In this document: positions 1-64,000 of the stretch, piece after piece
Numbering within the stretch: the stretch's first letter is position 1
Layout of the letters: every line of letters begins with the position of its first letter
NCBI RefSeq assembly: GCF_036067295.1
Contig: NZ_CP107954.1
Span: 6,200,001-6,264,000, forward strand
Direction of reading: 5' to 3'
DNA length: 64,000 bases
Origin: Kribbella sp. NBC_00382
Lineage (GTDB): Bacteria; Actinomycetota; Actinomycetes; Propionibacteriales; Kribbellaceae
The notes under the pieces: generated by a model
Told to the model about the DNA's origin: nothing
Database searches by the model: none
What the model saw: only the letters and a program-made list of their open reading frames with translations
Translations under genes and position numbers: made by a program

Positions 1-2
1 TC

Positions 3-1268
3 GAGGACGCCGCCGGTTACGTGAAGCTGATCAGTCAGCTCGAGCGCTGGCTGGCCGAGGTGACCGGCTACGCGAAGGTCTCGATCCAGCCGAACGCCGG
101 CTCGCAGGGTGAGCTCGCCGGACTGCTCGCGATCCGCGGCTATCACCGGGCCCAGGGCAACGAAGACCGCAACGTCTGCCTGATCCCGGCCAGCGCGCAC
201 GGCACGAACGCGGCCTCCGCGGTGATGGCGGGCATGAAGGTTGTTGTTGTCAAGGGCAACGATGACGGCACGATCGATCTGGCCGACCTGCGTGCCAAGG
301 CCGACGAGCACGCCGACAAGCTGGCCGCGATCATGATCACCTACCCGTCCACGCACGGCGTGTACGAGGAGAGCGTGACCGAGGTCTGCCAGATCGTCCA
401 CGACCACGGCGGCCAGGTGTACGTCGACGGCGCGAACCTCAACGCGCTGCTCGGGCTGGCCAGGCCGGGTGAGTTCGGCGGCGACGTCAGCCACCTGAAC
501 CTGCACAAGACGTTCTGCATCCCGCACGGTGGTGGCGGCCCGGGTGTCGGTCCGGTCGCGGTCGCCGCGCACCTGGCCCCGTACCTGCCCAACCACCCGC
601 TGCTCGACCAGGCCGGTCCCGAGTCGGGCGTCGGCCCGATCAGCGCGGCACCGTTCGGCTCGGCCGGCGTACTGGCGATCTCCTGGGCGTACATCCGGAT
701 GATGGGCGCGGAGGGCCTGACGTCGGCGACGAAGGCTGCGGTGCTGACCGCCAACTACGTGGCCAAGCGGCTCGAGGACGCCTTCCCAGTGCTCTACACG
801 GGTGAGAACGGGCTGGTCGCGCACGAGTGCATCCTGGATCTGCGGCCGATGACCAAGGAGACCGGCATCACCGTCGACGACGTCGCGAAGCGGCTGGTCG
901 ACTACGGCTTCCACGCGCCGACGATGTCGTTCCCGGTGGCCGGCACGCTGATGGTCGAGCCGACCGAGTCCGAGGATCTTGGTGAGCTGGACCGGTTCTG
1001 CGACGCGATGATCGCGATCCGGCACGAGATCGACCGGGTCGCGGCGGGGGAGTGGCCGGCCGGCGACAACCCGCTGGTGAACGCGCCGCACACCGCGTCG
1101 TCGGTGATCAACGACAAGTGGGAGCACGCCTACACCCGCGAGGAGGCCGCCTTCCCGCAGTCGGTCGACCGGACCACGAAGTACTGGCCGCCGGTCCGCC
1201 GGATCGACGGCGCGTACGGCGACCGCAACCTGATCTGCTCCTGCCCGTCGCCGGAGGCCTTCGAGTAA
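3..1268 (+). CDS. gcvP: Glycine dehydrogenase (decarboxylating), P-protein of the glycine cleavage system, 3' part
   Basis: This is the C-terminal part of the PLP-dependent P-protein, which decarboxylates glycine and passes the aminomethyl group to the lipoyl H-protein. The reading frame is open from the first bases, so the start lies left of the window. About 420 of the roughly 950 residues usual for the family are present. Family-typical motifs are visible: [15 protein letters not shown], the PLP-lysine region [17 protein letters not shown], and [18 protein letters not shown]. The end, with DNLICSCPS-like RNLICSCPS, matches normal P-protein C-termini, so the gene is not broken here. The other gcv genes are not in the window. 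Identity is very secure. Confidence 0.97.
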
Positions 1269-1287
1269 CCCAGGCATACTTGTGCGG

Positions 1288-2589
1288 GTGACTGACGTAC
1301 GTGCTGACACCGCAGCGGCCCTGTACGCCGAGATCGCGGCAGCCCAGAGTGAGACCAAGCTGCCGTCGATCACGGCCGGTGTGCTGAAGGACGGCGCACT
1401 GGCGTGGACCGGGTCGCGCGGGCAGATCGTGGACGGTGAAGGGCTCGCGCCCGGGCCGGACGCGCAATACCGGATCGGGTCGATCACCAAGACGCTTACC
1501 GCGATCCTGGTGATGCAGTGCCGCGACGACGGGCTGCTCGCGCTGAACGATGCCGTGGGCAAGCATCTGCCCGGGGTTGCGTTCGGCGACCTGACCATCC
1601 GGCAGTTGCTCGCGCACTCGGGCGGGATGAACGCCGAGCCCGAAGGCCCTTGGTGGGAACGCAATCCAGGCGTTTCGTTCGAAGCGCTGACGGCGGCGAT
1701 GGACGAGTCGCAGGCGGCCGGCAGCCCCGATCGGCGGCATCACTACTCGAACCTCGGCTACGCGTTGCTCGGTGAGGTCGTCGCGCGTCTTCGGGGTGCC
1801 GCATGGATGGAGCTGGTGGCGGCCCGGATCCTTGACCCGCTGGAGATGCGGCGGACGACGTACTTCCCGGTGACCCCGGCCGCCAAGGGGTTCTCGGTGC
1901 ATCCGTTCAGTGGGCGGCTCGACCTGGAGCCGGCGTACGACTCGGGTGCGATGGCGCCGGCCGGGCAGTTGTGGAGCACGATCGAGGACCTGGCGAAGTA
2001 CGCCGCGTTCTGGATCGACCCCGGCTACGAAGTACTCAACCGGGACACCGTCGACGAGATGGCGGCGCCGGCGGCCGCGGATCCGCGTGAGGCACTGACC
2101 GCGTCGTACGGGCTCGGGCTGCGGATGCATGCCGACGACCCCTATCTCTTCGTCGGCCACACCGGCTCGATGCCGGGCTTCATGGCCGGGCTCTTCGTCG
2201 ACCGGGGCCGCCGCATCGGCGCGGTGACGCTGGCCAACTCGACGTCCGGCAGATGCGCCTCGGTGCCCCTCGACCTGATGCGCATCCTGGCCTCGTACGA
2301 GCCGCCGCTGCCCATCGAGTGGGTGCCGGAGCCGGAGCTCGCCCAGGGCGAGGAGCTGCTCGGCCATTGGTACTGGGGCAACACCCAGATGACGATGACC
2401 GTCGCCGGCGGCATCCTGCAGCTCACCACCGGCTACCCGTGTCGTTTCTCACCCATCGGCCCAGACCTCTACCGCGGCCGCGACGGCTACTTCGCCGGCG
2501 AACGGCTCCGGGTGATCCGCGACGGTGACGTCGTCAAGCAGCTGGATCTCGCCACTTTCACGCTCACCCGTACCCCGTACGGCCGCTGA
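1288..2589 (+). CDS. Serine hydrolase, class C beta-lactamase / penicillin-binding-protein-like family
   Basis: The protein carries the three motifs of the beta-lactamase/transpeptidase fold: SITK (nucleophile Ser about residue 65), YSN (about 153-155) and HTG (about 291), followed by a C-terminal beta-rich region. There is no clear signal peptide, so it may be a cytoplasmic esterase or peptidase-like member rather than a true beta-lactamase. GTG 1288 is chosen because CATACT at 1275-1280 sits 7 bases before it and could be a -10 of a leaderless transcript; GTG 1282 is an in-frame alternative. A hairpin terminator follows. Substrate is unknown. The link to gcvP is only adjacency. Confidence 0.85.
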   Translation: MTDVRADTAAALYAEIAAAQSETKLPSITAGVLKDGALAWTGSRGQIVDGEGLAPGPDAQYRIGSITKTLTAILVMQCRDDGLLALNDAVGKHLPGVAFGDLTIRQLLAHSGGMNAEPEGPWWERNPGVSFEALTAAMDESQAAGSPDRRHHYSNLGYALLGEVVARLRGAAWMELVAARILDPLEMRRTTYFPVTPAAKGFSVHPFSGRLDLEPAYDSGAMAPAGQLWSTIEDLAKYAAFWIDPGYEVLNRDTVDEMAAPAAADPREALTASYGLGLRMHADDPYLFVGHTGSMPGFMAGLFVDRGRRIGAVTLANSTSGRCASVPLDLMRILASYEPPLPIEWVPEPELAQGEELLGHWYWGNTQMTMTVAGGILQLTTGYPCRFSPIGPDLYRGRDGYFAGERLRVIRDGDVVKQLDLATFTLTRTPYGR

Positions 2590-2606
2590 GTCGTTCACCC
2601 AGCACC

Positions 2607-2632
2607 CCGCCTCGTCAACTCGGACGAGGCGG
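2607..2632 (+). terminator. Rho-independent-like terminator after the serine hydrolase
   Basis: A perfect 10-bp stem (CCGCCTCGTC / GACGAGGCGG) with a 6-base loop is followed by the T-rich stretch TTGTTGCTGTGTTTC. It lies 17 bases past the stop codon of the serine hydrolase and separates it from the siderophore promoter. Confidence 0.7.
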
Positions 2633-2666
2633 TTGTTGCTGTGTTTCATCACGCAGGTCACCCCGG

Positions 2667-2697
2667 TTGACACGCACAGCTTCGAGGTTAGTAGGTT
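2667..2697 (+). promoter_or_regulatory. Candidate sigma-70 promoter of the siderophore operon
   Basis: A consensus -35 TTGACA (2667-2672) is followed after 19 bases by TAGGTT (2692-2697) as a possible -10. The putative -10 lies inside the iron box described separately, so a bound repressor would block RNA polymerase. The spacing is slightly long, so the exact -10 is uncertain. Confidence 0.5.
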
Positions 2698-2709
2698 AGG
2701 GCTACCTAA
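2691..2709 (+). promoter_or_regulatory. DmdR/IdeR-type iron box
   Basis: The 19-mer GTAGGTTAGGGCTACCTAA matches 15 of 19 positions of the actinobacterial DtxR/IdeR/DmdR consensus TTAGGTTAGGCTAACCTAA. It lies 43 bases upstream of the decarboxylase start and overlaps the likely -10. The known family represses siderophore operons when Fe(II) is plentiful, which fits the genes downstream. Confidence 0.8.
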
Positions 2710-2726
2710 GTAAGGGCTGCCTTACT
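2709..2726 (+). promoter_or_regulatory. Second iron-box-like inverted repeat
   Basis: A perfect 7-bp inverted repeat, AGTAAGG-GCTG-CCTTACT, begins at the last base of the first iron box. It resembles a degenerate iron box, and DtxR-type regulators often bind as two dimers. Whether it is a true second dimer site is inference. Confidence 0.45.
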
Positions 2727-2751
2727 CGACAACTTTCCCAGGAGAAGCTGG

Positions 2752-4242
2752 ATGTCGTCCCTCGACGCACCCCATAGTCCCTTCGATCGCGATGAGCGTG
2801 TGGTGGAGCTGCATCGCTGGCCCCTGGCATCGACCGTGCGGGACAGCAAACGGGGACCGTTGCCGGCCGGTACGCCGGCCGCCGTCCAGCAGCGGACTGC
2901 CGAGCTGCTCGGTGCGCCGCGGGTCCCTTCGACGGGGGTCGGCGAGTCGGCGGCGCTGGACCTGATCGCCGGACTGCTCGATCGGGATGGGATCGATCTC
3001 AGCCACCCGCACGCGGCCGCGCATCTGCAGCCGCCGGTGCTCCAGGTGGCCGTCGACGCCGATGCGCTGGCGTCCGCGAGCAACGCGTCGATGGACACGT
3101 ACGACTCCGGGCCGGTGACGCTGGAGATCGAGCGCTGGGTGGTCCGGGCGCTCGCGACGATGGCCGGTTTCGGGCCGTCCGCCGATGGCGTGCTCACGCC
3201 TGGTGGGTCGATCTCCAACCTGCTCGCGGTGCTGATCGCCCGCGACAATGCCGCCGCGGCGGTCGGTATCGACGTACGGCGCAATGGGCTGGCCGGGTTG
3301 GAGAAGCCGGTGGTGTTCTGCTCGGAGCTGGCCCACTTCTCCGTGCAGCGGGCTTGCGCGGCGCTCGGTCTTGGCGAGGACGCGGCCATCACGATCCCGG
3401 CCGACGGCGACTTCCGGATGCGCTTGGACATCCTGGGCGACGAGCTGGCCAAGCCGGGCCGGACGCCGCTCGCGGTGATCGCCACGGCCGGTACCACCGA
3501 CTACGGCTCGATCGACCCGATCGCGCAGATCGCGGGGCTGGCACGGCAGTACGGGGCATGGGTGCACGTGGATGCGGCGTACGGGTTCGGCGCGCTGTTC
3601 TCGGACCGGCTCGCGCCGCTGCTCGCTGAGCTTCCGTGCGCCGACTCGGTGACGCTGGACCTGCACAAGATCGGCTGGCAGCCGGCCGCGACCAGCATGC
3701 TGCTCGTCGCCGACCGGGAACGGTTCGCCTCGCTCGGCCGCTCGGTGGAGTACCTCAACCCGGCCGACGACATCGACTCCGGACTGGACGGGTTGCTCGG
3801 CCGCAGCCTGCAGACCACCCGGCGTCCGGACGCGGTGAAAGTCGCGACCACGCTGACCGCATACGGCCGGGCCGGACTGGGCAAGATGCTCGACACCTGT
3901 CACGAGCTCGCGCACGCCGCCGCGGCCCGGGTCGTTGCCGACAGCAACCTTGAGTTGCTGGCACCGGTGACCCTGACCACGGTGTTGTTCCGGGTCGCCG
4001 GGCAGGGACTGGCGGCGGCCGAGCTGGACGCCGTCCAGGGTGAGGTCCGGCGCCGGTTGCTGACGTCGGGACGGGTGCTGATCGGCCGGACCAGGATCCC
4101 GGCCCGGGGCGGCCGCCCGGCGGCGGTCGCGTTGAAGTTGACGCTGCTGAACCCGAATGCCACCGCGACGGACATCGAGGAACTGCTCGACCAGGTCGTG
4201 GCCACCGGTCACGACGTCCTGCCTCGCGAAGGAGCAGCGTGA
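2752..4242 (+). CDS. PLP-dependent amino-acid decarboxylase of siderophore synthesis (DesA/RhbB-like)
   Basis: This group II PLP decarboxylase (496 aa) should make the diamine that starts the hydroxamate pathway. The PLP lysine is K306 in DLHKIGWQP; HVDAAYGFGA and the glycine-rich LTPGGSISNLLAV segment are also visible. ATG 2752 has the ribosome site GGAG nine bases upstream. It is the first gene of a five-gene operon in which every junction overlaps or nearly touches. Family members decarboxylate lysine (DesA, giving cadaverine) or 2,4-diaminobutyrate (RhbB, giving 1,3-diaminopropane), and the sequence alone does not decide between them. No diaminobutyrate aminotransferase lies nearby, which mildly favours lysine. 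The iron boxes upstream predict repression by iron. Confidence 0.88.
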   Translation: MSSLDAPHSPFDRDERVVELHRWPLASTVRDSKRGPLPAGTPAAVQQRTAELLGAPRVPSTGVGESAALDLIAGLLDRDGIDLSHPHAAAHLQPPVLQVAVDADALASASNASMDTYDSGPVTLEIERWVVRALATMAGFGPSADGVLTPGGSISNLLAVLIARDNAAAAVGIDVRRNGLAGLEKPVVFCSELAHFSVQRACAALGLGEDAAITIPADGDFRMRLDILGDELAKPGRTPLAVIATAGTTDYGSIDPIAQIAGLARQYGAWVHVDAAYGFGALFSDRLAPLLAELPCADSVTLDLHKIGWQPAATSMLLVADRERFASLGRSVEYLNPADDIDSGLDGLLGRSLQTTRRPDAVKVATTLTAYGRAGLGKMLDTCHELAHAAAARVVADSNLELLAPVTLTTVLFRVAGQGLAAAELDAVQGEVRRRLLTSGRVLIGRTRIPARGGRPAAVALKLTLLNPNATATDIEELLDQVVATGHDVLPREGAA

Positions 4243-5897
4243 TCTCACCCACCTCAGTGGCGGTCGAAGCTCATCTCAACGCGATCCTGCGGTGCTACAC
4301 GCGGGAGACCTCCGTGCCAGTCACGGCCGGCCCACTGACGCTGGCGGTCGGCTCGTCGACCGTGACGGCGACAGTGCTGCACGCGTCGAGAACTGGGTTG
4401 CACGGCTTTGCCGAGGTACGGGTCGACGGCGTGCCGGTAAGTCCGGAGGGGTTGGTGCGACTGCTGTCGGTCGACGCCGACCCGGCCGAGATCGACGACC
4501 TCGCGGCCCGTACTGCGGAGTCCGTCCGGAACGTGACGGTCTTCGTGGCCGACGGCGGTGAGCGTGGCCCCGGACGCTTCCTCGAGGCCGAGCAGGCACT
4601 GCTGTTCGGCCATCTGAACCACCCGGCTCCGAAGAGCCGGGATGGGTTGAGCGGTGCCGAGCTGGCGGAGTACTCGCCGGAGCTGGGTGGCCGCTTCGCG
4701 GTGCACTGGTTCGCAGTGGACGCCGAGCTGGTGTCCTCGGACCAGGTGGCCGGCGCGCCATCACTGCAGGGACTGGACGCCTTGCAGCTGATGGCCGCGC
4801 TGGCCGGCATCACGCCTCCCGACGGCCGGGTGCTGGTACCGGCGCATCCCTGGCAGGCCGGTGACCTGGTCAAGCGGCCGCGAGTCGCCTCACTGATCGC
4901 CGATGGGCGGATGGAGGCGCTGGGGCCGCTGGGTGCGAAGTGGTACCCGACCTCGAGTCTGCGCACCGTGTACCACCCGGATCTGCCCGTCATGCTCAAG
5001 CTGTCGCTGGGGCTGCGCATCACCAACTCTCGCCGTGAGTCGACACCGACGGAGCTGCGGCGAGGCCTGGAGATCAACCGGTTGCTGGACGCCGCGTACA
5101 ACGCCGGTACTGCGACGGCGCACCCGCGGTTCTCCATCGTCCGGGACCCGGCCTGGGTTGCACTGGATGAGGGTGGGCCGCTGTTGACCGGGCTGGACGT
5201 CGCTGTGCGCGAAGTACCGGCTGCTGTTGACAGCTATGCGTGTCTGGCCGGGCTCGTGGCACCGCGGCCAGGTGAGCTCAGTCGTCTTGGGGCTGCTGTC
5301 GCAGGTCATGGGGACGGTGGAGCAGAGGCGTGGGTGGCGTCGTACGTGGACGAAGTACTCGTACCGATGCTGCACCTGTACGCCGAGACGGGGATCGGGC
5401 TGGAGGCCCATCAGCAGAACACCCTGGTACGGCTGGACGACGCAGGGCGGGTTGCTGGTGGGGCCTACCGCGACAACCAGGGCTACTACCTGGCTTCGTC
5501 GTACCTGCGTGGGTTGCTGGACGTGACTGGGTTGAGTGACTCGACCCTGGCTGTGGTGGAGGACGTGATAGTCGACGACCGGCTGACGTACTACCTGCTG
5601 CACAACCAGGCGCTTGCAGTGGTGGGCTCCCTGGCCGTCGACGGGCTGGCTGACGAGGATGCGCTGCTTGAGGTCGTCCGGGATCGGCTGTCGGAGGCGC
5701 TACCGGCGTTGAAGACTGCTGGGCCTAGTGGAGACCGTCTGGCGCAGCGTTGGCTGTCCGCCGCCCAGCTGCCTTGCAAGGCCAACATGATGACCCGGCT
5801 GCGCGGTATCGACGAGGTAGTCGCACCGCTGGACGCGCAGTCGGTCTATCTGGACGTACCGAATCCCCTGCGGTTGGGTGCGCGCAGTGAAGTGTGA
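4239..5897 (+). CDS. NRPS-independent siderophore (NIS) synthetase, IucA/IucC family, first copy
   Basis: ATP-dependent synthetases of this family join citrate or another carboxylate to a hydroxamate amine. This protein (552 aa) shows the ATP-grip-like motifs KLSLGLRITNSRRE and EAHQQNTLVRLDD (His about residue 391) followed by a YRDNQGYY segment, plus the C-terminal FhuF-like part. GTG 4239 overlaps the decarboxylase stop by 4 bases (GTGA), implying translational coupling. A cluster with two NIS enzymes is the pattern of citrate dihydroxamates (aerobactin, rhizobactin 1021, schizokinen, arthrobactin), where one enzyme acylates each citrate arm. Which arm this one handles cannot be read from sequence. 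Confidence 0.92.
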   Translation: MISPTSVAVEAHLNAILRCYTRETSVPVTAGPLTLAVGSSTVTATVLHASRTGLHGFAEVRVDGVPVSPEGLVRLLSVDADPAEIDDLAARTAESVRNVTVFVADGGERGPGRFLEAEQALLFGHLNHPAPKSRDGLSGAELAEYSPELGGRFAVHWFAVDAELVSSDQVAGAPSLQGLDALQLMAALAGITPPDGRVLVPAHPWQAGDLVKRPRVASLIADGRMEALGPLGAKWYPTSSLRTVYHPDLPVMLKLSLGLRITNSRRESTPTELRRGLEINRLLDAAYNAGTATAHPRFSIVRDPAWVALDEGGPLLTGLDVAVREVPAAVDSYACLAGLVAPRPGELSRLGAAVAGHGDGGAEAWVASYVDEVLVPMLHLYAETGIGLEAHQQNTLVRLDDAGRVAGGAYRDNQGYYLASSYLRGLLDVTGLSDSTLAVVEDVIVDDRLTYYLLHNQALAVVGSLAVDGLADEDALLEVVRDRLSEALPALKTAGPSGDRLAQRWLSAAQLPCKANMMTRLRGIDEVVAPLDAQSVYLDVPNPLRLGARSEV

Positions 5898-6432
5898 TGT
5901 CGCGCCGCTGTTGCACCTGGACGGCGGCTTCGATCTGCGGCCCGCCGCCGCGTCGGATGCTTCGACCGTCGCCTGGTGGATGGCGCAGCCGCATATCCAG
6001 AAGTGGTGGTGCCAGGACTGGTCGGTCGAGCGGTGGGCGCAGGCGATCGAGGGGCAGCTCGCGGGCGAGCACTCGATCCCTTGTCTCACCACTGTCGACG
6101 GTGAGGACTTCGCCTACCTCGAGCTGTACAGGGTGCGGCACGACCGGCTGGCGGAGTACTACGCCTGGCAGGAGCACGACTGGGGCGTACATGTGGCCAT
6201 CGGCGACACCGACCGGCTCGGCCAGGGCCTGGGCCGTCGGCTGCTGCGAGCGCTCGCCGATGCCCTGCTGCGGGCCGATCCGCTCAGCCAGCGGGTAGTC
6301 GCCGAGCCCGATGTCACCAATCTTCCGTCGGTCCGCGCGTTCGAGGCGGCCGGCTTCGTCACCCAGGGGGAGCTGGAGTTCCCCGAGAAGAAAGCACTAC
6401 TGATGGTCCGCACCCGGACCGTGGAGGCCTGA
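5887..6432 (+). CDS. GNAT N-acyltransferase of siderophore synthesis (IucB/RhbD/AlcB-like)
   Basis: The protein (about 181 aa) belongs to the acyltransferases that acylate the N-hydroxy-diamine to form the hydroxamate. Supporting motifs are WWMAQPHIQKWW near the N-terminus, EYYAWQEHDWGVHVAIGD, and the acyl-CoA pyrophosphate loop GLGRRLLRALADAL, followed by a conserved DVTNLPSVRAFEAAGF end. GTG 5887 is preferred; GTG 5878 is an in-frame alternative. Either start overlaps the 3' end of the preceding NIS gene, and one base separates the stop from the next gene. The acyl donor (acetyl, succinyl or other) is not predictable. Confidence 0.88.
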   Translation: MKCDVAPLLHLDGGFDLRPAAASDASTVAWWMAQPHIQKWWCQDWSVERWAQAIEGQLAGEHSIPCLTTVDGEDFAYLELYRVRHDRLAEYYAWQEHDWGVHVAIGDTDRLGQGLGRRLLRALADALLRADPLSQRVVAEPDVTNLPSVRAFEAAGFVTQGELEFPEKKALLMVRTRTVEA

Positions 6433-6433
6433 G

Positions 6434-7726
6434 ATGACTACCGAGCCGTACGACGTGATCGCCATCGGCTGTGGCCCGTTCAACCTGGGGCTGGCCGCGC
6501 TGGCCAGTGGCTTGGACGATCTGAAGCTGGCGGTACTGGACAGCCGGCCCGAGTTCACCTGGCATCGCGGGCTGATGTTCGGCGACGCGATGCTGCAGGT
6601 GTCCTTCATGGCCGACCTGGTCAGCCTGGTGGAGCCGGCGCATCCGCTGTCGTTCCTTTCGTACCTGCGCGATAACGACCGGCTGTACCAGTTCTACGTG
6701 CGGGAGAAGTTCCACCCGACGCGGCGCGAGTACGAGGCGTATCTGCGCTGGTGTTCGGCGCAGCTGGACTCGCTGCACTTCGGGCACCACGTGTCGGAGG
6801 TGGTGTTCGACGGGGACGCGTTTGTGCTGACCGTGGAGCGCGCTGGGACGGTTGAGGTGTTCAGGGCTCGCCATCTGGTGCTGGGCGTTGGTACTGAGCC
6901 GGCAGTACCCGCTGCGCTTGCCGACTTGCCGGAGGAGCGGTTCCTGCACTCCGCCGACTACCTGTTCCGCCGGGAGGACCTGCTGCGTGCTGGACGCGTG
7001 ACAGTGGTCGGGTCGGGGCAGTCCGGTGCTGAGTGCGCACTGGACCTGCTGCGGGCCAATGCCGAGGGTGGGCCGGGTGTTGCGTGGCTGACCCGCACAG
7101 CGGCGTACACGCCTCTGGATTACTCCAAGCTGGTACTGGAGATGACTACGCCTTCGTATGTGGACTACTTCCATGCGCTGGGGGAGTCGACGCGGGACCG
7201 GCTGGTCAAGGATCAGTGGCGGCACTACAAGGGCATCTCCTCGGACACCTTGGAGGAGATCCACGACGTGCTCTACCAGCGCGACCTCAATGCTTCGGCG
7301 GTCGCGCCTGTCGAGCTGCAGGTAGGGGTAGCCGTGGAGTCGGCGGTGGCGCGGGCTGACGGCATCGAGCTGACCATGCGGCACGCTGACAGCGGGCGGA
7401 CCTTCCAGCACGTGACGGACGCGGTGGTGGCCGCTACTGGCTACCGCAATCGTCCACTGCCGTTCTTCACGGCTTTGGACCCGCTGGTGCACAGAGATGC
7501 CGCTGGGCGGTGGGTGGTGAACCGGGACCACAGCATCAGTACCGATAGCCCGCTTACTGGTCGACTGTTCGTCGCTAACGCGGACCTGCACAGCCATGGT
7601 GTCGCGGCTCCCGACCTGGGCATCGGGGCCATCCGCAACGCCACGATCCTCAACAGTGTGGCTGGAAGGGAGATCTTCCGGCTGCCCAAGTCCACGGCGT
7701 TCACTAGCTTCTCCATCCCGGGATGA
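6434..7726 (+). CDS. Lysine/ornithine/diamine N-monooxygenase (IucD/RhbE/DesB-like)
   Basis: This FAD- and NADPH-dependent enzyme (430 aa) N-hydroxylates the primary amine that becomes the hydroxamate. The FAD-binding motif GCGPFNLGLAAL is at residues 12-23, the NADPH motif GSGQSGAECALDLL starts at residue 193, and the C-terminal VAATGYRNRPLPF is the family's ATGY element. ATG 6434 follows the acyltransferase stop by one base, and its stop overlaps the next start by 4 bases (ATGA). Together with the decarboxylase, acyltransferase and two NIS synthetases it completes a hydroxamate siderophore pathway. Confidence 0.95.
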   Translation: MTTEPYDVIAIGCGPFNLGLAALASGLDDLKLAVLDSRPEFTWHRGLMFGDAMLQVSFMADLVSLVEPAHPLSFLSYLRDNDRLYQFYVREKFHPTRREYEAYLRWCSAQLDSLHFGHHVSEVVFDGDAFVLTVERAGTVEVFRARHLVLGVGTEPAVPAALADLPEERFLHSADYLFRREDLLRAGRVTVVGSGQSGAECALDLLRANAEGGPGVAWLTRTAAYTPLDYSKLVLEMTTPSYVDYFHALGESTRDRLVKDQWRHYKGISSDTLEEIHDVLYQRDLNASAVAPVELQVGVAVESAVARADGIELTMRHADSGRTFQHVTDAVVAATGYRNRPLPFFTALDPLVHRDAAGRWVVNRDHSISTDSPLTGRLFVANADLHSHGVAAPDLGIGAIRNATILNSVAGREIFRLPKSTAFTSFSIPG

Positions 7727-9456
7727 CCTGGGCGTCGAGTTCTTCCGCGCTGCTGGCGAAACTCATCTCGCAGCTCTGCACGGAGGACCTGCTCCGGCCT
7801 GACGGAGATCGCTTGTCGTTCGGTGCGGCGACCTATTCGTTCTCCGCGAGCCGTGGTGGCTTTGGCAGCTACCAGGTGGTCGCTGGGTCGGTACGGCGTA
7901 CAGCGGCCGGCATCCTCGGCAATGACGAGAGCGAGGAGGCCACTGACCCAGTGCAGTTCCTGGTGGATGCAGCGGGTGCCCTTGGGCTCTCGGGCTCCAC
8001 CGTCGCTGGGTATGTGGCCGAGCTGTCCAGCACGTTGGCTGCCGACGTACGGATTGCTTCTACTGCTGTGCCTAATGTTGATTTGGTGGGGTTGTCGCAC
8101 ACTTCGCTTGAAGGGCACCTGACCGGACATCCGCTGCTAGTGGCCAACAAGGGCCGGCTGGGCTTCTCTGCCTCGGACAGTCTCCGCTACACGCCTGAAG
8201 CCCGTACTCCGCTCCGCCTGGTCTGGCTGGCCGTGCGGCGAGGGCTGGCCGAGTTCCGGGGGACTCCGGAGCTGTCGGAGCACTCAGTCCTCAAGCAGGA
8301 ACTTGGCTCGACTTGGGACGCCTTCCGCTCCCAGTTGGTCGACCCTGACTCCTACGTGTGGCTCCCTTGCCATCCGTGGCAACTCGACCACGTAGTAGCG
8401 ACCCAATGGGCGCGAGAGCTGGCCACCGGCGAGATCGTCGTGCTGGGGGAGGGGCCGGACGATTACCTGCCGAGCCAGTCGATCCGAACCATGGTCAACA
8501 CCTCGCAGCCCGACCGCTACCAGGTCAAGCTCCCCCTGAAGATCCTGAACACCTCTGTGTACCGGGGCATCCCGCCGCATTGCTCGCTGGCGGCGCCGAT
8601 GGTGACTCAATGGCTGCGCGGACTCTGGCACCGGGATGAGGTCTTCAACCGCCTGGGGACCGAGTTGCTGGGCGAGGTCGCGTCGGTGACTGTGCGGCAT
8701 CCGCAGTTGTCCTCTGGCGTTCCGTATCAGTGGACGGAGACGCTTGGCTGCATCTGGCGTGATCCGCTGACGACGCGTCTGGCCGCGGGCGAGACTGCTT
8801 GGCCGCTGGCCGCAGTACTGCATCGAGATGCCGATGGGGAGCCGTTGGTGGCTGCCCTGATCGGCGAGGCTGATGCTGAGGTTTGGATTGCTGAGCTCAT
8901 CTCGACCCTCATCCGCCCACTGCTCCACCTCATGCACCACTACGGCATCACCGTGAACCCGCACGGCGAGAACCTCTCCATCATCTGCGGCCCCGACGGC
9001 CTCCCGTCCCGCCTGGTGATCAAGGACCTCATCGACGACGTCAACATCTCCACAGCCCCGATCCCGGCCCGAGGCCCCGAACCCGACTCCCACGACCGAG
9101 TCCTCCCACGCAAGCCGTGGCACATCCTCCGCCAGTACCTCGTCGACGCCCTGTTCCTAGGCGTCCTCAGCCCATTGGCAGACGTCCTTGCCAGTTCCGA
9201 TTTGGTTGCTCCTGACAAACTCTGGTCCCTCCTCCGCGGCGAGATCGAGGAGTACGCCCGCGCCCACCCGCAGTACCAAGACCGCCTGGAAGCCACCGCC
9301 CTCCTGGAAGAAACCTTCGCCCGCTACCCCCTCAACGGCTACCGCCTAACCCTCGGCTACACCGACCTGGACACCCGCCCACCCATCCCTGTCACCGGCC
9401 GAATGCCCAACCCGCTGCACGGAGTGCAAAGCATCAGACCAGCTCGCGAGTGGTAA
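7723..9456 (+). CDS. NIS synthetase, IucA/IucC family, second copy (RhbF/DesD-like)
   Basis: This second NIS synthetase (577 aa) probably performs the last condensation. It shows LPCHPWQLDHVV, KLPLKILNTSVYRGIPPHC and the catalytic HYGITVNPHGENLSI segment (H414), followed by RLVIKDLIDDVNIS and the FhuF-like C-terminus. Its motifs differ clearly from the first copy, so the two are not a recent tandem duplication. ATG 7723 overlaps the monooxygenase stop. It is the last recognisable siderophore gene; no receptor, ABC importer or exporter is adjacent, so transport must be encoded elsewhere. Confidence 0.92.
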   Translation: MTWASSSSALLAKLISQLCTEDLLRPDGDRLSFGAATYSFSASRGGFGSYQVVAGSVRRTAAGILGNDESEEATDPVQFLVDAAGALGLSGSTVAGYVAELSSTLAADVRIASTAVPNVDLVGLSHTSLEGHLTGHPLLVANKGRLGFSASDSLRYTPEARTPLRLVWLAVRRGLAEFRGTPELSEHSVLKQELGSTWDAFRSQLVDPDSYVWLPCHPWQLDHVVATQWARELATGEIVVLGEGPDDYLPSQSIRTMVNTSQPDRYQVKLPLKILNTSVYRGIPPHCSLAAPMVTQWLRGLWHRDEVFNRLGTELLGEVASVTVRHPQLSSGVPYQWTETLGCIWRDPLTTRLAAGETAWPLAAVLHRDADGEPLVAALIGEADAEVWIAELISTLIRPLLHLMHHYGITVNPHGENLSIICGPDGLPSRLVIKDLIDDVNISTAPIPARGPEPDSHDRVLPRKPWHILRQYLVDALFLGVLSPLADVLASSDLVAPDKLWSLLRGEIEEYARAHPQYQDRLEATALLEETFARYPLNGYRLTLGYTDLDTRPPIPVTGRMPNPLHGVQSIRPAREW

Positions 9457-9485
9457 CTGGCATCTGGCCCGCTCGTTGGATACTT

Positions 9486-9501
9486 TGTGGCGTGCGCCAC
9501 A
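9486..9501. promoter_or_regulatory. Short inverted repeat in the gap after the siderophore operon
   Basis: TGTGGCG-TG-CGCCACA is a perfect 7-bp inverted repeat in the 86-base gap between the second NIS gene and the next start. It could be a repressor site or a weak hairpin. No T-tract follows, so a terminator is unlikely. Confidence 0.3.
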
Positions 9502-9542
9502 CTGCGCACGCAGTTCAACTCCCCACAGAAGGTCCTGAACCA

Positions 9543-10088
9543 GTGTCGTTCACCGGCAGCCTGAGCCGCCCCGTCACCTCCACCACCCCGTCGCTCCACA
9601 GCCGCTCGTACCCCCGCTGGACCGACGACCTCCCAGGCCTCCGAAAACGCCTCCAGGACGCCTGGTCCGACAAAACAATCCACGAAAGCTTCAAGAGCCC
9701 CGCCGGCATCCAGGTAATGCCCTCCCACGGCCAATGCGGCGTCAGCTCAGCCTGGCTGATCGAAACCCTGGCCGCCGCCCACGTGCGTGATCTCAGCTAC
9801 TGCTACGGCGACGTCTACTCGATGGACGAGCCCGAGCGCATCGAGATCGAGCGGCACTGCTGGGTCGAGGTGATGTACGGCGAGGACCGACTGGTCGTCG
9901 ACCTGACCGGCGACCAGTCGGAGATCCTGCGGGCACACCCGGTCGTCAGCGAGTGGCATGACGAGCTGCAGACAGTCCTGCGCGTCAACTACCGCCCGAA
10001 GCACCGGATGACGCCGCTGCAGCTCAAGTACGACCCAGTTCGTACCCGCCTCGCCATCCTCAAGCAACTGCTGGAAGCCAAGCGCTGA
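9543..10088 (+). CDS. Transglutaminase/papain-like protein of unknown function
   Basis: This 181-aa protein has an ordered Cys-His-Asp pattern: a Cys at the start of a helix in SHGQCGVSSAWLIETL, a His in RHCWVEV, and an Asp in VVDLTGDQ. That order is typical of the transglutaminase-like cysteine protease or amidase fold. GTG 9543 is chosen because GAAGG lies about 10 bases upstream; the frame is open back to 9450, but that would overlap the NIS gene with unlikely protein. No signal peptide is visible. It ends 2 bases before the next gene, so the two are probably co-transcribed. Its reaction is unknown; it might act on a siderophore or peptide, or be unrelated. Confidence 0.65.
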   Translation: MSFTGSLSRPVTSTTPSLHSRSYPRWTDDLPGLRKRLQDAWSDKTIHESFKSPAGIQVMPSHGQCGVSSAWLIETLAAAHVRDLSYCYGDVYSMDEPERIEIERHCWVEVMYGEDRLVVDLTGDQSEILRAHPVVSEWHDELQTVLRVNYRPKHRMTPLQLKYDPVRTRLAILKQLLEAKR

Positions 10089-10090
10089 CC

Positions 10091-11026
10091 TTGTCCGCCC
10101 TCACCATCAGCACGGATCCTGTCCGCAGGCCGGCTGGACTACAGACGAAATTCTCGCTCGACGAGTGCCGCGCTCCTGATTCACCGTTCACTGAGCTGGT
10201 CGCCCGCTCGGCGACGGCTCATCGGGTCGAGCCGCGGGCGCTTGCCGTCCGTACGCTGCTCCACCTGCCCCGAGTGGCCGGCCACAACGGCCGGTTGACC
10301 GGGCGGCAATTGGACGCGGAGTTGCACCACTGTGCGGTCGGATTGCGGGCGGACCAGGCTGAGATCCTGGATTTGATGCCGACCGACTCCTATGCCCTGC
10401 AGGATCTCCGGTTCGTCTCCTACGACGCCCAGAATGCGGCCAATATATTCAGTCACCTGCATTATCTGCGGAGCGCGCGGGCAGGCTCGAAGAATTACGC
10501 GCTGGTCGATCCGCTGCACGGCCGGCCGGTGTCCTTGTGCAGCGTTTCTCCGCTCGAGTGGTCGGTGGTCGGACGGCAATTGCGCAGCCAGTTCGGCGTG
10601 CTGCCGGAGCGGGTGTGGGACGTGTCCCGGGTTTATTCGTTCGACCTGGCGCCGGCCAATGCGATCTCCTTCCTGCTGGCCAAGGTGCGCACCGCCGTGC
10701 GGCAGAGTGAGCCGACGGCGGAGCTGCTGGTGACGGCAGTCGATCCGAATCTGGGCTTCACCGGCTCGAGCTACCGGGCGGCGAATTGGCAACAGTGGAT
10801 GGCGATCCGGGCTCGTCCCTACCTCTATCTCGATCGCCGCTACGTCAGTCCGCGCAAGCTGCGGGAGGGCTACGGTACGGCGAACCTGGCCGAGGTGCGG
10901 GCGCAATCCGGAGCGATTGTCGAGCAGAGCCGGGCGACGCTGCTCAATTCAGCGATCTACTGCTGCCGGATCAAGGGCGAGACCGAGGTCGTACCGGCAG
11001 GGGATCAGCGGCTGCTCCGTCGCTGA
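10091..11026 (+). CDS. Mom-like / GNAT-fold protein of unknown function
   Basis: The 311-aa protein contains a region around residues 180-240 (VWDVSRVYSF, APANAISFLL, LLVTAVDPNLGFTGSSYRAANW) that follows the pattern of phage Mu Mom and DUF4338/DruA-type domains: a Ser-Arg-x-Tyr strand, an N/S-rich helix, then D-x-N-x-G-x-T-G-x-x-Y-x-A-x-N-W. Those families have a GNAT-like fold and some modify DNA. The start is a TTG at 10091; no better in-frame start is visible. It uses more AT-ending codons (for example AAT, ATA, TTT) than the siderophore genes before it, which may hint at a different origin. The substrate is unknown. Confidence 0.55.
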   Translation: MSALTISTDPVRRPAGLQTKFSLDECRAPDSPFTELVARSATAHRVEPRALAVRTLLHLPRVAGHNGRLTGRQLDAELHHCAVGLRADQAEILDLMPTDSYALQDLRFVSYDAQNAANIFSHLHYLRSARAGSKNYALVDPLHGRPVSLCSVSPLEWSVVGRQLRSQFGVLPERVWDVSRVYSFDLAPANAISFLLAKVRTAVRQSEPTAELLVTAVDPNLGFTGSSYRAANWQQWMAIRARPYLYLDRRYVSPRKLREGYGTANLAEVRAQSGAIVEQSRATLLNSAIYCCRIKGETEVVPAGDQRLLRR

Positions 11027-11041
11027 CCCCCTCCGGGTGCC

Positions 11042-11197
11042 TCAGCTGGCCAGGCTGACCGCGAAGCTGTAGATGCCGAAGCAGAAGATGGTGACGACCA
11101 CCATCAGGAGCGCCAGCAGGATCTGCTTCCAGAAGCGGTAAAGGATGGCGGCCACGATTCCCATCAGAATCATTACCACTGCGTGGTTGTCGGTCAT
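11042..11197 (-). CDS. Small membrane protein (51 aa)
   Basis: A short minus-strand frame starts with ATG at 11197 behind a good ribosome site (GAGGG, 6 bases upstream). It encodes an N-terminal hydrophobic segment (AVVMILMGIVAAILY), a short basic-aromatic hinge RFWKQ and a second hydrophobic segment (LLALLMVVVTIFCFGIYSF), so it is likely a helical hairpin in the membrane. It ends 15 bases from the convergent Mom-like gene. I do not recognise a family. The coding call rests on the ribosome site and the coherent hydrophobic pattern. Confidence 0.6.
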   Translation of the reverse strand: MTDNHAVVMILMGIVAAILYRFWKQILLALLMVVVTIFCFGIYSFAVSLAS

Positions 11198-11331
11198 CGG
11201 TATCCCTCACTTCCGTTTGCCTCGAGCGGTTTTGTTTTCAGTGAACAGCACGGCAATTGGGTGTCAATGTGATTTAATGGCGCGGGCTGAAGCCGATCTT
11301 CGCGCCGGTCCAGCCGCCAATTGGAAGCCGT

Positions 11332-11349
11332 CGTTGCCAATTGGCAACG
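11332..11349. promoter_or_regulatory. 18-bp perfect palindrome with CCAATTGG core
   Basis: CGTTGCCAATTGGCAACG is perfectly self-complementary and lies between the 3' end of the PfkB-family gene and the upstream side of the small membrane gene. Further AATTGG motifs occur about 20 and 80 bases to the left (GCCAATTGGAA; GGCAATTGGG). The stretch 11198-11371 has no gene and is locally AT-richer. A dimeric regulator site is plausible. Confidence 0.35.
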
Positions 11350-11371
11350 GTCCAGCCCGAAATGGCAGGGG

Positions 11372-12892
11372 TCAGCGGCCGGCTCGGGCGCTGCGGAGCT
11401 TCCGATCGATCCGGTCCCGGTCGGGCATCGTCGTTGAGTGCGTGTGGTCCTCGGCGACGCAGGCCATCGCTGCGGTGGCCCACTCGGCGACCGTGTCGGT
11501 GAAGGTGCCGTCGTCGATCAGCTTCGCGGCCAGCGCGGCGCAGAAAGCGTCCCGGGTGCTCGAGGACTCCTTGAACGGCGACGAGACCGTCGGCAGCCGG
11601 TCGATGCGCGGAGTGGTCTGCGAGTAGACGAGCCCGCCGCCGTAGCCCAGCAGGCAGAGAGTGCCGACGCCTCGCTCGAGCAGATGTTCTCCGACCCGGT
11701 CGGGGTCGAAGCGGCTATGGCCGGCCGGGATGTACCGCTCGAGCTCCCACGCATGAGCGACGAGGAAGTCGATCTGCGACAAGGCCAGCCGGGAGATGCC
11801 GCCGTCGGCGTAGGGCTGTCCCGGAGTGACGATCACCGTCGGACCCGAGTGTTCGTCCGGGTGGGCCAGGTCCGTGGCACGCTGGAAGGTCTCGCGCGGC
11901 ACCTCGAAGGTGAGCAGGACCGCGTCGCAGTCGGCGATCTGGCGGGCGAGCAGGTCGAGATCGCGGACGCCCAGATTGATCTCGCCGGAGTTGCGCCAGA
12001 CCGCCGCGATGCTGTCGCCTAGTCGCAGCTCGAAGACGCCGGTCATCGGCGTCCGCGCACCGCGGACGATCTTGAGCAGCGAGGTGTCGACGTTCTCGGC
12101 CCGCAGATGCTCGACGATCTCCTGACCGAACCGGTCGTCGCCGAGCGCCGCGACCAGGCTGACCTTGAGCCCCAGCCGGGCGGCGGCAACGGCCTGGCTC
12201 ACACCTTTGCCACCGGGGGTTATCAAGCAGTCGTCGGCCAGCGTCGAGGTCTCGTGCTGCGGGATCAGTTTGGTCCGGAAGACCACATCCATCACCGCTC
12301 CACCGACCACGATGACGCGGCCGGACGGTGCCACCCGCGGCGTGCCCGGAGGTACCGGAGCTGGTTCTGGTACTACGAGGGGGTGGTTCTCGGGCTGGAG
12401 CAGCTGCCGCGCCAGCTGCCGTAGTACGTCGGACTCCATCGTTCCCCGAAGTGTCCGGTCACTGGGCGGATGGCTGGGCACCAGCCCCATCGCGAGGTGC
12501 AGATGACGCCAGTTGTTCAGCAGAGTGGCTCGGCGGCGTCCCAGCGAGTCCGCCCGGAGCGCCTGGATCACCTTCTCCTCGAGGCCGTACTGCGAGTAGC
12601 CGTCACCCAGTACGCCGAGGCCGAGGACCGCGTCGGCGACGATCTGGTGAGTACCGTCAGTGGTGTCGCGAACGCACTGGGCGACCACCTGCAGTGCGGC
12701 CAGCGCGGGGTCGATGTCCTGCAGCCGGGCGAAGTCCTGGACCAAGGGGATCTTGAGCAGCGGTGCGACGTCGCTCTTCCTGGTCGTGGTCTGCAACCGC
12801 TCTAGCACCAGACCGTCACGCGCCCGAAGCTTCTCCAGTGCATGAGTCAGCACAACGGCATCGGACGAGTCCAATTCTTCGCGGTTGGCCAT
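11372..12892 (-). CDS. PfkB-family sugar-kinase-like protein with an extra N-terminal domain and altered active site
   Basis: Residues about 195-490 look like a ribokinase/PfkB fold: IVVGGAVMDVVF, the substrate loop LITPGGKGVSQAVAAARLG, and a C-terminal helix around DAFCAALAAKL. The usual anion-hole motif GAGD is SSTRD here (catalytic Asp kept at about 448), so phosphoryl transfer may be weak, changed or absent. The first 190 residues form a helical region, including RRRATLLNNWRHLHLAMGL and a PSDRTLRGTMESDVLRQLA segment, that is not part of the kinase fold; it might bind a partner or nucleic acid. ATG 12892 is used. It stands alone, and no sugar transporter or pathway gene is adjacent. Confidence 0.7.
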   Translation of the reverse strand: MANREELDSSDAVVLTHALEKLRARDGLVLERLQTTTRKSDVAPLLKIPLVQDFARLQDIDPALAALQVVAQCVRDTTDGTHQIVADAVLGLGVLGDGYSQYGLEEKVIQALRADSLGRRRATLLNNWRHLHLAMGLVPSHPPSDRTLRGTMESDVLRQLARQLLQPENHPLVVPEPAPVPPGTPRVAPSGRVIVVGGAVMDVVFRTKLIPQHETSTLADDCLITPGGKGVSQAVAAARLGLKVSLVAALGDDRFGQEIVEHLRAENVDTSLLKIVRGARTPMTGVFELRLGDSIAAVWRNSGEINLGVRDLDLLARQIADCDAVLLTFEVPRETFQRATDLAHPDEHSGPTVIVTPGQPYADGGISRLALSQIDFLVAHAWELERYIPAGHSRFDPDRVGEHLLERGVGTLCLLGYGGGLVYSQTTPRIDRLPTVSSPFKESSSTRDAFCAALAAKLIDDGTFTDTVAEWATAAMACVAEDHTHSTTMPDRDRIDRKLRSARAGR

Positions 12893-12978
12893 TCGCCCCC
12901 CGGCGCTGTTGTCTGTCGTCTCCAGTATCGGAGAGAGCCGGGCTCACCGCAGCCGCTCCGGAGTGGCGACGGCCCGGA

Positions 12979-14955
12979 TCAGCGCAGCGAGGTTAGCCAG
13001 TGGGCTGCTTGTTTGGCGGTTTTTAGGTGGCGTTCATAGGTGGCTCCTACTGTCAGGAGGATTAGGCCGGCGGTGGCCAGGGTGATCCAGCGGGGGATCA
13101 ATGGGGCTACCTCTAGGAATTGCCAGAGGGCGATTTTCAGGAGGACGGTGGCGCCGATGATGAAGGGGGCCTGGAGGGAGTAGCGGGTGCCGATGAGGAT
13201 CACGGCTACGGCGGCGGCTACTACGAAGGTGGTGCGGAGGTAGTCGTAGTTGCTGTTGGCAACTAGGGCGGAGGGGGCGAGGGCCAGGAGTAGGCCGGGG
13301 CCTAGGTAGATCCAGCTGGGTTGGGTGCGGTAGGCGTAGATGCCGATCGCGAGGATGACCGCCGCGGGAGGCAGGGTGAACCATTCGAGGGTGGTGGCGG
13401 TGGTTCCTAGGGCGAAGGCTGTGTTGGCGAGGGATAGGAGGAGGCCGGCCAGGAGTAGGGCGGGGCGGCGGGTGGGACGCATGCCGTAGGCAACTAAGGG
13501 GGCTGCGGTGATGGTGAGGACGATGCCGGTGATGGTGGGGCGGGTGTCGATGAGGGCGATGGATTCGGCGATGGCTGTTGCGAAGGTTGCGGGGATCAGG
13601 AGGGCACGTTCCAGGTCGCCGTTGCTGACCGGGCAGGCGGTGGAGATCGAGGTTGCGCCCACCACCGATAGCAGGATGGCGCCGGTCCAGAGGGTGAAGA
13701 GGCCGTCGTAGGTGGTCAGGACGATCGCTAGTTGAGCGGCGATGCTGGCGGTGATCGCTGCGGTCGGTGGGTTTAGGCGTTTGCGCCACGCGGCGACCAG
13801 GGCCAGGGCAGCGACGGTGGCGGAGATCAGGCCGAGTTGCACGAGGTCGTCGGCGGCGGCGCAGACGACGAAGTTGACTAGGGCAACGACTGTCGTCGCG
13901 GTCCAAAGCATGGTGGTCCGCTTGAGCATCAGGAGAGCTGCCAAGGCGAGGACGGTGGCTAGGGCAGTGTCGAGCCAGCGGCCGGTGGTGGGGATTTGGG
14001 GGAGGCAGGTGGCTAGGGCGAACGCGGCTGCCGCAGTACAGGCTGATTCGCCGAGGGCTGGTGGGAAGGAGAAGGGAAGCGCGATCGTGCGGAGCAGGAG
14101 GATGCCGACGGCTGCTGAGAGGCAGATGACAGCCGTTGTGGCGATGACGGGGGAGAGCGCTGCCGCCGAGTCGAGGCTGATGAGGATGCGGCCGCAGCCG
14201 GTGATCATCAGGCCCCAGAAGACGACGGCGGAGCAGAGTGCGCCAGTGATGCGGATGAGCTTGGTGCTCTTGGACGTCCAGTAGAGGGTGATCGCTACCT
14301 GGATGAGCAGGCCGAGCAGGAAGGGGGCGAGGGCTACGCGGTCGGCCAGCAAGAAGGGCAGCGGGAGTTGACCGATGATGACGACGGCGACACCGTACGT
14401 GATCACGCTGGGTGCGATGCGTGACAGCAAGAGGTTGGTCGCGGCAACTATCGCGGCGGCCAGGCCGAAGTAGGTGAGGCCGTCCATCGTGTCTGGGGAG
14501 ATCAGGCCGAGGGCGCGGGCGCCGTACAGGTCGACCGTGAGCAAGCCGCTGCCGAGAATGGCCAGCGCTTCAGCGGTACCAGTGAGCTTTCGGCGTGCTA
14601 TAAGGACGGATCCGGCCAGGGCCAGTGCGGCGAGGGTGGCGATGATCGAGGCCTGGACGGGGACGGAGAGACTGTCCCAGGTGACGGCTAGGAAGGTGAC
14701 GCCGGCGGCTAGCAGGAGGAGTACGCCGAGGCTGAGAAGCGTTGCTTGCGGGCTCAATCGTCTGCGTGGGCGGGGCGCGCGGCGTGGCTTCGGCAACGGT
14801 GGCGGGCGCAAAGGGCCTTGCTGACCTGGGAGTTTGTGGACGGGCATAGGGGGCGGCGGTGGTACCGGTCGAGGGACGGCAACCGGCGCCGGTGCGGCCA
14901 GATGGATGTCCACTCCGAGCTGGGTGTGGCAGACAGGGCACTGGAAGGTGTTCAT
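12979..14955 (-). CDS. Large polytopic membrane protein with N-terminal CxxC ribbon
   Basis: The 658-aa protein begins with MNTFQCPVCHTQLGVD, a CxxC knuckle like half a zinc ribbon, then a Pro-rich and Arg-rich cytoplasmic stretch up to about residue 70. The rest is a long series of hydrophobic segments, probably about 20 membrane helices. ATG 14955 has a strong ribosome site (GGAGGA). It resembles actinobacterial SCO7460-like/DUF2157-like membrane proteins of unknown role. No transporter signature is visible. It is transcribed divergently from the methyltransferase. Confidence 0.7.
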   Translation of the reverse strand: MNTFQCPVCHTQLGVDIHLAAPAPVAVPRPVPPPPPMPVHKLPGQQGPLRPPPLPKPRRAPRPRRRLSPQATLLSLGVLLLLAAGVTFLAVTWDSLSVPVQASIIATLAALALAGSVLIARRKLTGTAEALAILGSGLLTVDLYGARALGLISPDTMDGLTYFGLAAAIVAATNLLLSRIAPSVITYGVAVVIIGQLPLPFLLADRVALAPFLLGLLIQVAITLYWTSKSTKLIRITGALCSAVVFWGLMITGCGRILISLDSAAALSPVIATTAVICLSAAVGILLLRTIALPFSFPPALGESACTAAAAFALATCLPQIPTTGRWLDTALATVLALAALLMLKRTTMLWTATTVVALVNFVVCAAADDLVQLGLISATVAALALVAAWRKRLNPPTAAITASIAAQLAIVLTTYDGLFTLWTGAILLSVVGATSISTACPVSNGDLERALLIPATFATAIAESIALIDTRPTITGIVLTITAAPLVAYGMRPTRRPALLLAGLLLSLANTAFALGTTATTLEWFTLPPAAVILAIGIYAYRTQPSWIYLGPGLLLALAPSALVANSNYDYLRTTFVVAAAVAVILIGTRYSLQAPFIIGATVLLKIALWQFLEVAPLIPRWITLATAGLILLTVGATYERHLKTAKQAAHWLTSLR

Positions 14956-15095
14956 CTGGCGTCCTCCTCGATCGTCCAGCTCACTATCGCCAGGTGGAAC
15001 GGGTGGACGCTTGAGTACGTCTACTCAGTTCGTCGCGTAGGCTGCTGCGGGTCTGCCGGTTCGCAAAGACCGGCGAGGCGAACACGGGGAGCAAG

Positions 15096-15770
15096 ATGAA
15101 GACTGGATACGTGGAGCTCGCAAGGGCTCAGCAAGAGCGATGGCAGACGGCCTACGAGCAGCATCCGAGCCTGCACGGCGCGGACCCGTCGGCGGCGGCC
15201 CGCTGGACGGCGAAGCTGTTCGGTGCCGCAGGCATCGATGACGTGCTGGAGCTGGGCGCTGGGCAGGGCAGGGACGCGTTCTACCTTGCCAGGCAGGGAT
15301 TCAGCGTGCATGCCACCGACTTCAGCGACTCTGCGCTGGACCAGCTCCGGCTGGAGGCGCAGCGCGAAGGGCTGGACGACCGGGTCACCGCGGCCCTGCA
15401 CGACGTCCGCGACCCGCTGCCACCGGCCGACGCGACGGTCGGCGCGGTGTACGCGAATGTCCTGCTGAACATGGCCTTCTCGCGCACCGAACTCCGCAGC
15501 CTGGTCAACGAGATCCGCCGGGTACTACGCCCTGGCGGGCTCTTCGTGTACACGGTGTGGTCGACCGATGACAGCCGCTTCGGCCACTGCGTCGAGATCG
15601 GCGACGGACTGTATGCAAAGGACGGCTTCGCCGGCCGGTTCTTCGACCTCGATCTGGTGCAGGAACTGGCCGACCGCTGGGAGCTCGGCGGCGCCGATCC
15701 GTACGAGGAGAACGGCCGCCGGCTGTGGCGGGTCACCCAGGCGAAACCGGCTCCGCTGATCTCAAGTTGA
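15096..15770 (+). CDS. Class I SAM-dependent methyltransferase
   Basis: The 224-aa protein has a Rossmann methyltransferase core: motif I VLELGAGQGRDAFYLARQG, the acidic strand end HATDFSDSALDQL, and a post-motif strand YANVLLNMAF followed by RRVLRPGGLFVYTVW. This is the Methyltransf_25/UbiE-like pattern with no target-recognition domain, so a small-molecule substrate is likely but unidentified. ATG 15096 follows GGGGAG. The 140-base gap to the divergent membrane gene must hold both promoters; TAGGCT near 15047 is one possible -10. Confidence 0.85.
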   Translation: MKTGYVELARAQQERWQTAYEQHPSLHGADPSAAARWTAKLFGAAGIDDVLELGAGQGRDAFYLARQGFSVHATDFSDSALDQLRLEAQREGLDDRVTAALHDVRDPLPPADATVGAVYANVLLNMAFSRTELRSLVNEIRRVLRPGGLFVYTVWSTDDSRFGHCVEIGDGLYAKDGFAGRFFDLDLVQELADRWELGGADPYEENGRRLWRVTQAKPAPLISS

Positions 15771-15823
15771 CTGTAACTACGGCGTGCCGTGTTGCGATCT
15801 GGTCACTGAAGCGAAACCTTGCA

Positions 15824-15852
15824 TTGACGAACCAAGTGGGTACCGACAGGCT
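15824..15852 (+). promoter_or_regulatory. Candidate promoter of the DUF805 gene
   Basis: TTGACG (15824-15829) and CAGGCT (15847-15852) are separated by 17 bases and lie about 38 bases upstream of the DUF805 start. The -35 is good and the -10 weak. Confidence 0.35.
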
Positions 15853-15889
15853 CGGTCCGCGTTCACTTTCGACCATCGGAGAAACACCC

Positions 15890-16315
15890 ATGCAGTGGTA
15901 CACAGATGTCATCAAGAAGTACGCCGAGTTCAGCGGCCGTGCGCGCCGCAAGGAATACTGGATGTTCGCGTTGTTCAACGTGATCATCTCGCTGGTGCTC
16001 ACCGCCATCGACAACATCGTCGGCACCACCTTCGGTTCGGCGAACCAAGGTGTACTGAGCACGATCTACTCCCTGGCAGTGCTGGTCCCGTCGCTGGCCG
16101 TCGGTGTCCGCCGGCTGCACGACACCGGACGCAGCGGTTGGTGGATCCTGATCAACCTCGTTCCCTGTGTCGGCTGGATCGTCTTCCTGGTCTTCGCGAT
16201 CCAGGAGGGCAACGCGGGAGACAACGCGTACGGTCCGGACCCGAAGGCCGCCGAGCGCTTCGGTCCCGGTGGCGAGCCGGGCTACCCGGGCTACCCGCCG
16301 GCGCCCCAGGCCTGA
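15890..16315 (+). CDS. DUF805 family membrane protein
   Basis: The 141-aa protein opens with MQWYTDVIKKYAEFSGRARR, the typical DUF805 start (amphipathic helix then GRARRKEYW). Three to four hydrophobic segments follow, with the conserved VGVRRLHDTGRSGWW between the second and third, then a Gly/Pro/Tyr-rich tail. ATG 15890 has GGAG 8 bases upstream; the frame is open further left, but that extension has no domain character. The family is small inner-membrane proteins of unknown function. It is followed by a strong bidirectional terminator. Confidence 0.88.
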   Translation: MQWYTDVIKKYAEFSGRARRKEYWMFALFNVIISLVLTAIDNIVGTTFGSANQGVLSTIYSLAVLVPSLAVGVRRLHDTGRSGWWILINLVPCVGWIVFLVFAIQEGNAGDNAYGPDPKAAERFGPGGEPGYPGYPPAPQA

Positions 16316-16332
16316 TTGCCTGACGCAACTGC

Positions 16333-16371
16333 AGAGGCCCGGCATCCCGTACTACGGGATGCCGGGCCTCT
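16333..16371. terminator. Bidirectional terminator between convergent genes
   Basis: A perfect 19-bp inverted repeat (arms 16333-16351 and 16353-16371) is centred on one base, giving in practice an 18-bp stem with a 3-base loop. It lies between the DUF805 gene (+) and tldE (-). There is no T-tract, as is common in high-GC actinobacteria. Confidence 0.8.
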
Positions 16372-16380
16372 GGCGTTGGG

Positions 16381-17786
16381 TCAGGATGCCTGGCTCACGC
16401 TGGACATGTTGAAGTCCGGCACCAGCAGCGGCGGGGTCGCCGTCCGGGAGAAGTCGTCGCCCCACTCCCGGGACAAGGTCGGCACGGTCGCGCCGGCGGC
16501 CGTGAACCGTGCGAGCAGGTCGACCGGGCTCTCGTTGAAGCGGAAGTTGTTCACGGCACCAGTCACCTCCCCGTTCTCGACCAGGTAGACGCCGTCCCGG
16601 GTCAGTCCGGTGAGTAGCAGCGTTTGCTGGTCGACCGGCCGGATGTACCACAGCGACGTGAGCAGCAGGCCGTGGTCGAGTCCAGCGACGAGGTCTTCCG
16701 TCGTACCGGAGGCGCCGTCGACCGAGAGCACGTAGTTCTCGATCTCCGGGGTGACCGCCGGTGCGCCGGTGAGGTCGGCGGTGAAGCGGCTCTGCATCAG
16801 GTTCTCGAGCTTGCCGCCGCGGATCCAATCGGTCGCGCCGAGGGCGAGGCCGTTGTCGAAGACGCTGGACGAACCGCCCGACGCCCGCGCGACCGCGAAC
16901 GGGAAGGTCTCCAGCCCGGAGAGCCGCGGATCCGAACGCAGGTTGACGGGCTGCGGGAACAGCACCTCACCGATCCGGGTGCCGCCGGACGGCTTCGAGA
17001 AGACACTGCGGCCTTCGTGGGCGTCCCGGCCGTCGAGCTCCCAGAAGAGGAAGGTCGTGAGGTCGGCCACGGCTGCGGGCGGGAGCACCGTCGGGTGCCG
17101 GCCTGCATCGACCGAGACCGTGCGGGTTGCCCAGCCGAGCCGGCGGGTGAGCTCGGCGTCGATCGCGAGCGGGTCGATGTCGCTGAAGTCGCGGGTAGCT
17201 GCGCCGGCCCAGGCCGACTGGCTGAGGTCGCCTGACTTGCCGGTGGCCGAGACGAAGCCCCGGGGGAGGCTGTGCCGCAACCGGAGTCCGGTGGACGAAC
17301 CGACGTACAGGGTGACTACCTCGTGGTCGGCGAAGCCGTAGAGCCAGCGGCTCTCCTTGGTCGCCCGGGTGAGCGTCTCGCCGAGTGCGGGCGCGAAGTC
17401 GGCGTACACGTTGACGGAGGTCTCGTCGGGCTCTTCATCCCAGCCCTCGCCAACAGTGCCCTCTACAAGCGGCCGGGCGTCTTCGGCCGGGCTGGACTCG
17501 CGTGCCGCGGCTACAGCGGCTGAGACGAGCTCCTGCAGGCTGGCGTCAGTAGCGGACGAGCGGCCGATCACGCCGGCCGCAGTGCCCTCTCCTGCGCCGA
17601 CAGTGGCGATCACTGTGACCCGGGAGCCGCGCATGGCGCCGTTGGTGGTCAGGGTGTTGTTGGCCCAGCGCAGGTTGGCACTGGAGGTCTCAGAGACCAG
17701 TACTACGCAACCCGAGGCCCCTGCGGCCGCAGCCAGGTGCAGGCCGCGCTCGATGGTGTCCTGCGGGCTGAGCTGAATGGCGGACG

Positions 17787-17790
<4 letters not shown>
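16381..17790 (-). CDS. tldE: TldE/PmbA subunit of the TldD-TldE metalloprotease
   Basis: This 469-aa protein is the non-catalytic partner of TldD. It lacks an HExxxH motif but has the family's architecture: an N-terminal alpha/beta domain (LRWANNTLTTNGAMRGSRVTV) and a C-terminal beta-barrel domain with NGEVTGAVNNFRFNESPVDLL. GTG 17790 overlaps the tldD stop by 4 bases (GTGA), so the pair is coupled. In E. coli the complex trims peptides such as microcin B17 and cleaves antitoxin CcdA; in actinobacteria its substrates are mostly unknown. The open frame continues to 18531 but is only a shadow of tldD there. Confidence 0.92.
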
Positions 17791-19304
<1,514 letters not shown>

Positions 19305-19392
19305 GAATGCGACCCTAGGCCATCGCCGGTACGACGCTCATCCGATATCTGTGTCGTGCCTGCGCGGTGGTGGCTGGGTGGTGGCGGTCGGC

Positions 19393-19398
19393 TAGCGT
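19393..19398 (+). promoter_or_regulatory. Leaderless-type -10 box (TAGCGT) before hrpB
   Basis: TAGCGT is followed by 7 bases and then GTG 19406, with no ribosome site. This TANNNT-N6-9-start layout is the usual sign of a leaderless actinobacterial transcript and decides the hrpB start. Confidence 0.45.
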
Positions 19399-19405
19399 CG
19401 GCGCT

Positions 19406-22027
19406 GTGCTGTTGCCTGATCCGTCGGTGCCTGGGGCCGACCTGCCTGTTCGTGCGGTGCTGCCCGCGACCGTTGAGGCGGTACGCCGGCACGGCACGGC
19501 GGTGCTGGTCGCGCCGCCGGGGTCGGGGAAGACATCCCTGCTGCCGCTGGCTCTCGCCGATGCTTTGCCGGGCACGATCATCGTGGCCGAGCCGCGGAGG
19601 ATGGCGACTCGGGCTGCGGCGACCCGGCTGGCGATGTTGGTGGGTGAACCGCTCGGGCGGCGGATCGGGTACGCGATGCGGGGTGAGCGCAGCGGCGGGA
19701 AGGACCTCCGGGTGGAGGTGGTGACGACCGGGCTTCTGGTACGCCGGTTGCAGCAGAACCCGGAGCTGCCCGGGGTGGCCGCGATCGTGATCGACGAGTG
19801 CCACGAGCGACATCTCGATGCCGATCTGCTGCTGGCGCTGTGTGTCGATATCCGCACGAACTTGCGGGAGGATCTCGCGATCGTCGCGACGTCGGCCACC
19901 GCGGAGACGGTCAAGCTGAGCCGCGTACTGGGCACCGGCGCGGGTGCAGGCGGAGGCGCGGGCGAGGGTGAGGCGGCACCGGTGGTGACGGCGTCGGCGG
20001 CGATGTTCGGGGTGGAGATCGAGTGGGCGCCGCCTCCGGTGCCGGTGCCGATTCTGCCTGGCGGGCGGGTGGATCCGCGGTTGCTGGATCACGTTGCCGC
20101 GGTCGTCCGGAGGGCGTTGGCCGATAACGAGGGCGACATCCTCGTGTTTGTGCCAGGAGAGGCTGAGATCAACGGCGTCACACGCCGGCTGGCCGGGCAG
20201 CCTGAATTGCTTGTGGGGTCTGGTGCAGGGGCTCGGGCGGTTGTTTTGCCGTTGTTTGGGCGGCAGTCTCGGGCGGAGCAGGAGCGGGCGTTGGCGCCGG
20301 GGGTTGGGCGTCGGATCGTGGTGACGACCTCGGTGGCGGAGAGTTCGTTGACGGTGCCTGGGGTTCGGGTGGTGGTTGATTCGGGGCTTGCTCGGGAGCC
20401 TCGGACTGATCAGTCGCGGGGGCTTGGTGCGTTGGTGAGTTGCCGGGTGTCGAAGTCGTCGGCCGATCAGCGGGCCGGTCGTGCTGGGCGGGAGGCGCCT
20501 GGACGGGTCTACCGGTGCTGGTCCGCGACCGATCACGCGCATCTCGACGATCATCCCGCGCCGGAGATCGCCACCGCTGATCTCGCGGCCTTCGCGCTGG
20601 ACCTTGCCGCGTGGGGTGCGCCGGGTGGTGACGGTCTGACGTTGCTGGAGCAGCCGCCGGAGGTGGCGATGAGCGCGGCGACCGAGCTGTTGCATCGCTT
20701 GGACGCCATCGACGACAACGGCCGGATCACCTCCAGGGGACGGCAGATGGCCGCGATCGGCGCCCACCCCCGGCTGGCCCGCGCGTTGCTGGATGGCACG
20801 TCGCGAGTCGGAGCCGACCGAGCCCGCGAGATCGTCGCGCTGCTCTCCGACGACTCCGGCCGAGACTTCGGCGACGACCTCCCGGCCCGCTGGCGTTCCC
20901 TCCGCCGAGGCACCGACCGCGCCGCCACCGCCCGCTGGCGAGAAGAAACAAAACGCCTCGGCCGCGGCTCGGAACCAACGACAGCCGGAGGCTCCCGGTC
21001 GACGGCCGATGGCGCTTCGGCCGGCCAGTCGGCGGGAGGTGCGGCGGGCGTAGTACCGGATGATTTGGCGGCGGGGATTGTTGTTGGGTTGGCTTATCCG
21101 GATCGGATTGCTCGGGCTCGGGAGGTGGACTCGGCGACTTATCAGATGTCGGGTGGGACGGGGGCCGTGCTGGATCCGCAGTCGGGGTTGCGGAGTACGC
21201 GGTGGTTGGCGATTGCGGTGGCGGATCGGGCGCCGGGCAGGGCTGACGCGCGGATTCGTTCTGCGGCGCCGATTGATGAGGCGACGGCTCGGGATATCGC
21301 TGGTGATCTGGTGTCGACCACAGATCAGATCCGGTGGGATGACGGGCGGATCGTGACCCGGCGGGTGGAGTCGTTGGGTGCGATCGTGCTCAATGACGTG
21401 CCGCTGACGAAGCCGGATCCGTTGCTGGTTCAGGCGGCTGTTCGCGATGGGCTGCGCCGTAGCGGGCTCGGCGTACTGCGATGGTCCGAGGCCGCCGACT
21501 CGTTGCGCGAGCGGCTCGCGTTCTGCCACGCGCACCTCGGTGAACCTTGGCCCGCAGTCGACGACGCGGCGTTGCTGGCTGGCCTCGACGACTGGCTCGA
21601 GCTCTCCTCGGTGCGTGGCGCGCGCGATCTCGCCCACCTCGACGTCGCCACGGCGCTCCGGCGACTTCTGCCATGGCCAGCCGCCACCCGGTTCGGAGAG
21701 CTCGCGCCGGAACGCATCCAGGTGCCGTCCGGATCTCAAGTGCGCCTCGCGTACGACGGTGCCGAGCCGCCGGTCCTCGCGGTCAAACTGCAAGAGGTCT
21801 TCGGCTGGACGACGACCCCGACCGTCGCGGACGGCCGCGTCCCGGTGGTACTGCATCTGCTCTCGCCCGCAAGACGCCCGGTCGCCATCACCAGCGACCT
21901 CGCCTCCTTCTGGGCTCAGGGCTACCCCCAAGTGCGAGCCGACCTCCGAGCCCGCTACCCCCGCCACCCCTGGCCCGAGGACCCCCTGACCGCTCCACCC
22001 ACCAAGCGAGTCAAACCCCGCCAGTAG
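19406..22027 (+). CDS. hrpB: ATP-dependent helicase HrpB (DEAH-box family)
   Basis: The protein (about 873 aa) has the DEAH/RHA helicase core: Walker A APPGSGKTS (K42), Walker B DECHERH (D130), and motif VI as QRAGRAGREAPGRVYRCW, followed by the HrpB C-terminal domains. It is an RNA helicase-like ATPase of unknown physiological role. GTG 19406 is preferred over GTG 19367 because it fits the leaderless pattern and the family's short N-terminus. A Gly/Ser/Thr-rich low-complexity linker lies around 20950-21060, between the helicase core and the C-terminal region. No neighbour suggests a pathway. Confidence 0.93.
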   Translation: MLLPDPSVPGADLPVRAVLPATVEAVRRHGTAVLVAPPGSGKTSLLPLALADALPGTIIVAEPRRMATRAAATRLAMLVGEPLGRRIGYAMRGERSGGKDLRVEVVTTGLLVRRLQQNPELPGVAAIVIDECHERHLDADLLLALCVDIRTNLREDLAIVATSATAETVKLSRVLGTGAGAGGGAGEGEAAPVVTASAAMFGVEIEWAPPPVPVPILPGGRVDPRLLDHVAAVVRRALADNEGDILVFVPGEAEINGVTRRLAGQPELLVGSGAGARAVVLPLFGRQSRAEQERALAPGVGRRIVVTTSVAESSLTVPGVRVVVDSGLAREPRTDQSRGLGALVSCRVSKSSADQRAGRAGREAPGRVYRCWSATDHAHLDDHPAPEIATADLAAFALDLAAWGAPGGDGLTLLEQPPEVAMSAATELLHRLDAIDDNGRITSRGRQMAAIGAHPRLARALLDGTSRVGADRAREIVALLSDDSGRDFGDDLPARWRSLRRGTDRAATARWREETKRLGRGSEPTTAGGSRSTADGASAGQSAGGAAGVVPDDLAAGIVVGLAYPDRIARAREVDSATYQMSGGTGAVLDPQSGLRSTRWLAIAVADRAPGRADARIRSAAPIDEATARDIAGDLVSTTDQIRWDDGRIVTRRVESLGAIVLNDVPLTKPDPLLVQAAVRDGLRRSGLGVLRWSEAADSLRERLAFCHAHLGEPWPAVDDAALLAGLDDWLELSSVRGARDLAHLDVATALRRLLPWPAATRFGELAPERIQVPSGSQVRLAYDGAEPPVLAVKLQEVFGWTTTPTVADGRVPVVLHLLSPARRPVAITSDLASFWAQGYPQVRADLRARYPRHPWPEDPLTAPPTKRVKPRQ

Positions 22028-22036
22028 CTGGAACCG

Positions 22037-22633
22037 ATGGCCCCACAGAGGTGTAGTGAGGGCGTAGGCAGCGAATGGGAGGCCGGGATCGGCGAGTTGG
22101 GCGAGGCGGAGATTCTGGCTCGGGTGCGCGGTGGGGAGACGGCCGCGTACGGCGAGTTGGTGCTGATGCATGCCTCGGTGGCGAAGCGGACGGCGGTGTT
22201 CCTGGGGGCCGGCGCTGATGCGGACGACGTGGTGCAGGAGTCGTTCGTGAAGGCGTTCCGGGCCCTAGGGTCATTCAGGGACGGCGCGACGTTCCGGCCT
22301 TGGTTGCTGCGGATCGTAGCTAACGAGACGCGCAACCTGATGCGGTCGCGAGGCCGTCGGGCGAAGCGCGAGGAGCTGGCGGTACTGCCGGAGGCGGTGC
22401 TCGATCCGGCGGATGAGGCGGCCGACGCTGAGCGGCGTGCTGAGTTGCTGGCGGCGGTACGGGGTCTGCCTGAGCAGTACCGGCTCGTGGTGACGTGCCG
22501 GTACCTGCTGGAGCTGGATGAGCAAGAGACGGCCACAGTCCTGGGCTGGCCACGAGGGACCGTGAAGTCGCGGCTGCACCGGGCTCTGGGGCGGCTACGG
22601 ACGCAACTACCTGACAGGGAGGTGCAGCGATGA
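22037..22633 (+). CDS. ECF-type RNA polymerase sigma factor
   Basis: The 198-aa protein contains sigma region 2 (AYGELVLMHASVAKRTAVFL, DADDVVQESFVKAFRAL, FRPWLLRIVANETRNLMRS) and region 4 (LPEQYRLVVTCRYLLELDEQETATVLGWPRGTVKSRLHRAL). There is no region 3, so it is an extracytoplasmic-function factor. Its stop overlaps the next start (ATGA), and the next two genes are probably its regulators or partners. The exact start is uncertain; ATG 22037 is used. Confidence 0.92.
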   Translation: MAPQRCSEGVGSEWEAGIGELGEAEILARVRGGETAAYGELVLMHASVAKRTAVFLGAGADADDVVQESFVKAFRALGSFRDGATFRPWLLRIVANETRNLMRSRGRRAKREELAVLPEAVLDPADEAADAERRAELLAAVRGLPEQYRLVVTCRYLLELDEQETATVLGWPRGTVKSRLHRALGRLRTQLPDREVQR

Positions 22634-23319
22634 CGTCATTGGAAGATGAGCTCCGGGCGCTCGGCCGCAGCGCCGCAGTGCCTCCTGTTGCGGACGGGCT
22701 GGCCGCAAGAGTGCTTGAGCGGGTTGCAGAGCCTCCGGTACGCCGTAGCTTCGGCGCGGCTCTCCGGAGTCGCTGGCGTTCGCTGTTGGCCCTCCTAGCG
22801 ATCTTGCTAGCGGGTGCGCTCGTCGCCGAGCCAGTGAGGGCGCAGGTGGCTGAGTGGCTCGACATTGGGGGAGTGGAGGCCGTGCAGGTGCCTAGTGGGC
22901 CGACGACTGCTCCAGGGGCTCCGGAGGTGGTCGGAGATCTGACCGTGGCTGAGGCTGCCAAGAGTGCTGGGTTCACACCGGTGGTGCCCAAGGCACTGGG
23001 GACACCGAAGCATGTCCAAGCATCCGCTGGGTTCGTGGCGATGAGTTGGCGGACGGCGACTGGCGTCGTACGGCTGGAGCAGTTCCAGGCGGAGCCGCAG
23101 CCGTACTACTTCAAGAAGTACTACTCAGAGCTGGAGTATGTGCAGTCCATCGACGGCTACTGGTTCAGTACGCCGCACGAGCTCGTACTGGTGAAGAAGA
23201 CCGGTGCCGAGCAGACAGTGCGGGTCGCGGGGCCGACACTGGTCTGGGTGCGGGATGGAGTGACGTACCGCCTCGAGGGTGTGCCGGAGAAGGATCGCGC
23301 GGTCGAGCTAGCCCGGTGA
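22630..23319 (+). CDS. Putative membrane anti-sigma factor-like protein (DUF4367-like)
   Basis: The 229-aa protein has a short cytoplasmic N-terminus, one membrane helix around residues 52-66 (LLALLAILLAGALVAEP) and an extracytoplasmic domain rich in aromatic residues (YYFKKYYSELEYVQ), ending in a TYRLEG segment. Position and topology are those of an anti-sigma factor, and translational coupling to the sigma gene supports this. The N-terminus lacks the HxxxCxxC zinc motif, so it is not a ZAS-type anti-sigma. The external domain resembles DUF4367. The signal sensed is unknown. Confidence 0.7.
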   Translation: MTSLEDELRALGRSAAVPPVADGLAARVLERVAEPPVRRSFGAALRSRWRSLLALLAILLAGALVAEPVRAQVAEWLDIGGVEAVQVPSGPTTAPGAPEVVGDLTVAEAAKSAGFTPVVPKALGTPKHVQASAGFVAMSWRTATGVVRLEQFQAEPQPYYFKKYYSELEYVQSIDGYWFSTPHELVLVKKTGAEQTVRVAGPTLVWVRDGVTYRLEGVPEKDRAVELAR

Positions 23320-23377
23320 TACGGGAACCAGCTGGCGGCTAGCGGTGTATCAAGGGCAGTCGAGTGAGGAGACCGCC

Positions 23378-24043
23378 ATGAAGCACTGGGTACGCCGTAC
23401 CGTCCTGCTGATCGTCCTGGGTATCGCCGGCGTCGGCACCCTCCCCGCCCACGCGGGCGGTCCGACCAGCGTCCTACTGAGCCGCCCGGACTCCGGCAAA
23501 GTGGTTGCCGCCGGCTACGACGACAAGTCGTACACCGAACTGCAGGAGCTGCTGACCACGGAGCCCAAAGGCCCTGACGACGGTGTGGACCATGCCGCCG
23601 GCACCTTCGTCCGGGCGACCTGGCTGATCCACGACATGACCCCATGGCGCCTAGACGTCATCTACCCCGACGCACCAGGCGGCCCGTGGATCGCGACCAC
23701 CCAATCGGACCTGGGCACCGGCACTCTCCCGGACAAGCCGGTCTGGCACCGCGCCGCCGACGACGTGAAGCTCGTCAAACTCCTGGTCGGCCTCGGCCTG
23801 CTCCACGGCAAAGGCCACGACAATGCCGTCGGCGGCCCCACGATCCTTCCAGCGGCCCCGCAAACCCCGGCCGAGGTAGCCGCCGTGGACGACACCCCCA
23901 CCACCACGGTCCTGAAAACGGAGCAGAAGCCGCTCCTCGGCTGGCGCTGGTCCATCCCCGGATTCCTGGCCGGCGCGGCCGCCGCCTACCTCCTGATCCG
24001 CCTCCTCCCACGCCGCAACTGGCAACTCGTCGACGAGGAGTAG
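23378..24043 (+). CDS. Exported, membrane-anchored protein of unknown function
   Basis: The 221-aa protein has a signal peptide (MKHWVRRTVLLIVLGIAGVG, cleavage near AHA-GG) and a C-terminal membrane helix (IPGFLAGAAAAYLLIRLLP) with a short cytoplasmic tail. The external part carries a WRLDVIYPDAPGGPWI motif. ATG 23378 is chosen because GAGGAG lies 7 bases upstream. It is the third gene of the sigma/anti-sigma unit, so it may be part of the sensing system or a target gene. I do not recognise a named family. Confidence 0.65.
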   Translation: MKHWVRRTVLLIVLGIAGVGTLPAHAGGPTSVLLSRPDSGKVVAAGYDDKSYTELQELLTTEPKGPDDGVDHAAGTFVRATWLIHDMTPWRLDVIYPDAPGGPWIATTQSDLGTGTLPDKPVWHRAADDVKLVKLLVGLGLLHGKGHDNAVGGPTILPAAPQTPAEVAAVDDTPTTTVLKTEQKPLLGWRWSIPGFLAGAAAAYLLIRLLPRRNWQLVDEE

Positions 24044-24193
24044 TACACCGGTAACGCAGCGATCGGCGAGGCTTGACCAAACCCTTGTGCGTGGACTGAC
24101 ATTCTCATCATTCAAGATGTGGTGTGGATGGTGGGAGACTCTGGCCTACCGTCATTCGGCTTGGGGTTAAGTCCATCGTTGTCAGGAGTGCTA

Positions 24194-25123
24194 GTGAGTT
24201 CCTCGGTCGCTGCGGCCGTCTCACCGACCCGTCAGGCATTGCGTCGCGTGCGACGGGACCGGAGCGCGCGGTTGGGGGCGTGGCTGGTACTTGTCCTGGT
24301 GCTGGTCGCCGCCGCCGCGCCATTGCTGGTGAAGCTGGCCGGCCAGGACGCGTACACCTACAACATCGGGCTGCTCGACCCCGCGCGCGGTAATGCCCCG
24401 CGCGGCGCGGTCGGCGGTCTCAGCGCCGACCACTGGTTCGGCGTCGAACCCCTGACCGGCCGCGACCTGTTCTCGATCGTCGTGCTCGGCCTGCGCACCT
24501 CGCTGTTCATCGCGCTCGCCTGCACCGTCATCACGACCGTGCTCGGCACTCTCGTCGGGATCAGCGCGGCCTACTTCGGCGGCTGGTACGACGCGGTCGT
24601 GTCCCGCCTGCTGGACTTCCTGTTCGGCTTCCCGTCGCTCGTCTTCATGATTGCCCTCGGCATCATCGTGCCGACCGGCTTCCCGCGCTGGCTGCTGCTC
24701 ATCCTGGTGATCAGCGTCTTCGGCTGGGCCGGTCTGGCGCGGCTGATCCGCAACCAGGCCAGGTCGCTGGTGACCCGCGAATTCGTCGAGGCGGCGCGCA
24801 GCGTCGGGTCGGGTGGCTGGCACGTGATCACCCGGGAGCTGCTGCCGAACCTGCTCGGCCCGGTCCTCGTCGTCGCGACCATGTCGGTCCCGGGCTACAT
24901 CGGGCTGGAGGCGGGACTGTCGTTCCTCGGCGTCGGCATCCCACCGCCGACGCCGGATCTCGGCCGGTCGATCTCCGACTCGATCGTCTGGGTCTACACC
25001 GGTACGGACCCGTGGTTGCTGTTGTTCCCCGGCGCCGTGCTGTTCATCGCGGTCCTGGGCTTCACCCTGCTCGGTGACGGCGTCCGTGACGCCTTCGACG
25101 TACGGCTGCGGAGGACGAACTGA
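24194..25123 (+). CDS. Peptide ABC transporter permease (DppC-like)
   Basis: This 309-aa inner-membrane subunit of a peptide/nickel-type importer has an N-terminal membrane helix (OppC_N-like), HWFGVEPLTGRDLFS, and a binding-protein-dependent permease domain with the EAA loop FVEAARSVGSGGWHVITRELLPN. GTG 24194 is chosen because AGGAG lies 5 bases upstream. Its stop overlaps the next start by one base. It opens a five-gene operon with a second permease, two ATPases and the binding protein. In most dpp/opp operons the B-type permease precedes the C-type; here the order is reversed. Confidence 0.92.
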   Translation: MSSSVAAAVSPTRQALRRVRRDRSARLGAWLVLVLVLVAAAAPLLVKLAGQDAYTYNIGLLDPARGNAPRGAVGGLSADHWFGVEPLTGRDLFSIVVLGLRTSLFIALACTVITTVLGTLVGISAAYFGGWYDAVVSRLLDFLFGFPSLVFMIALGIIVPTGFPRWLLLILVISVFGWAGLARLIRNQARSLVTREFVEAARSVGSGGWHVITRELLPNLLGPVLVVATMSVPGYIGLEAGLSFLGVGIPPPTPDLGRSISDSIVWVYTGTDPWLLLFPGAVLFIAVLGFTLLGDGVRDAFDVRLRRTN

Positions 25124-26121
25124 TGCCCGACCTCCTCTGGTTCCTGATCCGCCGGCTGTTCTCGACCGTGCTCGTCCTGCTCGCGCTCAGCCTCGCCGTC
25201 TTCCTGATCTTCTACGCCCTCCCGGCCGACCCAGCGACGCTCGGCTGCGGCAAGCCCTGTACGCCGGACCGCCTGGAGCAAGCACGGCACTTCATGCAGC
25301 TGGACCAGAGCACCATCCAGCAGTACCTGGCGTTCCTGAAGGGCATCGTCGGCGGGCGGACCTTCGGTGAGGGCGGCGCCGCCGTGCAGTGCAACGCGCC
25401 CTGCTTCGGGTACTCGTTCCCGCTGGCCCGCCCGGTGACCACGCTGATCCTGCAGCGTCTTCCGGTCACAGCGTCGATCGCGATCGGCGCTGCGGTGATC
25501 TGGCTGATCGTCGGCGTCTCGCTCGGTGTCGGCGCCGCGCTCCGCCGGGGCAAGCTGTTCGACCGGCTCGCGGTCGGCGCAGCGCTGATCGGCGTCGCGT
25601 CCCCGGCCTTCCTGGTCGGCCTGCTTGCCATCCTCGTCTTCGGGTTCTGGCTGAACATGGTCCCGGTGAACGGCTACGTGCCGCTGACCGAGAGCCCGGT
25701 CGACTGGGCCTGGCACCTGGTCACGCCCTGGCTGGTGCTGGCCGCGATCTCGGCCTCCTCGTACATCCGGCTGACCCGTTCGCAGATGCTCGAGGAGATG
25801 AACCTCGACCACATCACCACCGCCCGGGCGAAGGGCGCCGGCGAGCGCCGGGTCGTCTACGTGCACGGCCTGCGCGGTGTACTGGTACCGATCGTCACCA
25901 TCTTCGGCCTGGACCTCGGCGGCCTGCTCGGCGGTGCGATCCTGACCGAGAAGGTGTTCAGCATGCAGGGCCTCGGCGAGTTGCTGATCAGCGGTGTCAG
26001 CCAGCTCGATGTCGCGGTGGTGGTCGGCGTGACGCTGTTCGCGGCGTTCCTGGTGATCCTCGCCAATCTCGTGGTGGACCTCCTGCACGGCGTACTGGAC
26101 CCAAGGGTGACTCATGGCTGA
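25123..26121 (+). CDS. Peptide ABC transporter permease (DppB-like)
   Basis: The 332-aa protein is the second membrane subunit: an N-terminal helix followed by LIFYALPADPATLGCGKPC and a periplasmic loop, then about five more helices and the EAA loop ITTARAKGAGERRVVYVHGL. Two Cys pairs in the external loop (CGKPC near residue 42 and CNAPC near 89) could form a disulfide, which is unusual for this family. It overlaps the preceding gene by one base and the following ATPase gene by 8 bases. Confidence 0.92.
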   Translation: MPDLLWFLIRRLFSTVLVLLALSLAVFLIFYALPADPATLGCGKPCTPDRLEQARHFMQLDQSTIQQYLAFLKGIVGGRTFGEGGAAVQCNAPCFGYSFPLARPVTTLILQRLPVTASIAIGAAVIWLIVGVSLGVGAALRRGKLFDRLAVGAALIGVASPAFLVGLLAILVFGFWLNMVPVNGYVPLTESPVDWAWHLVTPWLVLAAISASSYIRLTRSQMLEEMNLDHITTARAKGAGERRVVYVHGLRGVLVPIVTIFGLDLGGLLGGAILTEKVFSMQGLGELLISGVSQLDVAVVVGVTLFAAFLVILANLVVDLLHGVLDPRVTHG

Positions 26122-27115
26122 CCGTCCCGTTCTGGAGGTCCACGACCTCCATGTCACCTTCAGTACCGAGGGCGGCCCGGTCCCTGCCGTGGCGGGGATC
26201 GACTTCGCGGTCGCACCCGGCCAGACGCTGGCGATCGTCGGCGAGTCCGGCTCGGGCAAGAGCGTCTCGTCAGCCGCGGTGATGGGCCTGCTGCCCAGCA
26301 ACGCCGAGGTCGGCGGCGAGGTGCTGCTGGGCGGGCGTGAACTGGTGGGCCTGCCCGCTGACGAACTGCGCAAGATCCGCGGCAACGACATCGCGCTCGT
26401 CTTCCAGGACGCGCTCTCCGCGCTCAACCCGTACTACTCCGTCGGCTGGCAGGTCGCCGAGGCCTACCGGCTGCATCACGACGTGTCGAAGAAGGAAGCC
26501 TTCCAGCGGGCAGTCCGGATGCTTGATCTGGTCGGCATCCCGGCGGCGGCGCAACGGGCCAAGGACTATCCGCACGAATTCTCCGGTGGCATGCGGCAGC
26601 GCGTGGTGATCGCGATGGCGCTGATCAACGACCCGAAGGTGCTGATCGCCGACGAGCCGACGACGGCACTCGACGTCACCGTGCAGGCGCAGATCATGCG
26701 GCTGCTGGAGGACGTGCAGAAGGAGTTCGGGACCGCGCTCGTACTCATCTCGCACGACCTCGGGGTGGTGGCGGAGGTCGCGGACGACGTACTGGTCATG
26801 TACGCCGGACGCGCGGCCGAGCGTGGCTCGGTGAAGGACCTCTTCTACCGGGCAGCGCATCCGTACAGCCTCGGCCTGCTCGGCGCGATGCCACGGGTCG
26901 ATGTACCGCCGCGGCATCGGCTCACGACGATCCCCGGCAGCCCGCCGTCGCCCGGCGCGATCAAGACCGGCTGTGCGTTCCAGCCGCGCTGCGCGTATGC
27001 GAGCAAGGTGGGGGAGCGCTGCGTCACCGAGCGTCCCGAGCTCACCCCGCGGCCTGGCGAGGGCTATCACGAGGCCGCCTGCCATCTCGGCCGCCGACCG
27101 GAGGTCACCCCATGA
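26114..27115 (+). CDS. Peptide ABC transporter ATP-binding protein (DppD-like)
   Basis: The 333-aa ATPase has Walker A GESGSGKS, the signature FSGGMRQRV, Walker [14 protein letters not shown], and the C-terminal oligopeptide-type domain with the Cys-containing [18 protein letters not shown] pattern that in some family members binds an Fe-S cluster. It pairs with the next gene product to form the two-ATPase engine of the importer. Both junctions overlap neighbouring genes, so it is within one operon. Confidence 0.95.
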
Positions 27116-28131
27116 CCGAGCCGACCACGCAGGACGAACTGCTCCGCCTCGACGGCGTGAAGAAGTACTTCGGTCTCGGTACCGCGCCCTGGCAGCGCTC
27201 TCAGTCGGTGAAGGCGGTCGACGGGATCGATTTCGTCGTCCGCCGGGGGGAGACCGTCGGCCTGGTCGGCGAATCGGGATCCGGCAAGTCCACCCTGGCC
27301 CGGCTCGCGACCCGGCTGCTGGATCCGACCGCCGGCAAGGTGTTCATCGGTGGTCAGAACGTCACCACCTGGCGGGGCCGCAAACTCCGCCCGGTCCGCC
27401 GCAAGATCCAGATGGTCTTCCAGGATCCGCAGGCCTCGCTCAACCCGCGCCAGTCCGTCGGCACGATCCTCACCACCCCGTTCCGGGCGCAGGGAGTCCG
27501 TCCGACCCGCGCGCAACTGGTCCAGCTGGTCGGCCAGGTCGGCCTGTCCGAGGAGCACCTCGAGCGCTATCCGCACGAGTTCTCCGGCGGCCAGCGGCAG
27601 CGGATCGGGATCGCGCGAGCCCTGGCGGTGAAGCCCGATCTGCTCGTCTGTGACGAACCGGTGTCCGCGCTCGACGTCTCGGTGCAAGCCCAGGTGCTCA
27701 ACCTGCTGGCCGATCTGCGCGATGAGCTCGGCCTCTCCTACGTGCTGGTGGCGCATGACCTCGCGGTGGTTCGCCAGGTCGCCGACCGGCTCGCCGTGAT
27801 GTACCTCGGCACGATCGTGGAGGAGGGGCCGGCGGCCGAGGTGTACTCGTCGCCGGCCCATCCCTACACGCGCGCGCTGCTGTCCGCCGTACCGGTGCCC
27901 GACCCAGGTGCGGTCCGGGACCGGATCGTGCTCAAGGGCGATGTGCCGACTCCGATCGACCCGCCCTCCGGGTGCCCGTTCCGGACCCGGTGCTACAAGG
28001 CCGAGGACATCTGCGCGACCACCCGGCCAGTGCTCGAACCAGTCGCCGGCGGCGCGCACCGGGTCGCCTGCTACTTCCCCGAGACCCCCATCGAACTCTC
28101 GAGCCCCCCAATGTCTGAGAGGACACTATGA
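27112..28131 (+). CDS. Peptide ABC transporter ATP-binding protein (DppF-like)
   Basis: The 339-aa ATPase has Walker [15 protein letters not shown], the signature FSGGQRQRIGIARAL, Walker B LLVCDEPVSALDV, and a C-terminal oligopeptide-type domain with GCPFRTRCYKAEDIC. ATG 27112 overlaps the stop of the DppD-like gene (ATGA), and its own stop overlaps the binding-protein start in the same way. It supplies the second nucleotide-binding site of the transporter. Confidence 0.95.
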   Translation: MTEPTTQDELLRLDGVKKYFGLGTAPWQRSQSVKAVDGIDFVVRRGETVGLVGESGSGKSTLARLATRLLDPTAGKVFIGGQNVTTWRGRKLRPVRRKIQMVFQDPQASLNPRQSVGTILTTPFRAQGVRPTRAQLVQLVGQVGLSEEHLERYPHEFSGGQRQRIGIARALAVKPDLLVCDEPVSALDVSVQAQVLNLLADLRDELGLSYVLVAHDLAVVRQVADRLAVMYLGTIVEEGPAAEVYSSPAHPYTRALLSAVPVPDPGAVRDRIVLKGDVPTPIDPPSGCPFRTRCYKAEDICATTRPVLEPVAGGAHRVACYFPETPIELSSPPMSERTL

Positions 28132-29801
28132 AGCGCACCACCCGAGCGGTCGCGGTCGCGGCCGCACTGGCGTTGGCGGTCACTGCCTGCAACGCCAACG
28201 ACAAGTCCACCCCGAGCGGTGCCGACACAGCGGCCGCCGGGCCGGGTGGCACCTTCCACATCCTCACCACCAGCAAGGAACTCAGCCTCGAGCCGGCCAA
28301 GAGCCAGAGCCTGGGGATCAGCGCGATCCACCTGGTGCTGCGCGGCCTGACGTCGTGGAAGACCAACCCGGACAAGTCGACGGAGCTCGTGCCCGACCTG
28401 GCCACCGACATCGGCCAGCCCAGTGACGGCGGCAAGACCTGGACGTACAAGCTGAAGCCCGGCCTGAAGTACGCCGACGGCTCGCCGATCGTTGCCGCTG
28501 ACATCAAGTACGGTGTCGAGCGCTCCTTCGCCCCCGAGCTGTCCGGCGGTCTGGGCTACCACAAGTCGCTGCTGGCCGGCGGCCAGAAGTACACCGGGCC
28601 CTACAAGGGCGGCGAGCTCGCCTCGATCGAGACCCCGGACGAGTCCACCATCGTCTTCAAGCTGGACAAGGCCTTCGGTGACTGGCCGTGGATCGCCAGC
28701 ATGCCGGCCTTCGCGCCGGTACCGAAGAAGGCCGACACCGACCCGGCGCACTACGGCGAGAAGCCGGCCGCCAGCGGTCCGTACCAGGTCAAGTCGTACG
28801 CGCCCGGCTCGAAGCTCGAGCTCGAGCGCAACCCGAACTGGGACAAGGCCACCGACCAGGCGCGCACCGGTCTGCCGGACTCGGTCGTCTACGACATGGG
28901 CCTGCAGGGCGACGTGATCAACCAGCGGCTGATCTCGGACTCCGGCGACGACAAGTTCGCCGCCACCACCGGTACGTCGGTACCGGCCGCGCTGATCCCG
29001 AGCGTCACCGGCAACCCGGCCGTGAAGGCGCGGGTGGCCACCTCGCCGTCCGGCGCGCTGATGTTCCTGGCGATGAACAACAAGCGCCCGGCGCTGGCCA
29101 ACCCGGCCGTCCGCAAGGCGATCGAGTACGCCGTGGACAAGCAGGCCGTCCAGGTCGCCGAGGGCGGCCCGGAGTTCGGTGGCGAGATCGCCACGACGCT
29201 GATCACGCCGGGCATCGAGGGCTACAGCAAGTACGACCAGTACGAGGCGCCGCCGCAGGGCGACCCGGACAAGGCGAAGTCCATGCTGGCCGCGGCCGGG
29301 GTCAGCAACCTGAAGCTGACCATCGTCGCGGACTCCGAGTCCGGTACGCCGGTCGCGCAGGCGATCCAGCAGGGCCTGAAGCGGGCCGGGATCACCGTGA
29401 CGATCAAGCCGATCCCGTCCGAGGCGCTCTTCGACTGGGTCACCGGGCCCAAGGGCGACTACGACCTGAACGTGTCGAGCTGGCTGCCGGACTTCCCGAG
29501 CGCGATCGGCAACATCCAGCCGCTGTTCGCGTCGTCGGAGATCGGCAACGGCGGGTACAACCTGGCCCGCTACTCCAACCCGGCGGTCGACACCGCGATC
29601 GCCGCCGCGACCGGCGAGCAGGACCGGGCCAAGGCGGCCGGCCTGTGGGGTGCGCTCGACAAGCAGGTCATGGCCGACGCTCCGGTCGTCCCGCTGCTCT
29701 ACGCCCGCAACGCGTTCCTGCACGGCTCGAAGGTGCAGAACTTCTACCTGCCGGCGTACCCGCCCTACCCGAACACGCTGATCGTGGGCCTCAGCAAGTA
29801 A
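28128..29801 (+). CDS. Peptide ABC transporter substrate-binding lipoprotein (family 5)
   Basis: The 557-aa protein is an extracytoplasmic binding protein anchored by a lipid: signal peptide MKRTTRAVAVAAALALAV, lipobox ending at C21 (VTAC), then a Ser/Thr/Asp linker. The body follows the DppA/OppA family 5 pattern (ELVPDLATDIG, WTYKLKPGLKYADGSPI, ASGPYQVKSYAPGSKLELERNPNW). It is encoded last in its operon, whereas in most dpp/opp operons the binding protein comes first. The ligand is probably a peptide, but nickel or oligosaccharides cannot be excluded. Confidence 0.95.
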   Translation: MKRTTRAVAVAAALALAVTACNANDKSTPSGADTAAAGPGGTFHILTTSKELSLEPAKSQSLGISAIHLVLRGLTSWKTNPDKSTELVPDLATDIGQPSDGGKTWTYKLKPGLKYADGSPIVAADIKYGVERSFAPELSGGLGYHKSLLAGGQKYTGPYKGGELASIETPDESTIVFKLDKAFGDWPWIASMPAFAPVPKKADTDPAHYGEKPAASGPYQVKSYAPGSKLELERNPNWDKATDQARTGLPDSVVYDMGLQGDVINQRLISDSGDDKFAATTGTSVPAALIPSVTGNPAVKARVATSPSGALMFLAMNNKRPALANPAVRKAIEYAVDKQAVQVAEGGPEFGGEIATTLITPGIEGYSKYDQYEAPPQGDPDKAKSMLAAAGVSNLKLTIVADSESGTPVAQAIQQGLKRAGITVTIKPIPSEALFDWVTGPKGDYDLNVSSWLPDFPSAIGNIQPLFASSEIGNGGYNLARYSNPAVDTAIAAATGEQDRAKAAGLWGALDKQVMADAPVVPLLYARNAFLHGSKVQNFYLPAYPPYPNTLIVGLSK

Positions 29802-29802
29802 C

Positions 29803-30300
29803 TCAGGTACGTCCTTCTGTTTCCTGAGCTTCGAAGAGGGTCGGCTGGGTCTCGGCATCGAGTCCCCAGTCGGCCCTCATCACGGTGTAGCCGGCTTTTT
29901 CGGCGGCGGCGCAGACCTTCACGTCGTCGTCGACTAGTACTGCGACCTGCCGCTCCTGCGCGAGTGTCCGGAGCCGGGCGAGCTTCATCATGGCCGATGG
30001 GCGGCGGTCGTTGTTGCCGCGCATCAGCAGCTTGCCTTCGGGGAAGCCGTTGTCCTCGAACCACTTCACAGTGTCCCGCCGGAGCCGCTCGGGCCGCCCG
30101 GTCAGGTAGACGATCTCGTGGTCCGCCGCCAGCGTCGTCGCGACCGCGAGTCCTTCGTCCAGTACGGCGTCGTCCTTGGCGTGGGCGAAGAACGAGTCCC
30201 AGTCCTTCGGCTTCTTGTCGAGAAACTTGATCCGCTTGCTGGTGTCGGACAAGGTCGCGTCGATGTCCAGGACGGCGTACGGGCGTGGTTCATCAGGCAC
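29803..30300 (-). CDS. HAD-superfamily phosphatase (polynucleotide 3'-phosphatase-like)
   Basis: The 165-aa protein shows HAD motif I VLDIDATLSD (DxDxT), motif II YLTGRPERLRRDT, a conserved Lys region and the acidic motif VLVDDDVKVC. The short size without a large cap and the FFAHAKDD / FEDNGFPEGKLLMR segments resemble T4 Pnkp phosphatase-type HADs found in bacteria. The GTG start at 30300 overlaps the upstream acetyltransferase gene by 8 bases, so the two are coupled. It ends two bases from the convergent binding-protein gene with no terminator. The substrate is unknown. Confidence 0.8.
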   Translation of the reverse strand: MPDEPRPYAVLDIDATLSDTSKRIKFLDKKPKDWDSFFAHAKDDAVLDEGLAVATTLAADHEIVYLTGRPERLRRDTVKWFEDNGFPEGKLLMRGNNDRRPSAMMKLARLRTLAQERQVAVLVDDDVKVCAAAEKAGYTVMRADWGLDAETQPTLFEAQETEGRT

Positions 30301-30850
30301 GAGCCCCAGCTTCCCAGGTACTCCGATCGATCGCGTACTCGACCTCGCCGTACTCCGTCCCCGGCAGCGGGTCGTCGAACGCCACGTGGAAGACCCGGAC
30401 GAACCGGAGCCCCGACTTCGCCATCACCCGCCGCGACCTGGTGTTGACCGCCATCGTGTCCGCGACCACCCGGGTCATCCCCAACGTGCCGAACGCATGG
30501 TCGATCAGCGCACGGGTGCCCTCGGTCGCATACCCCTGACCCCAGGCCGACCTGGTCAACCGGTATCCGACGTCGACAGTCCCCGCCTCGCCAGTCGGCT
30601 GCAACCCGAACCACCCGACGAACCGCCCACTCGACGTCTCGTGCGCCGCGAAGGTCCCCAGCCCCGGATGCGTCTCGTACCGCGCGAGGATCTCCGGCAG
30701 CACCTTCCGCTCCACCTCGTCCCGCGGCGTCGGCTCACCGGTCAGGTACCGCATCACCTCCGGATCGGAGTCCAGCTCCACCAGCAACTCGACATCCCCG
30801 CCCGTGAAACGGCGCAGTACCAGCCGCTCGGTCTCGAGATAGGTGTCCAT
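30293..30850 (-). CDS. GNAT N-acetyltransferase (RimJ/RimL-like)
   Basis: The 185-aa protein begins MDTYLETERLVLRRFTGGDV, the standard opening of RimJ/RimL-type acetyltransferases, and has the acetyl-CoA loop SAWGQGYATEGTRALIDHAF followed by TMAVNTRSRRVMAKSGLRF. The open frame extends upstream to 31249, but that part lies over the divergent nuclease gene and has no domain character, so ATG 30850 is used. The acceptor (ribosomal protein, antibiotic or other amine) cannot be predicted. Confidence 0.88.
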   Translation of the reverse strand: MDTYLETERLVLRRFTGGDVELLVELDSDPEVMRYLTGEPTPRDEVERKVLPEILARYETHPGLGTFAAHETSSGRFVGWFGLQPTGEAGTVDVGYRLTRSAWGQGYATEGTRALIDHAFGTLGMTRVVADTMAVNTRSRRVMAKSGLRFVRVFHVAFDDPLPGTEYGEVEYAIDRSTWEAGARA

Positions 30851-30961
30851 GAAGTGATCCTCGCGACCCTGATCCGCCGCTTCAACTCGATTTAGTGTTC
30901 GAATGGCGGGCACTCCGGGGGTTGTGGGTGTGTTGATTGGGTGCAGGTGAGCACGCCGGGT

Positions 30962-30967
30962 TAGCGT
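30962..30967 (+). promoter_or_regulatory. Leaderless-type -10 box (TAGCGT) before the nuclease gene
   Basis: TAGCGT lies 9 bases before ATG 30977, in the 126-base divergent region, with no ribosome site in between. No convincing -35 was found. Confidence 0.4.
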
Positions 30968-30976
30968 TCTCGCGCG

Positions 30977-32107
30977 ATGAAAGACTCGATCACCTTCCTG
31001 CACAGCTCTGACTGGCAGCTGGGCATGATGCGCCGGTTCCTGGGGCCGGACGGTCAGGCCCGCTGGGCCCAGGCGCGGCTGGACGCCGTCATGCGGATCG
31101 GGGACGTCGCCAAGGAGACCGGCGCGGCCTTCGTGGTGGTCACCGGGGACGTGTTCGAGCACAACCAGGTCGAGCGGCCGACGATCCTGCGCGCTTGTGA
31201 AGCGCTGAAGCGGATCGAAGTACCGGTGGTGTTGCTGCCGGGGAACCATGACGCGCTCGAGCCGGGGTCGCTGTGGTCATCGGCGCAGTGGTTGGGGCAT
31301 GCGCCCGATCATGTGGTCGTGGTGACGGACAGCCGGCCGATCGAGATCGTGCCAGGGGTCGAGATCGTGGGGGCACCCTGGCGTTCGCGCCGGCCTGTGT
31401 CCGATCCGGCGGCTCCTGGGTATGCCGAGCTGAAGCCTGCTCCTGCCGGTACGACGCGGATCTTGCTCGCGCACGGGCAGCTGACCAGCCTCAGCGGCGG
31501 CATGTCGGACGTACCGACCATTGACCAGGTGGCGCTCGAGGCCGCTGTTGCCGATGGGCGGTTGCATTACGTCGGTCTTGGTGACCGGCACTCGACCACT
31601 GAGGTGACCGAGCGGATCTGGTTCTCCGGGACGCAGGAGGTCACGGCGCCGGAGGAGACGCACCCGGGCAATGTTTTGAAGGTGACGGTCAACGCCGCGC
31701 AGATCGAGGTCGAGCCGATCCGGGTCGGGGCCTGGCACATGGTCGAGCATCACGCGGAGCTGTACGACGAGGAGTCGCTGACCGCGCTGGAGGACTTCTT
31801 CGCCGAGTTGCCGGAGAAGGAGCGGACCTATGTCCGGCTCGCCGCCGACGGGTCGCTGCCGTTGCCGCTGCTGAGCCGGCTGGACGCGATGGTCGACGCG
31901 CAGGGCGAGGTCTTCGCCAGTGTCGAGCGGTGGGCGAAGTTCTGGACGGTACGCCCGGCGCCGGATGCCGCGGATCTGGACTCGTTGCAGTTGAGTGGTC
32001 CCGCCCGGGCCGCGATGGAGGAGTTGCGGCAGGCGCTGGCCGGTGGCGACGAGAGTGCCGGTGCGGCGCTGACGTTGATGCACAGACTGGCGCGGGACGC
32101 GGGATGA
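30977..32107 (+). CDS. SbcD/YhaO-like metallophosphoesterase (DNA repair exonuclease family)
   Basis: The 376-aa protein has the calcineurin-like phosphoesterase motifs: TGDVFEHNQVERP, LLPGNHDALEP and LLAHGQLTSL. Two positions depart from the SbcD/Mre11 pattern: motif I is SDWQLG, with Gln14 in place of the metal-ligand His, and the usual GHxH is GDRH in YVGLGDRHS. The same changes occur, as far as I recall, across an actinobacterial subfamily, so the enzyme may still be active. Its stop overlaps the ATPase start (ATGA), giving a nuclease-ATPase pair like SbcD-SbcC or B. subtilis YhaO-YhaN. No signal peptide, so it acts in the cytoplasm on DNA. Confidence 0.85.
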   Translation: MKDSITFLHSSDWQLGMMRRFLGPDGQARWAQARLDAVMRIGDVAKETGAAFVVVTGDVFEHNQVERPTILRACEALKRIEVPVVLLPGNHDALEPGSLWSSAQWLGHAPDHVVVVTDSRPIEIVPGVEIVGAPWRSRRPVSDPAAPGYAELKPAPAGTTRILLAHGQLTSLSGGMSDVPTIDQVALEAAVADGRLHYVGLGDRHSTTEVTERIWFSGTQEVTAPEETHPGNVLKVTVNAAQIEVEPIRVGAWHMVEHHAELYDEESLTALEDFFAELPEKERTYVRLAADGSLPLPLLSRLDAMVDAQGEVFASVERWAKFWTVRPAPDAADLDSLQLSGPARAAMEELRQALAGGDESAGAALTLMHRLARDAG

Positions 32108-34878
32108 GGCTGCATCGACTGACGCTGCGGAACTTCCGTGGCGTCAAGGACCGTACCGTCGACCTGCCTGGCATCGGTACCACCGTGATCGTCGGCGACA
32201 ACGAAGTCGGCAAGTCGAGCCTGGTCGAGGCGTTCGCGCTGGTCTTCGACTTCCCCGACGACTCCAAGTCGACCCGGATCCGAGACATCCAGCCGGTCGG
32301 CCAGGACGTTGCCCCCGAGGTCACCGTCGAGCTGACGCTGGGCGGCCGCGAGCTGGCCTACACCAAGCGCTGGCTGAAGAACCGTTCCACCGAGCTGTCC
32401 GTCGTCGAGCCCGACGGCCGCCGGCAGACCTTCACGGGCCGCGAGGCGCACAACGAGGCTGAGCGGCTGTTCGCGGAGAACGTCGATCCCGTGCTGTGGC
32501 AGACGTTGATGGTCGGTCAAGGCCAGTCCCTCGTACTTCCGACGCCCGCCGACGCCGAGCCGCTGATCACCGCGGTCACCGCAGAATCCGGTACGCCGGT
32601 CGATGGCGCCTCGATGCCACTGGTCACCGCCGTCGAGCACGAGTACCTGCGCTACTGGACCCGTGGCGGCCGTCCGACCGGCGATTTTGCCAAGTCGGCG
32701 CAGCACGTCGCGGCAGCGGAACTCGCAGCCGAGCAGGCGTTGAAGGCGATGGACGAGGTGCTCGCCGATATTCGTCGCGCCGAGCGGCTCGCACTCGACC
32801 TGGCTGACCTCTCGGGAAGACTCGACGCGCACCTCGTCTCCGTTGAGGGACTGCGCGAGAAGAAGAAGGCGACCGACGAGATCCTGCTCCGGCGGGACTC
32901 GATCCGCAGCCGCGCCGAGACTGCTCGTGCGCGTTTGGAAAACCACACCCGCACGCGGCTCGAACGCGAGCGGTTGCTGGTCGACGTCGAGCGATTCACC
33001 AAGGCCGATGCGGAGCTGGCCGAGCGCTGGAAGCACGCTGACCAGACTGCTCGCAAGGCGGCTGAGACGGTTCACGCTGCCGAGGCTGCGCTCGCCGAGG
33101 TGGTCGAGCTCAAGGATGAGCGGCGTGGCGAGGTCCAGGATGTGGAGCGGCTCGTCTCGTCGCTGATGGACCGGGCCGAGCTTGATCGGTTGCTTGGACA
33201 GCAGGCTGAGCTGATCGACGTACGGGCGCGGATCGCTGCGGCTGGTGCTGTGCTCGACGCGATCTTGGTCGATGACGCGTTGGTGAATGCGTTGGAGGAT
33301 GCGCGGGCGAAGGTTGTCGAGGCTCGCGCGGCGCTGGCGGCCGGAGTACCGGAGGTGTCGGTACGGCGGCTTGGTGGTGAGGCTGTCGAGTTGTCGGGGA
33401 CCGGGTTGGATGCCGGTTCGTCCAAGGTGCCTTCGTCGTTGGGCGAGGACGGCAGCGTTGAGTTGCTGGTGTCTGGCGAGTTGGTGGTCGGCGTACCGGG
33501 TGCGGTGGAGGTCCGGGTTCGTGCGGGTGGCGAGGCGGCGACGCTGCGGGCGGCCGTGGATGAGGCTGTCCGGCGTGAGAAGGATCTGCTGAAGAAGGCG
33601 CGGGTCAAGGACCTGCCGGCTGCGCGGGAGTTGTTGCGCAAGGGAGACCTGGCGTCGGCGGAGTTGCAGGAGGCCCGGCGTACCGAGCGGTCGTTGACGT
33701 CTGGCGGTGACCCGGCCGAGCGGATCGCGCTGCTGACCTCGCGGCTCGGGTTCGTCGAAGGCGAAGAGGCCGAGCAGCCGCCCGCGAAGCAACAGGCTCC
33801 GGTCGAGGACGTTCCTGGGCAGATGTCGTTGTTCGAGCAGTTCGAACCGGACGAGAACGCCTTTGATTTCGCGGATCTGGAGATCCCCGAGCCGATGGAC
33901 GTCGGCGAGCTGGCGGTTGCGCAACGGCGGTTGGAGAACGCGCGGAGCGGGCTCGCCGAGGCCGAGTCGTTGCTGGCGGATGCGGAGTTTGCTGCAGCGC
34001 AGGCGCGTAAGGCGGCCGACGAGGATCGGTCGGAGGCTCAGCAGGCGCGGGCTCGGGCGGAGTTGGCGGGGGAGCGGTTGGCTGCTGCTGTCGAGTCTCT
34101 TGAGGCTGCTCGTTCGTTGCTGGCCGATGACGACGTCGAGGGCGCTGAGGTCGAGGCCACGGGTGAGGTCGAGGCTGTACTTGAGGAGCTGACCGCAGTA
34201 CAGGAGCAGGTCGATGAAGCCGGGGCCGATCAGGTCGCGGGGGAGTTGGCGGATGCGCTGGCGGTCGCGACGCGGCTGCAGGGCGAGCGGGACGTACTGC
34301 GTGATTCGCTGCGCACCACCGAGGGCCGGCTGGAGCAATCCGGGCGGGACGGCCTGGCAACCCGGCGCGACACGGCTGAACTCGATCTGGCCGCTCTGCG
34401 CACCGAACACGAGAGCTTGAAGCGGCGCGCGGATGCGGCCCACCGGGTCTACGAAACCCTCGGCCGGCATCGGGCGGAGGCGCAGACGAAGTACTCGGAG
34501 CCTTTGCAGACCCGGATCGAGGCGCTCGGCCGCAGCGTCTACGGTCCGTCGTTCCGTGTCTGGCTGGATGACGACCTCGCTGTCGCCGAACGCGAACTGG
34601 ACGGCGCACGACTCCGCGTCGAAGCCTTGTCGACGGGCGCCCAGGAGCAGCTCGCGATCATCACCCGCCTTGCGATCAGCCACCTGGTCAGCACCGGCGA
34701 AGGCAGCGTCCCGATCATCTTCGACGACGCTCTCGGCTGGTCGGATAAGGCGCGGCTGCGGGACATGGGCGCATTGCTCGGCCGGGCCGGCGACCATGGG
34801 CAGGTCATCATCCTGACCTGCATGCCGGACAGGTACGAGTACGTGCCGCGCGCGACGTACATCAAACTCGAGTCCTGA
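32104..34878 (+). CDS. SbcC/YhaN-like SMC-type ATPase without zinc hook
   Basis: The 924-aa protein has an N-terminal ATPase half (MRLHRLTLRNFRGVKD, Walker A GDNEVGKSS with K37), long Ala/Glu/Arg-rich coiled coils, and a C-terminal half with an ABC signature LSTGAQEQLAI and Walker B VPIIFDDALGW. Unlike Rad50/SbcC there is no CxxC zinc hook: the only cysteine is near the C-terminus. A beta-rich insert around residues 415-490 (33346-33570) sits in the coiled coil. These features fit YhaN better than SbcC. ATG 32104 overlaps the nuclease stop; the frame is open further left but inside the nuclease gene. It probably forms a DNA end-processing complex with the nuclease. Confidence 0.85.
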   Translation: MRLHRLTLRNFRGVKDRTVDLPGIGTTVIVGDNEVGKSSLVEAFALVFDFPDDSKSTRIRDIQPVGQDVAPEVTVELTLGGRELAYTKRWLKNRSTELSVVEPDGRRQTFTGREAHNEAERLFAENVDPVLWQTLMVGQGQSLVLPTPADAEPLITAVTAESGTPVDGASMPLVTAVEHEYLRYWTRGGRPTGDFAKSAQHVAAAELAAEQALKAMDEVLADIRRAERLALDLADLSGRLDAHLVSVEGLREKKKATDEILLRRDSIRSRAETARARLENHTRTRLERERLLVDVERFTKADAELAERWKHADQTARKAAETVHAAEAALAEVVELKDERRGEVQDVERLVSSLMDRAELDRLLGQQAELIDVRARIAAAGAVLDAILVDDALVNALEDARAKVVEARAALAAGVPEVSVRRLGGEAVELSGTGLDAGSSKVPSSLGEDGSVELLVSGELVVGVPGAVEVRVRAGGEAATLRAAVDEAVRREKDLLKKARVKDLPAARELLRKGDLASAELQEARRTERSLTSGGDPAERIALLTSRLGFVEGEEAEQPPAKQQAPVEDVPGQMSLFEQFEPDENAFDFADLEIPEPMDVGELAVAQRRLENARSGLAEAESLLADAEFAAAQARKAADEDRSEAQQARARAELAGERLAAAVESLEAARSLLADDDVEGAEVEATGEVEAVLEELTAVQEQVDEAGADQVAGELADALAVATRLQGERDVLRDSLRTTEGRLEQSGRDGLATRRDTAELDLAALRTEHESLKRRADAAHRVYETLGRHRAEAQTKYSEPLQTRIEALGRSVYGPSFRVWLDDDLAVAERELDGARLRVEALSTGAQEQLAIITRLAISHLVSTGEGSVPIIFDDALGWSDKARLRDMGALLGRAGDHGQVIILTCMPDRYEYVPRATYIKLES

Positions 34879-34894
34879 CGGCCCGCTGACGTTG

Positions 34895-34900
34895 TAACGT
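34895..34900 (+). promoter_or_regulatory. Leaderless-type -10 box (TAACGT) before the 107-aa gene
   Basis: TAACGT is followed by 7 bases and ATG 34908 without a ribosome site. It suggests an internal promoter for the 107-aa gene and the nucleotidyltransferase gene, inside the short gap after the ATPase gene. Confidence 0.4.
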
Positions 34901-34907
34901 GCCGCGC

Positions 34908-35231
34908 ATGAGTTTGCCGGTCGTGCGCGCGTACACCGCTCGGTTCTCCGGTGCGCTGACTGCCTCGTCGCTCGATCGGCTCCGGGCGGTCAGCGGGTTG
35001 GAGGCCCGCGGGCGGCTCGATGACGAGCGGTCGGAGGAGTTCGGCGTACGGCGGCTGCGGGACACACCCGGTACGCCGGTGGTGCTGCGGCTCTACCGGG
35101 AGGACGGCCGGTGGTCGTTCGTCCTCACGTACCAAGGGGATCCGCCGGCAGCCGGTGAGTTGGCGGCGGTCCGCGATCAGGTGCGGGCGGCGGTTGCGGC
35201 GGCTGGCGTAGTACTGGATCAAGAGGCCTGA
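34908..35231 (+). CDS. Small protein of unknown function (107 aa)
   Basis: The protein (MSLPVVRAYTARFSGALTAS...) looks like a small soluble alpha/beta domain: a strand-helix start, a charged middle with RLDDERSEEFGVRRL, the strands VVLRLYREDGRWSFVLTY, and a C-terminal amphipathic helix. It has no cysteine, membrane helix or known motif that I recognise. It starts 29 bases after the SMC-like ATPase gene and ends 4 bases before the double-nucleotidyltransferase gene, so it is most likely a partner or regulator of that enzyme. Antitoxin-like or adaptor roles are possible but unproven. Confidence 0.6.
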   Translation: MSLPVVRAYTARFSGALTASSLDRLRAVSGLEARGRLDDERSEEFGVRRLRDTPGTPVVLRLYREDGRWSFVLTYQGDPPAAGELAAVRDQVRAAVAAAGVVLDQEA

Positions 35232-35235
35232 GCCG

Positions 35236-37071
35236 GTGTTCCCCGTCGATCCGGCCAACGGGTATCAGGTGCGGGCGCGGGACCTGGAGTTCCTCGGCTA
35301 CTCGCGTGAGCAGCTCGAGTGGTGGCATGGCCGGACGGCCCCGAACGGGCTGACGCCTGGGCAGTTCCGGGAGTTCAGGTCGAGTCTGCTCGATGCGCTG
35401 CGCTCGGACGACGTACCGGCCGAGTCGGTCGAGGTGTTCCTCAAGGGGTCGAGCGTCAGCTTCTTCGCCAACAAGCGGAAGGCGTTGCCGACGCCGGCGG
35501 AGTTGGCCGATCAGCCGGTGGCCAAGGCGCGGCTGGAGCAGTGGCTCGGTGACGATGCGGATCGGCCGCAGTCGCGGTTGTTCGATGCGATGCACCGGCT
35601 CGGGCTGGAGCCGCCGAGTGATGTCGATCTGGTGATCAGCTCGGACGAGATGGTGCGGCGGGCACGGGAGCGGTTCGAGGCGGATCCGACGCACGGGCCT
35701 GACGACTACCTGCATCCGAAGTACCGGTTCGTCCGGAAGTCGTTGATGAACGAGACGTTCCCGAGCATCGCCGACTGGACGGATCGGTGGCAGGCGATGC
35801 TCGGCCGGGAGGTGACGCCGGCCGTGTTCGGGCTGCGGGAGGAGCAGCTCGAACCACCGGACATCGACCAGGCCGTGCGCTGGAAGATCGTCGGGCCGGA
35901 GGCCCTTGCGATGAACACTCTGGGGAGTGAAGCGGTGCGGCAGACGAGCTATGAGGACAAGCTTCGGATCACGCCGCCGGAGCTGCCGGTGCCGGGTATC
36001 GACCTGCGGATGCGCGCTGATCAGCAGCAGCGCGGGATTGATCGGGCGTTGCTGCGGTTCCTGGACTCTGAGGTCAGCCTGTCGGCCGATGCGTACCGCG
36101 TGCTGGGTCAGCGGGTGGCCGACGTCCGGCAAGCTTTTGTGGAGGATTCGCTCTTCGCTGCGAACGAGAATCGGCTGCTCGGACAGGGGAGTTGCTTCTA
36201 CGGTACGGCGATCCAGCCGGTCGCCGGGCGCGGACTCGACGTCGACGTACTGCTCGAGCTTCCGTACCGGGCGGACTGGAATCCGCAGCATTATCTGGTC
36301 GAGGCCGAGCGGGCGCTGAACGAGAGCCGTACATGTGCGGGGGCGGCTCAGCGGCAGAGCCGGAACGTGCGGATCGACTTCCCGGGTGAGGTACACGTGG
36401 ACGTCGTACCGATGGTGAAGCTGCCGTCGGGGGAGCGGGCGATCGTGAACTTCGACGAGAACGCCTTCCAGCCGGTCGATCCGGTCGGGATCGCGGAGTG
36501 GATCGACCAGCAGGACTCGCGGGCGGGTGGCAGCTTGCGGCCGGCTGTGCGGTTGCTGAAGTACGCGAACGCTATGGAGGGGAAGTTGCCGCTGGCTCCG
36601 ATCGCTTTGACGATCCAGCTGGGTGAGCAGATCAAGAGATCGGGGCTCGATCAAGCAGGACTGACCGAGGACCTGCGCCAGTTGACCGATGGGCTGTGCG
36701 AGGCGACCGCTGACCCGTCTCGCAAGCCGCGGATCGATGACCCGAGCCGGCCGGACGTGAACTTCGATCATCGGTGGAAGCCGGAGGACTACCAGCGGTT
36801 CCGGGTCGGGATCCGGGAGTACAACGATCGGCTGGCGAACGCTCTCCGGACCGATCCGGAAGGGACTCGGGCCGATGTGTGGTTGCCGGTGTTCGGGAAG
36901 GACTTCGCGCAGTACCTGGACCGGGTGGAGGCGGACAGTTCGTTGCAGTTGTCGGCAGCGAAGGCTTTCGGCGGGAGTGCGCCGGCGGCTCGGGCTGTGG
37001 AGGGCGTGGGCGGACAGGGATCGGCGCGGCGGGCGGCATCACGTAGTACCGGCGAGCGTGGGCGTGAATGA
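35236..37071 (+). CDS. Protein with two putative nucleotidyltransferase domains (toxin-like plus CD-NTase-like)
   Basis: The 611-aa protein appears to contain two polymerase-beta-type active sites. The first has LKGSSVSFF (G71-S72-S73) and then, after an unusually long spacing, PPSDVDLVIS (D129, D131). The second has GQGSCFYGTAI (G318, S319), LDVDVLLEL (D335, D337) and a third acidic residue in VHVDVVPMV (D389), which is the layout of cGAS/DncV-like (CD-NTase, SMODS) enzymes. A helical C-terminal part (RPAVRLLKYANAMEG...) and a Gly/Ala/Arg-rich tail follow. The GTG start 35236 is 4 bases after the 107-aa gene. No typical CBASS effector is adjacent. A signalling or RNA/protein-modifying role is inferred; the product is unknown. 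Confidence 0.72.
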   Translation: MFPVDPANGYQVRARDLEFLGYSREQLEWWHGRTAPNGLTPGQFREFRSSLLDALRSDDVPAESVEVFLKGSSVSFFANKRKALPTPAELADQPVAKARLEQWLGDDADRPQSRLFDAMHRLGLEPPSDVDLVISSDEMVRRARERFEADPTHGPDDYLHPKYRFVRKSLMNETFPSIADWTDRWQAMLGREVTPAVFGLREEQLEPPDIDQAVRWKIVGPEALAMNTLGSEAVRQTSYEDKLRITPPELPVPGIDLRMRADQQQRGIDRALLRFLDSEVSLSADAYRVLGQRVADVRQAFVEDSLFAANENRLLGQGSCFYGTAIQPVAGRGLDVDVLLELPYRADWNPQHYLVEAERALNESRTCAGAAQRQSRNVRIDFPGEVHVDVVPMVKLPSGERAIVNFDENAFQPVDPVGIAEWIDQQDSRAGGSLRPAVRLLKYANAMEGKLPLAPIALTIQLGEQIKRSGLDQAGLTEDLRQLTDGLCEATADPSRKPRIDDPSRPDVNFDHRWKPEDYQRFRVGIREYNDRLANALRTDPEGTRADVWLPVFGKDFAQYLDRVEADSSLQLSAAKAFGGSAPAARAVEGVGGQGSARRAASRSTGERGRE

Positions 37072-37087
37072 AAGTCGCTGAACGGGG

Positions 37088-37118
37088 TTGACCTGGAGTG
37101 CACTCCAGGTAGTTGGCT
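37088..37118 (+). promoter_or_regulatory. MerR-type promoter with 20-bp perfect palindrome
   Basis: A -35 TTGACC (37088-37093) overlaps the perfect palindrome ACCTGGAGTGCACTCCAGGT (37091-37110). With a 19-base spacer the -10 would be 37113-37118, and transcription would begin at ATG 37125. An operator inside an over-long spacer is the mark of MerR-activated promoters, and the gene behind it is a MerR regulator. Confidence 0.75.
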
Positions 37119-37124
37119 AGGGGC

Positions 37125-37532
37125 ATGACCTCGATTCAGGTGCCGGACGGTGGGGTGACGATCGGTGAGGCGGCCCGGGTGACTGGGTTGTCGATCGATA
37201 CTTTGCGGTACTACGACCGCGAGGGGCTGCTGGGGGAGTTGCCGCGGGACGGCGGTGGGCGGCGGCGGTTCGATCAGCTCAGCATCGGGTTGCTGGATGT
37301 GCTGATCCGGTTGCGGCGTACTGGGATGCCGATCGAGCAGGTACGGCGGTTCACCCGGCATGTGCGGGAGGGCGATCGCGACCGGGCCGGGCGGCTGGCG
37401 TTGCTGCGGGAGCACCGGATCAAGGTGCTCGAGGATCTGCAGCAGTTGCAGGCCGATCTCGAGGTCATCGACTGGAAGATCGCGGCCTACCAGGCCGCCG
37501 AGGACGGCATCGATCCGCCGCCTCGCGACTGA
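37125..37532 (+). CDS. MerR family transcriptional regulator
   Basis: The 135-aa protein has the MerR winged-helix start VTIGEAARVTGLSIDTLRYY followed by DREGLLGELPRDGGGRRRF and a dimerisation coiled coil (LLREHRIKVLEDLQQLQADL). There is no Cys-rich metal site, so it is of the small-molecule or redox type. It sits behind its own palindromic promoter and 19 bases before an aldo/keto reductase, matching the common actinobacterial MerR/aldo-keto reductase pairs, so it probably activates both genes. ATG 37125 fits a leaderless start. Confidence 0.9.
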   Translation: MTSIQVPDGGVTIGEAARVTGLSIDTLRYYDREGLLGELPRDGGGRRRFDQLSIGLLDVLIRLRRTGMPIEQVRRFTRHVREGDRDRAGRLALLREHRIKVLEDLQQLQADLEVIDWKIAAYQAAEDGIDPPPRD

Positions 37533-37551
37533 CTTTTGCGATGGGACACAG

Positions 37552-38550
37552 ATGACTGAGGCAATGAGCAAGAAGCTCGGCGGGCGTACTACGAGCGCGC
37601 TGGGAGTCGGATGCTGGGCGATCGGCGGGCCGTGGGTGGCCTCCGGGCGGCCGGCCGGCTGGGGTGAGGTGGATGACGAGGTCAGCATCCGGATGATCCA
37701 CACCGCCGTCGAGGCCGGCATCCGGTTGCTGGACACAGCTGACGTCTACGGCACCGGGCACAGCGAATTGGTGGTCGGCGAAGCGTTGCGTCGACTGCCG
37801 TCCAGCGTCCGCGACGAGGTGATCGTCGCAACCAAGTTCGGCAACCTCTTCGACGAGACCACCCGGATCGCCCAAGGCCAGGACGTCTCACCTGCCGCGA
37901 TCCGCAACGCCTGCGAAGGAAGCCTGCGCCGCCTGGGTGTCGAATCTCTCGACCTGTACCAAATGCACGACGGCGCCGGCACCGCCGCCGCTGCCGAGGA
38001 CGTAGTGGCAACCCTCGACCAACTAGTTGCCGAAGGCAAGGTCAAACAGTTCGGCACCAGCGTCGACGCCCCCGAGGTAATCGCAACCTACGGCAAGGCA
38101 ACGGCCGTAAGCGTCCAGTCCCAACTCAACGTCTTCGGCCACAACCCCGAGGTCTTGGCGACCGCCCACGAGTACGACCTAACAGTCCTGGCCCGAACCC
38201 CACTAGCCATGGGCCTGCTAACCGGCAAGTACAACCTCTCGAACCGCCCCGCCGAAACCGACGTCCGCCGAGACACCCCCTGGTGGACCTACTTCGACGA
38301 CGACACCATGACCGACTGGCTCCGCCGCCTGGAAGCCGTCCGAGAAATCCTCACCACCAACGGCCGCACCCTAACCCAAGGCGCCCTCGCCTACCTCTGG
38401 GCTCTGGACCCGATCATCATCCCGCTCCCCGGAGCCCGAACCCCGGAACAGGTCAGCGAACACGCGGCCGCCATCACCTTCGGCCCGCTGACCGACGCCG
38501 CGCGCCAGGAAATCGACACCCTCCTAGCCGACTCCCCAGAACGGCACTAG
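37552..38550 (+). CDS. Aldo/keto reductase
   Basis: The 332-aa protein is an NADPH-dependent carbonyl reductase of the TIM-barrel family. Typical motifs are LGVGCWAIGG, the catalytic Asp/Tyr segment IRLLDTADVYGTGHSE, the Lys in VIVATKFG, the His in DLYQMHDG (where many members have LHR) and the C-terminal cofactor loop IIPLPGARTPEQVSE. It follows the MerR gene closely and is likely under its control, as a detoxification enzyme. The frame is open further left, but ATG 37552 (or 37564) gives the family's normal N-terminus. Its TAG stop shares the bases CTAG with the stop of the convergent hydrolase. Confidence 0.92.
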   Translation: MTEAMSKKLGGRTTSALGVGCWAIGGPWVASGRPAGWGEVDDEVSIRMIHTAVEAGIRLLDTADVYGTGHSELVVGEALRRLPSSVRDEVIVATKFGNLFDETTRIAQGQDVSPAAIRNACEGSLRRLGVESLDLYQMHDGAGTAAAAEDVVATLDQLVAEGKVKQFGTSVDAPEVIATYGKATAVSVQSQLNVFGHNPEVLATAHEYDLTVLARTPLAMGLLTGKYNLSNRPAETDVRRDTPWWTYFDDDTMTDWLRRLEAVREILTTNGRTLTQGALAYLWALDPIIIPLPGARTPEQVSEHAAAITFGPLTDAARQEIDTLLADSPERH

Positions 38551-39284
38551 TCGAGGACCGCGCCGAGAAACTCATCCACCCGCCCGTACCAAACGCAGTG
38601 CCCGGCAGCGACGACCGACCTGACCCGAAAGCCGAGCCCCTTGAGTTCACCAGCCCGCTCCGGCGAAACGAACCGACTGGGCTCGGCTCGGATCAGTACC
38701 GAGGGAATGCTGGTACTCGGCGGACCCGGTAACGGATTTCGGTCGTATCTCAGCTGCAACGCCACCGCCGTCGCCGGATCGAACTGGCGAGCAGCCTCCG
38801 CTTCGACCCTGCGATCTTCTTCGGACCACGCGGGCTTGCTCACCCGCAACTGCTCAACGGTCCGGCCGGCTTTGGCGCCGCTGAACCGGGCCAGCAGTTC
38901 GTCAGCGCCGGCACCCGTATCGGCGGGCGAGAACGGCACGTCGACGTAGACGGCTCTCGCCGGACGCAGGAGCGGGAGAGCAGCAGCGAGCACGATGGCC
39001 CCGAGCGAGTGCCCGATAGCCAGTTCGACCACAGGACCGGGCGCGGCTCGAGTGTCCAGTTCGGCCCGGACGGTTTCGGCAACGGACTCGGCGTACGACT
39101 CGATCGTTGGATCGGCGGTTGCGGGTGAGCGTCCGTGGCCAGGCAGATCGACACCAATCGCCCGGTAGCCGCGGCCGGCCAGAGCTGGGCCCAGCTCGTG
39201 AAACTGCCGGGCCGACCCCAACATCCCATGCACCAGCACGGCGATCTTGTCGCCAGCACCCCACGCCAGCCGGTTCAGCAGCAC
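38547..39284 (-). CDS. Alpha/beta hydrolase
   Basis: The 245-aa protein has the alpha/beta hydrolase core: oxyanion segment VLVHGMLGSARQFHELG, RAIGVDLPGHGRSP, nucleophile elbow AIGHSLGAIVLA and the catalytic His in VVAAGHCVWYGRVDEFL. The start is uncertain: GTG 39284 gives the family's usual LLNRLAWG opening, while ATG 39344 would add 20 residues. Either way it is divergent from, and very close to, the LAL regulator. The substrate (ester, lactone or haloalkane) is not evident. Confidence 0.85.
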   Translation of the reverse strand: MLLNRLAWGAGDKIAVLVHGMLGSARQFHELGPALAGRGYRAIGVDLPGHGRSPATADPTIESYAESVAETVRAELDTRAAPGPVVELAIGHSLGAIVLAAALPLLRPARAVYVDVPFSPADTGAGADELLARFSGAKAGRTVEQLRVSKPAWSEEDRRVEAEAARQFDPATAVALQLRYDRNPLPGPPSTSIPSVLIRAEPSRFVSPERAGELKGLGFRVRSVVAAGHCVWYGRVDEFLGAVLD

Positions 39285-39350
39285 GCAGTGTCTGACGCCG
39301 GCGAGGCGCGACTGGTTGGCGGATGGGTGGGGGTGGGGGAGCATGAGGGG

Positions 39351-42302
39351 ATGGAAGCGGGCCGGGTGGCCGCTGGCTGGGGGCTTGCTGGTCGGGGTGT
39401 TGAGCAGGAGTTGCTCGAGGGTGCCTTGGGAGGGGCTGCGGGCGGGCGGCCCCGTGCGGTGGTCGTGCATGGTGAGGCCGGGGTGGGGAAGACCCGGCTG
39501 GTTCGGGAGGCGTGCGGCGATCCGGAGCTCCTCGTGCTGTGGGGCGCCTGCGTTCATTTCGGTGGTGGGACGGTTCCGTATGCACCGATCATCGGGGTGC
39601 TGCAGGACTGGTATGCCGGAGCGGATCCGACGGAGCGTTCGGAGGTACTGGCCGGCGCCGACGAACTGGGAGCACTGCTGCCGGCCATGGGGACCGGGCG
39701 GATCGCACCGACCATCCGCCTGATCCCGTTGATCGACACGGTCCTCAACCGGATCGCGGAGCGCCATCGAACAGTCGTGGTGATCGACGACCTGCACTGG
39801 GCGGACGTGGCTTCGCTGGATGTGCTGGCCTACCTGATCACCGGCTTCCGCGGGCAGCGGCTGACCGTGCTTGGGACCTGCCGGGACGAGAACCGGACCG
39901 AGGGACACCCGCTGCACAGCTGGCTCGCGGACATGCGGCGGATGCCCGGCTTCGAGGAGATCCACCTCGACCGCCTCGACCTGGACGCCACAGCGATACA
40001 GCTGGAGCAGTTGCTCGGACAGGTGCCGGATATCGAGCTTGCTGCCCAGGTGCAGTCGACCTCGGGAGGCAACCCGTACCTCACCGAACTGCTGGCCCAG
40101 CAACTGTCCGGTGGGGAATCCGTCTTACCGGCGACTGTGCCGCAAGCTCTCCGCGACGCGCTCTTGGCCGCCTGGCACAAGCTGTCCGCGCCGACTCGTC
40201 AACTGGTCCGAGTGCTCGCCGTCGGCGGCCGCCCGACCACCCTCCCGATCCTGGCCGCCGTCGCATCGGAGCACGGCATCGACACCGACGTACTGTCCGC
40301 GTGTCTCGGGGAGGCCCAGGTCGGGGGAGTTCTCAGAGCCGAGTCGACCGACAAACCGTGGTTCCGCCATCCCCTGCTCGCCGAGGTCCTGTACGCCGAA
40401 CTGGCGCCACTCGAGGCCGCTCGCATCCATGCCACCTACCTCGAGGTGCTGGAGCCCCTGGCTGGTCCGGCGGAAGCTGCCGACCTCGCCGTCCACAGTC
40501 AGCATGCGGGTCGTGTCGACGACACCTATCGCTGGTCGAAGCTCGCCGCCGATCACGCGACCGACCTGCGCGCGCCCGCCGAGCAAGCTATCCAGCTGAT
40601 CCGGATGTGCGACCTGTGGGAGCAGGTCTCGCCGACCATTCGTGGCACCGCCGCCGACCGGGTGGAACTCGTCCTGCGGGCCAGCGCGGTCTGTCTGCGG
40701 GTCGGCCGGGACGACATCGCGATCGACCGGCTCAACGAGGTGATCGGCTTGGTCGACCGGGATCGTGAACCGCTCCAGGCGAGCAACCTGCTGGTCGACC
40801 GAAGCATTCTGCGCTGGCACCGGACCGAACCGATCGAGGCCGTGCTGGCGGACATCCACGAGGCTCAGGAGCTCACGGCCCCTTTCCCGGAGAGCGCCGA
40901 GCACGCCCGGGTCCTGGCTGAGCTCGGATCCGCCGAAGGCTGGATCGGTAGCCCCGAGGCACTCAGGCACGCGGAAGAGGCCGTGTGCATCGCCCGCGGT
41001 GCCGGCTCCGAACGGGTGCTGGCCGAAGCGCTGACCGCACGAGCGAATGCGATCCTCGACCACTCCACGGTACGAGCCCTGACGGACGCACGGGCAGCCG
41101 AACCGCTGGCACGCTCGTCCGGATCGATGGGCGACCTACTGAAGGCCTTCGTGTGGCAGGTGAACGCCCTGGTTGGCCTCGGGAGGATCGAGGAGGCAAC
41201 CGAGGTTGCACTGCGCGGGTACAGCGAGCTCGTCGCGCCCGGGCCGGACCTGTTCGCGTACTCCCTGGCCTACCTGGCCTGTGAAGGTCTGCTGCCGTCG
41301 GGGCGCTGGAACGAGTGTCGCGAACTACTGCGTACCGCGCTTGCCGCCCGGTGTGTGGGCATCGCCGGCGCCGCTATCAGATTGACGGCCGCGACGCTGG
41401 CGGTCCGCTGCGGCAGCCTGCCGGAGGCAAGACAGCATTTCGATCGCGCTCGTGAACTGATCTCCGATGACTTCCTGGGAGTGCGGGCCGCGTTGGCGGA
41501 GGGTGGCGCCGAGGTCCTCGTCGCCGAAGGGAAGCCCCTGCAGGCGCTGCATTGGCTCGACAACAAGTTGAGCCGACCGGGCGGCGTACCGAGGGATGAT
41601 GACGACGACCTGCTGGTGCCTTACGCGAACGCTGCGGCAGAGGCCGCACGGATGGCGCGCGATGCCGGTGATCCAGCGGCCGCCGGCGAGGTCGTCGCGA
41701 TGCTCGGCGAGGTGGTCAGCGATTGGCCGTGGGAGCCGTTCACCACCGTACGGCCGGACGCGGCGGTGCAATCGATGAATCAGAGCCTCTTCCTCGCCGA
41801 GGTCGCGCGCTGCCGCGATGACCCAGACCAGCCTGGCCGATGGCGAGTTGCGATCGAAGCCTGCGAGGCCGCGAACGCGCCGTGGCACCAGGCTGTCGCG
41901 CAATGCCGATGTGCTGAGGCGACGGTGGCTGCTGGTCAGCCGGCGGTCAGTGTCAGTGAGTTGATGCGGCGGGCACACCACACTGCCGCCGAGCTGGGTG
42001 CGGAACCGTTGCAGGACAGCGTCGCGGCGCTGGCCCGGCGTACGCGGATCAGCCTTCGCGAGCCGGCAGCTGTCGCCGCCCCTGGCCAGTCGCGCACGCC
42101 GCTGTCCGCCTTGACCGCGCGGGAGCTGGAGATTCTGGGCTTCCTCGTCGCCGGCCGTTCGAACGGCGAGATCGCGAAGGAGCTCTTCATCAGCGGCAAG
42201 ACGGTCAGCGTGCACGTCTCGAACATCCTGCGAAAGACCGGTACTGCGAGCCGTCTGGAGGCCGCTGCCCTGGCCGAGCGGCTAGGCGGTCCGAAGGGTT
42301 GA
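39351..42302 (+). CDS. LAL-type LuxR family transcriptional regulator with AAA ATPase domain
   Basis: The 983-aa protein has an N-terminal STAND/AAA ATPase (Walker A GEAGVGKTRLV, K47; Walker B VVVIDDLHWAD near residue 145), a long helical TPR-like middle and a C-terminal LuxR helix-turn-helix (LTARELEILGFLVAGRSNGE ... SVHVSNILRKTG). Such regulators bind an inducer and ATP before activating transcription, often of catabolic or antibiotic genes. ATG 39351 is used; GTG codons a few residues upstream are possible. The divergent hydrolase may be its target, but nothing proves it. Confidence 0.92.
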   Translation: MEAGRVAAGWGLAGRGVEQELLEGALGGAAGGRPRAVVVHGEAGVGKTRLVREACGDPELLVLWGACVHFGGGTVPYAPIIGVLQDWYAGADPTERSEVLAGADELGALLPAMGTGRIAPTIRLIPLIDTVLNRIAERHRTVVVIDDLHWADVASLDVLAYLITGFRGQRLTVLGTCRDENRTEGHPLHSWLADMRRMPGFEEIHLDRLDLDATAIQLEQLLGQVPDIELAAQVQSTSGGNPYLTELLAQQLSGGESVLPATVPQALRDALLAAWHKLSAPTRQLVRVLAVGGRPTTLPILAAVASEHGIDTDVLSACLGEAQVGGVLRAESTDKPWFRHPLLAEVLYAELAPLEAARIHATYLEVLEPLAGPAEAADLAVHSQHAGRVDDTYRWSKLAADHATDLRAPAEQAIQLIRMCDLWEQVSPTIRGTAADRVELVLRASAVCLRVGRDDIAIDRLNEVIGLVDRDREPLQASNLLVDRSILRWHRTEPIEAVLADIHEAQELTAPFPESAEHARVLAELGSAEGWIGSPEALRHAEEAVCIARGAGSERVLAEALTARANAILDHSTVRALTDARAAEPLARSSGSMGDLLKAFVWQVNALVGLGRIEEATEVALRGYSELVAPGPDLFAYSLAYLACEGLLPSGRWNECRELLRTALAARCVGIAGAAIRLTAATLAVRCGSLPEARQHFDRARELISDDFLGVRAALAEGGAEVLVAEGKPLQALHWLDNKLSRPGGVPRDDDDDLLVPYANAAAEAARMARDAGDPAAAGEVVAMLGEVVSDWPWEPFTTVRPDAAVQSMNQSLFLAEVARCRDDPDQPGRWRVAIEACEAANAPWHQAVAQCRCAEATVAAGQPAVSVSELMRRAHHTAAELGAEPLQDSVAALARRTRISLREPAAVAAPGQSRTPLSALTARELEILGFLVAGRSNGEIAKELFISGKTVSVHVSNILRKTGTASRLEAAALAERLGGPKG

Positions 42303-42560
42303 ACGACGCCGGTACAGCCAAAGACCGGTGACGGCCAGACCGGCGCCACCCACTGCGCCGGCGCCGGTCTGCAGCGCTTCGGCCAGGCCGTCGTCGACCG
42401 CGACTACCTGCGTGGGTCCTGGCACGTCGATGAACATGACGGCGTCGCCACCACCACCGCCGCCGGGTTCGACGTTCTGGGCCGATGCCTGTGACGTTGC
42501 GGCGACGGCCGTACCGCACACCAGCACCGGTACTGCGATGAATGCATACCTGAGTTTCAT
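42282..42560 (-). CDS. Small exported protein with C-terminal membrane anchor
   Basis: The 92-aa protein has a signal peptide (MKLRYAFIAVPVLVCGTAVA, cleavage near ASA-Q), a Gly-rich stretch, and a C-terminal hydrophobic helix followed by a basic tail (GAGLAVTGLWLYRRRSTLRT). That topology resembles small wall-associated proteins with an LPXTG-like end, though no LPXTG is present. ATG 42560 is used. Its last 21 bases overlap the 3' end of the LAL regulator gene in convergent orientation. The function is unknown. Confidence 0.65.
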   Translation of the reverse strand: MKLRYAFIAVPVLVCGTAVAATSQASAQNVEPGGGGGGDAVMFIDVPGPTQVVAVDDGLAEALQTGAGAVGGAGLAVTGLWLYRRRSTLRTA

Positions 42561-42661
42561 GGCTCCTCCTCGCGGCGCGAATCGCCGCCTGCCTCCACGA
42601 TCGGACGGCAGTGGAGGAGCCACATCAGGCTTACTGCCTTAGATTTCTCACCCGTTCGCCC

Positions 42662-43396
42662 TTAGGCCATCGGGATGACGGTGGCGGTGGTGAGGGTGGG
42701 TTGGGTGGCGCCTGGTTTGTTTTCGATGGTGAGGCCGAAGGCGATCTTGTCGGCTACGCCGCCTTCGATCAGGTGGGGGCCGTCGGTGGTGGTGAGGCCT
42801 ACCGAGTGCATGTCCTGGGACTTGTCGCTCAGCCAGAGTTGGTAGGTCTTGTTGTCGGGGAGTTTGGGGAGGTTGTTCAGCAGGACGATGGCGGTGTCCT
42901 TGGTGGGGGACACCACGACTGCTGCTTGGCCGCCGGTTTTGAGGTTGGCTCGGACGGTTTTGGCGTCCGGCTCGGCTAGGAGGGACGCCAGTTGCTGGTT
43001 CTGGCGGTGGGCCTCGGAGTTGTCGCGGTACTGGTCGATCGCTATGCCGCCGGCGCCGGCTACCAGGAGTCCGGCCGCGGCCAGGCTGAAGAGGGAGCGG
43101 CGGGTGAAGGACTTGCGGTGGACAGCGATCGGCTCAGCGATCGGTACGTCGGGCCTCACCAGCGGGTGTAGTTGGCGGGTGGTGGCGATCTCGGCGAGGA
43201 CGCGCGACTTCAGGGCCGGCGGCGGCTCGGTGGCGACCGCAGTACCGAGTTTGTTGGCCGCCTCGCGGAGCTCCGCGACCTCGGCGCTGCAGGACTGGCA
43301 GTCGGCGAGATGCGCCTCGAAACCGATCCGCTCGTCCTCGGGCAGTGCATTCAGTACGTAGGGACCGGTCAGCGCGTGCACTTCCGGTGTCGTCAT
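42662..43396 (-). CDS. rskA: Anti-sigma-K factor RskA-like membrane protein
   Basis: The 244-aa protein has an N-terminal zinc-binding anti-sigma domain with HLADCQSC (H29, C33, C36), a membrane helix around SLAAAGLLVAGAGGIAI, and an extracytoplasmic RskA domain (YQLWLSDKSQDMHSVGL). It lies 5 bases after the sigma gene in the same direction, as in sigK-rskA operons of other actinobacteria. In mycobacteria RskA is cut by regulated proteolysis to free SigK under redox stress; the same logic is likely but not shown here. ATG 43396 is used although the frame continues to 43738. Confidence 0.9.
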   Translation of the reverse strand: MTTPEVHALTGPYVLNALPEDERIGFEAHLADCQSCSAEVAELREAANKLGTAVATEPPPALKSRVLAEIATTRQLHPLVRPDVPIAEPIAVHRKSFTRRSLFSLAAAGLLVAGAGGIAIDQYRDNSEAHRQNQQLASLLAEPDAKTVRANLKTGGQAAVVVSPTKDTAIVLLNNLPKLPDNKTYQLWLSDKSQDMHSVGLTTTDGPHLIEGGVADKIAFGLTIENKPGATQPTLTTATVIPMA

Positions 43397-43401
43397 GGCC
43401 C

Positions 43402-43998
43402 TCACCTCCCCGTCACACCCAGGCAGTCGCGCAGCCGGATCAGGCCGTCGCGCATGCGTGCTTTGATCGTCGCGAGCTTGGCGTCGAGCAACTCCGCCAC
43501 TTCCCGGTACGAGTATCCGCCGTAGTACGCCAGCGTCACCGACTCCCGCTGCAGCTCGGTCAGCGAGGACAGACAGTGCCGGACCTGCTCCACCTCGAGG
43601 TTCGTCGTCACGGCTTCGGCGACCTCGTCGTACTCCGTGGTCGAACTCGCCGCCGCGACCGCTTGCTCCCGATCGGTGGACGACTGCTCCGAGCGAACCC
43701 GGTCGATCGCCCGGCGATGCGCCATCGTCAGGACCCACGAGGTGAGCGAGCCGCGATCGGCGTCGTACCGAGTGGCAGTGCGCCAGATCTCGACCATCAC
43801 CTCTTGGGTCACCTCCTCGGACTGTGCAGGGTTGCGCAGTACGCGCCTGATCAGGCCGTAGACGCGGGGCGCCATCAGGTCGTACAGCTCAGCGAACGCG
43901 TCGGTGTCGCCGCGTGCCACCCGCGCCATCAGGTCGGCCGGGCTACCAGCAGCCGGGTCGACAACCCGCGGCCACGGTAAGGCGGTCTCCTCGCTCAC
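43402..43998 (-). CDS. sigK: ECF sigma factor SigK
   Basis: The 198-aa sigma factor has region 2 (DAFAELYDLMAPRVYGLIRR, EEVTQEVMVEIWR, SLTSWVLTMAHRRAIDRVRS) and region 4 (ELQRESVTLAYYGGYSYREVAELL, ATIKARMRDGLIRL), with the SigK-type N-terminus. The GTG start 43998 has GGAGGA about 9 bases upstream. It precedes rskA by 5 bases, so the sigma and its inhibitor are made together. Target promoters cannot be assigned from the window. Confidence 0.9.
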   Translation of the reverse strand: MSEETALPWPRVVDPAAGSPADLMARVARGDTDAFAELYDLMAPRVYGLIRRVLRNPAQSEEVTQEVMVEIWRTATRYDADRGSLTSWVLTMAHRRAIDRVRSEQSSTDREQAVAAASSTTEYDEVAEAVTTNLEVEQVRHCLSSLTELQRESVTLAYYGGYSYREVAELLDAKLATIKARMRDGLIRLRDCLGVTGR

Positions 43999-44065
43999 AA
44001 GGCGCTTCCTCCGACTCGGTTGGAATGGTCGCCTGTACTTCGGAGCGCGATGGTCGTCGGATAGG

Positions 44066-44893
44066 TCAGCGCAGGACCCGGTCGGGTGAGCTGTAGATCA
44101 CACAGCGCTCGCCTCGGGTGAAGCCGACCAGGGTGACGCCGAACCGCCGGGCCAGGTCGACGGCGAGGCTGGACGGTGCGCCGACGGCGACCATCATGCC
44201 GATGCCGGCAGCTACTGCCTTCTGGATCAGCTCGTAGCCCATCCGGCCGCTCACGACGAGCGCGAGGCCCTTGCGGCTGCGCTGGTTGAGTACGGTCCAG
44301 CCGACCACCTTGTCGACGGCGTTGTGGCGACCGACATCCTCGCGTACTACGACCTTCTCGCCGTCCGGGGTGAAGAGGCCTGCCGCGTGCAGTCCACCGG
44401 TACGGCCGAAGGTGGGCTGTGCCTCGCGGAGGAGGTCCGGCAGGCGCAGTACTACGTCCAGCGGCACCTCTACTGGGTCGACTGGTTCGTACTGGCGTTC
44501 GGCGAGCTCGTCGAGGCTCTGCTGGCCGCATACGCCGCAGGCGGCTGAGGTGACGCCGTACCGCTGGGGTGGTTCGCGGTCGGGCGGTCCGTCGAAGGTG
44601 ACCGTGACGGTGTTGAACTGCTGCTCGCGGGTGAGCTTCACGTCGGTGCAGTAGGCGACCGTACTGATCGCGTTCGGCCGTACTGCGAACCCCTCGCCGA
44701 GGCAGAAGCCGGCGGCCAGCTCGAAGTCGGAGCCGGGGGTGCGCATGGTGATGACGAGCGGCTCGGGCGGGCGGCCGGGCCACTCGAGGCGGAGCTCGAG
44801 CGGTTCCTCGGTGACGACCACGTCCTCGCGGCGGGACGTCTTAGCGCCGTCCTGCACCTCGACCTTGTACCGGGTCGTGGGTCCTTTGCTCAT
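44066..44893 (-). CDS. fdhD: FdhD, formate dehydrogenase sulfurtransferase
   Basis: The 275-aa protein shows FdhD hallmarks: ITMRTPGSDFELAAGFCLGEG, the sulfur-carrying SAACGVCG motif (C119, C122), RTGGLHAAGLF and VREDVGRHNAVDK. It transfers sulfur from IscS to the molybdenum cofactor of formate dehydrogenase. No fdh structural gene is in the window, so its client is elsewhere. ATG 44893 follows a TAGTTT box by 6 bases, suggesting a leaderless transcript. The upstream region is the long inverted repeat. Confidence 0.95.
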   Translation of the reverse strand: MSKGPTTRYKVEVQDGAKTSRREDVVVTEEPLELRLEWPGRPPEPLVITMRTPGSDFELAAGFCLGEGFAVRPNAISTVAYCTDVKLTREQQFNTVTVTFDGPPDREPPQRYGVTSAACGVCGQQSLDELAERQYEPVDPVEVPLDVVLRLPDLLREAQPTFGRTGGLHAAGLFTPDGEKVVVREDVGRHNAVDKVVGWTVLNQRSRKGLALVVSGRMGYELIQKAVAAGIGMMVAVGAPSSLAVDLARRFGVTLVGFTRGERCVIYSSPDRVLR

Positions 44894-44899
44894 GTATAC

Positions 44900-44905
44900 A
44901 AACTA
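44900..44905 (-). promoter_or_regulatory. Leaderless-type -10 box (TAGTTT) before fdhD
   Basis: On the minus strand TAGTTT is followed by 6 bases and the fdhD ATG. It abuts the end of the 164-bp inverted repeat, so any -35 would have to lie inside that repeat; none is convincing. Confidence 0.4.
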
Positions 44906-45068
44906 GCGCCCCGTGCTCGGATTCCGCTGGCGCTTGCGGCGCCCAGGCACGCACCTCGCGGCACTGGCGAAGCGTCCACGATGCTCCGCATCGAGGACGC
45001 TCCTCCAGCACCGCGATGCACGCACCTGGACACCGCAATCGCTCACCGGAATCCGAGCACGGGGCGCT
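44905..45068. repeat. 164-bp long imperfect inverted repeat (hairpin-forming)
   Basis: The outer 22 bases of each arm are a perfect inverted repeat (44905-44926 and 45047-45068). The inner arms, 58 and 59 bases, pair through to a 3-base loop (TCC at 44985-44987), with a few unmatched positions at the arm bases and then 12 clear substitutions. Nine of these 12 would be G-U pairs in a minus-strand RNA but A-C mismatches in a plus-strand RNA. It fills the gap between two minus-strand genes. It could be a palindromic mobile element remnant or a structured RNA in the 3' region of the phosphotransferase transcript. No clear target-site duplication is visible. Confidence 0.75.
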
Positions 45069-45074
45069 GGGCCT

Positions 45075-46064
45075 TTACGCCCAGTCACGCCTCAAGGCGA
45101 GCCAGTCGAGGAAGGCCCAGGCGTAGAGGCGCTGGTGGCGGCGGATCTCGGGGGTGCAGCCGGGTGGGGGCGGGGCGTCGAGCTTGTTGAGGAAGTAGAC
45201 GGCGAGGACTGCGGCGAAGCAGTCGAGGTGTTCGGCTGGTGCTGCGCTCGTGAGCGGGCTGGCCTTGAGGGCGGCGAGGGTGTCGATGCCGTCGCGGTGG
45301 GCGAGGGGGAGCAGGCCGACCCAGTCGAACCAGGCGGGTCCGAGGCACAGCCAGTTCCAGTCGACGGTCCAGCAGGTGTTGTGGGCGTCGATGAGGAGGT
45401 TGTCGGGGCGGATGTCGGTGTGGATCGCGGAGGTCGGGGCGAGGGCGGTCGGGTAGAGGTCGACCAGGTCCTGCAGCTCCTGCAGTCGGTCCGGCAGCCA
45501 CGGCTGGAAGCCGTCGGGCATCGGCTCTTTGCCGGCCAGGATCTCGGTCGGCCGGTACCGCGGGAAGTTGCGGTCTTCGATCTCCTCGGTGAAGGGCCGC
45601 AGGTCGTCGAACGGGCTCGGCGTGAGGGCATCCGCCATCAGCTCACAGGTCGCGGTCACCACCGCGAAGTCCTCCGGAGTCCAAGGCATCCCCGGCATCC
45701 GCGCCTCGACCCGCTCGGAGGCAACCGCGAACCATCGGGCTTCGCCTTCAGTGGCGTGCGCCGTGGCCAGGATGCGGGGGACGCGGATCGACTTGGGCAG
45801 GCGGGGGACCAGTTCTGCCTCGCGCTGGTAGGCCAGGTACGGGTGCTGGCTGTCGTCGGCTGCTTTGACGAAGATTTGGCGGCCGTCGGCGAGTTTCAAC
45901 GGAGCTGCGAAGCCGCCGGTGAAGCCGGAGGCGACTGATGGGCCGGCTTCGAGGATTTCGGTGCCTAGGGCAACTGCTAAGGCGGTGCGGAGGGAGGCGG
46001 GGAGAGCGCCCCACGGAGGTCTGGACGACGTGGCGGTGTAGTCGACGTGGGGTGGTCCGCTCAT
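45075..46064 (-). CDS. Aminoglycoside/choline-kinase-like phosphotransferase
   Basis: The 329-aa protein has the APH fold: a Lys in RQIFVKAADD, the catalytic loop IHTDIRPDNLLID (H215, D217, N222) and the metal-binding Asp in TVDWNWLCLGPAWFDW (D235). It phosphorylates a small hydroxyl compound, but the family covers antibiotic, homoserine and choline kinases, and nothing here settles the substrate. ATG 46064 is used; the frame is open further but only over the divergent channel gene. The stop lies in a small hairpin (CTGGGC / GCCCAG) that could help end transcription. Confidence 0.8.
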   Translation of the reverse strand: MSGPPHVDYTATSSRPPWGALPASLRTALAVALGTEILEAGPSVASGFTGGFAAPLKLADGRQIFVKAADDSQHPYLAYQREAELVPRLPKSIRVPRILATAHATEGEARWFAVASERVEARMPGMPWTPEDFAVVTATCELMADALTPSPFDDLRPFTEEIEDRNFPRYRPTEILAGKEPMPDGFQPWLPDRLQELQDLVDLYPTALAPTSAIHTDIRPDNLLIDAHNTCWTVDWNWLCLGPAWFDWVGLLPLAHRDGIDTLAALKASPLTSAAPAEHLDCFAAVLAVYFLNKLDAPPPPGCTPEIRRHQRLYAWAFLDWLALRRDWA

Positions 46065-46130
46065 GGTTGAAGCGTAGGCCGGTCGGCGTGGCGGGCGCCT
46101 TGGGTTTTCGCTGGAGCCAGGGTGGGCGGC

Positions 46131-46136
46131 TACGGT
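46131..46136 (+). promoter_or_regulatory. Leaderless-type -10 box (TACGGT) before the TRIC-like gene
   Basis: TACGGT is followed by 6 bases and GTG 46143, which decides this start over GTG 46122. Confidence 0.4.
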
Positions 46137-46142
46137 GCGGTG

Positions 46143-46757
46143 GTGAGTGGATGGGCTTTGCATGTGCTCGATCTGGTGGGGATCTTCGTGTTCGGGATCA
46201 CCGGAGCGCTGGTCGGAGTACGCAAGAAGCTGGACGTGTTCGGGATCCAGGTGCTGGCGCTGGTGACCGGGCTGGGTGGTGGGTTCATCCGCGACGTACT
46301 GATCGGTGCGACGCCGCCGGCCGCGCTGGTCGACTGGCGCTACCTCGTCGTACCGGTGGCCGCCGGGCTGATCACGTTCTTCCTGCATCCCGGGATCGGC
46401 CGGGTCGAGCGCCTGGTCAACGTCTTCGACGCGGCCGGCCTCGCGCTGTTCTGCGTCACCGGCGCTCGCAAAGCGCTCGAGTACGGCCTGCCGCCGCTGT
46501 CGGCCGCGCTGGTCGGCACCATCTCCGGAATCGGCGGCGGCGTCATCCGCGACCTACTCTCCGGCCGCGTCCCCGTAGTACTGCGGAGCGAGATCTACGC
46601 CACCCCGGCATTCCTCGGCGCCGGTATCGTGGTCGTCGTCAACGCTCTGCACTACGACGCACCCTGGACCACCCTCGCCGCGGCCGTCGTCTGCTTCCTC
46701 ATCCGCTTCATCGCCATCCGCCGAGGCTGGAACGCCCCACTACCCCGTATGACGTAG
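46143..46757 (+). CDS. TRIC/UPF0126 family cation channel (YadS-like)
   Basis: The 204-aa membrane protein has two repeats of three helices each with the signature GGGFIRD in repeat one (TGLGGGFIRDVLIG) and again in repeat two (SGIGGGVIRDLLSGRVP). This internal duplication is typical of prokaryotic TRIC channels, trimeric potassium-selective pores in the inner membrane. GTG 46143 is favoured by the TACGGT box. It is divergent from the phosphotransferase gene and its last bases overlap the convergent MerR gene. Confidence 0.92.
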   Translation: MSGWALHVLDLVGIFVFGITGALVGVRKKLDVFGIQVLALVTGLGGGFIRDVLIGATPPAALVDWRYLVVPVAAGLITFFLHPGIGRVERLVNVFDAAGLALFCVTGARKALEYGLPPLSAALVGTISGIGGGVIRDLLSGRVPVVLRSEIYATPAFLGAGIVVVVNALHYDAPWTTLAAAVVCFLIRFIAIRRGWNAPLPRMT

Positions 46758-47456
46758 CGCCCATCCGTTGACTACGGCAAGCAGATCCAGATAGCGGCTC
46801 CACCGCGGATCCACGGTCGTCCGCTGCAGATGGGCGAAGCGCTCCCGAAGCGACCCCGGGCGCCCGGCGGCCACTGCATAGTCGGCCGCCATCAACCGGA
46901 CGGCAGCGCGGAAGGATGCCTGCTGGGACAGCTCCGCGAGCTCGACCCAGGCTTCCAGTTGCTCGGTCGATGGGTGGTCCGGCAGCTCGGCGGTCAGCGT
47001 CTGGCGGATGCCCGCGAACACCGGGTCGGATCCGAAGACGCTGGTGAGGAAGTCGTCGACCAGTTGTCGTCGTTCGGTTTCGGAGAGTCGGGCGAGTCGG
47101 TGCATGAGGTTCAGCTCCTCGGGTGTCGAGCCACGCTCGGCTACCGCCGTGAGGATCGCGCGTCGCAACCGCAGGGTCTGGATCTGGACAGCGAGCGCCT
47201 TCGCATGCGCGGCGGCGACCTCGGAGAGCGCGACCTCGCGGTCCAGGACCTGGCGGATCGTGCCGAGGTCGAGGCCGAGTTCACGCAGCGAGCGGAGCAG
47301 CTCCAGACGGGCGACGGCGGCGTGGTCGTAGCGGCGGTAACCGGCCGGGCTGCGGTCGGTCGGTGGTACGAGCCCGTGATCGGAGTAGTACCGGACGGCC
47401 TTGACCGTCAGCCCGGTCCGCCGGGCCAGTTCGCCGATCGAGAAGAGTTCGTCCAT
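46740..47456 (-). CDS. MerR family transcriptional regulator
   Basis: The 238-aa regulator starts MDELFSIGELARRTGLTVKAVRYYSDHGLVPP, a standard MerR winged helix, then a coiled coil and a longer C-terminal helical domain (about residues 110-238) that probably binds a ligand, as in TipA-like or BmrR-like members. ATG 47456 is 8 bases past its own palindromic promoter. The MFS transporter gene lies directly upstream on the same strand, which suggests a drug-efflux relationship. Confidence 0.9.
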   Translation of the reverse strand: MDELFSIGELARRTGLTVKAVRYYSDHGLVPPTDRSPAGYRRYDHAAVARLELLRSLRELGLDLGTIRQVLDREVALSEVAAAHAKALAVQIQTLRLRRAILTAVAERGSTPEELNLMHRLARLSETERRQLVDDFLTSVFGSDPVFAGIRQTLTAELPDHPSTEQLEAWVELAELSQQASFRAAVRLMAADYAVAAGRPGSLRERFAHLQRTTVDPRWSRYLDLLAVVNGWALRHTG

Positions 47457-47472
47457 GCCAGCCACCTTCGCG

Positions 47473-47494
47473 TCTCCCGCCAGGGGAGAGTCAA
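47473..47494 (-). promoter_or_regulatory. MerR-type promoter/operator
   Basis: On the minus strand TTGACT is followed by the inverted repeat TCTCCC-CTGGC-GGGAGA inside a 19-base spacer, then GAAGGT as a possible -10 seven bases before the MerR start. The layout is that of an autoregulated MerR promoter. Confidence 0.6.
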
Positions 47495-47496
47495 CC

Positions 47497-48696
47497 TCAG
47501 TTGTGGGCGAAGCGGGTCTTGGGGCGGGCGAAGGTGACGGCGACGCTGGCGATCAGGGCGCAGGTGATGCCTGAGATCACCGGCACCCAGTACGCATCTG
47601 AGGCACCCCAGACGTCGACTGCATGACCAGCGGCTGCGTTGCCTGGGGCAACACCGAGTAGCAGGCCGGTGACCGTCCAGGTGATCGCCTCGGTGAGGCG
47701 CTGGGGCGGTACCCACTCCTCGATGCAGGCGGTGACCGCGACCATCGTCGGCGCGATCGTCAGGCCGGCCCCGAACAGCACTGCGCCGAGAACGAGGATG
47801 TTGCCGACGAAGGGCAGTGGCGACAGCGTGATGGCCAGCGCGATCGTGCCGATCAGCAGCCGGCGCTCGACCGGCGCCTTCCAGTGGACGGATCCGTACC
47901 AGAGGCCCGCCAGCATCGACCCAAGCGCCCACACGGCCAGTACGACGCCTGACATGCCCGGCTGGCCCTCGGCGGCGGTGAACGCCACAGTGACCACCTC
48001 AGCGCTTCCCAGCGTCGCTCCGAGTCCGAGCCCGATGATGCTGAGCAGGAGCAACGAGAGCCAGGGGAGGGGCGCCTTCTCGGTACCGTCCGCAGCACCC
48101 CGGCCTGGCGGGTCGGAGGCGCGCAACGCGGCCAGCCAGATGCCCCCGCCCAGACCGAGCGCCCCGGCCGCTGCAAGCGCGGCGTACGGGCTGATCTGGG
48201 TGGCGAGGGCGGTGACCAGGACCGGGCCGAGGATGAAGACGACCTCGTCGCCGACGGCCTCCAGTGCGAACGCGGTCTGGAGAGCGCGACCCCGGCCGAG
48301 CAGATGGGTCCAGCGGGCCCGGACGAACGAGCCGACCTGCGGACGGGTGCCTCCGGCAACGAACGAGATGACGTACAGCACCCACGACGGCGCATCCGCG
48401 CGGACGGCGACGAGCAACCCGGCCAGCGCGACCGTGCAGAGCACCGTACCGACGAGGAGCAGCAGTCGCTGGCCCCAACGGTCGACCAGCCGGCCCTGGA
48501 CCGGCCCGGTGAGAGCTCCCGCGACCACCCCGACGCCGGAGACGGCGCCGGCCAGACCGTAGGAACCGCTCTCTCGCGCGATCAGGATGACGATGCCGAG
48601 ACCGAGCATCGAGATCGGCATACGCCCGACGATCCCGGCGACGAAGAAGGCACGGGCGCCGGGTCGGCGCATGAGGTGTACATAGGGCTTCAGCAT
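47497..48696 (-). CDS. MFS transporter (DHA-type)
   Basis: The 399-aa protein has about 12 hydrophobic segments, the N-terminal [20 protein letters not shown] and the MFS loop between helices 2 and 3 ([16 protein letters not shown]). It is the size and layout of drug-proton antiporters, so export of a toxic compound is likely. ATG 48696 is used. The MerR gene 40 bases downstream in the same direction may control it. It is divergent from hemH. Confidence 0.9.
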
Positions 48697-48773
48697 GGGA
48701 AATCGAGTTCACCCTAGCTGTCCCAACCGGGACCGCGCGCATCAGTTCTCCGCGCGCCTGGGATCATCGGGGT

Positions 48774-49898
48774 ATGCCCGTCGAACCGACGCCTGACCCA
48801 GCAATTGACGCAAGCCCGTACGACGCCGTGCTGCTGCTCTCGTTCGGTGGTCCCGAGAAGCCCGCGGACGTGCTGCCCTTCCTCAAGAACGTCACCCGGG
48901 GCCGCGGTATCCCGGACGAACGGCTGGTCGAGGTCGGTGAGCACTACTACTCGTTCGGCGGCCGCAGCCCGATCAACGACCAGAACCGTGAGCTGCTGAC
49001 GGCGCTCCGTGAGTCCTTCGACGAGGTCGGCCTGGACCTGCCCCTGTACTGGGGCAATCGCAACTGGGAGCCGTACCTGACCGACACGCTGCGCCAGATG
49101 ACGGCCGACGGCATACGCCGGGCTGTGGTGATCGTCACGAGCGCCTACCCGTCGTACTCCGGCTGCCGGCAGTACCGGGAGAACCTGGCCGATGCGACGG
49201 CTGCTGTCGAGGGTGCTCCGGTGATCGACAAGCTGCGGCACTACGCGAACCACCCCGGCTTCGTCGGCTCCTTCGTCGAGTCCACCGCCGAGGCGCTGAG
49301 CAAGCTGCCCGAGGGCTCGGCTATCGCCTATGTGACGCACTCCATTCCAAACAAGATGAACGAGACCAGTGGCCCCGACGGCAATGGGTATGTCAGCTGG
49401 CACCTGGATGTGGCCGCCGAGATCACCGCAGAGCTGCAGCGGCGTACAGGGGTCGAGCGCAGGACCGACCTGGTCTACTGCTCGCGCTCCGGCCCGCCGC
49501 AGGTGCCGTGGCTCGAGCCGGACGTCAACGACCACCTGGAGGCGCTCGCGGCCGAGGGGGTGCCTGGCGTTGCCGTAGTACCGATCGGGTTCGTCAGTGA
49601 CCACATGGAGGTCATCTACGACCTCGACACCGAGGCCCTAGCGACTGCGGAGAAGCTCCGGCTGCCCATGGCGCGTGCTGCGACTCCTGGTACCGACCCA
49701 CGGTTCGTGACGATGCTGCGCGACCTGGTGATCGAGCGGGCCGCCGCGGAGCGTGGCGAGCAGCCTGCCCGGCCCTGTCTCGGCAAGCTCGGCCCCGGGT
49801 GGGACAACTGCCGCCCGGACTGCTGTCCCGCCCTCCGCCGCCCCGGAGCGCCCACCTCCCACGAACCAGCCGCACCGGCAGCGAAGGAATCCGCATGA
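48774..49898 (+). CDS. hemH: Coproporphyrin ferrochelatase
   Basis: The 374-aa enzyme inserts Fe(II) into the porphyrin ring; in actinobacteria the substrate is coproporphyrin III (CpfC). Motifs are [28 protein letters not shown], the catalytic His in [12 protein letters not shown] (H189) and [14 protein letters not shown]. Cysteines at 131, 335, 346 and 350/351 match the pattern of the [2Fe-2S]-binding ferrochelatases. The last 30 residues are an Ala/Pro-rich tail. Its stop overlaps the next gene (ATGA). Confidence 0.95.
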
Positions 49899-50695
49899 GC
49901 TCCGAGAACCCCCAGGACCTGCTGAAGCTGGCGGTCGAGGTCGCCGCCGAGGCGGCCCAGCTGATCGTCGAGCGCCGCCGCGGGACGGTCACGGTGGCCG
50001 ACACGAAGAGCACGGCGACGGACATCGTCACCGCCGTCGACCGGGAGTCGGAGGAGCTGATCCGGGCCAGGGTGCTGGCGGCCCGGCCGGACGACTCGTT
50101 CCTCGGCGAGGAGGGTGACGACGTCAACGGCTCCAGCGGCGTCCGCTGGGTCGTCGACCCGATCGACGGCACGGTCAACTACCTGTACGACATCCCGACG
50201 TACGCCGTCTCGATCGCGGTCGAGGTCGACGGGCAGACGGTGGCCGGGGTGGTCGTGGACGCGCCCAAGGGGGAGATGTTCACCGCGACGCTCGGCGGCG
50301 GGGCGTTCCTCGACGGCAAGCCGATCCGGGTCTCGGAGTGCCCGGACCTGAGCAAGGCGCTGGTCGGTACCGGCTTCGGATACGACCCGGACCGCCGCCT
50401 GGTGCAGGCCGAAGTTGTGCAATCTCTGATCGCCAAGGTCCGGGACATCCGCCGGATCGGGGTCGGCGCGATCGACCTCTGCTACGTCGCCTGCGGACGG
50501 CTCGACGCGGTCTACGAGCGGGGGCTGAACCCGTGGGACTACGGCGCCGGCGCGCTGATCGCCGCCGAGGCCGGCGCGACGGTCGGTGGGATCGGCGGAG
50601 CACCCGTTTCGCCGGAGATGTCGATCGCCGCAACCCCTGCCGTGTTCAGCGCGCTGCACGATGCGCTCGCTGCCGCCAACCCGCTCAGATCGTAG
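49895..50695 (+). CDS. Inositol monophosphatase family protein
   Basis: The 266-aa Mg-dependent phosphatase has the family motifs [20 protein letters not shown] and [16 protein letters not shown]. It may act on inositol-1-phosphate, histidinol phosphate or another sugar phosphate. ATG 49895 overlaps the hemH stop, so it is co-translated with it; frame extension to 49799 lies inside hemH. A DUF4193 gene follows after a 278-base gap. Confidence 0.92.
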
Positions 50696-50973
50696 AACTG
50701 CTCGTTAGTGCGCGCTAGTACGCACTAATGAGCATTCGACTGTTCGGTCCTGTCTCAATCTGCGACACGCGGGCCAGAAGGTGGACCCCGACGCGCGCGA
50801 AGGCCCGTTGATAGGGCACAATCCCTGCCTCGGGGGCGGTACTGACACCGCTGCCAGCCTGTCTGTCAAGGGTTTCGGGGGACGAGAGCTTCCATGATGG
50901 AATTTCTCGGCCGTGTTACCCGTTCAAGGGCTCAGCAGGCAACACCACGGGTACGAAGAGGGCAGGGAACACC
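50696..50973. other. Non-coding gap with an 8-bp inverted repeat
   Basis: This gap holds TTAGTGCG-N8-CGCACTAA (50705-50728), 9 bases after the phosphatase stop, which may be a terminator stem or operator. The rest must contain the DUF4193 promoter, but I cannot point to a clear -35/-10 pair. A 47-codon frame starting with ATG at 50894 overlaps the DUF4193 gene and looks non-coding. Confidence 0.4.
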
Positions 50974-51273
50974 ATGGCGACTGATTACGACGCCCCGCGC
51001 AAGACGGACGAGGACTCCAGCGAAGAGTCGATCGAGGAACTGAAGACTCGCCGTCACGACAAGAACTCCGGCAAGGTCGACGAGGACGAGGCGGAAGCTG
51101 CTGAAAGCTTCGAGCTCCCCGGCGCGGACCTGAGCCACGAAGAGCTGGCGGTGCGGGTCCTCCCGCGCCAGGCCGACGAGTTCACCTGTTCGAGCTGCTT
51201 CTTGGTTCACCACCGCAGCCAGCTCGCGAACAGCAAGAACGGACAGCTGATCTGCCGCGACTGCGCTGCCTGA
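50974..51273 (+). CDS. DUF4193 family protein
   Basis: The 99-aa protein is acidic and ends with a zinc-ribbon-like pair of CxxC motifs (FTCSSCFLVHHRSQL and LICRDCAA). It is a conserved actinobacterial protein of unknown function, often found near dut and the DUF3093 and DUF3710 genes, as here. ATG 50974 has an AGGGA ribosome site. A strong terminator follows. Confidence 0.92.
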   Translation: MATDYDAPRKTDEDSSEESIEELKTRRHDKNSGKVDEDEAEAAESFELPGADLSHEELAVRVLPRQADEFTCSSCFLVHHRSQLANSKNGQLICRDCAA

Positions 51274-51316
51274 ACCACAGCATCGTCGCCCTGCTCGGCT
51301 GAGTCCGTACCGACTC

Positions 51317-51352
51317 ACGGGACCGTCCCCTTCTCCACGGGGACGGTCCCGT
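51317..51352 (+). terminator. Terminator after the DUF4193 gene
   Basis: A perfect 14-bp stem (ACGGGACCGTCCCC and its complement) with an 8-base loop is followed by TGTCATGTCTT. It is 43 bases past the stop. Confidence 0.75.
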
Positions 51353-51419
51353 TGTCATGTCTTGAGATAGGTAGCTCCTACCGATGTCCAGGCGCCATCC
51401 GCGCTCCTAACCTGGCCGC

Positions 51420-52220
51420 ATGAGCAAGCAGATGCGAGACCTTTGGGCGGAAGGACTGGGGCTGCTGCGCCACGAACCGACCGAGATGCGGGTGCGGATC
51501 CGGCAGGACGGTCATGAGCTGGTGGACACGGTCAGAGCGATCCTGGTCTGGGAGCCGCGCCGGGTGGTCCCCTCGTACGCCGTACCGGCGACCGAGCTGC
51601 ACGCCACCCTGAGTCCGTCGGACGCATCGGTGCTGCCGCTGCCGGACGGCATCCTCCATCCCGGCATCCCGTTCGCGGCGCACTCCTGCCCGGGCGAGGT
51701 GATGGACGTCGACGGGTTGATCGGCGCCGGCTTCCGCCCGGAGGATCCGGAGCTGGCCGAATACGTCGTGCTGGACTTCAACGCGTTCGACGAGTGGTAC
51801 GAGGAGGATGAGCGGCTGGTGGCGCACGCCCGCGAGCCGTACCACTGCGTGGCGACCCGGCAGAGCTCGCGGACTGTACGGATCGAGCGGGACGGGCAGG
51901 TGCTCGCGGAGAGCTCCCGGCCGACGCTGGTGTTCGAGACGAGCCTCCCGATGCGCTTCTACCTGCCGCGGGAGGATGTCGTTACCGAGCTCGAGGCGAC
52001 CGACCTGGTGACCTCCTGTGCCTACAAGGGCGTGGCCACCTACTACGGCGACAACCTCATGTGGAGCTACCTGGAGCCGTTGAAGGAGGTCAGGGAGCTA
52101 GCAGGGCTCGTGGCGTTCTACGACGACGTACTGGACGTGTATGTCGACGGGAAGCTCCGGGAGCGCCCAGGTGGTCCTGTTGCGGAGGCGCTGCGTCAGG
52201 AGTTCGGCTTGTCCTCGTAG
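51420..52220 (+). CDS. DUF427 protein with two DUF427 units
   Basis: The 266-aa protein contains a full C-terminal DUF427 domain (VRIERDGQVLAES, FETSLPMRFYLPREDV, CAYKGVATYYG, LMWSYLEPLKEVRELAGLVAFYDD). The N-terminal half looks like a diverged copy of the same domain (MRVRIRQDGHELVDTVRAIL followed by WEPRRVVPSYAVP). The function of DUF427 is unknown. ATG 51420 follows TAACCT (51408-51413) by 6 bases, so it may be leaderless. Its last 25 bases overlap the convergent DUF4235 gene. Confidence 0.85.
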   Translation: MSKQMRDLWAEGLGLLRHEPTEMRVRIRQDGHELVDTVRAILVWEPRRVVPSYAVPATELHATLSPSDASVLPLPDGILHPGIPFAAHSCPGEVMDVDGLIGAGFRPEDPELAEYVVLDFNAFDEWYEEDERLVAHAREPYHCVATRQSSRTVRIERDGQVLAESSRPTLVFETSLPMRFYLPREDVVTELEATDLVTSCAYKGVATYYGDNLMWSYLEPLKEVRELAGLVAFYDDVLDVYVDGKLRERPGGPVAEALRQEFGLSS

Positions 52221-52477
52221 CCGGGCGGCAGGCTGCCGGTGGACTTGAGCCAGTACTTCGCCGCGCGGTCCTCGGCGAACCGCTTGGCGGCCGCGGCAGA
52301 CGCGCCACTGGCGACGGCCCACGTGACGATCTCGATGTAGCCGGCCTGGTTGCCCTTGGGTGGCTTGCCGCCCGACCCGATCTTCCAGGCCGTCGTCACC
52401 GCCTTGTTGGCGACCAGACCCACCACGATGGTGAACGCCATCAGGACAAGCTTCCAGCCGATCTTGGCTCCGACCAC
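52196..52477 (-). CDS. DUF4235 family membrane protein
   Basis: The 93-aa protein has two hydrophobic segments (KLVLMAFTIVVGLVANKAV and YIEIVTWAVASGASAAAA) and a Lys/Gly-rich loop between them, the pattern of DUF4235. The GTG start at 52477 is used. Its function is unknown. It overlaps the 3' end of the DUF427 gene and lies 25 bases downstream of the DUF3093 gene on the same strand. Confidence 0.82.
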   Translation of the reverse strand: MVGAKIGWKLVLMAFTIVVGLVANKAVTTAWKIGSGGKPPKGNQAGYIEIVTWAVASGASAAAAKRFAEDRAAKYWLKSTGSLPPGYEDKPNS

Positions 52478-52502
52478 GACTACCTCCTATGGGACCCGTT
52501 GC

Positions 52503-52958
52503 TCAGGATCTTGCCACGCTGTCGGCTGTGAGTGCCGCTGCGAGCTGTTCTGGGTGCCGCGTGGCGATCAGCCAGTAGGGCGCCGGGTCCTGCGGGTCGG
52601 TGATCTCGACCCGTACTGCGCCCGGCAGGTAGCTGCGCAGTACTAGGTACGCCTTGGGGTCGCAGTCGCGGCCGAACGCGTTGCGGGCGTCCTCACCGGA
52701 CAGCGGCTCGGCCTTGCCCACGTACTCCCGCTCGATGGCGGCACGGCCGGCCCGGAGCTTGGTGGAGTCGACAGCGACCACAGCACCGCCGTACCGGGTG
52801 AACAGGGTGAGCAGCAGGATCGCAGCGACCCCTCCGACGGCAGCGCCCGCTATGACCCCGGCCGGGACCGCAGTGATGACGTACAGGGTGATCACTGCCG
52901 CAGTGGCGATGATCCACCAGCTCACTGGCACGCTCAGCCGTTCCCGGTATTGCTCCAC
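52503..52958 (-). CDS. DUF3093 family membrane protein
   Basis: The 151-aa protein has two adjacent membrane helices after a short N-terminus ([20 protein letters not shown] ... [15 protein letters not shown]) and a C-terminal cytoplasmic domain containing [36 protein letters not shown], which is typical of DUF3093. GTG 52958 gives the family's normal start; the frame extends further but only over the divergent dut gene. It regularly neighbours dut in actinobacteria. Confidence 0.88.
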
Positions 52959-52996
52959 GACACCAGCCTGGCACGGCCTGTGCCGGACGCCGTCGG

Positions 52997-53002
52997 TAGG
53001 GT
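52997..53002 (+). promoter_or_regulatory. Leaderless-type -10 box (TAGGGT) before dut
   Basis: TAGGGT is followed by 8 bases and ATG 53011 without a ribosome site. Confidence 0.4.
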
Positions 53003-53010
53003 CCTCTCCC

Positions 53011-53463
53011 ATGACTGAGGTACTGATCCAGCGGCTAGACGAGGACCTGCCGGTACCGGCGTACGCGCACCCAGGAGACGCGGGTGCCGACCTGGTCGCG
53101 GCCAGCGACATCACCCTGAAGCCAGGGGAGCGGGGGCTGGTCGGTACCGGGATCGCGATCGCGTTGCAGGACGGGTACGCCGCGTTCGTGCACCCGCGGT
53201 CAGGGCTGGCGGCGAAACACGGGGTGTCGATCGTCAACGCGCCGGGCACCGTGGATGCGGGTTACCGTGGCGAGATCAAGGTGTGCCTGATCAATCTGGA
53301 CCCGGCTGCCGAGATCACCCTCAAGCGGGGCGACCGGATCGCGCAGCTGATCATCCAGCGGGTCGAGAAGGCCCGGTTCGTCGAAGTGACGAAGCTGCCG
53401 GGGTCGGATCGCGGCGAGGGTGGCCACGGCTCGACCGGTGGCTTCGGCGGTGTGACACGCTGA
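53011..53463 (+). CDS. dut: dUTP diphosphatase (dUTPase)
   Basis: The 150-aa trimeric enzyme hydrolyses dUTP to dUMP, keeping uracil out of DNA and supplying dTMP synthesis. All five motifs are present: [44 protein letters not shown] and the C-terminal [13 protein letters not shown] arm. ATG 53011 follows the leaderless box; the frame is open to 52654 but that lies over the divergent DUF3093 gene. It heads a run with the DUF3710, OB-fold and DUF3159 genes. Confidence 0.97.
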
Positions 53464-53554
53464 TCAGGTGCACGCGATTGACCTGCGTGATGCGCGAGAC
53501 TACGGCGGGCTGATTTCACGGCCGCCAGATGACTATGGAAGTAGGGCTAGAGCA

Positions 53555-54238
53555 GTGATCTTCCGTCGCAAGGGCAAGAACGACGACGAGCCGACGACCG
53601 GCGGTTTCTTCGGCGACGAGGAAGACGTCGTTGAAGGTGACGACGCCGAGGAGGCTGCGCCGGTCGGTCGCAGCGCCGGCCCGTTCGACTCGACCGAGAT
53701 CGACCTGGAGACGCTCGAGGCCGAGGACCGGATCGACCTCGGCGCGCTGGTGGTCACCGGGCTGCCCGGCATGGAGCTGCGGCTGCAGGTCGACGAGGCC
53801 AGCGGCGACGTCCAGGCGGTCCTGCTGGTGCTGGAGGACTCCGCGCTCGAGCTGCGGGCATTCGCTGCGCCCAAGACGAGCGGCATCTGGTCCGAAGTAC
53901 GGCGTGAGATCGCTGCCGAGGCGACCCGGATGGGTGGCACCGCGTCCGAGACCGAGGGTCCGTTCGGGACCGAGCTCGTACTCGTCGTACCGGTCGAGGA
54001 CCCCGAGGGGCAGATCTTCAGCCAGACCTCGCGCGTGATCGGCGTGGACGGCCCGCGCTGGCTGCTGCGGGCCACCGTGCTGGGCCGCGCCGCGGTCGAG
54101 CCGGACGCCGCGCCGCCGATGGAGCAGTCGTTGCGCAACGTGGTCGTCGTGCGCGGTGCGGAGCCGATGGCGCCGCGCGAATCGCTGGCGCTGCGGCTGC
54201 CTGCGGGCGCCCAGGCGGCCACCGAGGAAGAGGCCTGA
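53555..54238 (+). CDS. DUF3710 family protein
   Basis: The 227-aa soluble protein starts with a basic MIFRRKGKNDDEP-like segment, an acidic linker, and the conserved DUF3710 domain (DLGALVVTGLPGMELRLQVDE, IWSEVRREIAAEATRMGG, GVDGPRWLLRATVLGRAAV). GTG 53555 is chosen over 53468 because AGGG lies upstream and homologues begin at this point. Its function is unknown. It always keeps company with dut and the OB-fold gene in related genomes. Confidence 0.9.
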   Translation: MIFRRKGKNDDEPTTGGFFGDEEDVVEGDDAEEAAPVGRSAGPFDSTEIDLETLEAEDRIDLGALVVTGLPGMELRLQVDEASGDVQAVLLVLEDSALELRAFAAPKTSGIWSEVRREIAAEATRMGGTASETEGPFGTELVLVVPVEDPEGQIFSQTSRVIGVDGPRWLLRATVLGRAAVEPDAAPPMEQSLRNVVVVRGAEPMAPRESLALRLPAGAQAATEEEA

Positions 54239-54280
54239 TCGACATGTCCGGATACCGGCCGAGCACGCTCACGAACGGCC

Positions 54281-54286
54281 TACACT
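54281..54286 (+). promoter_or_regulatory. Leaderless-type -10 box (TACACT) before the OB-fold gene
   Basis: TACACT is followed by 6 bases and ATG 54293. This is the cleanest example of the pattern in the window. Confidence 0.5.
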
Positions 54287-54292
54287 GGGCTC

Positions 54293-54682
54293 ATGGGTAG
54301 TGATAAACCCGGGGGGCTGTGGAAGCGCGCCTTCAAGGGACTGGCCGGCGATCGGGACGAGCAGGACGCCGAGGTGCTCAAGGACTACGCGCACGGTTGT
54401 GGCGCGCGGTCCATCACCGGCTGCCACGACCGGGAGATGGTGACGCTGTACGGCACGCTGCGCACGATCACCTTCAGCCCGCGCGGCGGCGTACCGGCGC
54501 TGGAGGGTGAGCTGTACGACGGCACCGGCACGGTCAAGCTGGTCTGGCTGGGGCGGCGCAAGATCGCCGGCATCCACCCCGGCTCGGAGCTGACCGCGTC
54601 CGGGCGGATCGGTGTTGTGGACGGGGACCGGGTGATGTTCAACCCGAAGTACGAGCTCCGTCCGACGGCCGCGCATGGCTGA
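54293..54682 (+). CDS. OB-fold nucleic-acid-binding protein
   Basis: The 129-aa protein has an OB-fold core: MVTLYGTLRTITFSPRGGVPALEGELYDGTGTVKLVWLGRRKIAGIHPGSELTASG in outline, ending in MFNPKYELRP. It resembles the RecG-like/Ssb-type OB domain proteins common in this actinobacterial neighbourhood. A DNA- or RNA-binding role is inferred from the fold only. It overlaps the next gene by 8 bases. Confidence 0.88.
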   Translation: MGSDKPGGLWKRAFKGLAGDRDEQDAEVLKDYAHGCGARSITGCHDREMVTLYGTLRTITFSPRGGVPALEGELYDGTGTVKLVWLGRRKIAGIHPGSELTASGRIGVVDGDRVMFNPKYELRPTAAHG

Positions 54683-55496
54683 GCCGCACGGAACGCCGCA
54701 GGGAACCCAGCGTGACCAGCTCGACGAGGACCTGAACGAGAAGCTCGTCGAGATTCTGAAGCCCGAGTTCGAGGCCGCGGAGACCGTGCCGCCGGCCGAA
54801 GACGAGCCGGCTCCGGCCAAGCCGACTGTGTCCAGGCCGGAAGGGACCACCGACAAGGACTTCTTCCAGGCCCTCGGTGGCTGGGGAGCCCTGCTCGACG
54901 TCGGTCTGCCGTGGATCGCGTTCATGATCGTCTACGCGGCGTCCGACCATGATCTGAAGCTCGCTCTGATCGTCGCGGTGGCCTGTGGTGGCGCGGTCGC
55001 GCTGCTGCGGTTGCTCCGCAAGCAGCCGCTGCGCAACGTGATCGGTGGCTTCATCGGGGTCGCGTTCTCCGCCTGGGTGGCGAACCGCAGCGGCAAGGCC
55101 GAGAACGTCTACCTGCCCGGCATGATCCTCAGCGCCGGCTACCTGCTGATCTACGGCATCTCGATCGTCGTTCGCTGGCCGCTGTTCGGCGCCCTCTACG
55201 GCGTGATCACCCAGACCGGCGGCGACTGGCGCCGCGACCCCGACATGTACCGCGGCTTCAACCGCGCGACGTTGGTCTTCGCGGGTCTCTTCGCCGGCCG
55301 CCTGGCCATCCAGATTCCCCTGTACCTGACCCACCAACTGAACGCCCTGGGAATCGCCAAGATCGGCCTCGGCCTCCCGTGCTACGCCCTGGCCCTCTGG
55401 CTTGCGTACTCCGTCCTCCGAGGCTCCCTCCCAGCCGACAAGTGGGACGAGACCCGCGACCACGTGACCGGCCTCCTCCGTGGCGGCAAGAAGTAG
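54675..55496 (+). CDS. DUF3159 family membrane protein
   Basis: The 273-aa protein has an acidic cytoplasmic N-terminus (about 70 residues) and then about six membrane helices, including VGLPWIAFMIVYAA and SIVVRWPLFGALYGVITQTGG, a conserved DUF3159 segment. Its function is unknown. ATG 54675 lies inside the 3' end of the OB-fold gene, so the two are coupled. It ends 9 bases from the convergent DapA-family gene. Confidence 0.88.
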   Translation: MAEPHGTPQGTQRDQLDEDLNEKLVEILKPEFEAAETVPPAEDEPAPAKPTVSRPEGTTDKDFFQALGGWGALLDVGLPWIAFMIVYAASDHDLKLALIVAVACGGAVALLRLLRKQPLRNVIGGFIGVAFSAWVANRSGKAENVYLPGMILSAGYLLIYGISIVVRWPLFGALYGVITQTGGDWRRDPDMYRGFNRATLVFAGLFAGRLAIQIPLYLTHQLNALGIAKIGLGLPCYALALWLAYSVLRGSLPADKWDETRDHVTGLLRGGKK

Positions 55497-55505
55497 TCCT
55501 CCTCG

Positions 55506-56345
55506 CTAACCCGGCTGGCCTTCGAGTAGGGGGAGGCGGACCGAGCGGTGGGGGATGATGCGCAGCTCTGCCAAGGCTGCCTTGGAGTTAGCGGCGCCTT
55601 GGGAGGCTGCGGTCAGGGCTGCTGTTACGGGGATCTGAGAGCGGTGGATTGCGCGGGCGGTGTCGAGATCGCCGGTGCGGATGGCGTGGATGAGGTCGGC
55701 GTTGGGGGTGGCTGTGAGGTTGGCGGTGACGCTGACCAGGCCGGTGGCGCCGGCGGCTAGGTACGGGAGGTTCAGGTCGTCGATGCCGCAGTAGTACGCG
55801 AGGGTCGACATGAGGGTCATTGCTTCGGCCAGGTCGCCCTTGGCGTCTTTGATTGCGTGGATGTGGGGGTGGGTGGCTAGGTCGGTGATGGTGGCTGGGG
55901 CGAGGGCCAAGCCGGTGCGGTGGGGGACGTCGTAGAGCATGACGGGGAGGGTGGTGGCGTCGGCTACCGCTCGGCAGTGGGCTATCACGCCTGCTTGGGT
56001 CGGCTTGGAGTAGTACGGGGTGACTAGTAGGAGGGCGTCGGCGCCTGCTGCTTCGGCTTCCACGGCGCGGCGGATTGTGGTGGCGGTGTCGTACGTGCCG
56101 ATGCCGGCGATGACTTTGGCGCGGCCGCGGGCTTGGGTTGCTACCGCGCGGATCAGGGCGGTTGTCTCGGCGTCGGTGAGGGTGGGGGATTCGCCGGTGG
56201 TGCCGGCGACGACCAGGCCGTCGGCGCCGGTGGTGATGAGGTGGTCGACGAGGCTGTTGACGCCCTGGGTACTGATCGAGCCGTCGGGGTTCATCGGGGT
56301 CACCATGGCGACGAGGTTGGTGCCGAAGAGGTGGTCAGCGGTCAT
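55506..56345 (-). CDS. dapA: DapA family aldolase (4-hydroxy-tetrahydrodipicolinate synthase-like)
   Basis: The 279-aa class I aldolase has the family's Schiff-base lysine in HAIKDAKGDL (K166), GTTGESPTLTD for pyruvate binding, the Tyr of MLYDVP (Y138), and PHRTG, the Arg that binds the aldehyde carboxylate in true DapA enzymes. It therefore looks able to condense pyruvate with aspartate semialdehyde in lysine synthesis. No other dap gene is adjacent. It is divergent from a LysR regulator across 73 bases. Confidence 0.82.
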   Translation of the reverse strand: MTADHLFGTNLVAMVTPMNPDGSISTQGVNSLVDHLITTGADGLVVAGTTGESPTLTDAETTALIRAVATQARGRAKVIAGIGTYDTATTIRRAVEAEAAGADALLLVTPYYSKPTQAGVIAHCRAVADATTLPVMLYDVPHRTGLALAPATITDLATHPHIHAIKDAKGDLAEAMTLMSTLAYYCGIDDLNLPYLAAGATGLVSVTANLTATPNADLIHAIRTGDLDTARAIHRSQIPVTAALTAASQGAANSKAALAELRIIPHRSVRLPLLEGQPG

Positions 56346-56406
56346 GGGTCGATCCTGGTCGAAGATGATCAGTGGGGTCTAGCGACGGGTTTTTGCCGGT
56401 ATTGAT

Positions 56407-56412
56407 TACCGT
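56407..56412 (+). promoter_or_regulatory. Leaderless-type -10 box (TACCGT) before the LysR gene
   Basis: TACCGT is followed by 6 bases and ATG 56419. The 73-base divergent gap also must hold the dapA promoter and any LysR operator. Confidence 0.4.
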
Positions 56413-56418
56413 GGCTTC

Positions 56419-57351
56419 ATGATCGAGGTCGGTGCGTTGAGGGCGTTGCGGGCGGTGGCCGGGCTGGGGACGTTGGCGCGGGCGGCTGAGGAGCTGGGGT
56501 TCACGGCTTCGGCGGTGTCGCAGCAGCTCAAGCGGTTGGAGCGGCAGGTCGGCGTACCGGTGATCGCGCCGGCGGGGCGCGGGGTGGTGCTCACGCCGGC
56601 CGGGCAGGCGATCGTCGACTCGGCGCCGGAGGTGTTCCAGGCACTCGAGCGGTGTGCTGAGGCGGCTCAGTCGGTGTCGGAGGGGACGCCGCGCGGTGTA
56701 CTGCGGGTGGTCGCGTTTTCCACCGCCATCCGCGGCCTACTCGCGCCAACCCTGCCGCGACTCGCGAAGACCGCACCTGACCTCCGGGTACACCTCACCG
56801 AGCAGGACCCGGACCAGGCACTCCACAGCGTCGAAGCCGGTACTGCGGACCTCGCCCTCATCCACGACGCCGACGGCCTCCCGACCCCACTCCCGCCGTC
56901 CCTGACCCAACGCCACCTCCACACCGACACCGGCGACGTCGTCATGAGCACAACCCACCCGTTGGCGATGGAGGACGAACTACTCGCCGCGACCGGCGAT
57001 CGATCGGCTCGCCGCGACCAGCCGCTGACTGCTGCTGATCTCGTCGGCCATGCGTGGGTGACCAGCCCGCCTGGGACTGTTTGCCACCAATGGTTCCGCC
57101 GGCTCGTCGCCGATGCGCCGGAGGAGCCCGATGTGCGGCATCTGGTTGACGACTTCGCTACCCAGCTTGCGCTGGTCGCTGCCGGGGACGTGATCGCCCT
57201 GATCCCGCGGCTTGCTCGCCCGGCGCTGGGTGAGCTGGTTGCCAGGCCGCTTGCCCGGCGGCCGACTCGCGAAGTACAGGCTGCTTGGCGGCGGAGTGGT
57301 GATGCGAGTCCGGCGATTCGGGCGATGTTGACGGAACTGACACAGGGGTAA
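56419..57351 (+). CDS. LysR family transcriptional regulator
   Basis: The 310-aa protein has the LysR winged helix at the N-terminus (ALRAVAGLGTLARAAEELGF, SAVSQQLKRLERQVG) and a periplasmic-binding-like effector domain. LysR genes commonly control the divergent neighbour, so regulation of the DapA-family gene is likely. The effector is unknown. ATG 56419 is supported by the TACCGT box. Confidence 0.92.
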   Translation: MIEVGALRALRAVAGLGTLARAAEELGFTASAVSQQLKRLERQVGVPVIAPAGRGVVLTPAGQAIVDSAPEVFQALERCAEAAQSVSEGTPRGVLRVVAFSTAIRGLLAPTLPRLAKTAPDLRVHLTEQDPDQALHSVEAGTADLALIHDADGLPTPLPPSLTQRHLHTDTGDVVMSTTHPLAMEDELLAATGDRSARRDQPLTAADLVGHAWVTSPPGTVCHQWFRRLVADAPEEPDVRHLVDDFATQLALVAAGDVIALIPRLARPALGELVARPLARRPTREVQAAWRRSGDASPAIRAMLTELTQG

Positions 57352-57400
57352 CCCGCGTCGTAGGGAACAATCGGGGGCTCGGAGCAACGAGGGAGAGCGC

Positions 57401-58669
57401 GTGAACAAGGCCGTTGTGATCGTCTTGGTGATCGCCGGTATCGGCGCCGCCATCGGTCTCTTCGCGATCATCCGCCGCCAGCGGTACGTCAGTTCGCTGC
57501 GGGATCGCGGCTGGACCTTCGAGGGCAGCCCGACCTGGGACGCCGTGGCCAGGCTCGCGAATCCGCCGTTCGGGCTGGGGTTCGTGCGCAAGCCCGATGA
57601 CCAGATCACCGGCTCGACGAGCACGGGCCGACCGTTCCAGGTCATCGAGTACGGCGCCGAGCACTGGAAGGGCTGGGTCGGCATGGTCACCCTATCCCGC
57701 CGGCTCCCCGAGCTGTGGATCATCGGCGGCCAAACCCAACTCCGGTACGGCGTAACCGCGACCAGCGTCCCAGCCCCGCCGCAACTCGGCCCCGGCTGGA
57801 AGGTCGGCGCACTCGACTCGGCGTACGGCGCTGAGGTGCTCACCCCGCAACTGTGCGAGCGGCTGACCGTGATGGCGGCAACGCAACCCGGTCTGAATCT
57901 CAGCATTGACGGCGACCAACTCGTAGTACTGGATCCGCCGCGCAAGGACCCGGCCGTGCTCGCCGAATGGCTGGAGCAGCTCGCCTCCATCGCCGCGGTG
58001 ATCGACGCGACGCCGCTGGATCGATGGATCCAGCCGGAACGGCCACAGCGGTTGACGTTCTACCAGCACCCGGAGTGGTACTGGGTCGGCGTCGACGACA
58101 GCTTGCTGCAGACCACCCGGGTGACCAGGTCCGGTCACAGCCACAGCACCTCGGACGTGATCCGCGGCCGCGACGGCAACGGTCCGCCGTTCGTCGCGTT
58201 CACCCACGAGTGGAAGACGACCCGCACCGAGTCGTACACCGACAGCGAGGGTCGCAGCCAGACCCGGCAGGTGACCGAGAACCACAGCGAGGCTGTGCTC
58301 GGGTTCCAGCTGCCCGTTCCGATGCCGGCGCTCTCGGTCGGCCGGCGCGGTGGTTTCGGTCGCGGCATCAGCTTTGAGAGCGGTGCGTTCAACGAGCAGT
58401 TCAAGGTCAAGGCGGACGACACCAAGTTCGCGTACGACGTGATCCACCCGCGCCAGATGGAGTACCTGATGGCCAGCCCGCCGGCCCCGTTCGAGTTCGC
58501 CGGGGACTGGGTCTGGTTCAGCCCGGGCCAGCACAGCCACGAGCTGATCGAGCACTCGTCGGTGTTCCTCAACGGCTTCCTGACCCGCATCCCGCGCTTC
58601 GTCTGGCGCAACCTCGGCCTGCCCGACACCCCGTACCCGGACTTACTTTCCGGGGTGTCGCAAACGTGA
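57401..58669 (+). CDS. Membrane-anchored protein of unknown function
   Basis: The 422-aa protein has an N-terminal membrane helix (AVVIVLVIAGIGAAIGLFAII) followed by a basic stretch, which suggests the rest is cytoplasmic. The body repeats aromatic and charged segments (WKTTRTESYTDSEGRSQTR; FAYDVIHPRQMEYLMASPP). I do not recognise the family. GTG 57401 has GGGAG 7-10 bases upstream. It stands between the LysR gene and the secreted protease, with no sign of an operon. Confidence 0.7.
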   Translation: MNKAVVIVLVIAGIGAAIGLFAIIRRQRYVSSLRDRGWTFEGSPTWDAVARLANPPFGLGFVRKPDDQITGSTSTGRPFQVIEYGAEHWKGWVGMVTLSRRLPELWIIGGQTQLRYGVTATSVPAPPQLGPGWKVGALDSAYGAEVLTPQLCERLTVMAATQPGLNLSIDGDQLVVLDPPRKDPAVLAEWLEQLASIAAVIDATPLDRWIQPERPQRLTFYQHPEWYWVGVDDSLLQTTRVTRSGHSHSTSDVIRGRDGNGPPFVAFTHEWKTTRTESYTDSEGRSQTRQVTENHSEAVLGFQLPVPMPALSVGRRGGFGRGISFESGAFNEQFKVKADDTKFAYDVIHPRQMEYLMASPPAPFEFAGDWVWFSPGQHSHELIEHSSVFLNGFLTRIPRFVWRNLGLPDTPYPDLLSGVSQT

Positions 58670-58763
58670 CACGGCTGGTTCTGGCCAGCTGAATCGGTTA
58701 ATCAGGACGGATTTCCAGGCCTACGATCTGGCGACTCATTCGTAGACCCCCTGTGAGGCACTT

Positions 58764-61700
58764 GTGACTCCACGTCCTGGCCGCGGTCGAAGACTCTCGG
58801 TCCTTTCGGTGGCGCTGCTGGCAGCCGCCGCCACCGTGACCGGCGGGTACGCCGCCGCGGCACCGCCCATCGCTCCCTCCGGCTCGTACGCCGCCACGGC
58901 CGGTCACGTTGCACAGTCCCTCACCTTGATCACCGGGGATCTGGTCAAGGTGAGTGTCGGTGCCGACGGCAAGAAGAGCTATCTCGTCACCGGCCCGGAC
59001 GGCCGGCTGGTCGACAACGACGTACGGGTGAACGGGAAGGACACCTACGTCTACCCGCGATCCGCGGCTCGCTTCCTCGCGGCGAAGCTGCTCGACGAGG
59101 AACTGTTCAACGTCACCAAGCTGCTGGCCGACGGGTACGACGACGGCCTTCCGCTGATCGTGACCTACACCGATGCCGCCGCCAAGGCGCGCACGCAAGC
59201 CGTCCCGGCCGGTGCGCGCAAGCAGACCACCCTCAGCAGCATCAAGGGTGCCGCCTTGACGGTCGACCGCACCGCTGACTTCTGGCATTCGCTGACGGCC
59301 GCCACCACCGGGCGGGCAGCGTTCACGGCCGGCATCAAGAAGGTCTGGCTGGACGGCAAGCTCAAGGCCGACCTGGCCGACAGTACGGCGCAGATCGGCG
59401 CGCCCGAGGTCTGGCGCGGCGGCAACATCGGCGAGGGCGTCGATGTCGCAGTACTGGACACCGGCGTCGACCTGGAACACCCAGACCTCGATGACCGCGT
59501 GACCGCCTCGACTAGCTTCGTGCCCGGCCTCGACGTCACTGACCGGCACGGCCATGGCACCCATGTCGCCTCCACGATCGCCGGTACCGGTGATGCGTCG
59601 GGCGGTGTCGAGCGCGGGGTCGCGCCAGGGGCCCACCTGCACATTGGCAAGGTCCTCGACAACGAGGGCAGCGGCCAGGAGTCCTGGATCATCGCCGGGA
59701 TGGAGTGGGCGGCGCGCGACCAGCACGCCAAGGTCGTCAGCATGAGCCTCGGCGGCGGGCCGACCGACGGTACTGATCCGATCAGCCAGTCGCTCAACGA
59801 GCTGTCCGCCGAGACCGGCGCGCTCTTTACTGTTGCCGCAGGCAACGCTGGTCCGGGCTACTACACCGCCAGCGCGCCGGGCATCGCCGAGTCAGCGCTG
59901 ACGGTCGGCGCGGTCGACGGAGCTGACAAGCTCGCCGACTTCTCCAGCTGGGGTCCGCGCGTGGGCGATGGCGGGTTGAAGCCCGACATCACCGCGCCCG
60001 GCGTGGACATCCTTGCCGCCCGCTCGCAGTACGCGGCGGAAGGTAGCGGTTCGTACCAGGTAATGAGCGGTACTTCGATGGCTACACCGCACGTCGCCGG
60101 CGCGGTCGCGCTGCTCGCCGCGCAGCACCCGGACTGGACCGGCCAGCAGCTGAAGAGCGCCATCGTCAGTACTGCGAAGCCGACCCCCACCTACAACCCG
60201 TACCAGGGTGGCAATGGGCGGCTGGACATCGCCGCCACGAGCAAGGCGACCGTCTTCGCGACCTCGAGCGCGTACTCCGGTCACTACGCCTGGCCGGTCG
60301 AGCCGGGCACGGTCGTCGACCGCGACATCACCTATACCAACACGGGTGATGCACCGGTCACCCTTGACCTCACCACCAAGGTCGCGGACGCACCGGCCGG
60401 GCTGTTCACGCTGTCAAGCCCCACGGTGACAGTGCCCGCCCATGGGACCGCCACGGTGAAGCTCACCGCTGATGTCGACGTAGCGCCGGTCGACCGGCAG
60501 CTGTCTGGTCAGTTGATCGCGAAGAAGTCCGACGGCACCCAGGTGAGCACCATGATCGGCATCGGCCGTGAGGGGGAGCGCTACAAGCTGACCCTTGACG
60601 CCAAGGACCGCAGTGGTCAGCCGCTGACCGGCGACGCGATCCTGATCGGTGGTACGAGCTACGGCCAGTTCACCGTCGAGGAAGGCGGTACGTCGATCAG
60701 CCTGCCGCCTGGTGACTACACCACCTGGCTCACCACGGATGTTGAGGGCACGCATGGGCCGTCGTCGCGCGGACTCGCAGTACTGACTCTGCTCGACATC
60801 CACCTCGACAAGGACCGTACGGTCACCTACGACGCGCGCAAGGCGAAGCAGCTCACCGTGGCTGCTCCGCAGGCGACGACGCTCGGCGAGGTACGGGTGA
60901 ACAACTACCGGGACTTCGGGCGGGACGTCTTCTCGGTCGGGTCGTCGCGGTGGCCGGACGGCAGCTACGACAGTGTGTGGGAGCTGCCGACGGGCAAGGC
61001 GACCAGTGGCACCTTCACGACCGGCGCGCGGTGGCGGTTGGAGCAGCCTGCGTTGACGATGAGCTCGTCGAAGCAGACGTTCGACGACCTCCGGGTACGC
61101 CGGGGTGACACCCCGCTGTCGAAGGGGAAGCACCAGCTCGAGGCCGTGCTCGCCGACGCGAAGGACCAGCGTGGCAAGGCGGTCGTCGTACGAAACGACG
61201 GCTCGCTGTCGGAGCAAGCGGCTGCGGCTGCCGAGGCCGGCGCGAAGGTACTCGTCGTGGTCAACGGTGGGGTTGGCAGGCTGGCGCCTTGGGATGACTC
61301 GATCTACTGGGTGCAGCCGGTGCCGCTGACGGTAGTCACGCTCACGCATGACGAGGGCGAGGCGCTGATCGCTCAGGTGGAGCAAGGGCGGGGGAGTCTG
61401 ACCGTGAACTCCAACCCGACTGAGGAGTACACGTACGACTTGTCGAAGTACTGGGATCACTTGCCCACCGATCCGTCGTACCGGGCGCGGACGGGCGACC
61501 TTGCCCGGCTCAACGTCTCGTACCGGAACTTCCGGCAGGGCACCGGGATCGAGAACCGGTTCGACATCTGGAACGTCGACTGGGAGTCGGCGATGAACAC
61601 GACCGGGATGCCGCTCGTCGCCGAGCGCGCGGACTACGTGATGGCCGGCGTGCCTTACCAGGCGAAGGCCGAGATCGTCCGGGAGGCGCAGCAGGCCGAG

Positions 61701-62402
61701 CCGGAGTGGACGTCGTACCCCGCCGGCAGCCGCACCGATGTGCAATGGTTCGGCCCGATTCAGCGGCCGCGGTTGAGCAAGGGACTGTCGCCGGTGCGGC
61801 TGCAGGACGGGCTCGCGATGGTCGCGCCCGGCTGGAGCGACGGCGGCGGCAACCACACCGGTACTGCGTTCGGCAACTTCGACCTCACCCAGAAGCTGAG
61901 CCTGTACCAGGGCTCGACACTGGTCGCCGAGGCTGACCGCGACCAGCTGACCGTGAGCGGCCTGAAGGCCGAGTCGCAGCCGTACCGGATGGTCGTCGAC
62001 AACACGCGTGGGACCTACCCGAGCCCGTACTCGACGGCGACTCGCACGGAGTGGACCTTCAACTCCGCCTCGACCGCCGACGCTTCGCCGGTGTCGTTGA
62101 TCCAGCTCGACTACGCGATCGACACCGATGTCGCTGGTAGGGCCGGCAGGCATGACGATCTGACCATCTCGCCGAAGTGGTCGGTCAGTTCGACGGCCGA
62201 GGGGCTGCGTCAGCCGTCGCTCGACATCTCCTACGACGATGGCAAGACGTGGCAGCGGGCGGCTCTTCGGAGTACCGGTAAGGGCTGGACCACGCGGCTC
62301 GACGGTCCGCGGGATGGCTTCGTCAGCCTGCGGGTGCATGCGGACGACGGCAAGGGTGCGGGGATCGACCAGACCATCACCCGCGCCTTCGGCCTGAAGT
62401 AA
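58764..62402 (+). CDS. Secreted S8 family serine peptidase (subtilase)
   Basis: The 1212-aa preproenzyme has a signal peptide (MTPRPGRGRRLSVLSVALLA ... ending near AAA-PP), a propeptide to about residue 210, and a subtilisin domain with catalytic D232 (VLDTG), H264 (HGTHVAS), the oxyanion Asn in AAGNAGPG and S438 (GTSMATPHVAG). A PA-like domain (GKAVVVRNDGSLSEQAAAAAEAGA) and Fn3/beta-sandwich regions form the C-terminal half. It degrades extracellular protein. GTG 58764 has GAGG upstream. A bidirectional terminator follows. Confidence 0.93.
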   Translation: MTPRPGRGRRLSVLSVALLAAAATVTGGYAAAAPPIAPSGSYAATAGHVAQSLTLITGDLVKVSVGADGKKSYLVTGPDGRLVDNDVRVNGKDTYVYPRSAARFLAAKLLDEELFNVTKLLADGYDDGLPLIVTYTDAAAKARTQAVPAGARKQTTLSSIKGAALTVDRTADFWHSLTAATTGRAAFTAGIKKVWLDGKLKADLADSTAQIGAPEVWRGGNIGEGVDVAVLDTGVDLEHPDLDDRVTASTSFVPGLDVTDRHGHGTHVASTIAGTGDASGGVERGVAPGAHLHIGKVLDNEGSGQESWIIAGMEWAARDQHAKVVSMSLGGGPTDGTDPISQSLNELSAETGALFTVAAGNAGPGYYTASAPGIAESALTVGAVDGADKLADFSSWGPRVGDGGLKPDITAPGVDILAARSQYAAEGSGSYQVMSGTSMATPHVAGAVALLAAQHPDWTGQQLKSAIVSTAKPTPTYNPYQGGNGRLDIAATSKATVFATSSAYSGHYAWPVEPGTVVDRDITYTNTGDAPVTLDLTTKVADAPAGLFTLSSPTVTVPAHGTATVKLTADVDVAPVDRQLSGQLIAKKSDGTQVSTMIGIGREGERYKLTLDAKDRSGQPLTGDAILIGGTSYGQFTVEEGGTSISLPPGDYTTWLTTDVEGTHGPSSRGLAVLTLLDIHLDKDRTVTYDARKAKQLTVAAPQATTLGEVRVNNYRDFGRDVFSVGSSRWPDGSYDSVWELPTGKATSGTFTTGARWRLEQPALTMSSSKQTFDDLRVRRGDTPLSKGKHQLEAVLADAKDQRGKAVVVRNDGSLSEQAAAAAEAGAKVLVVVNGGVGRLAPWDDSIYWVQPVPLTVVTLTHDEGEALIAQVEQGRGSLTVNSNPTEEYTYDLSKYWDHLPTDPSYRARTGDLARLNVSYRNFRQGTGIENRFDIWNVDWESAMNTTGMPLVAERADYVMAGVPYQAKAEIVREAQQAEPEWTSYPAGSRTDVQWFGPIQRPRLSKGLSPVRLQDGLAMVAPGWSDGGGNHTGTAFGNFDLTQKLSLYQGSTLVAEADRDQLTVSGLKAESQPYRMVVDNTRGTYPSPYSTATRTEWTFNSASTADASPVSLIQLDYAIDTDVAGRAGRHDDLTISPKWSVSSTAEGLRQPSLDISYDDGKTWQRAALRSTGKGWTTRLDGPRDGFVSLRVHADDGKGAGIDQTITRAFGLK

Positions 62403-62410
62403 TCAAAGCC

Positions 62411-62448
62411 GCTGCCGGGCGGAGTAGCAGCTCCGCCCGGCAGCTTTT
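62411..62448. terminator. Bidirectional terminator between subtilase and rhamnosidase genes
   Basis: A perfect 14-bp stem (GCTGCCGGGCGGAG and its complement) with loop TAGCAG is followed by TTTT on the plus strand. It sits in the 44-base gap between convergent genes, and the rhamnosidase stop codon overlaps the T-tract. Confidence 0.85.
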
Positions 62449-64000
62449 ACTTCTTGACGCTGAAGGTCCAGTGACCTGATCCGACCGCATGTGAGGTGCC
62501 GCCGAGCAGGACGGTCGCCGTGGTGCCGACCGGGATGGTGACGGCCAACCGGATCTCGTCCGCTGTCTGCGTCCAGCGCGAGGCGACCTTGCCCCGGACC
62601 GTCTCGATCGATGCCGAGACGGTCCCGAGTTGCGGTGGGATCTGCGGCGCGATGGTGACGGTTCGATAGGCGGGGGAGGTGGGCTTGATTCCGCCGAGCT
62701 CGGTATAGAGCGACGCGTTGATCCCGGCGAACATCGCGTGGTCGTGCGTCTCCATCGCCGAGCTGTACAGCCATTGCTCCCATGAGGTCGTCGCCTGGTG
62801 CGCGATCTCGAAGCCGAAGCCCGGATAGGTCCGCTGGTTGAGGATCGTCATCGCGACGTCGATCCGGCCGATCTTCGCCAGCGCGTCGACCAGGTACCGA
62901 GTCCCGAAGATACCCGTGTCGAGATGGCCGTTGTCCTTGGTGAGGATCGTCGCGACGAGTTGGTCGCCGACCGCCTTCACGTTCGCCGCCGGCACCATGC
63001 CGAAGGCGAGCGGGAGCACACTCGTCGTCTGCCGACCGCTCCCGTACGTCGTGCCGTCCGCGCTGAGGAAGTGCTCGTTGAACGCCTGCCGAATGCTCTC
63101 GGCCAAGTCGGTGTAATGGCTTGTTTCCGTTGCGGTGCCGACCACCCGCGCGGCCTTCGCCACATCGACGGCTTGTTGATACGACAGCGCCGTGTTGACC
63201 AGCGACACCTCGCTGAAGCAGTCGCCGGCCGACGGACTGCCCATGCCGTCGTTGGCCTCAGGGCCGTGGTCAGGCGGACACCAGTCACCGAAGCCCTGAT
63301 CCGCCGGCCAGATATGGCTGGGCACGTCGGCCGCGTTCTTGTCCACGAACGCCTTCATCTTCGGATAGGTCTCGGCGAGCGTCGCGCGATCGCCGTACTG
63401 CTCGTAGAGCGTCCACGCCAGGCTGATCTGTCCGCCGGCCATGTCCGGGTACTGCGCTTTGGCCGCGTCGCTCGGCAGGGCGGTGCCGGGCGGCAGGTCA
63501 CGCAGGTACTTCGCGTAGAAGCTGTTCATCCCGAACTCGCGCACCGAGGCGTCGCGGTACGCCTGGACGTCCATCGTCGGTGGGGTCCGCTCGTCGCGGA
63601 CGGGCGTGTCGGTGGGCAGGCTCATCGAGTTGTTGAGGATGCTCCAGCGGTTGTTGCGCCAGATCTGGTTGAGCAACTCGTTGTCGGAGTCGAATGAACC
63701 TGTCGACTCGACATCAGCGTGGACGACCCGGCCCTGGATGGTGTCCAGCGCGGGTTGGCCCGGGTAGCCGGTCAGCTCGACGTACCGGAAACCGTGGTAG
63801 GTGAAGCGGGGCTCGTAGGTCTCGGGGCCTTGCCCGCTGAGAGTGTAGGTGTCGGTCGCCGCCGCGCCCCGGTTGGTGGCGGTGTCGAGCAGGCCGTCTC
63901 CGCCGAGCTCCTCGGCGGTGCGGAGCTTGATCGTGGTGCCCTTCGGGCCTTGCATGGACAGGCGTGGCCAGCCGGCGATGTTCTGGCCGAGGTCGTAGAT
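62447..64000 (-). CDS. Alpha-L-rhamnosidase (GH78), 3' part
   Basis: This is the C-terminal part (about 517 residues) of a glycoside hydrolase family 78 enzyme. It begins inside the family with YDLGQNIAGWPRLSMQGPKG, the bac_rhamnosid domain start, and continues with the catalytic region LPTDTPVRDERTPPTMDVQAY, WPADQGFGDWCPP and ATTSWEQWLYSSAMETHDHAMFAG. It removes L-rhamnose from plant glycosides. The frame is open to the last base, so the N-terminal half lies right of the window. The neighbouring secreted protease fits growth on plant or soil polymers. Confidence 0.93.
   Translation of the reverse strand: MYDLGQNIAGWPRLSMQGPKGTTIKLRTAEELGGDGLLDTATNRGAAATDTYTLSGQGPETYEPRFTYHGFRYVELTGYPGQPALDTIQGRVVHADVESTGSFDSDNELLNQIWRNNRWSILNNSMSLPTDTPVRDERTPPTMDVQAYRDASVREFGMNSFYAKYLRDLPPGTALPSDAAKAQYPDMAGGQISLAWTLYEQYGDRATLAETYPKMKAFVDKNAADVPSHIWPADQGFGDWCPPDHGPEANDGMGSPSAGDCFSEVSLVNTALSYQQAVDVAKAARVVGTATETSHYTDLAESIRQAFNEHFLSADGTTYGSGRQTTSVLPLAFGMVPAANVKAVGDQLVATILTKDNGHLDTGIFGTRYLVDALAKIGRIDVAMTILNQRTYPGFGFEIAHQATTSWEQWLYSSAMETHDHAMFAGINASLYTELGGIKPTSPAYRTVTIAPQIPPQLGTVSASIETVRGKVASRWTQTADEIRLAVTIPVGTTATVLLGGTSHAVGSGHWTFSVKK

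Follow-up and report, generated by a model that had tools for sequence, protein, structure and literature searches.

The window analysed here is a 64,000-nucleotide stretch of the Kribbella sp. NBC_00382 chromosome (contig NZ_CP107954.1, positions 6,200,001 to 6,264,000), in which a 164-nt palindromic element nearly fills the gap between a phosphotransferase gene and fdhD, lying 6 bp from the stop codon of the former and 11 bp from the start of the latter. Gene predictions come from a simple script that scores codon usage and was trained on the window, and no gene was called across the element. The features of the locus are as follows.

44905..45068, minus strand (the stable or "sense" strand): the whole element, 164 nt, whose AGCG...CGCT ends are a variant of the AGTG...CACT ends of the family
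45047..45068, minus strand: 5' outer arm, freely variable in sequence among copies but with complementarity kept
44905..44926, minus strand: 3' outer arm, a perfect complement of the 5' arm
44928..45045, minus strand: conserved core of 118 nt, common to the Kribbella copies and holding the strand-specific G-U pairs
45013..45027, minus strand: conserved motif AGGTGCGTGCATCGC on the left side of the core, retained across Propionibacteriales
44946..44959, minus strand: conserved motif GCGAGGTGCGTGCC on the right side of the core, pairing with the left motif through tandem U-G/G-U pairs
44894..44904, minus strand: AGTTTGTATAC, target sequence that separates the element from the start of fdhD
45069..45074, minus strand: AGGCCC, between the phosphotransferase stop codon and the element
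44066..44893, minus strand: fdhD (FdhD/NarQ family), the downstream neighbour, outside the element and given for context
45075..46388, minus strand: APH-family phosphotransferase gene, the upstream neighbour, also context; its true start may lie further in

The original prediction described an inverted repeat with perfect 22-bp ends, and this is borne out: 44905-44926 and 45047-45068 match exactly, and the minus strand of the whole interval folds into a single hairpin of 66 Watson-Crick and 9 G-U pairs closed by a 3-nt loop, interrupted by five 1x1 mismatches (GG, three AG, and TT) and one bulged A. There are no A-C pairs on this strand, and minus-strand wobbles account for 9 of about 15 inner departures from complementarity, close to the 9 of 12 first claimed. 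The predicted RNA folding energy is -155.5 kcal/mol for the minus and -125.8 kcal/mol for the plus strand, a difference of about 30 (z-scores of -16.3 and -14.8, with none of 200 shuffled sequences folding as well), and DNA parameters also favour the minus strand, by about 19 kcal/mol (-91.4 versus -72.5). No run of T directly follows the stem of this copy on either strand, as would mark an intrinsic terminator, and Rfam searches with this copy and seven other loci returned nothing above the gathering score, only sub-threshold chance matches to plant microRNAs.

A search of the single 8.49 Mb contig of Kribbella sp. NBC_00382 found about 19 dispersed copies of the core, and the hairpin in the window is therefore not a chance one. 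Five other complete Kribbella genomes contain 8 to 29 copies each, and copies are present in all 38 Kribbella genomes searched, with scores falling sharply outside the genus. Among the matches listed, all 59 that fit the pattern exactly and lie in named genomes come from Kribbella, except for two contigs labelled Streptomyces sp. SID13031, which seemingly belong to a genome grouped with Kribbella here. Most Kribbella copies are exactly 164 nt long with ends AGTG...CACT, and what they share at their termini is only an AGTGYCC-like sequence of about 4-9 nt, the terminal 22 bp being otherwise not conserved. Two Kribbella genomes also hold subfamilies with a diverged core scoring at about 30-60 bits (L181-L190 in G012 and L192-L198 in G034), most of which keep paired variable arms.

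A broader model built from 28 sequences finds the same anatomy in at least 81 of 395 Actinomycetes genomes and in at least 22 of 138 genera sampled evenly across the class. The loci that were folded have ends of the CTAGTG or CTAGGG type, arms that pair despite their varied sequence, and an asymmetric motif that is conserved among them, GCATCGCAAGGC / CAACGCNGCGAGG; the same strand is the better folder in each. Related copies reside on large plasmids of Streptomyces, Embleya, and Kitasatospora and are intergenic where annotated; plasmids searched with the Kribbella core gave no match and with the Streptomyces types many, while viral contigs and phage records gave none. The labels Streptomyces-like, Micromonospora-like, and Nocardioidaceae-like applied below to genomes outside Kribbella derive from kinship labels and plasmid hits and should be taken as approximate.

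The outer arms are free in sequence and nonetheless paired. Across the outer 25 pairs of 35 copies 96% of cells are paired and 24 of the 25 pairs have changed on both sides, with a covariation score of 0.83 compared with 0.24 in shuffles and about 0.14 when the arms are slid against each other; at several positions among pairs 10-20 each of the four pair types occurs. Copies whose cores diverge by 0-2% differ in their arms by about 0.32. Orthologous copies in different species also carry changes on both sides with pairing retained, showing that complementarity is kept in place. Renewal of the arms from target sequence at each insertion was considered and rejected, because identical dispersed copies have the same arms. 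At one site beside a Fur-type regulator gene (L002 and L026) two species carry different arms, for which repeated insertion, conversion between copies, and fast paired change are indistinguishable here. In G026 this site (L101, G026:C4 near 261,400) is occupied by a palindrome of 18 nt, AGTCCTCCCCGGAGGACT, which looks like an element collapsed through loss of its interior.

Comparison of filled and empty sites shows that the element moves. In the 30 genomes read at the fdhD site, the element adjoins the gene only in Kribbella sp. NBC_00382; a close relative reads GGATC/TAGATTGTATACATG at the empty site, and NBC_00382 reads GGCCC-(164 nt)-AGTTTGTATACATG. For most of 12 other NBC_00382 copies, the joined flanks likewise have an uninterrupted counterpart in relatives. 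Two copies in genome G016 are identical over all 164 nt in unrelated flanks, which shows recent mobility. The early suggestion of a MITE-like repeat is right. With dispersed copies, empty sites, recent identical copies, and no coding capacity, the family has the attributes of a non-autonomous mobile palindromic element.

Insertion occurs at (C)T/AR with a net gain of 164 bp, plus or minus one. No clean target-site duplication is seen because junctions differ by roughly 1 bp from copy to copy and the T on the left looks independent of the A on the right; three sites (L075, L080, and L081) fit a TA duplication, and others have one base extra or missing. Only 2 of 105 listed copies are inside predicted genes, and 57 (about 54%) have a stop codon no more than 12 nt away. 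For about a third (33 of 105) the end of the element overlaps the stop codon by 1-3 nt at T/AG, such that the element supplies the TAG and the stop is restored. Two NBC_00382 copies (L079, near 1,087,946, and L082, near 7,785,516) are situated in the loop of an inverted repeat that resembles a terminator, a placement that suggests hairpin loops or 3' ends as targets.

The directional wobble bias is real and is a property of the family. In arm pairs 1-20 of 98 elements, departures read on the stable strand comprise 51 GT, 7 AC, and 36 others (p = 2e-9 for GT against AC, although these cells are not independent events). The stable strand is the better folder in 104 of 104 copies, by a mean of 38 kcal/mol. 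The bias had also been linked to mRNA made from the two adjacent minus-strand genes, which the hairpin might protect or end, or alternatively to a biased mutation process, and neither idea is supported. The site in the window, where the genes and the stable strand run in the same direction, is a minority case: for the 105 listed copies both neighbours are antisense to the stable strand at 42, both co-directional at 23, convergent at 18, and divergent at 16. The GT:AC ratio is 29:1 where both neighbours are antisense (41 elements) and 11:0 in the co-directional group. The 16 elements between divergent genes have no GT excess (GT 4, AC 5; the numbers are small), and the other three settings pooled give 47:1. 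GC skew on the stable strand is -0.025 in the flanks and +0.16 in the element, and a general mutation bias is rejected since the flanks point the opposite way. Since the wobble bias is equally strong with antisense neighbours, and since the base skew of the element runs counter to that of its flanks, this bias is a property of the element and not of a host mRNA.

In Kribbella, orientation follows the direction of replication. With the origin placed by dnaA and the terminus assumed to lie opposite it, 118 of the 122 copies counted across six complete genomes of the genus have their stable strand antiparallel to the advancing fork (p = 3e-30), including all 19 in NBC_00382. The exceptions are one copy in G028 and three in G027, of which one is beside the origin and two are in the last fifth of a replichore arm. 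Copies are scarce toward the terminus: the final 30% of the replichores holds only 13 of the 122. A site about 3 kb from dnaA is occupied in opposite orientations in NBC_00382 (L084, 2,338,522) and G027 (L172, 4,394,498). Beyond the genus, 7 of 8 copies in a Nocardioidaceae-like genome (G208) and both copies in G045 conform. In other orders polarity may be looser or missing: two Micromonospora-like genomes give 11 of 15, with origins that are rough (based on skew) or assumed, and the listed strands in one Streptomyces-like genome, for which the origin is not located, misfit a mid-chromosome origin.

Several explanations could account for parts of this behavior. The stable strand might be transcribed and its hairpin selected as an mRNA stabiliser, a terminator, or a small RNA, as would agree with the strong covariation, the one-strand preference for G-U over A-C, an asymmetric internal loop conserved across genera, the pairing retained in orthologous copies, and the proximity of about 54% of copies to a stop codon. 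However, neighbouring genes more often transcribe the other strand (42 versus 23) with the same bias there (29:1 versus 11:0), a host-mRNA element should not follow replication polarity, and the element ends have no U-tract and no Rfam match, so that we consider this reading rather unlikely. The near-perfect polarity invites comparison with a host signal of the KOPS or Chi kind, read directionally in replication or chromosome segregation, but this is improbable in the extreme, as there are merely 8-29 copies per complete genome, their presence differs among close relatives, and their density drops toward the terminus rather than increasing; a KOPS-like signal is rejected by this distribution.

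A strong rival for both polarity and wobble bias, if still an unlikely one, is loss of G-T-bearing hairpins to the actinobacterial mismatch nuclease NucS (EndoMS): hairpins extruded on the exposed lagging-strand template would be removed, as copies or as mutations, where they bear G-T, whereas A-C mismatches would persist. NucS prefers G-T, G-G, and T-T and has very weak activity on A-C (PMC8228993). Read on the lagging-strand template, the arm departures are A-C 51, G-T 7, C-C 9, G-G 1, A-A 3, and T-T 1, so the preferred NucS substrates are the rare classes, and the conserved G-U pairs of the core read as A-C. However, selection for stable-strand pairing predicts identical counts, these counts are not independent events, and the existence of conserved wobbles and covarying arms is left unexplained; orientation also seems looser in two genomes outside Propionibacteriales, although NucS is reportedly highly conserved in Actinobacteria. 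We place as less probable again a MITE of the classical kind that targets TA, with a DDE transposase of the IS630/Tc1 type moving it in double-stranded form and its orientation set by selection or by clamp-guided targeting. The CTAR target and the CTAGTG...CACTAG ends are compatible with TA, and binding to the sliding clamp, along with an orientation tied to replication, is known for several IS transposases (PMC5371812). On the other side, an IS630-type DDE_3 gene is absent from four of six genomes tested (NBC_00382, G028, G012, and G034, which carry 8-29 copies), the terminal 22 bp are unconserved beyond about 4-9 nt, unlike transposase-bound terminal inverted repeats, and TA at the two ends is uncorrelated.

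The reading we prefer, and regard as somewhat probable, is that of a non-autonomous palindromic mobile element inserted at replication forks by way of a folded single strand. We infer that the element moves as a folded single strand and that this movement is coupled to the fork. The stable strand is identical in sequence to the nascent lagging strand, so a folded 164-nt hairpin of it, either DNA or an RNA copied to DNA, would be joined in wherever the discontinuous strand has a gap or a nick, and joining would require paired, flush hairpin ends; such a need would leave the arms free in sequence yet obliged to match. The conserved asymmetric core is a putative binding site for a recombinase or host protein. 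The window copy would then have landed in the short phosphotransferase-fdhD gap, and any effect on expression of these genes would be a by-product. Several observations count against this reading: orthologous copies retain pairing, which a purely transposition-based account does not need; no clean target-site duplication is seen; polarity may be looser in other orders; and copies are depleted near the terminus, unlike IS608 and Tn7, which favour the terminus region (PMC5371812). Nor did a mobilising gene emerge: the genes next to copies are ordinary host genes with none recurring, and a Y1 HUH transposase (IS200/RAYT) is absent from five of six copy-bearing genomes, NBC_00382 included, with one partial match in the sixth. 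A bolder and doubtful version is that of a parasitic DNA hairpin that has no dedicated transposase and spreads by host lagging-strand synthesis, its displaced folded strand being joined between Okazaki fragments. If so, it would need for its spread no more than a conserved core and flush arms that match each other, whatever their sequence, and actinomycetes would have a class-wide element in which only self-complementarity is inherited and the arm sequence is free.

The element is relevant to the survival and spread of hairpin DNA at the replication forks of bacteria relying on NucS instead of MutS/MutL, and its distribution in at least 22 of 138 genera and on large Streptomyces plasmids makes it testable in laboratory Streptomyces. 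Motif and topic searches of the open-access literature (Kribbella palindromes, mobile hairpins, and Streptomyces repeats) found neither a description of it nor its core motifs in print, and the 164-bp hairpin element is apparently undescribed to date. Mobile palindromes of small size are on record from several groups of bacteria, but we know of no such element that combines free but complementary arms, near-absolute replication polarity, and stop-codon-restoring insertion.

Insertion polarity set by the replication fork is familiar from RmInt1-type group II introns, and Tn7 with TnsE resembles the Kribbella element in this respect, but 164 nt is too short for a ribozyme, a reverse transcriptase, or Tn7 ends, and there is no enrichment near the terminus. 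IS200/IS605 and REP/RAYT systems recognise hairpins on one strand, move as single strands, and have a replication-following orientation (PMC5371812) that the Kribbella element matches; they differ in that Y1 is missing from five of six genomes, the whole element is one 82-bp stem, and its stable strand is not the lagging-strand template. It fails both the enzyme test for RAYT/IS200 and the terminal-repeat and transposase tests for IS630-type MITEs. ERIC, Correia/NEMIS, and RUP, which are TA-ended MITEs, are similar in being intergenic and non-coding, with 100-170 bp, a long stem-loop, and a TA-like target. These have defined inverted ends and a target-site duplication (PMC2229807); the Kribbella element has about 4-9 shared terminal nt, no clear duplication, and mostly no DDE_3 gene. 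YPAL/RU-2 of Yersinia (168 bp; PMC2229807) is alike in size, in being an intergenic palindrome, and in having filled and empty sites, and it inserts in or beside dyad symmetry, as the two NBC_00382 copies in terminator-like hairpin loops do. YPAL duplicates 3-26 bp and has ends without TA, unlike the Kribbella element, and the passages on YPAL mention neither freely varying complementary arms nor replication polarity. By analogy, the element behaves like a member of the YPAL/ERIC class of small mobile palindromes.
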